From a virus: a stretch of DNA of 26,487 bases. Every line of letters starts with the position of its first letter. Position 1 is the first letter of the stretch. Shown here piece by piece: positions 1 through 26,487 of the stretch. Location of the stretch: IMG/VR virus record IMGVR_UViG_3300017788_000145, positions 1-26,487 of that record; one strand, written 5' to 3'. Below the pieces are notes generated by a model. It did no database searches, was not told where the DNA came from, and saw only the letters and a list, made by a program, of their open reading frames with translations. The translations under genes and the position numbers were made by a program.

Positions 1-1
1 C

Positions 2-376
2 CCACGCATCTCAAAGAAAGAACGCAATCTGATCAAAGGGGCCATCCGTAGGGTGTTCAGCAGATCAGAATTAAGGAGGGCAGTAATCGACGCAAGTAAA
101 ATGAAATATGAAGACCACACTAGACCACGGGTAAAGAATTGGTGCCTGTGTTGTGTGTGTGAAAAACCAACGCCGAAAAGCTACATGCAGGTTGACCATA
201 TCGACCCCATCGTTCCAACAGACTCTGCTCTTGAAGCAATGAGCTGGGACACGGTGATCGACCGCACTTGGTGCGAAGAGCACAACCTGCAAGCTATCTG
301 CACTGAATGCCATGAAGAAAAAACAAAACAAGAACGCAAACAGCGGGTACAAGCCCGAAAGGAGAAAAAGCAATGA
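2..376 (+). CDS. HNH endonuclease (5' end outside window)
   Basis: Probable HNH-family nuclease that cuts DNA using a metal ion held in a beta-beta-alpha fold. The frame is open from base 2 with no stop, and the residues before the first in-frame GTG (base 53) read as continuous basic protein (ISKKERNLIKGAIRRVF), so the true start probably lies upstream; the GTG at 53 is a less likely start. Visible motifs are a CxxC pair, the core VDHIDPI, then HNLQAIC and a following TECH, giving four cysteines for a structural zinc around the His-Asn-His site. The C-terminus is very basic. The stop overlaps the next start by four bases (ATGA), so the two genes are translationally coupled. It is not beside the terminase, so a packaging role is not implied; recombination, homing or host DNA breakdown are possible. 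Confidence 0.85.
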   Translation, partial: PRISKKERNLIKGAIRRVFSRSELRRAVIDASKMKYEDHTRPRVKNWCLCCVCEKPTPKSYMQVDHIDPIVPTDSALEAMSWDTVIDRTWCEEHNLQAICTECHEEKTKQERKQRVQARKEKKQ

Positions 377-681
377 ACGGGTCAGCAGTAAAAGATGTGA
401 GAAAGCAAATCAGAAATGTGATCAAGGAACAGCTTCCAGAGCTGATGCGGACAGAGATGATGAAAGGAATTGTGGAAGAATTACGGCAGGATATGGCGAC
501 AAGGTTGACGATGATCGAGACCATGGTGAAGACGAGCCTTGAAAAAATGGATTCAAAATCTGCACAGGTGCAAACCTACCTCATCAACCAGATCCACGAT
601 GTCCTCTACAAAAACGCCCCTAGCATCGACATCCCGGAAGCCAAAAAAGAAGAGACCAACCAACTAGACCTGCCGTTGTAA
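373..681 (+). CDS. Small coiled-coil protein with C-terminal clamp-binding-like motif
   Basis: No family is recognised for this 102-residue protein. Residues about 3-65 are rich in charged and hydrophobic residues with heptad-like spacing, suggesting one or two long helices. The last six residues are QLDLPL. Bacterial beta sliding-clamp ligands use QL(S/D)LF or the hexapeptide QLxLxL; E. coli Hda has QLSLPL near its N-terminus, so the match is close, and a free terminus is a common site for such motifs. The preceding residues (about 83-96) are polar and likely flexible. It sits between two nuclease genes and starts within the HNH stop codon. Inference: an adaptor tethering phage enzymes to the host beta clamp, or a clamp inhibitor. 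The motif is seen; the function is not proven. Confidence 0.75.
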   Translation: MNGSAVKDVRKQIRNVIKEQLPELMRTEMMKGIVEELRQDMATRLTMIETMVKTSLEKMDSKSAQVQTYLINQIHDVLYKNAPSIDIPEAKKEETNQLDLPL

Positions 682-698
682 CGGCTGGAGGAGAGACC

Positions 699-1481
699 AT
701 GAAAGAGCCAAAAGTGTTGTTGTTTGACATCGAGACCGCCCCCATGCTTGCCCATGTTTGGGGCATCTGGGATCAAAATGTAGCCTTGAACCAAATTCAC
801 ACTGACTGGCACTTGCTGTCATGGTCTGCAAAGTGGCTCGGTGACCCAGCATCCAAGATCATGTACATGGATCAGCGGTCGGCAAAGAACATCGAGGACG
901 ATTCCAAGATTCTGAAAGGGATTTGGGATCTCCTCGATGAAGCCGATATTCTCATTACGCAAAACGGGAAAAAGTTCGATCAAAAGAAGCTGAATGCCCG
1001 GTTCATTCTAACAGGCATGAAGCCTCCATCGCCGTCAAAACACATCGACACTTTTCAAATTGCAAAAAAGCATTTTGCATTCACTTCTAACAAGCTCGAG
1101 TACCTCAGCGAACATCTTTGCGATAAGTACAAGAAAATCACGCACCAACGCAAGTTCGGAGGCTTCCAGCTTTGGAAAGAGTGCATCGCGGGTAACATCG
1201 AAGCTTGGAACGAAATGGAAAAGTACAACAAGTATGATGTTTTGTCGCTCGAGGAACTGTATACAAAACTTCAGCCATGGGATAACTCGGTGAGCTTTGA
1301 CCTTTACCGCGACAGTACGATCCCGACCTGTAATTGCGGTAGCAAAAGGCTCCAACGCCGAGGGTACAATTTTTCGACCAAAGGCAAATATCAGCGGTGG
1401 CAATGTCGCGACTGCGGAAAGTGGATGTCCTCTGGACGCAACCTTATTTCCAAAGACCGCAAAGACTCTTTGTTAAAATAA
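699..1481 (+). CDS. DnaQ-fold 3'-5' exonuclease with C-terminal zinc ribbon
   Basis: Predicted RNase H-fold (DEDD) exonuclease removing nucleotides from 3' ends. Exo I is FDIET (D10, E12), Exo II is TQNGKKFD (N89, D94), and Exo III is YNKYD (Y176, D180), giving a DEDDy-type site; the sequence resembles the YprB/predicted 3'-5' exonuclease group more than polymerase proofreading subunits. Residues about 207-245 form a separate zinc ribbon with C211, C213, C236 and C239, resembling ribbons at the ends of IS1-type transposases, which would bind nucleic acid. A strong ribosome binding site (GGAGGAGA) precedes the ATG. The DNA polymerase in this window has its own exonuclease domain, so this enzyme more likely acts in repair, recombination or host DNA turnover. 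Confidence 0.85.
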   Translation: MKEPKVLLFDIETAPMLAHVWGIWDQNVALNQIHTDWHLLSWSAKWLGDPASKIMYMDQRSAKNIEDDSKILKGIWDLLDEADILITQNGKKFDQKKLNARFILTGMKPPSPSKHIDTFQIAKKHFAFTSNKLEYLSEHLCDKYKKITHQRKFGGFQLWKECIAGNIEAWNEMEKYNKYDVLSLEELYTKLQPWDNSVSFDLYRDSTIPTCNCGSKRLQRRGYNFSTKGKYQRWQCRDCGKWMSSGRNLISKDRKDSLLK

Positions 1482-1518
1482 TTTAACAAGGATGCCATGA
1501 CCGAGTGGGGGACCGGGA

Positions 1519-1875
1519 ATGGAAAAACTGAAGTTTGAGATTCTTGGCAAAAAGTGGAGTCTCAAAGTCCTCACACCAAAAAAGTATGTAAAAAAGCATG
1601 GTTACGATAGCGTGGCTATAACCCTTGGATGGAAGAGACAGATCTTTATCCACGGGAAGGGAATCGACAAAGAAACCCTAGTCCACGAACTCGTCCATGC
1701 TTTTTTGCATGAATTGTGTCTGAAATCGACCAACGACATTTCCACCGACGACCTTGAAGAGATTTTTGCAGAACTCATGGCAAAGTATGGCATGGAGCTT
1801 TTAAATTTAGCCGACAGTCTACTTGTAATGATTGAAGAAATTCAAAAAGAACTCTCCATCAAAAAAACTATTTGA
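1519..1875 (+). CDS. Small zinc metallopeptidase, ImmA/IrrE-like or SprT-like
   Basis: The 118-residue protein carries HELVH (H56, E57, H60) within HELVHAFLHEL, the HExxH signature of zinc metallopeptidases. A downstream acidic helix (about residues 78-90, LEEIFAELM) can supply the third ligand, as in ImmA/IrrE (M78-like) peptidases, where an ExxA-type helix follows. The N-terminal part is a short beta-rich segment. ImmA-type enzymes cleave repressors; others cut proteins bound to DNA. No HTH domain is fused, so the substrate is unknown. The gene ends inside the -35 box of the next promoter, making it the last gene of the upstream transcription unit. The fold assignment is fairly safe, the exact family less so. 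Confidence 0.7.
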   Translation: MEKLKFEILGKKWSLKVLTPKKYVKKHGYDSVAITLGWKRQIFIHGKGIDKETLVHELVHAFLHELCLKSTNDISTDDLEEIFAELMAKYGMELLNLADSLLVMIEEIQKELSIKKTI

Positions 1876-1901
1876 CAAATCCCCACCTTCTAGGGTATAA
1901 T
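1872..1901 (+). promoter_or_regulatory. Perfect consensus sigma-70 promoter
   Basis: TTGACA at 1872-1877, an 18-base spacer, and TATAAT at 1896-1901: both hexamers are perfect. The -35 box contains the TGA stop codon of the metallopeptidase gene. Expected transcript start is about 1908, leaving a leader of about 30 bases with an AAAGGAG ribosome binding site before the ATG at 1939. With a terminator at 2512-2545, it drives a single-gene unit. Confidence 0.9.
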
Positions 1902-1938
1902 TACCGTAAGCAATAATGCTTAACAAAGGAGAAAATGC

Positions 1939-2469
1939 ATGGCATTTGAAAGTATGAAAAGCAAAATCCGTTCAGCCCCAACATTCCGGCTTGGTGGACT
2001 CGACAAAACCACAGGGAAGACCCACCCGAACGAAATCTCGGGATACTATTTGGGGCCAAAGACGGTCACCATTGACGGCAAAGACAGCACTGTCTACACC
2101 TTCCAAACGGAAGATGGAGACAAGGCTATCTGGGGCGGTCACTTCGACCTCGACCAGCAGATGGCAAAAGCACCTCTCGGGTTTTTGACCCGTGTGGTGT
2201 ACAACGGCAAAATCAAGACCAAGCGTGGCAACACCATGTGCGACTACGATGTGTCCGTTGATCGCGACCACATGATCAACCTCGAAGGGACCACTTCGAC
2301 GATTCAATCTGAGGAAGTGGACGAGTCCTACGACGACGAAGAAGTCAACGCGGAGTTTGACGCTCCGATTACTCGCCGCCCAACGGCACCGGTGACTGCT
2401 GCCACCGTACCTGATGCAGCTCGGCAGGCTAAGGTCAAAGCCTTGCTCGCCAAGTCCAAAACGGCCTGA
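1939..2469 (+). CDS. Probable phage single-stranded DNA-binding protein
   Basis: This 176-residue protein resembles phage proteins that start MAFES and carry an FRLGGLDKxTG segment next to replication genes. Residues about 1-120 are beta-rich with alternating aromatic and basic residues (FRLGG, GYYLGPKT, YTFQTEDG, AIWGGHFDLD), compatible with an OB-like nucleic-acid-binding fold. Residues about 124-142 form an acidic linker (EEVDESYDDEE), followed by an Ala/Lys-rich tail. A beta-rich core with an acidic flexible region is typical of phage SSBs, but the acidic stretch here is not at the extreme C-terminus. The perfect promoter, private terminator and position just upstream of the primase-helicase suit a protein needed in large amounts. 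Alternative: another replisome accessory protein. Confidence 0.5.
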   Translation: MAFESMKSKIRSAPTFRLGGLDKTTGKTHPNEISGYYLGPKTVTIDGKDSTVYTFQTEDGDKAIWGGHFDLDQQMAKAPLGFLTRVVYNGKIKTKRGNTMCDYDVSVDRDHMINLEGTTSTIQSEEVDESYDDEEVNAEFDAPITRRPTAPVTAATVPDAARQAKVKALLAKSKTA

Positions 2470-2470
2470 T

Positions 2471-2505
2471 GTCCCAATAGTCGAAATCGGGACAAAAATT
2501 GTCCC
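2471..2505 (+). other. Two mutually exclusive small hairpins
   Basis: GTCCC (2471-2475) can pair with GGGAC (2489-2493), but GGGACAA (2489-2495) can instead pair with TTGTCCC (2499-2505) across a three-base loop. The outer arms are direct repeats of GTCCCAATA. This lies between a stop codon and the terminator hairpin and could help termination or protect a 3' end. Confidence 0.4.
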
Positions 2506-2511
2506 AATACT

Positions 2512-2545
2512 ATGCCACCCCTAGCTCTACGGGGGTGGCATTTTT
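2512..2545 (+). terminator. Rho-independent terminator after the SSB-like gene
   Basis: A perfect 10-bp stem (ATGCCACCCC at 2512-2521 with GGGGTGGCAT at 2532-2541), a 10-base loop and a following T run. Read-through must occur, or an unseen promoter must exist, for the primase-helicase gene, because no good promoter lies between this site and 2564. Confidence 0.9.
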
Positions 2546-2563
2546 ATCTGAAGGAGGCTACTA

Positions 2564-4378
2564 ATGATTTATCGTTGCATTGCCCCTAACTGGGCAAACT
2601 TAACACCAAAAGTAATCGAAGGAGAATTCACCAATGAACAGATCGAAACTCACAACACAAACGGCTATAACATTTATTATCTTCCTAATTTTCCTGCTAA
2701 TTATGACATCTCCCGCCCTGTAGACGGTACGGACATCGACACATTCGAGTGGGTTTTCGTAGACTTCGACCTCAAGTCGAAAACTTATGCAAGCAAGGAA
2801 GACTTCGTCACAACCGTAAAGTGCTATCCGTTACTCCCCACAAAAATTATCGACTCTGGTAACGGTATTCATGTGTACTGGCGCGTAACAGACCTCGATG
2901 TAATGTCGTACCTGAAGCTTCAGCGTAGACTTATGCGCCTCTTCAATACTGACGAAGCTGTCACCAAGATCTTTCAACTCATGCGTCTCCCCGGGACGGT
3001 GAACACAAAGGATCCTGATGACCTGAAGCTTTGCACACTGATTGAAGAGAACAGCCATCAGTATACGAGTGAAGAGCTAGACCAATGCCTGCCGATCCTT
3101 TCTCCAGAAGATGAACGCTTCTGCGTGGAGCACTACAACCGCACTTACAACATCGCACAAACAGCGTTGAAAGTAGACGACAAGCTTCCAGTAAAGTTTG
3201 GAAAACTTTTGACTACGAGCAGGGAAGCAAAAGAAATTTGGTCTGGTAACACCGATGATCGAAGCAAGTCTGACTATCGCCTCGGCCACCTCATGTGGGG
3301 GCACAGCTTCACCAAGGAGGAGGCCATGTCAGTGTTAGTGAACAGCTCGAAAGCGATCTCCCGGGCACCTCACCACCGGTATGCCTACGCAGCCAATATC
3401 GTGGACAAAATCTGGACCTACGAGCTGACCGAGGACAAAGACACTTTGAACCTGTCCATCACGGTGAAAAGCATTCTGTCCAAAGGCGAATCTACCGTAA
3501 AAGGCGAACGCTTTCCATGTTACCGTTGGCTCGACGACACCGCCCACGGCTTTCGTCTGGGTCAGATTATCGGCCTCGTGGCAGGCTCTGGCGTAGGCAA
3601 GACAGCTATCGGCCTGAACATGTTCCTTGGGTTTGTCGAGAACAATCCTGACTGCCACCATTTTGTTGTACCGCTCGAGCAACCCGGAAACGAAATCGCA
3701 GACCGCTGGAGAACCATGTGCGGTGACCGTGTACACCTACACGACAAGGTCCACATTCTCAGCAACTATGACGATGATGGCAACTTCAGGCACCTGTCCC
3801 TTGACGAGATTAAGGAGTACATCCTCAAGTTTCAACAGGTCACAGGCTACAAGGTCGGGTGCATCATGATCGACCACATCGGTGCCTTGAAGAAGAAGGG
3901 TGCAGATGGAGAGAACCAAGGGCTTCTGGACATCTGTCACTCGATGAAAGCCTTCGCGGTACAGACCAACTCCCTTCTGGTGATGCAGTCTCAGTCTTCC
4001 CGCGAGAAGGCAGGGATCGGCGACCTCGAGCTGAACAAAGATGCAGCTTACGGCACCATGTACTTTGAAGCTTATTGCGATTATCTCATTACCCTCTGGC
4101 AACCGCTCAAGCGATGCTACAAGAACGAAAAGTGCCCAACCGTGACGGCTTTCAAATTTTGTAAGATTCGTCACAAAAAGAAAGGCGCAGACAGGATTCA
4201 GGAAGATGTCCCGTATGTACTTTACTTTGACCCCGAAACCCAGCACCTGCGCCCGATGACGCAAGACGAAGAGAAGTCTTTTGACTTCTTTAATCGTCAA
4301 GCTACTCAGCTTCGTGGAGCAGACCGCAAAACTGACCTCGTAACCTACACAACAATCAAAACAAAGGAGACCGCATGA
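2564..4378 (+). CDS. Primase-helicase: archaeo-eukaryotic-type primase fused to RecA/DnaB-type helicase
   Basis: Predicted replicative helicase with a fused primase. N-terminal part (about residues 1-200): VDFD (D67, D69), SGNGIHVYW (S98 to H103) and LMRLPGTVN (R141 to N147) match in order the three motifs of the archaeo-eukaryotic primase/PrimPol superfamily: the metal-binding DxD, the sxH motif, and a third motif, which in the family is an hD/E motif and is only loosely matched here. C-terminal part (about 320-560): Walker A GSGVGKT (341-347), Walker B ending IMIDH with D437, and a later MQSQSS segment typical of SF4 ring helicases. No TOPRIM domain or CHC2 zinc finger is visible, unlike T7 gp4. 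An AAGGAGG site precedes the ATG; the stop overlaps the reductase start (ATGA). Helicase call firm, primase call good. Confidence 0.88.
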   Translation: MIYRCIAPNWANLTPKVIEGEFTNEQIETHNTNGYNIYYLPNFPANYDISRPVDGTDIDTFEWVFVDFDLKSKTYASKEDFVTTVKCYPLLPTKIIDSGNGIHVYWRVTDLDVMSYLKLQRRLMRLFNTDEAVTKIFQLMRLPGTVNTKDPDDLKLCTLIEENSHQYTSEELDQCLPILSPEDERFCVEHYNRTYNIAQTALKVDDKLPVKFGKLLTTSREAKEIWSGNTDDRSKSDYRLGHLMWGHSFTKEEAMSVLVNSSKAISRAPHHRYAYAANIVDKIWTYELTEDKDTLNLSITVKSILSKGESTVKGERFPCYRWLDDTAHGFRLGQIIGLVAGSGVGKTAIGLNMFLGFVENNPDCHHFVVPLEQPGNEIADRWRTMCGDRVHLHDKVHILSNYDDDGNFRHLSLDEIKEYILKFQQVTGYKVGCIMIDHIGALKKKGADGENQGLLDICHSMKAFAVQTNSLLVMQSQSSREKAGIGDLELNKDAAYGTMYFEAYCDYLITLWQPLKRCYKNEKCPTVTAFKFCKIRHKKKGADRIQEDVPYVLYFDPETQHLRPMTQDEEKSFDFFNRQATQLRGADRKTDLVTYTTIKTKETA

Positions 4379-6228
4379 ATAACTCAAATAAACTACTATC
4401 AGACATCGTAGCTTTCCGCACTTACGCGAAGCACCTGCCCCATTTTGAACGCAGGGAAACCCTCGAAGAAACCATCAACCGAAACATGCACATGCACTTG
4501 CAGAAGTTTCCAAAGCTCTCCCGCGACATCATCAAAGCCTTCCAGCTGATCCACGAGTACAAGGTGATGCCTTCCATGAGGGCAATGCAGTTTGGTGGAG
4601 AAGCTATCCTGAAGAACAACATCCGGTCCTACAACTGTTCGTTCACGCATGTTGATGATGTCCGCATCTTTGGAGAGATCCTGTTCCTTCTGTTGTCAGG
4701 CACTGGTGTAGGATTCTCTTGTCAAAAACGCCACACCAACAAACTCCCATCAGTACAGATGCCACGCGAAGAAGGAACTTTTGTGGTGCATGATTCTATC
4801 ACTGGATGGGCACAGGCTTTGGACGCCCTGATGGATGCGTACTTCTATGCTCGGATGCGCCCAGTGTTCGACCTCTCTAACATTCGTCCAAAAGGCTCAT
4901 ACCTCGTTACGACCGGAGCAAAAGCCCCCGGCCCTGCACCCCTCAAGGTAATGCTCGAAGCAGTGGACGGAAAGATGAAAGCAGCTGTAGGTCGCAGGCT
5001 CAAGCCTATCGAAGTGCATGATCTGATTTGCATCATCGCAGATTGTGTCCTTGCAGGCGGGATCCGCAGAGCGGCTCTGATCTCCCTCTTTGACCGTACA
5101 GATGAAGAGATGCTGAAAGCCAAGCACGGTGCATGGTGGGAGAAACATCCTTACCGTGCTCGGGCCAACAACTCAGCAGTCCTGCCTCGAGGAGCTGTAA
5201 AAGAAGAGCAATTCAGGTACATCTTCGACATGTGCGTGAACTCCAATGCAGGAGAGCCGGGATTCTACTGGACCAACGATGAGAACCTCGGTGCCAACCC
5301 ATGCGTCGAGATCGCCCTAAACTCGAACCAATTCTGCAACCTCACCACGATCAACCAGACAGGCATTGAAGACAAGAAAGACTGGCTGAACCGCGTCTAC
5401 GCAGCTACCCTGCTCGGAACGCTTCAGGCAGCTTACACTGACTTCCCATACCTCCGTCCGATCTGGAAGCAGACAACAGAGTCAGAAGCCCTCCTCGGTG
5501 TGTCCTGCACCGGCATCGCGGACGCTCACGGGAAGGTGACCGCAGACTGGCTAAAAGTTGGTGCAGACTTTGCGAAAGAGACCAACGCGAAGTATGCAGA
5601 GAAGCTGGGGATCAACCCTGCGGCCCGTATCACCGCCATCAAGCCTGAAGGCACAGCGTCTTGCATTTTGGGGTCATCGTCTGGGATTCATGCACGACAC
5701 GACAACCATTACCTCCGTCGTGTTCGCATGAATAAAGACGACGCTCTTGCACTGTACCTGAAAGCTACCATCCCAGAGCTGGTCGAAGATGACCTGTTTT
5801 CGGCTTCTGGTGTTGTGGTGACCATTCCACAAGAGTCACCAGAAGGAGCCATCGTTCGGAGCGCAGAGACGGCCAAAAGTCTTTTCGACCGCACGGTGTT
5901 CTACCATGACAACTGGATCAAGCCGGGGCACATCTCGGGCAAGAACACCCACAATGTCAGTGTGACGATCTCATACCGTCAGGAAGAAATCGAAGAGCTA
6001 TACGGCCTGCTCTGGAACTACCGCGACAACTACACTGGGATCTCCCTGCTCCCTTACGACAACGGGTCTTACAAGCAAGCACCGTTCGAGTCGTGCGACA
6101 AGGAGACCTTCGAGAAGTACAACGCGATGGTGAAGTCTATTGACCTTACCCAAGTGTTTGAAGAGTACGATGGCACCAACAGAAGCCAACTAATTGCCTG
6201 CGCTGGCGGTGCTTGTGAGATCACTTGA
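4375..6228 (+). CDS. nrdJ: Class II (adenosylcobalamin-dependent) ribonucleotide reductase
   Basis: Reduces ribonucleotides to deoxyribonucleotides for phage DNA synthesis. Active-site residues are visible: RSYNCSF (C88), NPCVEI (radical cysteine C310 and E312), and NQFCNL (C321). C88 and C321 would form the redox pair, and the 11-residue spacing of C310-C321 equals that of the Lactobacillus monomeric enzyme (C408/C419). The C-terminus, CAGGACEIT, has C609 and C614, the swinging pair that re-reduces the active site. Length (617) is somewhat shorter than the roughly 740-residue Lactobacillus enzyme. No small subunit gene or glycyl-radical motif is present, so class II is preferred over I or III; it would need vitamin B12 from the host or environment. 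Translationally coupled to the primase-helicase. Confidence 0.92.
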   Translation: MNNSNKLLSDIVAFRTYAKHLPHFERRETLEETINRNMHMHLQKFPKLSRDIIKAFQLIHEYKVMPSMRAMQFGGEAILKNNIRSYNCSFTHVDDVRIFGEILFLLLSGTGVGFSCQKRHTNKLPSVQMPREEGTFVVHDSITGWAQALDALMDAYFYARMRPVFDLSNIRPKGSYLVTTGAKAPGPAPLKVMLEAVDGKMKAAVGRRLKPIEVHDLICIIADCVLAGGIRRAALISLFDRTDEEMLKAKHGAWWEKHPYRARANNSAVLPRGAVKEEQFRYIFDMCVNSNAGEPGFYWTNDENLGANPCVEIALNSNQFCNLTTINQTGIEDKKDWLNRVYAATLLGTLQAAYTDFPYLRPIWKQTTESEALLGVSCTGIADAHGKVTADWLKVGADFAKETNAKYAEKLGINPAARITAIKPEGTASCILGSSSGIHARHDNHYLRRVRMNKDDALALYLKATIPELVEDDLFSASGVVVTIPQESPEGAIVRSAETAKSLFDRTVFYHDNWIKPGHISGKNTHNVSVTISYRQEEIEELYGLLWNYRDNYTGISLLPYDNGSYKQAPFESCDKETFEKYNAMVKSIDLTQVFEEYDGTNRSQLIACAGGACEIT

Positions 6229-6253
6229 CAAACGGCTTCTAAAGGAGTAACAT
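6225..6253 (+). promoter_or_regulatory. Candidate promoter before the DNA polymerase
   Basis: TTGACA at 6225-6230 (built over the reductase TGA stop), a 17-base spacer, and TAACAT (4 of 6) at 6248-6253. The ATG at 6260 is six bases after the -10 box, so such a transcript would start at or next to the start codon; the AAAGGAG at 6241-6247 lies in the spacer and would serve only read-through RNA. The -10 is weak, so this may be chance. Confidence 0.35.
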
Positions 6254-6259
6254 AGCCAA

Positions 6260-8368
6260 ATGGAAAAACTTAACATAGTAAGCACTCTCGACCAACTGAA
6301 CGACCTAGCACAATATCTTGCCGATAAGGATCTGGTAGCATTCGACACCGAAACTGACGGCATTGGAAAGGAAGCTCGGATCATCGGGTTTAGTGTTTGC
6401 TCGGAGATCGAGATTGCTTACTATGTTATTTTGTACAAGTGGGACGGCGAGAAGCTGGTGGCTCTCGAGACTGTTGACCGTGCAAAAGAGATCATCCTGA
6501 TGTTGGCAGGCAAAAAGCTGATCATGCACAACGCAATCTTCGACTGCGCTATGGTCCGCAACAACTACAAAATCGATCTGATGCCAAGTGTCCACACTGA
6601 CACCATGATCTTGGGCCATGTACTCGACGAGAACCGCGAGAACGGCTTGAAGGAAAGAGCCGTGGAGCTTTACGGCGAAGACTCCCGCGATGAACAAAAG
6701 GCAATGAAGGCAAGTATCGTAGCCAACAATGGGAAAGCTGACAAAGGCAATTACGAGCTGTACAAGGCTGATGCAGACCTCATCGCCCACTACGGTGCTA
6801 AGGACGCTATCCTGACTCTAAAACTCTTCTACAACGATGTGGAGAAGCTATACGAGGAAGGCCTCGACAAGTTCTTTTACGAAGAAGAATCCATGCCACT
6901 TCTTCGTGGTCCTACCTACGACCTGAACACTACTGGCCTGAAGGTGGACCCTACCCGCCTGAAGAACCTGAAAGCAGAGCTGGAAGGCGACATCGTGGAG
7001 GCCAAGACCTACATCCTCGAAGAGATCCAGAAGCATGTGAAAGACAAGTATCCCGGGACCAACAAGAAGAACCAATTCAACATTGGGTCCAACCAACAGC
7101 TTGCATGGCTCCTGTTCTGTCACCTCGGGCAAGAGTTTGGCACCCTCACCAAGGTAGGCAAAGAAGTCTGCAAATTCTTCAACATGCGCCTGCCGTACAC
7201 GCGTGGTGCAAAGAACGAGTTTCTCGCGCAGTGCTTAACGCACAAGGGCGTGGTGTGGAAGCCCGGGTTCACTGATGCCAAAGGCAAAAAGACCAAAGAC
7301 AAGCTGATCGAGGATCCATGGAAGTATCTCGAGTGCGGCGTAGAAGTGCTCAGCAAATACGCAGATAAGTACAAGTGGGTCGAAAAGCTTCTTGAGTACA
7401 AAAAGAACCTGAAGCTCCTGAACACCTATGTCGAAGGGATCGAGGAGCGCATGAATTACAACACCATCTACCCAAGCTTTCTACAGCACGGTACAACTTC
7501 TGGACGCTATAGCTCCCGCAATCCCAACTTCCAGAACCTGCCTCGAGAAGACAAGCGGGTAAAGTCTTGCATCGTAGCAAGGCCCGGTAAAGTCTTCGTA
7601 GGAGCCGACTACTCTCAGCTCGAGCCACGAGTGTTCGCGTCCCTCTCACAGGACGAGAAGCTCATGAACTGCTTCCGCTCGAGCGACGATTTTTATTCAA
7701 CCATCGGTGTAGAGGTGTTCGACCGCTTTGAATGCTCCCTCCAGAAAGACGCTCCAGACTCGTTTGCCAAGCGGTACCCACAGGAACGCCATTGCTCCAA
7801 AACAATCGCTCTGGCAGCCACCTACGGAGCTACAGCGAACCGCCTAGCACGGTCCACTGGAAAGTCCGTAGAAGACACACAGGTCATTCTGGACGCGTAC
7901 TTCGACAAGTTTCCAGCGGTGAAGTCTATGATGCTTGAATCCCACGAGCAGGCTAAATTGTTAGGAAAGGTTTACAGTCTGTTTGGCAGACCGCGTAGAA
8001 TGCCAGAAGCCCAGCGTATCGGTAAGCTTTTTGGCAAGGTGGCACACGAAGAACTTCCCTACGAGTACCGTAACCTCCTCAATCTGTCCGTAAACCACCG
8101 TATTCAGTCCACAGCAGCTTCTATCATGAACAGGGCAGGGATAGCCCTAGTCCAGTCCCGTGAGGAACTGGGGCATTCTAGCGCGTTATGGAAGGAAGTG
8201 AAGATTGTGCTCCAAGTCCACGATGAGCTGATCCTCGAGGGGCCAAAGGAGCTGGAGCAAGAAATGATCGAGCTTTTGAAGCATTGCATGGAGTCCACGG
8301 TGAGCCTACCCGGTGTTGAACTGCAAGCAGAACCAAAATCTGCTAGTAATCTCGCAGACTTAAAATAA
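6260..8368 (+). CDS. polA: Family A DNA polymerase with 3'-5' exonuclease
   Basis: Replicative polymerase of the Pol I type. The N-terminal proofreading domain has FDTETDG (D29, E31), MHNAIFD, and YGAKD. The polymerase domain has GTTSGRYSS, motif A DYSQLEPR (D450), motif B R510-xxx-K514-xxx-L518-xxx-Y522-G523, and motif C VHDE (H654, D655, E656). No 5'-3' exonuclease domain is present; 702 residues matches T7-type enzymes. L518 occupies the site of E. coli Pol I F762, a residue used to classify virioplankton polymerases. I see no obvious thioredoxin-binding insertion. The ribosome binding site AAAGGAG is 12 bases from the ATG, longer than ideal. It follows the reductase by 31 bases, completing the replication block. 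Confidence 0.96.
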   Translation: MEKLNIVSTLDQLNDLAQYLADKDLVAFDTETDGIGKEARIIGFSVCSEIEIAYYVILYKWDGEKLVALETVDRAKEIILMLAGKKLIMHNAIFDCAMVRNNYKIDLMPSVHTDTMILGHVLDENRENGLKERAVELYGEDSRDEQKAMKASIVANNGKADKGNYELYKADADLIAHYGAKDAILTLKLFYNDVEKLYEEGLDKFFYEEESMPLLRGPTYDLNTTGLKVDPTRLKNLKAELEGDIVEAKTYILEEIQKHVKDKYPGTNKKNQFNIGSNQQLAWLLFCHLGQEFGTLTKVGKEVCKFFNMRLPYTRGAKNEFLAQCLTHKGVVWKPGFTDAKGKKTKDKLIEDPWKYLECGVEVLSKYADKYKWVEKLLEYKKNLKLLNTYVEGIEERMNYNTIYPSFLQHGTTSGRYSSRNPNFQNLPREDKRVKSCIVARPGKVFVGADYSQLEPRVFASLSQDEKLMNCFRSSDDFYSTIGVEVFDRFECSLQKDAPDSFAKRYPQERHCSKTIALAATYGATANRLARSTGKSVEDTQVILDAYFDKFPAVKSMMLESHEQAKLLGKVYSLFGRPRRMPEAQRIGKLFGKVAHEELPYEYRNLLNLSVNHRIQSTAASIMNRAGIALVQSREELGHSSALWKEVKIVLQVHDELILEGPKELEQEMIELLKHCMESTVSLPGVELQAEPKSASNLADLK

Positions 8369-8391
8369 TCGTAAAAAAGTAAAAAAAGATA

Positions 8392-8419
8392 TTGCATCTC
8401 AAGCTGGATCTGGTAGAAC
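8392..8419 (+). promoter_or_regulatory. Extended -10 promoter after the polymerase gene
   Basis: TTGCAT at 8392-8397, a 16-base spacer, TAGAAC at 8414-8419 preceded by TGG (extended -10), and an A-rich tract upstream (8372-8389) that could act as an UP element. It closely resembles the promoter at 19082 (shared TTGCxTCTC and CTGGTAxAAC), which supports it although the hexamers are imperfect. Confidence 0.6.
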
Positions 8420-8434
8420 CATATTCAAGGAAGC

Positions 8435-8452
8435 GGTCGGGCTGATCCGACC
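8435..8452 (+). other. Leader hairpin upstream of the 123-residue gene
   Basis: GGTCGG (8435-8440) pairs perfectly with CCGACC (8447-8452) around a six-base loop, followed directly by the GAAAGGAA ribosome binding site. It may stabilise the mRNA 5' end or modulate translation of the gene at 8470. Confidence 0.45.
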
Positions 8453-8469
8453 CACGAAAGGAACTAAAA

Positions 8470-8841
8470 ATGATTACCGCAGAACAAAAACAAGCCAAGA
8501 TTGAATCCCTCAGCAAATACACCCACGCCAACCGTGTCCTTTGGTCGGATGTGGAGCCATACGAGATCATCCGCGTTGTGTCTGACAAGTGCATCGAGAT
8601 CCGCAGAATGAACGCCGTTCGGGACGAGTCAGTGGTGCTCGAGTTCTCAATCGGAGGCTTTGCAGCTCACTGCTCCAATCAAGACGAACAGAAATGGATT
8701 TACAGCTCTAATGTGGACGCGCCAGTAATCCGCATCCGCCCGAATAAAACCAAGGGGTACGGCATTCAGTGGAAAGATAAACACGGCACCCGGTACAGCC
8801 TTAACACCGAGCCTCACAAGTTCTACGACTACAATTTTTAG
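8470..8841 (+). CDS. Conserved phage protein of unknown function (ends FYDYNF)
   Basis: A 123-residue protein of a type recurring in phages and bacterial mobile DNA, recognisable by PYEIIRVVSDKCIEIRRM, GGFAAHC, QKWI, PVIRIR and a terminal KFYDYNF. The repeated short strands and aromatic residues suggest a compact beta-rich domain; no catalytic motif, signal peptide or membrane segment is seen. It has its own promoter (8392), leader hairpin and strong terminator (8890), so its dose is set apart from the polymerase and the capsid genes. Position between replication and packaging suggests a role in takeover or DNA metabolism, but this is a guess. The family memory is mine and unverified. Confidence 0.8.
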   Translation: MITAEQKQAKIESLSKYTHANRVLWSDVEPYEIIRVVSDKCIEIRRMNAVRDESVVLEFSIGGFAAHCSNQDEQKWIYSSNVDAPVIRIRPNKTKGYGIQWKDKHGTRYSLNTEPHKFYDYNF

Positions 8842-8889
8842 TCTCTATTTTTGCTATCGGCTGCGGTCGAAAGACCCGAAGAAGCATCA

Positions 8890-8927
8890 AGCACCCCCAA
8901 TGCCGATCAGGGGGTGCTATTTTTTTG
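8890..8927 (+). terminator. Rho-independent terminator
   Basis: Perfect 9-bp stem AGCACCCCC (8890-8898) with GGGGGTGCT (8910-8918), then A followed by a run of seven T. A small GGTC-GAAA-GACC hairpin with a GNRA-type loop lies just upstream (8865-8876). It separates the replication block from the capsid operon. Confidence 0.92.
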
Positions 8928-8955
8928 TTTAATTTCCAATGCTTAGTCTTTCTTA

Positions 8956-8976
8956 ACAATTTTCTTGACAAATTGT
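8956..8976. promoter_or_regulatory. Inverted repeat over the -35 box (candidate operator)
   Basis: ACAATTT (8956-8962) and AAATTGT (8970-8976) form a perfect 7-bp inverted repeat with a 7-base spacer that includes most of the -35 hexamer of the next promoter. A dimeric repressor or activator could bind here to time the capsid operon. The region is AT-rich, so chance is possible. Confidence 0.4.
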
Positions 8977-8993
8977 AATTTTTACTTTATAAT
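8965..8993 (+). promoter_or_regulatory. Perfect consensus promoter of the packaging/capsid operon
   Basis: TTGACA at 8965-8970, a 17-base spacer, and TATAAT at 8988-8993: perfect hexamers at the ideal distance. The ATG at 9000 starts six bases after the -10 box, where transcription would be expected to begin, so the first gene may be read from a leaderless mRNA. The next terminator in sequence is at 18203, giving a unit of about 9.2 kb. Confidence 0.92.
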
Positions 8994-8999
8994 AATTAC

Positions 9000-9353
9000 A
9001 TGAAGCTGAAAAAACTAATTAAGAAAGTAATGTACGCATTCCCCTCCCCCCTGCCACAAGGCGGAACAGAGTTCGAGAATTGGGCACAGTCCATCATCGA
9101 TGTCTATGAACCGCCAATGGACAAACGGTCTGTCCGCTTTGCACTCTGCGCTATGCTGATGCGTCTGGATCCAACCGACGCATACAAGTCAAAGCGATTC
9201 TTTGCTCTCTGCCTCCACAAAGGGGCGGCTGCACAAGTAGCTGCCTACAAGATGGAAGAAATCAAGAATGAGCAAAAGGAAGAAGACAAGCGTAAACAAG
9301 AAGAAGCAGTAGCAAAAGCGGAAGCTGAAGCACATGTCCAAGAAGTGGTATGA
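9000..9353 (+). CDS. Hypothetical protein, first gene of the capsid operon
   Basis: Unrecognised 117-residue protein. Residues about 12-85 look globular and contain PFP-like turns and a helical segment (KRSVRFALCAMLMRLD); residues about 85-117 are a highly charged Lys/Glu/Ala helix, probably a coiled coil. The ATG at 9000 lies at the predicted transcript start and has no ribosome binding site; an internal ATG at 9030 (MYAFPSPLPQG) preceded by AAGAAAG is an alternative start giving 107 residues. It overlaps the HTH gene by 20 bases, so the two are coupled. Position suggests an early-assembly or regulatory role; no function can be assigned. Confidence 0.75.
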   Translation: MKLKKLIKKVMYAFPSPLPQGGTEFENWAQSIIDVYEPPMDKRSVRFALCAMLMRLDPTDAYKSKRFFALCLHKGAAAQVAAYKMEEIKNEQKEEDKRKQEEAVAKAEAEAHVQEVV

Positions 9354-9729
9354 CACTGCGAAGTTCAAAAAACTAAAAGAGCGTTGGTATAAGAAGCTCT
9401 CCGACTCTGGGTTCGAGGATGTCGAATACGACGAGAACCATCTCCGAGAATACGACTCCTCGATCACCCGGAGGTACGATGTTCACCGCATCGGACCTAA
9501 AGCAGAGTATTACCGCCTCGCTGGGCAATTTTTCTTCGAACACAAGTTCGAGAGTGCCCGGGAGAAATCAATCTGGGAACTACACAGTGAAGGTCTCAGC
9601 GTGACGGCAATAGCCCAGAAGCTGAAGAATAAAGGGTTCAAAGCAGTAACCAAGACCCCGGTGCATGTAACCGTCCAGAAGCTAGCGAAGGAGATGCTCA
9701 AAAAGTATGGAAGCGACAACAGTAACTAA
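9334..9729 (+). CDS. Helix-turn-helix protein (regulator or terminase-associated)
   Basis: 131 residues. The C-terminal half (about 78-122: KSIWELHSEGLSVTAIAQKL then a variable loop and VTVQKLAKEM) reads as a helix-turn-helix of the resolvase/sigma-region-4 type, with the SVTAIAQKL turn as the clearest part. The N-terminal half is basic and aromatic (KKWYDTAKFKKLKERWYKKL). Similar HTH proteins occur just upstream of terminase genes in many phages. It could regulate the late operon, possibly at the inverted repeat over the -35 box, or be a DNA-recognition subunit for packaging. It overlaps both neighbours (20 and 23 bases). Confidence 0.75.
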   Translation: MSKKWYDTAKFKKLKERWYKKLSDSGFEDVEYDENHLREYDSSITRRYDVHRIGPKAEYYRLAGQFFFEHKFESAREKSIWELHSEGLSVTAIAQKLKNKGFKAVTKTPVHVTVQKLAKEMLKKYGSDNSN

Positions 9730-10159
9730 AAAAGAACTGATCTATGTTCGCCCGTACATGGAGGACGACAAGAACTTCGTGTTGGCAACATGGCTGAGAG
9801 GACTATACTACGGTGACACATTCTACTCGAACATTCCCAAAGCAATCTTCATGGAGAACTACCACGCGGTACTGGAGGCATTCCTTCAGCGGAATTACGA
9901 GGCTATACAGATCGCGTGTCTCAAAGAGGATCCAGATGTTATTCTCGGCTATTCGGTCGTTCGTCAACTCAAAATAGGAGAAGCCGACATAAGTGTCCTT
10001 GACTGGATCTTTGTAAAGACAGCATGGCGGGGAATCGGGATAGCCAAGATGCTACTCCCCAAGAGATTGAATGCCTGCACCCACCTCACGAAGCTGGGAT
10101 CATCGCTCATCAAAACACACAATCTCGACATTATTTTTAACCCGTTTCTACTAGGGTAG
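9707..10159 (+). CDS. GNAT-family N-acetyltransferase
   Basis: Predicted acetyl-CoA-dependent acetyltransferase. The signature lies at residues 98-120: LDWIFVKTAWRGIGIAK, where strand beta-4 is followed by the RGIGIA pyrophosphate-binding loop (R108, G109, G111). The N-terminal VRPYMEDDKNFVLATWLRGL is also characteristic of a phage-encoded GNAT group found next to terminase genes. Substrate unknown: protein, tRNA and small-molecule targets all occur in the superfamily. It overlaps the HTH gene by 23 bases, and its stop codon lies inside a perfect hairpin. Distinct from the Mom-like gene at 19130. Confidence 0.85.
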   Translation: MEATTVTKKELIYVRPYMEDDKNFVLATWLRGLYYGDTFYSNIPKAIFMENYHAVLEAFLQRNYEAIQIACLKEDPDVILGYSVVRQLKIGEADISVLDWIFVKTAWRGIGIAKMLLPKRLNACTHLTKLGSSLIKTHNLDIIFNPFLLG

Positions 10160-10163
10160 AAAC
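10144..10163 (+). other. Perfect hairpin over a stop codon
   Basis: GTTTCTAC (10144-10151), loop TAGG, GTAGAAAC (10156-10163): a perfect 8-bp stem with a four-base loop covering the acetyltransferase stop (10157-10159). No T run follows, so it is not a standard terminator; an RNA-processing or mRNA-stability element is possible. Confidence 0.55.
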
Positions 10164-10178
10164 ATAACTAGGAGCAAT

Positions 10179-10376
10179 ATGGAAGAAGTGAAAGAAAGAA
10201 CAATCGAAGAAATTCAAAAGGAGTATTCACTGGTGTGTGCCGAAGCAGGCCAAGCACAGTATCAGCTGTTCATCCTCCAACAGGATCTGGAAGTACGGAA
10301 CGAGCGTCTTCGTAAGCTGAACCTCGAAGCAGCTGCCGTAAGTGCAAAAAACAAGAAGGAGCAATCAAATGCCTAA
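10179..10376 (+). CDS. Short coiled-coil protein
   Basis: 65 residues, almost wholly helical by composition, with a heptad-like run at about 8-50 (IEEIQKEYSL through DLEVRNERLRKLNLE) and a basic C-terminus. TAGGAG precedes the ATG by six bases. It overlaps the next gene by eight bases. Probably a small assembly or scaffolding accessory; no family is recognised. Confidence 0.7.
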   Translation: MEEVKERTIEEIQKEYSLVCAEAGQAQYQLFILQQDLEVRNERLRKLNLEAAAVSAKNKKEQSNA

Positions 10377-10629
10377 ACCCGTAATCTACGCAGAACTGAC
10401 TGGAGGTTTTTTTATCCCCGGTACGAAGAATGGTAATTTCACTAAGACTCTTCCAAATCCAAACAAGACTCTTAAAAATTTTACCATGACATTGCAAGAC
10501 AACGGAAATCTCTACATTGAATGGGAAGATGAAGGATTCACACGCAGTTACACCGTCAGTGCTGGCTATGTAGCTGGATGCGTACATCCACCCGTTCCCG
10601 TAGCAGTCGCCGGAAAGAAAAGTGCGTAA
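10369..10629 (+). CDS. Hypothetical beta-rich protein
   Basis: 86 residues from the ATG at 10369, chosen over the upstream in-frame GTG at 10342 because AGAAGGAG sits seven bases before this ATG. The sequence alternates hydrophobic and polar residues (AELTGGFFIPG, KNFTMTLQDNGNLYIEWED), suggesting a small beta barrel or sandwich, and ends in a Pro/Val-rich segment and KKSA tail. Lies between a coiled-coil protein and the terminase genes; possibly structural. Function unknown. Confidence 0.7.
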   Translation: MPKPVIYAELTGGFFIPGTKNGNFTKTLPNPNKTLKNFTMTLQDNGNLYIEWEDEGFTRSYTVSAGYVAGCVHPPVPVAVAGKKSA

Positions 10630-10963
10630 AATCATAGTCCCGCCAAAGAGCAGTGTCAGTACCACTCCCCCCGCTGACACTGCTTCTCCTTCTACTCCCG
10701 CCTCGGAAGACGACAACGACATCGCGACAATGCTCACGAAGTCTATCGAGATTCTGAGGCGGGAGATCAGACACCTGATGTACGAGTCCGCACAGACTAA
10801 ACTGAGCAAAGGATCCTCGACCGATCTGGTGAATTACATCAAGCTCCTCAGCGACCTCCACGACAAAGAAAAAGAAATCGTCCATAGCTTTACGGACGAA
10901 GAACTGAAGAAACTCCTGCATGAAGCCAAGTCTCAAAGCGGTAGCGAAAGAACTCCAGAGTAG
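10622..10963 (+). CDS. Probable terminase small subunit
   Basis: 113 residues starting at GTG, overlapping the previous gene by eight bases and the large terminase by 44. Residues 1-35 are a Pro/Ser/Thr-rich disordered arm; residues about 36-105 are helical and amphipathic (MLTKSIEILRREIRHLMYE, then LVNYIKLLSDLHDKEKEIV), suited to forming an oligomeric ring. The call rests mainly on position directly before the large terminase and on size; no clear DNA-binding HTH is visible. The HTH protein at 9334 is the other candidate. Confidence 0.5.
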   Translation: MRKIIVPPKSSVSTTPPADTASPSTPASEDDNDIATMLTKSIEILRREIRHLMYESAQTKLSKGSSTDLVNYIKLLSDLHDKEKEIVHSFTDEELKKLLHEAKSQSGSERTPE

Positions 10964-12368
10964 GGCGAACACAGTCGTTGAGGCCAAGGAGATCATCCTT
11001 CTCCCCAACTTCAGGCCTCAAAACGACTTCATCCACGACCCCAACCGCTTTCTCGTGGCCCAGTGCTCCCGCCGTAGCGGTAAGACTACGGGCCTCGGAA
11101 TACGCTTTGCCAAAACCATGGATCGTCACCCAAAGTCTCAAAGCGTCTACCTTGCCCTGACTAGGGACTCAGCTTTCGAGATCATGTGGCCAGTGATGCA
11201 AGAGTTGAACGACACATACGGACTTGGGTACACCTTCACAGAGTCCAAGCTCACCATCCAACACCCTAACGGTGCAAAGCTAAAGCTGATGGGTGCAGAC
11301 ATGAAGAACTTCATCAAACGCTTGAAGGGTCGTAAGTACCCAGCCATCGCAATCGACGAGGGCCAAGACTTCGGCACCCACCTCCAGTCGCTCATTGACG
11401 ATGTCCTGACACCATCCATCTCCGACTACGAGGATGGATGGCTGGCTATTACAGGCACCCCCGGGCCAGTGCCCAAGGGCTACTTCTTCGACATCACCCA
11501 GAACCGCAAATACGGCTACAGCTTTCACGGATGGACCATCCTCGACAACCCGCACATGCCTGATCCTGAAACATTCATCGCAGAGCTGATGAAGAAGCGT
11601 GAATGGTCTCACGACAATCCTACCCTGCTGAGGGAGTGGCGAAACAAGTGGGTACTCGATGTACATTCGCTCTGGATCCAGTACAAGGAAGACATCAACC
11701 ACTTCACGACCCTTCCGCCAGTGGACCCCGGCAAGTGGCACTATCTACTCGGGATCGACTTGGGGTTCAAAGACGCCGATGCCCTAGCGGTGTTGGGATG
11801 GAACGAAGCAGAGCCTATCACTTACCTGCTGGAAGAAGTCGTCATGGCAAAGCAGGGCATCACCGAGCTAGTGCAAGAGATCGAGAAGCTTGAACGCAAA
11901 TACAAGTTTGACAAGATGGTAGTGGATGAAGGCGGTCTCGGTAAGAAGATCGCGGAAGAGATCCGCAGGCAGAAGCACATCCCAGTGCAACCAGCCGACA
12001 AAGCCCTAAAGCAACAGAATGTAGAGTTCCTGAACGATGCTCTGCGGACAGGACGCTTCAAGGCTAAAGGAGCTTCCCGATTCGCTCAAGACTCCTATCT
12101 GGTCCAGATCGACTGGGATAAGTCCACACCTGACCGAATCGTGGTGAAGAAGCAACCCCACTCAGACATCATCGACGCGGTGCTGTATGCCTTCAAAGAG
12201 TCCCCAGCCTTCACCTACCGGGAACCAGCCCAGAAGCCTAAGTATGGCACCAAGGAATGGGCAGACGCGGAAGTAGACGACATGTGGGGGAAAGCCCTCG
12301 ACCACTTCGAGAACCAAGCGAAATCAATCGAAAACGATCAAAACTGGTCACTTTTTGAAGATTTTTAG
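10920..12368 (+). CDS. terL: Terminase large subunit (packaging ATPase-nuclease)
   Basis: DNA-packaging motor. Walker A variant SRRSGKTT (S50-T57), Walker B AIAIDEGQDF (D146, E147) and coupling motif ITGTPGP are clear. The RNase H-like nuclease follows: LLGIDLGFKDADAL (first Asp), MVVDEGGLGKK (second), and HSDIIDAVLYAF (third), the usual acidic triad. Length 482 is normal for the family. The start overlaps the small-subunit candidate by 44 bases, with only a weak ribosome binding site; coupling is likely. The C-terminal tail (after about residue 430) is charged and ends NWSLFEDF, perhaps a portal-docking tail. Packaging type (cos or pac) cannot be read from this. Confidence 0.95.
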   Translation: MKPSLKAVAKELQSRANTVVEAKEIILLPNFRPQNDFIHDPNRFLVAQCSRRSGKTTGLGIRFAKTMDRHPKSQSVYLALTRDSAFEIMWPVMQELNDTYGLGYTFTESKLTIQHPNGAKLKLMGADMKNFIKRLKGRKYPAIAIDEGQDFGTHLQSLIDDVLTPSISDYEDGWLAITGTPGPVPKGYFFDITQNRKYGYSFHGWTILDNPHMPDPETFIAELMKKREWSHDNPTLLREWRNKWVLDVHSLWIQYKEDINHFTTLPPVDPGKWHYLLGIDLGFKDADALAVLGWNEAEPITYLLEEVVMAKQGITELVQEIEKLERKYKFDKMVVDEGGLGKKIAEEIRRQKHIPVQPADKALKQQNVEFLNDALRTGRFKAKGASRFAQDSYLVQIDWDKSTPDRIVVKKQPHSDIIDAVLYAFKESPAFTYREPAQKPKYGTKEWADAEVDDMWGKALDHFENQAKSIENDQNWSLFEDF

Positions 12369-12397
12369 GAAGAACCTACACATGGTAGGAGACACAA

Positions 12398-12676
12398 ATG
12401 CCAAAACTTATCGACGCAATCATGATGAAACGCAAGGGCGAGATGCCTGAAGAAGAGATGCCTATGAGCGAAGACCTCATGGAAGAAGGAGCCGAAGAGG
12501 ACATGGGGCTGGAACAGTGCGCCATGGAACTCATTGACGCCGTTAAAGGTGGGGATGTCCAAGGCGTTATTGGATCCCTTCGTGCAGCCTTTCAAATCCT
12601 CGACTCTGAGCCACACGAAGAAGGTGAGCACCTCGGTGAAGAGGAAGAAGAGATGCCTGAAGAGGAAATCGAGTAA
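12398..12676 (+). CDS. Small acidic protein
   Basis: 92 residues, strongly acidic, with Glu-rich runs at both ends (GEMPEEEMPMSEDLMEE and GEEEEEMPEEE) around a helical hydrophobic core (MELIDAVKGGDVQGVIGSLRAAFQIL). A GGAGAC site precedes the ATG; a small CCTAC/GTAGG hairpin overlaps part of that site (12375-12389). The stop overlaps the next start (TAATG). Acidic proteins between terminase and portal genes may be assembly chaperones; no function can be assigned. Confidence 0.75.
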   Translation: MPKLIDAIMMKRKGEMPEEEMPMSEDLMEEGAEEDMGLEQCAMELIDAVKGGDVQGVIGSLRAAFQILDSEPHEEGEHLGEEEEEMPEEEIE

Positions 12677-13449
12677 TGCCTCTGATCAAAGGCAAATCTA
12701 AGAAATCTTTTGAAAAAAATATCAAAACAGAAATAGAAAGCGGTAAACCCTTGAAACAATCTCTCGCAATCGCATACGATGTTCAGCGTAAGGCTAAGAA
12801 GAAAGCCAAAAAAGAAAACCCTGCTGAGAACGCAAGCACCCCAGCCTTTCGCGAATACGCTGAAAACAAGATGGCCGAAGGAGGCGGTGTTCTTCGCCTT
12901 ATCAAGACTCATACTAGCTCGGACGGAAAGCGCACGGCTAAAGTTTATCGCGATCCTGAGTTTAACGAATACCGCGTAAAGCACTTTGTGGACGGCAAAC
13001 ACAGCAAAAATGCAGACTACCACACCGATGAAGCATCAGATGCCCACGATACTGCCAATCACTGGCTGAAGATGAATGAAGAATCTGCTGAAGGAGAAAA
13101 GAAAATGGCATACGGTGGATACGCTGAAGGTGGGCATGTATGTTCCAAGTGCGGACACTCCGAAGACGCAGAAGCATCTGACCTCGAGTCTGGATCTACC
13201 GCACAGAAGATCATTGCCCGCAAGAAGTTCGCCAAAGGTGGTGCAGTAGAAGATGATATGGTAGACCTTGAGGCTAATAACATGGAAGGACCGGGCATGG
13301 ACCGTTCCTACAACATCAAGGCTAAAAAGTTTTACAACGGTGACATCGACCAGCTTTCCCCTCAACCTCGCGATTCTAACCTCAAAGGACGCAAGCTTGA
13401 AGAATCAGTCGCTGCTCGAGTGCTCCGCAAATTGAAGAAAGGTATCTAA
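12676..13449 (+). CDS. Basic structural-type protein with GG repeats and a CxxC knuckle
   Basis: 257 residues. The first 45 (PLIKGKSKKSFEKNIKTEI, then KQSLAIAYDVQRKAKKKAKK) match a common phage module seen near portal genes and are strongly basic. Three short repeats follow: KMAEGGGV (65-72), KMAYGGYAEGGHV (143-155) and KFAKGGAV (184-191); similar AxGGxV tracts recur in phage virion proteins. C156 and C159 (CSKCGH) could hold a metal with nearby histidines. Low-complexity, charged, probably flexible. Possibly an internal or DNA-associated virion protein. One-base overlap with both neighbours. Confidence 0.75.
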   Translation: MPLIKGKSKKSFEKNIKTEIESGKPLKQSLAIAYDVQRKAKKKAKKENPAENASTPAFREYAENKMAEGGGVLRLIKTHTSSDGKRTAKVYRDPEFNEYRVKHFVDGKHSKNADYHTDEASDAHDTANHWLKMNEESAEGEKKMAYGGYAEGGHVCSKCGHSEDAEASDLESGSTAQKIIARKKFAKGGAVEDDMVDLEANNMEGPGMDRSYNIKAKKFYNGDIDQLSPQPRDSNLKGRKLEESVAARVLRKLKKGI

Positions 13450-13691
13450 TGCCAATCCCTACAGCCAAGGAGCTAAAGAAGCTCGCTAAAGCTTGCAGGG
13501 AAGCAGGTATTCATTACTTCAAGAGTGCTGACTTCGAGTTTACCCTCACTGGTGTAGCTCCTGAGAAGCCCTCAAAGAACAAGTTCGCGTTGAACGAAAC
13601 ACAAGGTGAGATCGAAAGCGATAGCCTGACAGAGGAAGAACTTTTGTACTGGTCCACCAATGGTGGCCTGCCAGTGGAAATTGAGACATGA
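13449..13691 (+). CDS. Small conserved protein before the portal
   Basis: 80 residues: an N-terminal amphipathic helix (AKELKKLAKACREAGIHYFK), a short strand (FEFTL), a Pro/Lys linker, and an acidic C-terminal helix (LTEEELLYWS). Similar short proteins are often found immediately upstream of portal genes. It starts inside the previous stop and ends overlapping the portal start (ATGA). It could cap or chaperone the portal; this is inference from position. Confidence 0.75.
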   Translation: MPIPTAKELKKLAKACREAGIHYFKSADFEFTLTGVAPEKPSKNKFALNETQGEIESDSLTEEELLYWSTNGGLPVEIET

Positions 13692-15583
13692 AAGTAACTC
13701 CCGCCAAAACAGAAAGTGTAATCGTCGCAAAGACGGTTGATAAGAAGAACGCACCGAATACTTTCCAATGGTGGAAAGCAAAGTCTGACCATGCCCTTGC
13801 AGAAGAACTACTGGCAACCGCAGCCTACCTCAAAGAGACACAAGCCTACCGCCAACGCCAGACAGCCATCTACGCTCGTTTGTACGGCAATCACACGCTC
13901 TTCAACTTCATTGGACAGAACATGTCCAAGATGGACCAGACGCAAGGCCTCCCGGGAGACCGCCCAACTTTCAACATCATTTCATCGTCTATCGACACCC
14001 TCGTGTCCAAGATCGGCCAGACCCGCCCTACCCCGGTGTTCCTGACCGACGGATCCGACTACAAGCAACGGAACATGGCAAAGAAGCTTAACAACTTCTT
14101 GGTCGGTGAGTTTTACCAGACAAGAGCCTACGAGAAGATGTCCGAGATGCTCCGTGATTCACTGGTGACAGGCACAGGGTGCCTCAAGGTTTTCGAGGGT
14201 GAAGACAACCGTGTCAGCCTTGAGCGAGTCCTTCAAACCGAGCTGTTCACAGACGCAAACGAATCCATTTACGGCGAACCGCGTCAAATGTATCAAGTGA
14301 AACTCGTTGACAGGGCAGTATTGGCAGAAGCCAACCCCAAATACCGCTCGACCATCAACAAAGCAGAGCAGGCCTTCATAGATAACTCCTCAGAGGCCTC
14401 ACGGACCGTTTCTGACCTCGTAATGGTCGTCGAGGGGTGGAGGCTACCCTCTGGCAAAAACGCAGGAGATGGGCGGCATTCGCTTGTATGCTCAAGCGGC
14501 GTTATTTTTGACGAAGAGTACACCAAAGACAAGTTCCCGTTCGTTTTCCTCCACTACTCCAAAAGGCTCCTCGGATTCTGGGCACAAGGAATCGCAGAGC
14601 GTCTCATGGGCACCCAGCTCGAGATCAACTCCCTACTGTTCACAATCTCAAGAGCCATCAAGCTGGTGGGCGTCCCGCGAGTCTTCATCGAGCAAGGTTC
14701 TAAGGTAAACAGGGCAGCCATGAACAACGATGTCGGTGTTGTGGTGACCTACTCAGGCACCAAGCCGATCTATGAAGTGGCTCCAGCAGTACCGCAAGAG
14801 ATGTACGCACAGCTCCAGCGTCTGATCAACTATGGGTACCAGCAGGAAGGTATCTCATCCCTCGATGCACAGGCACAGAAGCCAGCAGGCCTGAACAGCG
14901 GTGAAGCCATCCGCTCCTACGACGACATCTCTACAGACCGCATGGCGTCGTTTTCACGCAAGTTCGATGATGCCTTTGTAGACCTCGCGTATCAGGTCAT
15001 CGACACCGCAAAAGACATTTGTGAGCGTGAGGGAGCCTATACCACGGTGTACCCAAACAAAGACGGCACCAAGCAGATCGACCTTCCTGAAGCTGATCTC
15101 CTTCAGGACAAGTATGTCATCCAGTGCTTCAACATGTCTTCCCTACCTCGAGATCCAGCAGGTCGCCAAGCTAAGATCGTAGAAATGATCCAAGCTGGCA
15201 TGATCTCCATCAAAGAAGGCCGTCGCCTCCTCGACTTCCCAGACCTAGAGCAAATCGAGAAGCTAGCGAATGCCTCCGAAGAGAGGATCTTCCAGATCCT
15301 CGACGAGATCATCGAGAACGGCAATTATACCCCACCAGATCCATTCATGGATCTCCAGCTGGCAAACGATTTTGCGGTGCAGTATTACAACCTCTACTCG
15401 TCTGCCAAGCTCGAGGAAGAGAAAGCCGAATTGCTCCGTACATTCTACTCACAGGTCCAGATGCTCAAGAAAGCAGCTATGCCTCAACAACCGCCTATGG
15501 TCCCGGGTGGAGCACCAAACCCTCCGCAAGCTAATCCAGCTGCCCTCCCGACATCGCCTCTAGTACCTAACGCGGTACAGTAA
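13688..15583 (+). CDS. Portal protein
   Basis: 631-residue protein expected to form the dodecameric ring at the capsid vertex through which DNA enters and leaves. Position between terminase and scaffold/coat genes, length and composition fit. Visible portal-like features are an N-terminal helical wing (LATAAYLKETQAYRQRQTAI), RPTFNIISSSIDTLVSKIGQ, a core segment with LVTGTGCLKVFEG, the stem region GVVVTYSGTKPIYEV followed by long helices, and a Pro-rich, Gln-rich C-terminal tail (PQQPPMVPGGAPNPPQ), common in podovirus-type portals. No frameshift is seen. A scaffold gene follows. Confidence 0.85.
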   Translation: MKVTPAKTESVIVAKTVDKKNAPNTFQWWKAKSDHALAEELLATAAYLKETQAYRQRQTAIYARLYGNHTLFNFIGQNMSKMDQTQGLPGDRPTFNIISSSIDTLVSKIGQTRPTPVFLTDGSDYKQRNMAKKLNNFLVGEFYQTRAYEKMSEMLRDSLVTGTGCLKVFEGEDNRVSLERVLQTELFTDANESIYGEPRQMYQVKLVDRAVLAEANPKYRSTINKAEQAFIDNSSEASRTVSDLVMVVEGWRLPSGKNAGDGRHSLVCSSGVIFDEEYTKDKFPFVFLHYSKRLLGFWAQGIAERLMGTQLEINSLLFTISRAIKLVGVPRVFIEQGSKVNRAAMNNDVGVVVTYSGTKPIYEVAPAVPQEMYAQLQRLINYGYQQEGISSLDAQAQKPAGLNSGEAIRSYDDISTDRMASFSRKFDDAFVDLAYQVIDTAKDICEREGAYTTVYPNKDGTKQIDLPEADLLQDKYVIQCFNMSSLPRDPAGRQAKIVEMIQAGMISIKEGRRLLDFPDLEQIEKLANASEERIFQILDEIIENGNYTPPDPFMDLQLANDFAVQYYNLYSSAKLEEEKAELLRTFYSQVQMLKKAAMPQQPPMVPGGAPNPPQANPAALPTSPLVPNAVQ

Positions 15584-15592
15584 GGAGACCTC

Positions 15593-15811
15593 ATGGCTAC
15601 CCGTGATGAAACTCTACAGAAGCTCGAAGAAATCATCGAGTTCGATATAAAGCAAGGCATTGAATTTATCAAAAGATACCACCCGACGATCTGGCAGTCA
15701 GTGGACCATGATGACATTGGCAAGATTCTCGCAATCGGCCATATCATCTACAAAGTCAGACCAGAACTACTAGAAGCGACGAACCCCGGACGATTACCAT
15801 TCGTTCAATAG
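15593..15811 (+). CDS. Small hypothetical protein
   Basis: 72 residues, mostly helical (DETLQKLEEIIEFDIKQGIEFIKRYHP), with a compact hydrophobic second half (DDIGKILAIGHIIYKV). Preceded by AAGGAG. It lies between portal and scaffold and could be a small accessory head protein. No homolog recognised. Confidence 0.7.
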   Translation: MATRDETLQKLEEIIEFDIKQGIEFIKRYHPTIWQSVDHDDIGKILAIGHIIYKVRPELLEATNPGRLPFVQ

Positions 15812-15838
15812 TAATGTAAACCAAACCAAGGAGTCCCC

Positions 15839-16816
15839 ATGTCGTTCACCGTAAACCCGGTAGGTGCGTCCAATGTATCTGCCCAAACAACCCCCTCAAA
15901 TGAAGCCCAGTCAGCCCGTGATAGGGCCATCACAGCCCTCATCGGTAATGCCCCTGCTGTTGACCAAAACGCTCTCCAGCCGGAAGAAATTCGCGGTGTC
16001 TTAGGAAAAAATGACACTGTAGAAGAGTCCAGTAAGGATTCGAGCGAAGCCACTCAGTCCACTTCAAGTGAGACCAGCACGAAGGAAGAACCCCTCTCGT
16101 CCCAGTACGCCGTCCTTGCTAGGAAAGAGAAAGCACTCAGGGCTAAGGCCGCCCAACAAGAGCAAGCTTTCAAAGCAAGAGAGGCATCACTCGCAGCTCG
16201 TGAGTCCGAAGTCGCCAACAAAGCAAGCTTCGACCCGTCGAAATATATTTCACTCGACGATCTCAAGTCGAACGCTTATAGCACCCTAGCTAAATTAGGG
16301 ATCTCGTATGATGAAATCTCGGAACAAGCAATAGCTGCACAGTCGCCGGAAGCCCAAGCCTACTCCCGCATGCGATCAGAGATACAGGAAGAACTCCGTG
16401 CCCTCCGCGAAGAACAAGACCGTACCCGCAAGCAAATCGAAAACTCCCAGACACAAGCGTATCAGCAAGCATTGAAGCAGATCTCTTTTGAAGTCAGCGA
16501 ACTTGTAAACAAGGATCCCAACTTCGAGACGGTGAAGCATGCCAATGCGACCCAAGATGTGGTCGAACTGATCGAGCGAACCTTTCAGGAAGAGGGTAAA
16601 CTCCTCACGGTAGAAGAGGCTACGCAAGCTGTGGAAGATTATCTTGTGGATGAAGCACTCAAAATGTCCAACATCAAGAAGGTGAAGGATCGTCTGTCTC
16701 AAGTTAATACCACCAAGCAGTCACAAATGAAAACTTTAACAAACTCACTCGGTGCTCAGAAACCGCTATCAGCGCGTGAAAGAGCACTACTCGCCTTTAA
16801 AGGTGAGCTAAAATAA
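15839..16816 (+). CDS. Capsid scaffolding protein
   Basis: 325 residues, Ala/Glu/Gln/Lys/Ser-rich and predicted mostly coiled coil (about 95-140 and 180-225, for example KEKALRAKAAQQEQAFKARE), with a disordered N-terminal region (about 45-85, Ser/Thr/Glu-rich) and a basic C-terminal end (KPLSARERALLAFKGELK) of the kind that binds coat protein in P22- and T7-type scaffolds. It lies directly upstream of the coat gene, the usual order. Scaffold guides procapsid assembly and is then released or degraded; no protease motif is seen inside it. Confidence 0.8.
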   Translation: MSFTVNPVGASNVSAQTTPSNEAQSARDRAITALIGNAPAVDQNALQPEEIRGVLGKNDTVEESSKDSSEATQSTSSETSTKEEPLSSQYAVLARKEKALRAKAAQQEQAFKAREASLAARESEVANKASFDPSKYISLDDLKSNAYSTLAKLGISYDEISEQAIAAQSPEAQAYSRMRSEIQEELRALREEQDRTRKQIENSQTQAYQQALKQISFEVSELVNKDPNFETVKHANATQDVVELIERTFQEEGKLLTVEEATQAVEDYLVDEALKMSNIKKVKDRLSQVNTTKQSQMKTLTNSLGAQKPLSARERALLAFKGELK

Positions 16817-16882
16817 CCCGCATGACCTGCCAGACGCAGAGGAATCTGTTGTAGTAGGAAGTGCAAAAAGGAAATAAAAGCA

Positions 16883-18181
16883 ATGCCTGCTGTATTTGCA
16901 AATAGTTCCAATCAGATCGCAGCTCTGAAGGAACTCTACAAAGACTCGAAAGAGTATATGAAAGACCTCGTGTACAAGGAAAACCCTTTCCTTGCACTCG
17001 TACCAAAAGATGAATCCCCAGATGGATTCGCTGGTAAATATATTCCAGTGCCACTGGAGTTCGGTGTTCCTCAAGGACGCTCGCACTCTTTTAGCACTGC
17101 ACAAGGGAACCAGACTGCTACGCAACTGGCCTCATTCTTCGTGTATGTTATCAGTGACTATCAATTGGTGACCATCACTAACTTGCTCATGGAGCAAACC
17201 AAGTCAAACGCTGGTGCATTCGTTGACGCTGCAAAGCTTCAAATGGATGGCGGTTTCCGCAACATCACCAACAACATTGCGTTTGAATTGTTTGGAGCAG
17301 GAACCGCTACTCGTGGCCTGAGCCGTAACACTTCTACTCAATCTGGTATTACCGCTGGTGGTACTGTGCTCCCTCTCCTGAATGCAAACTCTGTTGTTCA
17401 GTTTGAAGTTGGCATGACCCTCGTTGCATCTGCATCTGATGGTGGTGCTCCTTCTGCTGACACGGTGACCGTCACTGCTGTTGACCGTGCAAACGGTATT
17501 GTGTCAGGAACTGCTTCGGCAGCTACTCTGTCTGGAAACTGGGCAATCGGAAGTGGCTCTGCTTACCTCTCTGTACAAGGCGACTTGCCTGCTGGTGGTG
17601 CTACCACCACTGGCTCGTTCCTCGCATTGTCTGGATTGGCTGCATGGCTCCCTGTAGTGTCTCCTTCTGGATCGGACAACTTCTGGGGCGTAAACCGCTC
17701 TGCTGACCCGACCCGTCTTGCTGGTCTGCGCTACAATGCACAGGCTTTCACGATTGAAGAAGGTATCACTAACGCTCTCGCATTCGCTAACCGCGAAGGC
17801 GCGAAGCCAGACATCATCATCATGGACTTCAACTCTTATGCTGCTCTCGTGAACAGCTTGGGAGCTAAGGTTCAGTATGTCCAAGTGAAGCATGACGAAG
17901 TCGAAGTAGCATTCGACGGGATCACTTTCCAGTCTGCTTACGGAAAAGTAACTGTCCTCGCGGATCGTTCTTGCCCTTCTCAGACTGCTTATGTTCTGAC
18001 CATGAACACTTGGAAGCTTCGGTCGCTCGGAAAAGTACCTCACATCCTGACCTACGGGATGGAAGGACTTGAAGGGCTTCGCGTGGGTAACGCGGACGCC
18101 CTCGAGATCAGAATTGGCTATTACGGCAACCTGATCTGTTCAGCTCCCGGCTTCAATATGGTCGTTCAGCTCTCTGCCTAA
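16883..18181 (+). CDS. Major capsid protein (HK97 fold, with probable insertion domain)
   Basis: 432 residues, near the length of P22 coat protein. The N-terminal helix region (IAALKELYKDSKEYMKDLVY), the extended-loop segment (PVPLEFGVPQGRSHSF), and the A-domain near the C-terminus (DIIIMDFNSYAALVNSL) are in the order expected for HK97-fold coats. Residues about 155-255 are Gly/Ala/Thr/Val-rich with short beta repeats (TVTVTAVDRANGIVSGT), and look like an inserted beta domain projecting from the shell. No N-terminal cleaved arm is evident. AAAGGAAA precedes the ATG; a terminator follows, closing the operon. Confidence rests on synteny plus composition. Confidence 0.88.
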   Translation: MPAVFANSSNQIAALKELYKDSKEYMKDLVYKENPFLALVPKDESPDGFAGKYIPVPLEFGVPQGRSHSFSTAQGNQTATQLASFFVYVISDYQLVTITNLLMEQTKSNAGAFVDAAKLQMDGGFRNITNNIAFELFGAGTATRGLSRNTSTQSGITAGGTVLPLLNANSVVQFEVGMTLVASASDGGAPSADTVTVTAVDRANGIVSGTASAATLSGNWAIGSGSAYLSVQGDLPAGGATTTGSFLALSGLAAWLPVVSPSGSDNFWGVNRSADPTRLAGLRYNAQAFTIEEGITNALAFANREGAKPDIIIMDFNSYAALVNSLGAKVQYVQVKHDEVEVAFDGITFQSAYGKVTVLADRSCPSQTAYVLTMNTWKLRSLGKVPHILTYGMEGLEGLRVGNADALEIRIGYYGNLICSAPGFNMVVQLSA

Positions 18182-18202
18182 TCTTTCAGATTAAGCAACT
18201 CT

Positions 18203-18236
18203 AACGCCTCGGTGGTGATACTGCCGAGGCGTTTTT
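18203..18236 (+). terminator. Rho-independent terminator after the capsid gene
   Basis: Perfect 10-bp stem AACGCCTCGG (18203-18212) with CCGAGGCGTT (18224-18233), an 11-base loop and a T run. The next promoter begins three bases later. Confidence 0.92.
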
Positions 18237-18238
18237 AT

Positions 18239-18267
18239 TTGACAAACACACTAATTTCCTGTATACT
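18239..18267 (+). promoter_or_regulatory. Strong sigma-70 promoter opening the accessory island
   Basis: TTGACA at 18239-18244, a 17-base spacer, and TATACT (5 of 6) at 18262-18267. An ATG at 18274 lies six bases after the -10, the same geometry as the promoter at 8965. Confidence 0.88.
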
Positions 18268-18273
18268 AAGGGT

Positions 18274-18342
18274 ATGAAAAAAGACGATATTGTTATTCCT
18301 ACAGGTGTAAACAATTACGGCATGAAATTAGTGACCCGCTAG
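18274..18342 (+). CDS. 22-codon leader ORF
   Basis: ATG to TAG encoding MKKDDIVIPTGVNNYGMKLV plus TR. It begins at the predicted transcript start, with only AAGGG directly before the ATG, too close for a normal ribosome binding site. It precedes a hairpin and the protease gene. It may be a leaderless micro-peptide, an attenuator-type leader, or chance; no composition argument is possible at this size. Confidence 0.4.
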   Translation: MKKDDIVIPTGVNNYGMKLVTR

Positions 18343-18364
18343 GATGACTCGACGCTTTTAATAG

Positions 18365-18379
18365 AGCCGCCTTTCGGCT
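18365..18379 (+). other. Leader hairpin upstream of the protease gene
   Basis: AGCCG (18365-18369), loop CCTTT, CGGCT (18375-18379). No T run follows (TTCCCCACCC), so it is not a classic terminator. With the 22-codon ORF it makes up a leader of about 155 bases before the gene at 18429. Confidence 0.45.
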
Positions 18380-18428
18380 TCCCCACCCATCTTAGTTACC
18401 AAGCTCGGATGCGTGGAGGAGCTGAGGG

Positions 18429-19070
18429 ATGAAAAATTTGATTGTCGCAATGGTGTTGGGGTTTAATTCACTGATCACACCCCAGACGAATAAAGAGCTG
18501 TTTCAGGTATCCGTGCTGATTACCAACATGGAAGAAAACTCTGGAGGCTCTGGTGTCATACTTCACTCTGAAGTAGACCATTCTCTCATCCTCACCAATC
18601 GCCATGTGTGCGTCGGAATTGGCGACCATGGTGTCGTTCATGATTCAGAACATAAAAAGCACCTAATCAATGAGATGAAGCTCGATACCCGCCACGACTT
18701 ATGTCTGGTGAGGATAGCAGGCGACCTCGGTGTGGACATTATTCTGGCATCTAAAAACCCAAAGCCTGCTGACGACCTTGTCATCGTAGGGCACCCTCTG
18801 CTCTTACCTACGATCATCACTCGAGGCCATTTCAGTGACTCCACCATCATCTCAGTGATGGACAACGGCGTGGTGGTCATACGCGAAGCTGTAGTGGCTT
18901 CTGCCTTTATATCCCCAGGATCCTCTGGGTCGCCTGTATTCAACGCTAAGGGCGAGCTGGCAGGCGTAGCATTCGCAGGGTTTGGCAACCTCTCTTACGG
19001 CTTCCTAGTGCCTCTGGACTACATCCGAACCTTCGTTTTTTCTGCTTACATAGAAAATTTCAACATTTGA
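18429..19070 (+). CDS. Trypsin-like serine protease
   Basis: 213 residues with a complete chymotrypsin-fold triad: LTNRHVC (H59), RHDLCLVRI (D90), and PGSSGSPVF (S166; GSSGSP in place of GDSGGP, common in HtrA-like and trypsin_2 enzymes). The GSGVIL strand before the His and GELAGVAFAG after the Ser are also typical. The N-terminus (KNLIVAMVLGFNSLIT) has a basic start and a hydrophobic run, so it may be a signal peptide or membrane anchor, though no clear cleavage site is seen. Its place outside the capsid operon, with its own promoter and an intervening terminator, argues against a prohead protease; envelope or host-modifying roles are possible. Confidence 0.88.
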   Translation: MKNLIVAMVLGFNSLITPQTNKELFQVSVLITNMEENSGGSGVILHSEVDHSLILTNRHVCVGIGDHGVVHDSEHKKHLINEMKLDTRHDLCLVRIAGDLGVDIILASKNPKPADDLVIVGHPLLLPTIITRGHFSDSTIISVMDNGVVVIREAVVASAFISPGSSGSPVFNAKGELAGVAFAGFGNLSYGFLVPLDYIRTFVFSAYIENFNI

Positions 19071-19081
19071 AAAAAAAAGTG

Positions 19082-19109
19082 TTGCGTCTCTCCTCGACTC
19101 TGGTAAAAC
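19082..19109 (+). promoter_or_regulatory. Extended -10 promoter of the Mom-like gene
   Basis: TTGCGT at 19082-19087, a 16-base spacer, TGG then TAAAAC at 19104-19109, with an A9 tract just upstream. It matches the promoter at 8392 and leads into the leader AAGGAGAACGAAACATG shared with other island genes. Confidence 0.6.
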
Positions 19110-19129
19110 AGGAATAAGGAGAACGAAAC

Positions 19130-19753
19130 ATGAATTTTATTGTAAAAAAAGTAACCAACAAAGATATAAAAGATCTTGTCTTAAATTACCATTACGCAAA
19201 AAGATTCCCTTCTGTGTCTTATGCGTACGGTCTATTTAATGAGGCAGAAGAATTGATCGGATGTGTTACTTACGGAATGCCAGCAAGCCCGCGAGTATCT
19301 GACGGTATTTGTGGAAAAGAATACTCAAAAGATGTTTTAGAATTAAACAGATTGGTATTAAAATATAATAGAAAAAATGAAGCATCTTATTTAATTGCTA
19401 AAAGTTTAAAGCTACTTCCTAGAAATAAGATAATTATTAGCTATGCTGACTCTTCTCAAAATCATGTGGGATTCGTATATCAAGCGACAAATTTTATCTA
19501 CCTTGGGCTAAGCGCAATAAGAACAGATAGAATTTTTATTGATGGGTCGAAACAAAAACATGGAAGGCATGTTATTTCAAGTGAAATAAATAATATTAAA
19601 GAAAGAACCAAATTAGTACCGAGGCCAAGAAAACATCGGTATCTTGCGATTTTGGGAGATAATAAATACAAAAGTAAAATCTTACAGGCTTTAAAATACA
19701 AAATTGAAAAATACCCTAAAAAAAGTGTTGACCATGCTAGGGGACCTGTGTAG
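19130..19753 (+). CDS. Mom-like DNA adenine modification protein
   Basis: Resembles phage Mu Mom, which converts adenine to N6-carbamoylmethyl-adenine and protects phage DNA from restriction; Mom is a GNAT-fold enzyme. Matching segments in order are CVTYGMPASP (45-54), ELNRLVL (71-77), ISYADSSQNHVG (103-114), VYQATNF (116-122) and PRPRKHRYL (164-172). Length 207 is a little under Mu Mom. The coding sequence is visibly more AT-rich than its neighbours (many AAT, AAA, ATT, TTA codons), suggesting recent transfer. No Com-like translational activator is adjacent. It has its own promoter, and its last codons overlap the next promoter. Family call strong from memory of motifs; the chemistry here is inferred. 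Confidence 0.88.
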   Translation: MNFIVKKVTNKDIKDLVLNYHYAKRFPSVSYAYGLFNEAEELIGCVTYGMPASPRVSDGICGKEYSKDVLELNRLVLKYNRKNEASYLIAKSLKLLPRNKIIISYADSSQNHVGFVYQATNFIYLGLSAIRTDRIFIDGSKQKHGRHVISSEINNIKERTKLVPRPRKHRYLAILGDNKYKSKILQALKYKIEKYPKKSVDHARGPV

Positions 19754-19756
19754 AAC
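19728..19756 (+). promoter_or_regulatory. Promoter of the zinc/OB-like gene, inside the end of the Mom-like gene
   Basis: TTGACC at 19728-19733, a 17-base spacer, TAGAAC at 19751-19756; the -10 begins with the TAG stop of the Mom-like gene. An A-rich tract precedes it, and AAGGAGAACGACC follows before the next ATG. Confidence 0.6.
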
Positions 19757-19776
19757 AAAAGGCAAGGAGAACGACC

Positions 19777-20952
19777 ATGAACTTTCAAATTCCTGCCCGC
19801 AACCTCGAGACCCTGAATACCAAGATCGAAAAGCTGGGTCGCAAGACCCACAAGCTGAACCTTGCGAACGCACCCTTCGCCAGCGTGGATGGCGTAGTGA
19901 TCTACCCCGCGCACTGGGTCGGCGCGACTTTTGTCCCCACCAAAAAACTCTACTCCGTGAACCTCCACGGCGTATCCCCAAGGCTCCCGAACGGGTGGTC
20001 TTTCGTAGCCACCCTCGAGCACACCCCTGCTGGTAACCTGATCAAGTCTACCCCTGAAGCGGGCGACCTCCCCGAGTCCTACCGCACCGCGAAGGCTTAC
20101 TGCCACCATTGCAATACCACCCGCTCCCGCAAAGACACCTATGTCCTCCGCAACGATGCAGGTGAGCTGAAGCAAGTCGGTCGCACCTGCGTCAAGGATT
20201 TCCTCGGCCACGCAACGCTTGAGCAGATCGGCAACTACGAGGCTTTCGCCGAACTGCTCCGCGACAGCGAAGATGAAGACCGCCTCTCCTTCGGTGGCGA
20301 TGACTGGGGGTGCTCTCCCGATTACATGGTCGCTATGTCGGTTGAAGTGATCAAGCACGAGGGCTTCTTCAGCAAGAAGACTGCTGAGATGAACGACCGC
20401 CCTGCTACCTCCTCTATCGTCCGCAAGAACCTCCGCCCAACCCCTAGCGCGTTGGCTAACGGCTTCAAGCCCTACGACATCTCTGAAGCCTCTGTTGAAA
20501 AGGCTCAGAAAGTGATCGCTTGGCTCAAGACTCTCTCCCCCAAGTCTGACTACGAGTGGAACCTGAAAGCTCTCGCAAGCCTCGAGTTCGTGACTATGGA
20601 TCGCGTGGGCTTCCTCGCTTCCGCTGTGGTGGCTTACGACAAAGCTGTGGGCGCAGAGCTTGCCCGTAACGCTGAAAAGGCCGAGAGCAATCACTTCGGT
20701 ACCGTCGGCGAGCGAGCCGTGTTCACCCTGACCTTCTTCAAAGAGTCCAGCTTCGACACTATGTACGGAGTCCAGACTATCCACCTCTTCAAGGACGCAT
20801 CTGGCAACATCGCTAAGTGGGTCACCGGAACCCACACTGGTCTCGAAATCGGCAACACCTATACTCTGAAAGCGACCGTGAAAAAGCACGACGATTACAA
20901 GGGGGTAAAACAAACTGTCCTCACCCGTTGCTCGGTCGAGGGTATGAAATGA
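19777..20952 (+). CDS. Zinc-finger and OB-fold-like protein, likely nucleic-acid binding
   Basis: 391 residues. A cysteine cluster at 108-144 (CHHC, C109/C112, then RSRKDTYVL and VGRTCVKDFLG with C138) resembles a zinc-binding module found in a widespread family of uncharacterised phage and plasmid proteins. Residues about 310-388 (ERAVFTLTFFKE, IHLFKDASGNIAKW, NTYTLKATVKKHDDYKG) look like an OB-fold strand pattern, typical of ssDNA or RNA binding. An acidic stretch (RDSEDEDRLSFGGDD) lies between. The gene is GC-rich with C-ending codons, contrasting sharply with the preceding AT-rich gene. Own promoter and leader. A long antisense frame here is a shadow. Confidence 0.75.
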   Translation: MNFQIPARNLETLNTKIEKLGRKTHKLNLANAPFASVDGVVIYPAHWVGATFVPTKKLYSVNLHGVSPRLPNGWSFVATLEHTPAGNLIKSTPEAGDLPESYRTAKAYCHHCNTTRSRKDTYVLRNDAGELKQVGRTCVKDFLGHATLEQIGNYEAFAELLRDSEDEDRLSFGGDDWGCSPDYMVAMSVEVIKHEGFFSKKTAEMNDRPATSSIVRKNLRPTPSALANGFKPYDISEASVEKAQKVIAWLKTLSPKSDYEWNLKALASLEFVTMDRVGFLASAVVAYDKAVGAELARNAEKAESNHFGTVGERAVFTLTFFKESSFDTMYGVQTIHLFKDASGNIAKWVTGTHTGLEIGNTYTLKATVKKHDDYKGVKQTVLTRCSVEGMK

Positions 20953-20988
20953 GATGGGTTGAGGACTTCAGGAGGTTTAAAAAACAGC

Positions 20989-21017
20989 TTGACACTACCC
21001 CCCAGCTATGGTAAGAT
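20989..21017 (+). promoter_or_regulatory. Extended -10 promoter
   Basis: TTGACA at 20989-20994, a 17-base spacer, TGG then TAAGAT at 21012-21017. It is followed by TAGGAGAACGAAACA and the ATG at 21040, the same layout as its neighbours. Confidence 0.8.
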
Positions 21018-21039
21018 AGGCACATAGGAGAACGAAACA

Positions 21040-21546
21040 ATGAAAAAACAATACACTGTAACCAAGACCCAATACGGCACCACCTTCACCAGCGAGGTGT
21101 ACTTCGACGGTAATGTCTACCGTTGGGTATCCAATGACCGCGTACCACCTGCTGACGCTATCCGCGAGTACGGCATCGACCAACTCCCGGGCTTCTGGCC
21201 TATGGAGCACGAGCTTGCTCGGGACGGTGATCTCGAAGCTTTCCTCCGCGACAACTACCCCCACTTCAACCCAGCGGTGAAAAAGAAGCGGACCACGATC
21301 AAGGAGCAGGCAGAAGCTCAGATCGCGGAAGCCTGCCGTCAGATTCAATCGAGGATCAGTCATCTGCCGACTCACCCTATGGGCCATGCGTTCCTCTGGG
21401 GCGTCGTAGAAGTCACCCTGAAGAACGGCAAGACCCGCAGGTACCGCACCTGCCTTGGCAGCGTCTGTAGTGACGACCTTGAAAGGGTAGTCCGCATCGC
21501 GAACAGCGTCCCCGGTGTGTCTAATGTAACTTACAACCTTGACTAA
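21040..21546 (+). CDS. Hypothetical protein
   Basis: 168 residues, unrecognised. Two beta-rich ends, YTVTKTQYGTTFTSEVYFDG and LWGVVEVTLKNGKTRRYRTC, flank a central helix (KEQAEAQIAEACRQIQSRI). No catalytic motif or membrane segment. It sits alone behind its own promoter and its terminal codons form the -35 box of the next promoter, so it is an independent unit of the accessory island. A role against host defences is possible from context only. Confidence 0.75.
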   Translation: MKKQYTVTKTQYGTTFTSEVYFDGNVYRWVSNDRVPPADAIREYGIDQLPGFWPMEHELARDGDLEAFLRDNYPHFNPAVKKKRTTIKEQAEAQIAEACRQIQSRISHLPTHPMGHAFLWGVVEVTLKNGKTRRYRTCLGSVCSDDLERVVRIANSVPGVSNVTYNLD

Positions 21547-21567
21547 CCCTCTCAGACCTGCTACGAT
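21539..21567 (+). promoter_or_regulatory. Extended -10 promoter overlapping a stop codon
   Basis: TTGACT at 21539-21544 (the preceding gene's last Leu and Asp codons plus part of its stop), a 17-base spacer, TGC then TACGAT at 21562-21567, and the leader AAGGAGAACAAAACATG. Confidence 0.72.
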
Positions 21568-21587
21568 AGGTACAAGGAGAACAAAAC

Positions 21588-21803
21588 ATGAAAAAGTACG
21601 AAAACATCTTAAAACTGTTCAACATGCAAGACATCGAGTGTGACTTTGATGGGGACATGAACTGGGGTATCCAGCAAGTGGCTGAGGATCTGGGGTACAG
21701 CGAAGAATTGTGTGAAGAGCTAGTGTTGTATTACGAATACAAAACCAACAAAAAAGACTGGACGAAAGAAATGATCCGTCAAGTAGAGGAGACCTTACAA
21801 TGA
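21588..21803 (+). CDS. Small acidic hypothetical protein
   Basis: 71 residues, acidic and helical, with DIECDFDGDMNWGIQQ and LGYSEELCEELVLYYEYK. Small acidic phage proteins often mimic DNA or bind host enzymes, but nothing specific supports that here. It overlaps the next gene by four bases (ATGA) and heads a short operon of small genes. Confidence 0.7.
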   Translation: MKKYENILKLFNMQDIECDFDGDMNWGIQQVAEDLGYSEELCEELVLYYEYKTNKKDWTKEMIRQVEETLQ

Positions 21804-22012
21804 AAGCACAAATCAACAGCTTAACAATCGAAGAATCCCATGAACCAACTGAACTGCCAAAAGGCAAAAGGGTGACCTTTCCAGTCTGCTTTAGCGGCTG
21901 CGAAGGAATCCCCTACAAAGTAGGTACTCAATGGGGTGCCGTAATTAACACCAAAAACGACTTCTGCCCACATTGCTCCAATGCACTGTTCTGGGTAGCT
22001 GAAAGGAAATAA
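21800..22012 (+). CDS. Small protein with four-cysteine zinc-finger pattern
   Basis: 70 residues. C30 and C34 (CFSGC) and C56 and C59 (CPHC) form a likely zinc site, with a beta-like stretch between them (YKVGTQWGAVIN). Mu Com, the activator of mom translation, is also a small zinc protein, but the spacing and sequence here differ and the gene lies 2 kb from the Mom-like gene, so equivalence is not claimed. Function unknown; possibly nucleic-acid or protein binding. Coupled to the gene before it. Confidence 0.7.
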   Translation: MKAQINSLTIEESHEPTELPKGKRVTFPVCFSGCEGIPYKVGTQWGAVINTKNDFCPHCSNALFWVAERK

Positions 22013-22013
22013 C

Positions 22014-22220
22014 ATGAAAAAGCACGACAAGAAACACGGAAGCCCTTTTGATCGCGGATCAGCAGATAGCTACTACGGCAGAAGCCGTCAGCCTCACTAC
22101 TGGCCTGAAGGAACAGGCAACGGCAAGAAGATCACCGATCTGACCCCTGAACAAGAAGAAGCCTACCATGCAGGCTACGACTACAACGAAGAGCATGGAG
22201 ACAAAAAACAATGGGAATGA
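22014..22220 (+). CDS. Small conserved phage protein (SPFDRGSADSYYGR type)
   Basis: 68 residues of a type I recall from many phages: GSPFDRGSADSYYGR, PHYWPEGTG, and AYHAGYDYNEE near the C-terminus. Highly polar and aromatic, with no membrane segment. The stop is overlapped by a tiny downstream reading frame. It has a GAAAGGAA site nine bases upstream. Function unknown. Confidence 0.75.
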   Translation: MKKHDKKHGSPFDRGSADSYYGRSRQPHYWPEGTGNGKKITDLTPEQEEAYHAGYDYNEEHGDKKQWE

Positions 22221-22242
22221 AAGGAAAGCCTGACATCATCAG

Positions 22243-22491
22243 GTGATCCATGAAGTCAAAATTGACGAACTGAAGTACGAAAGACTGAAAAACTACTCGA
22301 CTACTTTTTGGGCTGCGGATCTACCTGCTGGGTATCCGCAGCTTCCATTTCAAAAGGGTGATCGGATTATCTTCTCTACCAACCCATTGGCCTCCAAAGC
22401 CCCACAAATGCCCCTAGAGTTCATTTTGGGCGACCTCTACTACTACCCCAGCCACTGCATCATCAGCCTCTTAAAACCGATTTTAGGATGA
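22243..22491 (+). CDS. Hypothetical protein, possibly ASCH/DUF3850-like
   Basis: 82 residues from GTG at 22243, the only start after the in-frame TGA at 22231. The opening HEVKIDELKYERLKN and later LPFQKGDRIIF recall DUF3850/ASCH-type proteins (HELKI ... F.vGD.L.L), which fold as RNA-binding beta barrels; the middle does not match well. No ribosome binding site is near. Instead a nine-codon frame (ATG 22217, overlapping the previous stop; TGA 22244-22246, overlapping this GTG) could hand ribosomes on by re-initiation. Confidence 0.55.
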   Translation: MIHEVKIDELKYERLKNYSTTFWAADLPAGYPQLPFQKGDRIIFSTNPLASKAPQMPLEFILGDLYYYPSHCIISLLKPILG

Positions 22492-22614
22492 ATTGACCCT
22501 AATAGATGCCTGAGATGTCCTCAAGCACTTCCCGGGACGCGGATCCCCTGCGCCAACGGTGAGAAGCAGAGCTATATGCCCTGCTCAATGTCAGGGGTTT
22601 AAGAGGATAACTCA
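22492..22614. other. Short non-coding gap between island and tail genes
   Basis: No gene or good promoter is seen: a TTGACC at 22493 has no matching -10. A weak hairpin, CCCTG (22579-22583) with CAGGG (22592-22596), lies just before AAGAGGATAA and the ATG at 22615. It is the right edge of the accessory island. Confidence 0.5.
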
Positions 22615-23292
22615 ATGGCAAATCGTAACTGGGCCAGTGGCGGTAAGCTTTACAGCATGCATGTCAAGCCCGTCCTGCTCGATTTTAGTTTCAATGTAGA
22701 CAACACAACTGGATCTGGTGTCGCGAACCTGAAGGGACCATGCGTCACTTCGGTGTTCATGAACTCTACTGCACCTACAGGCGGTAATCCTAACCCTGCT
22801 GCTGGTTTCATTATGGTGAAATTGGCAGATAACTACCCTAGACTTTACAATGTCCTTGGATCTATTCAGTCTCCAAATTCTGGATCGGCATTGACTTCGG
22901 TGACTGCTGGCGTGACTTATGTAATCACCGCACTAGGAACTACCACTCTCGCTCAATGGGTAGCTAGAGGTCTTCCCCTCGGTGTAACTCCAGCAGTAGG
23001 CGTTGCATTTGTTGCTACCGCTACTGGTTCTATTGGCGGTACTGGCGCAGTGCAAATCCCTGCTGCAAACTCTTCTGGTCTTGCCAATACTATCGAAGTA
23101 GTCGGTAACCCAGATGTTATGCTTTCGAACGGCAACCAGCCTGCATACGGGGGTGGGTACATCATCCTTCGTTGCATGGGTGCGACGAATGCGAGCACAA
23201 CGACCCGTATTGCGACTGCTCCAGCTGCTGGAAGCTTGATCAACCTCAGCATGTTACTCAGCGACTCGAGCATTCTGATTCAAGGCGAGTAA
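22615..23292 (+). CDS. Virion protein, probable capsid decoration or head fibre
   Basis: 225 residues starting MANRNWASGGKLYSMHV, an opening I recall from structural proteins next to coat genes in many phages. The body is Gly/Ala/Thr/Val-rich with beta-type repeats (SALTSVTAGVTYVITALGTT, TPAVGVAFVATATGSIGG), and the C-terminus ends SILIQGE. No catalytic motif. It follows the accessory island, which apparently separates it from the coat gene it would normally neighbour. Decoration or fibre roles are inferred from composition and position. Confidence 0.65.
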   Translation: MANRNWASGGKLYSMHVKPVLLDFSFNVDNTTGSGVANLKGPCVTSVFMNSTAPTGGNPNPAAGFIMVKLADNYPRLYNVLGSIQSPNSGSALTSVTAGVTYVITALGTTTLAQWVARGLPLGVTPAVGVAFVATATGSIGGTGAVQIPAANSSGLANTIEVVGNPDVMLSNGNQPAYGGGYIILRCMGATNASTTTRIATAPAAGSLINLSMLLSDSSILIQGE

Positions 23293-23307
23293 CCTTGAAT
23301 AGCTAGT

Positions 23308-23349
23308 GTGGGAGAGAGTAGGACATAAAGCCTCCATACTCTCTCCCGC
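23308..23349 (+). other. Long perfect hairpin between virion genes
   Basis: GGGAGAGAGTA (23310-23320) pairs perfectly with TACTCTCTCCC (23337-23347), extended by one wobble and one G-C pair at the base and by GGA/TCC inside. No T run follows, so it is not a normal terminator. It lies in the 75-base gap before the FN3-adaptor gene and may be an mRNA processing or stability site, or a partial terminator. Confidence 0.7.
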
Positions 23350-23367
23350 TACTACTGGAAGGAATAG

Positions 23368-24402
23368 ATGGCAGCTCCTGCAACACCTGCAAACTTCACA
23401 ATCAACCAAGGTGACGGGCGTGTCGCTCTCACTTGGCAATATGTAGCTGGTGCAACGAGCTACAATGTGTATCGCTCCACCGATCAAACAACTTTTACCG
23501 TAATCGGTTCACCAACCAACCCCCAGTACGAAGACACAACAGCTGTCCTCGGTACTCAATACTTTTACAAAGTCTCTGCCCTCAGCGGTGTAGATGAATC
23601 TCCACTCACTTCTCAAATCAGCGTAGTGCCCACCATGGGCGGTGAAATGTCTCTCCAAGAGCTTGCACAGCGTTGCAGGCAGAGAGCTGACCGCGAAGGA
23701 TCCGACTTTGTAGGATCTTCAGAACTCGCTTCTTACATCAACCAATCGCAATACGAACTCTACGACCTGCTGATCACCATCTACGAAGACTACTACAAAG
23801 CCCCAGCAGCTATCTTCTACAGCAACGGCGTACAGCAGAACTACCCAGTCCCCAACGGTGTACTCTCATTCCTCGACAATAGTGGCAACAGCTTCGTAGC
23901 ACCAGCATGCTACAAGCTTCTTGGCTTGGACCTCGGGCTGAATGCTGGCAACAACGGATGGGTGACTGTAGATAAATACAACTTCATCGACCGTAACCGC
24001 TTTTTCTACCCTAACTCTGCCAGCACGATCTACGGTGTATTCAACACGCAATACCGCTGGATGGGCGACAACATCGAGCTGATCCCTGTACCCTCTGCCA
24101 ATCAGCCTTTCAGGATCCAGTATATTCCAAAGCTGAGAGCACTCCTCCTTCCAAACGACACTACTACCACTTCAATCTCTGGGTGGCTCGAGTATGTCAT
24201 CACCGATGTAGCCATCAAGATCCTCCAGAAAGAAGAATCTGATGTATCTGCACTCATGGCACAAAAGATGGCTTTGAAGCAGAGAATTGAACAGTCTGCA
24301 CCGAATAAAGACACAGGAAGACCTGACACTATTAGCGATGTTAGAGGGTGGGGGTACTGGAATCGAAACAGTAACTTCAATGGGCAAAGTGGGGGCTGGT
24401 AA
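23368..24402 (+). CDS. Head-tail adaptor with N-terminal fibronectin type III domain
   Basis: 344 residues in two parts. Residues about 1-90 are a fibronectin type III domain (PANFTINQGDGRVALTWQYV, ATSYNVYRSTD, YFYKVSA). From about residue 93 comes a helical adaptor-like domain (MSLQELAQRCRQRAD, ELASYINQSQYELYDLLITI) of the kind found in head-tail connector proteins (P22 gp4/T7 gp11-like), then a long mixed region ending in a Gly/Asn/Ser tail. The FN3 part would lie on the virion surface. Translationally coupled to the next gene through TAATG. Confidence 0.7.
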   Translation: MAAPATPANFTINQGDGRVALTWQYVAGATSYNVYRSTDQTTFTVIGSPTNPQYEDTTAVLGTQYFYKVSALSGVDESPLTSQISVVPTMGGEMSLQELAQRCRQRADREGSDFVGSSELASYINQSQYELYDLLITIYEDYYKAPAAIFYSNGVQQNYPVPNGVLSFLDNSGNSFVAPACYKLLGLDLGLNAGNNGWVTVDKYNFIDRNRFFYPNSASTIYGVFNTQYRWMGDNIELIPVPSANQPFRIQYIPKLRALLLPNDTTTTSISGWLEYVITDVAIKILQKEESDVSALMAQKMALKQRIEQSAPNKDTGRPDTISDVRGWGYWNRNSNFNGQSGGW

Positions 24403-24707
24403 TGGGCTTGCCTAGCTACTACACCACGGATGTGTCCTTATCCCTCCTACAATCAAACTGGGCAAGTCTGCTGGATCCGCTTCTTGATAATCCTATCACA
24501 AAAGGACTGATCCTCGAGAATGTCCAACTGGTTTCAGGAACAAACACTATTAACCACAAGCTTGGGAGGAAGCTGAAAGGCTGGTGGATTGTAAGGCAAA
24601 GATCCGCAGCCAACATCTACGATACGCAGGACACAAACCCTACACCGGCAGTGAACTTAAAGCTGACCAGTGACGCGAATGTTAGCGTGGACATTTTAGT
24701 ATTTTAG
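24402..24707 (+). CDS. Small conserved virion-associated protein
   Basis: 101 residues of a recurring phage type: LPSYYTTDVSLSLLQSNW at the start, NTINHKLGRKLKGWWIVRQR in the middle, and a terminal VSVDILVF. The C-terminal half looks like a small beta sandwich. Its start overlaps the preceding stop (TAATG), and it precedes the fibre gene. Probably a tail or fibre-attachment component; not proven. Confidence 0.7.
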   Translation: MGLPSYYTTDVSLSLLQSNWASLLDPLLDNPITKGLILENVQLVSGTNTINHKLGRKLKGWWIVRQRSAANIYDTQDTNPTPAVNLKLTSDANVSVDILVF

Positions 24708-24718
24708 AGAGATAAATT

Positions 24719-26236
24719 ATGCCAACATTTACCACACCATCAGCAAACATGCTCCTCCCGGTACCAATCGTTGGCGTCGATCCGGGTCCAGACTACGCAC
24801 AGAATATCAACAACTGCTTTTTCTTCGTAGACGCACATGACCACTCTCCCGGTAAAGGCCTTCAGATTACGCCTTCTGGTCTCAACATTAACGCTGACCT
24901 CACCTTTACAAACAACTCTGCCACTAACCTGAAATCCACAAACTTCTCATCTCAAGTGTCAGTAATTGCCACTCTCAGGTCACTGTATGTAGTAGGCAAC
25001 AATTTATACTTTACGGATGGTTCTGGTAACTCTTTCCCACTTACAGCGTCTGGTGGTGTAGCAGGTACACCCGGTGCAATTGGTAGCTTGGTGGCTCCAG
25101 CATCGTGCACTTATGTGGTAGCAACTCAAACTTTCGTATTTGCAGCTACTGCAACACAAGCAGCTAATCTTGATGCTGCAAACATCATCCTTCGCAATAC
25201 GACTTCTCCATTCAATGGCATCACACTGCAACCTCCACTGGCTCTTGCTTCAAGCTACAACATCGTTTTACCGCCTCTTCCTACCGGTACAAACAACTTC
25301 GTCGTTCTTGATTCTTCAGGTAACCTCTCTGCACCATGGAAGCTTGATTACTCTACCCTGAATGTCAATACTTCCAACCAAATATACGCTAACATTGCCA
25401 ATGCAGAGCATGCGTGGGAATTAAACGGTGCGTACGCACAACTTAGTTTTCCACAAACCGATATTGACTCTGTCTTTTTTGCTCAAACAGCAATCTCCAT
25501 TCAGAGCCTTTTCATTTACAGTGGGTCAATTGGCGGATCTGGGCTGACAGAGTTTGATCTTAAATATAAAGCTACACCATCTAGTGCGTGGACTTCCATT
25601 TTGTCCACTACAGGCAAGATTGCAGCTACCACCAACCTTACTTCACTGGGGCAAGCTAGCGGTGTTGCAACGGCGACACTTAATAATCATGGTTTTATTG
25701 CAGGTGATACGGTAGTCATCTCTGGCGTAACTGCTACAACTGTTGTAACTTCGTTGGCTGCTAGCAGCGGAACCTGTACAGTAACTCTCAACGCTCATGG
25801 ATACATTGCTGGTAACTATGTAACAGTATCAGGAGCATCTCCTGCGTCATTTAACGGAACATTTGTGGTTGCTACTGCTGCGACTAACACATTCACTTAT
25901 TCCAGTCCTGCTGTCGGCACTGCAACAGCTACTGGAACGATTACGATTACTGGCTATAATGGAACTTTTACAGTCGCAACTGCTGCAACAAATACTTTTA
26001 CCTATCCTGTTCCTTCTACACTTCCAGCATCTGCAACAGGAACTCCAGCGGTTGCAACAAGATTTCAAGCGTACACAGACAGCGGATCAGTGATTGGGGC
26101 ACAAGCTGGTGTCACTAAGCCAGTAGTAAGCACAACTTCAATTCCAGCAGGATCAGTAATCCGATGGGATCTTTTGCAATCAATGGGTGCAGGTGCAACT
26201 GACGCACGAATCAGAATGTATTACCTGAAAGCTTAA
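24719..26236 (+). CDS. Tail fibre-like protein with nested repeats
   Basis: 505 residues. The N-terminal part (GVDPGPDYAQNINNCFFFVD, AHDHSPGKG) resembles the virion-attachment ends of phage fibres. The middle (about 75-250) is a Ser/Thr/Asn-rich beta region. Residues about 312-438 contain two related beta units built from HGxIAGxxVxxSG and (F/Y)NGTFxVATAATNTFTY. The C-terminal 65 residues (RFQAYTDSGSVIGA, IRMYYLKA) form a separate end domain. Role: host attachment or a virion surface structure. A weak GAGAGATAAATT leader precedes the ATG. Confidence 0.75.
   Translation: MPTFTTPSANMLLPVPIVGVDPGPDYAQNINNCFFFVDAHDHSPGKGLQITPSGLNINADLTFTNNSATNLKSTNFSSQVSVIATLRSLYVVGNNLYFTDGSGNSFPLTASGGVAGTPGAIGSLVAPASCTYVVATQTFVFAATATQAANLDAANIILRNTTSPFNGITLQPPLALASSYNIVLPPLPTGTNNFVVLDSSGNLSAPWKLDYSTLNVNTSNQIYANIANAEHAWELNGAYAQLSFPQTDIDSVFFAQTAISIQSLFIYSGSIGGSGLTEFDLKYKATPSSAWTSILSTTGKIAATTNLTSLGQASGVATATLNNHGFIAGDTVVISGVTATTVVTSLAASSGTCTVTLNAHGYIAGNYVTVSGASPASFNGTFVVATAATNTFTYSSPAVGTATATGTITITGYNGTFTVATAATNTFTYPVPSTLPASATGTPAVATRFQAYTDSGSVIGAQAGVTKPVVSTTSIPAGSVIRWDLLQSMGAGATDARIRMYYLKA
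25652..26014 (+). repeat. Diverged, apparently nested coding repeat in the fibre gene
   Basis: Two HGxIAGxxV segments are followed by two copies of an NGTFxVATAATNTFTY segment (25850-25909 and 25955-26014). The first HG segment lacks its own NGTF end before the second HG segment begins, so one unit seems inserted inside the other. The paired DNA differs mostly at third codon positions, so the event is not recent. Confidence 0.6.
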
Positions 26237-26249
26237 TGGAGAGTAAACA

Positions 26250-26487
26250 ATGGCTACAACAGTACCACAGTATTTAAATCAAACAGTATTTTCAGCTAAC
26301 GGCACTTGGGTGTGCCCCGCTGGTGTCACGCAAGTCATCATCGTCGCGTCAGGTGGCGGTGGTGGAGGCGGTGGTGGAGGTGGAGGCGGGGGTGGAACTT
26401 ATCACGGGGCGGGATCTCCGGGCTCTGGTGGAGGGTCTGGATCTACAGGTGGAACTGGAGGCAATACAACCTTTATTGGTGGGGCAC
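26250..26487 (+). CDS. Glycine-rich tail fibre/adhesin protein (3' end outside window)
   Basis: Open from ATG at 26250 to the window end (79 complete codons). It begins ATTVPQYLNQTVFSANGTWV then CPAGVTQVIIVASGG, the wording of the common 'F-x-GTWxVPxGVTxVxVxxxGGGG' domain in phage fibres, followed by 15 consecutive glycine codons and more Gly/Ser/Thr. Polyglycine sandwiches form receptor-binding tips in some phages. The glycine run uses mixed GGN codons (GGT, GGA, GGC, GGG), so it is not simple slippage of one triplet. It follows the other fibre gene by 13 bases. Confidence 0.8.
   Translation, partial: MATTVPQYLNQTVFSANGTWVCPAGVTQVIIVASGGGGGGGGGGGGGGGTYHGAGSPGSGGGSGSTGGTGGNTTFIGGA

Follow-up and report, generated by a model that had tools for sequence, protein, structure and literature searches.

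The bacterial clamp-binding consensus is QL[S/D]LF, and the Hda peptide QLSLPL is a tight binder of the clamp (PMC12309361), with a KD of 0.38 uM for the clamp of Escherichia coli (PMC11139829). T4 gp33 is a small phage protein whose C-terminal epitope binds the phage clamp (PMC2988020), and Gp168 of phage Twort sits in the DNA channel of the clamp rather than in its peptide pocket (PMC11139829). The window analysed here, a stretch of viral DNA of 26,487 nucleotides, encodes near its start a small protein that ends in QLDLPL. Translation of the ORF gave a product of 102 aa (MNGSAVKD...EETNQLDLPL) in which the stop codon TAA follows the last motif codon immediately (Table 1). The result confirmed the claim of an earlier note on this DNA that the C-terminal six residues match the clamp hexapeptide QLxLxL at a free end; QLDLPL meets the bacterial clamp-binding consensus (QL[S/D]LF or QLxLxL class) and, as the same note had pointed out, is one residue away from the QLSLPL of Hda, with D for S, both of which fall within the consensus.

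Table 1. Position and basis of the features described at the start of the window.
Feature	Position	Strand	Basis
HNH nuclease gene, 5' end cut by window start (about two codons)	2..376	+	phrog_1985, E = 1e-12
Small helical protein, 102 aa	373..681	+	HMM family in related phages; ATG overlaps HNH stop codon
Predicted continuous helix, residues 3-80, with family core K7, R10, Q12, R14	379..612	+	Alignment, AlphaFold2
Tail, residues 81-102, of low confidence and probably disordered; differs between relatives or is missing	613..678	+	pLDDT, alignment
QLDLPL, residues 97-102, match to bacterial clamp-binding motif; this member only	661..678	+	Translation; absent in other 23 members
DnaQ/RNase H-fold exonuclease	699..1481	+	phrog_403, E = 8e-95; PF13482 RNase_H_2

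The start codon of the small-protein gene (ATG, 373-375) overlaps the stop codon of the upstream HNH ORF (TGA, 374-376) in an ATGA junction, and GGAG lies upstream of the ATG. This overlap and the phrog_1985 match of the upstream ORF bear out the coupling to an HNH nuclease that had been proposed; the two proteins are co-produced by translational coupling. The PF01844 match of the HNH ORF was just under its cut-off, and its product is 58-59% identical to the HNH proteins of loci L083 and L082, whose start reads (M)NPRI....

An AlphaFold2 model of the small protein, with 22 homologs as input, showed a single helix over residues 3-80 with pLDDT mostly >90, followed from residue 81 by a tail with pLDDT of about 54-64; for the model overall, mean pLDDT was 85.9 and pTM 0.47. 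As a prediction, the flexible stretch and coiled coil that the earlier note had placed before the motif therefore hold, and the clamp-like motif, which sits in the low-confidence tail outside the helix, would be exposed according to the same AlphaFold2 prediction. A prediction of one helix says little about structure, and a lone helix of 78 residues usually points to self-association or to a partner.

Single-sequence searches with the small protein found no relatives. Relatives were reached via the neighbouring genes in related IMG/VR phages and then by iterated HMM search. The neighbour-gene searches led to L082, L083 and L084 and then to 70 helicase loci and 19 HNH loci, and the ORF after the HNH gene in L082 and L083 aligned with the window protein at 26-30% identity in pairwise comparisons that do not depend on the HMM. 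The iterated HMM collected 33 ORFs, representing 22 distinct sequences (E < 1e-13), and the addition of L195 (E = 2e-6) and L208 gave a family of 24 distinct members including the window protein, which itself scored E = 2.7e-26 against the family HMM, its sequence being among those from which the model was built. A final scan of the collection, run with the family alignment, yielded 15 loci, almost all of which were already known. In the 22-member alignment, K7, R10 and R14 were the same in all sequences and Q12 in almost all; the conserved part is the N-terminal basic helix, which contains no clamp motif. Pfam and PHROGs gave no convincing family; the weak helix-type matches obtained there (E about 0.0006-0.1) were in no case shared by more than four of the 22 members. 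Matches in Pfam, PHROGs and the PDB were to low-complexity helix (apolipoprotein A-I, E about 1e-4; tape measure, 0.009) and were rejected.

The same HNH gene, of the phrog_1985 type, was present upstream in 22 of 22 aligned members, mostly overlapping or adjacent and sometimes with one gene between the two (L108, L110, L130, L133 and L148), and the remote member in L195 is likewise located downstream of an HNH gene. Among the 45 loci with enough upstream sequence, both genes were found in 22, the small protein without an HNH gene in none, an HNH gene without the small protein in nine, and neither in 14. Removal of two duplicate records changed these counts to 20, 0, 9 and 14 (Fisher p = 1.1e-5, with related phages treated as independent). 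The HNH and small-helix genes are a reproducible gene pair, with no described family in the libraries searched, and the HNH linkage together with the helix suggests that the small protein probably assists the HNH nuclease as a helical accessory. The invariant K7, R10 and R14, which lie near the N-terminus and in the helix, would also suit a protein that acts alone on DNA by means of its basic N-terminal helix and a nucleoid-like coiled coil and shares only a transcript with the HNH gene; however, not one of the 22 loci carries the small protein without the HNH gene, although its downstream neighbours vary freely, and we regard such independent action as improbable. The nine loci with HNH but without the small protein, on the other hand, count against the accessory reading. 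Where the HNH gene occurs without the small protein, its next neighbour is usually a phosphoesterase, and in L103 an exonuclease-like ORF, these functions being read from the sequence. In L134 (3548-4414) and L135 (3507-4373), the slot of the small protein or phosphoesterase after the HNH gene holds an ORF that reads as cytosine-methyltransferase-like.

A look-alike stretch, LI[KR]GxxR[RQ], is common to the N-termini of the HNH and small proteins. Homology of the two on the basis of this shared motif (LIKGAIRRV in HNH, window 29-60; LIRGQVRQI in the small protein) was unsupported by profile comparison (E = 0.06 over 10 columns, probability 0.9%).

Downstream of the small protein, the DnaQ-fold exonuclease named in the earlier note is indeed the next gene in the window, but it does not stand as conserved context, since only about six relatives share the arrangement; in other relatives the small protein is followed by, for example, a calcineurin-like phosphoesterase. 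The exonuclease gene of the window is followed by SprT-like and SSB-like ORFs (names that come from our own reading of the sequence and not from a database), a DnaB-type helicase/primase, a class II ribonucleotide reductase and a family A polymerase. The reductase (window 4375-6228) thus lies between helicase and PolA; in most relatives PolA comes directly after the helicase, and in L085, L120 and L144 the reductase is located elsewhere. Further along the window, a 471-codon open frame (19498-20913, -) runs antisense to a 391-aa ORF (19777-20952) and to part of the ORF at 19130-19753, and is probably an effect of composition.

The tail of the small protein is the least conserved part of the family. 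Past about residue 80, length and sequence vary and the members cannot be aligned with one another, and a clamp motif in the tail was found in one of the 24 members, the window protein. The closest comparable tail, that of L083, reads NNLEAGV against TNQLDLPL in the window protein; the other loose clamp-motif matches in the family are all inside the helix, and no small-protein homolog with the motif was found among the exonuclease-anchored loci. The conservation of QLxLPL in homologs, which the earlier note had named as a check, was thus not observed, and its suggestion of an undescribed adaptor or clamp inhibitor found no support for the family, as 23 of 24 members are without a clamp motif in the tail. 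A role of the whole family as host-clamp adaptor or clamp inhibitor could draw on the motif in the window protein and on the absence of a phage clamp: as had been claimed for the window, no clamp (PF02768) was found in the window record, nor in 17 related phage records (49-59 kb), while control genomes matched, although the sequences of the window and of several relatives may be incomplete. However, such a role is contradicted by the homologs that lack the motif, the very finding that the earlier note had named as a refutation, and the known inhibitor Gp168 acts via the DNA channel and not the peptide pocket (PMC11139829); we consider it very improbable. No homolog backs a family-wide role, and the QLDLPL hook can be no more than a local addition, perhaps one that arose by chance.

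The chance of such an ending was estimated from the residue frequencies at the C-termini of 2,506 distinct ORF calls, taken from the window and the fetched phage loci. The result showed that QLxLxL exactly at the C-terminus has a probability of 3.0e-5 per gene, corresponding to an expectation of 0.001 for the 33 genes of the window and 0.08 for all 2,506 ORFs. An exact-end QLxLxL was present in the window gene only, and the motif was found no more than five residues from the end in two others. An exact C-terminal QLxLxL is therefore unlikely for a single window, yet not surprising when many windows and motifs are scanned. Internal clamp-like motifs in the relatives numbered nine, compared with 4.35 in shuffles (range 2-8). 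Five of the nine were the PolA site QLGLEF and its variants near residue 290, which lies within the polymerase fold and was judged to be no clamp motif; the remainder were scattered.

It is possible that the tail motif is a coincidence, a variable disordered tail having drifted into QLDLPL while only the HNH-linked helical core matters and the clamp plays no part in what the protein does during infection. Occurrence in a single member with unalignable tails is consistent with such drift, and with 0.08 expected in 2,506 ORFs, thousands of scanned windows will yield such cases. However, the match covers the full consensus, sits at the free C-terminus of a tail predicted to be disordered and occurs in a replication/recombination gene cluster, and the stricter form QL[SD]LPL, which was defined post hoc, has a probability of 1.4e-7 per gene. 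Moreover, short motifs in viral tails commonly arise in single lineages, so that absence of the motif in relatives that are 21-33% identical to the window protein is only moderate evidence against its use. Taken together, we give coincidence slightly less than an even chance.

The explanation that we prefer, which as a whole we hold to be evenly balanced, is that the small protein is an HNH accessory with a tail possibly used as a clamp tether in this lineage. In these environmental phages of roughly 50-60 kb that encode PolA, the small helical protein, probably self-associating, would be an accessory of the HNH nuclease encoded directly upstream, with the basic helix at the N-terminus and the helix after it as its conserved working part; both the HNH partnership and the self-association are what we infer from the data above. 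The QLDLPL end of the disordered tail, in this phage alone, should fit the peptide pocket of the host DnaN, and the tail is likely to bind the clamp in vitro. For use of this binding during infection, the balance tips slightly towards the negative. If used, QLDLPL would be an addition acquired in this lineage that tethers the accessory, and whatever is bound to it, to clamps on DNA that is being replicated. The lineage-specific tether is placed near the midpoint because the full consensus match lies at a free disordered end. In a fuller scenario, the HNH accessory of this phage lineage would have acquired a clamp hook at its C-terminus that ties a nuclease complex of the phage to the sliding clamp of the host, and a PolA phage that lacks a clamp of its own could in this way direct a nuclease to replication forks; as a whole, this scenario is unlikely. 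The argument for use of the motif is one from sequence, and as the motif is present in one sequence only, selection on QLDLPL cannot be gauged.

The partner clamp is assumed in this explanation, the host being uncertain. The best matches of the helicase in the cellular collection were three Omnitrophota MAGs (L174, 32%; L175, 63%; L176, 34% identity), which suggests Omnitrophota as the host phylum, with misbinning possible. The DnaN of the L175 MAG, which has a related phage contig, aligned over its whole length with beta clamps of known structure and has retained ATDG-RLAL as well as the C-terminal VVLPM. The small-protein profile found nothing in 285 genomes from the phylum of this MAG.

Should the tail be in use, one lineage would have acquired, through a few residues, a tether between a phage nuclease module and the host clamp. 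If the tail is unused, it is a warning that a perfect short motif in a single sequence is no evidence of function. The pair of HNH and small-helix genes, which had no match in the family libraries searched, is a more reproducible result than the tail motif.

Among known systems, E. coli Hda resembles the window protein in that its clamp motif also has six residues, one of them different, and lies in a disordered stretch at a terminus, but Hda regulates DnaA, carries the motif at its N-terminus and has no homology to the window protein. T4 gp33, a late-transcription co-activator of 112 aa that was compared by description, is likewise a small phage protein, in which a binding body is joined to a clamp-binding tail at the C-terminus; it differs in that it binds RNA polymerase and the phage's own clamp gp45, whereas no phage clamp was found here. 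Twort Gp168, a clamp inhibitor that was compared by its description in the literature, is a small phage protein acting on the host DnaN; it does so at the DNA channel, whereas QLDLPL should fit the peptide pocket.
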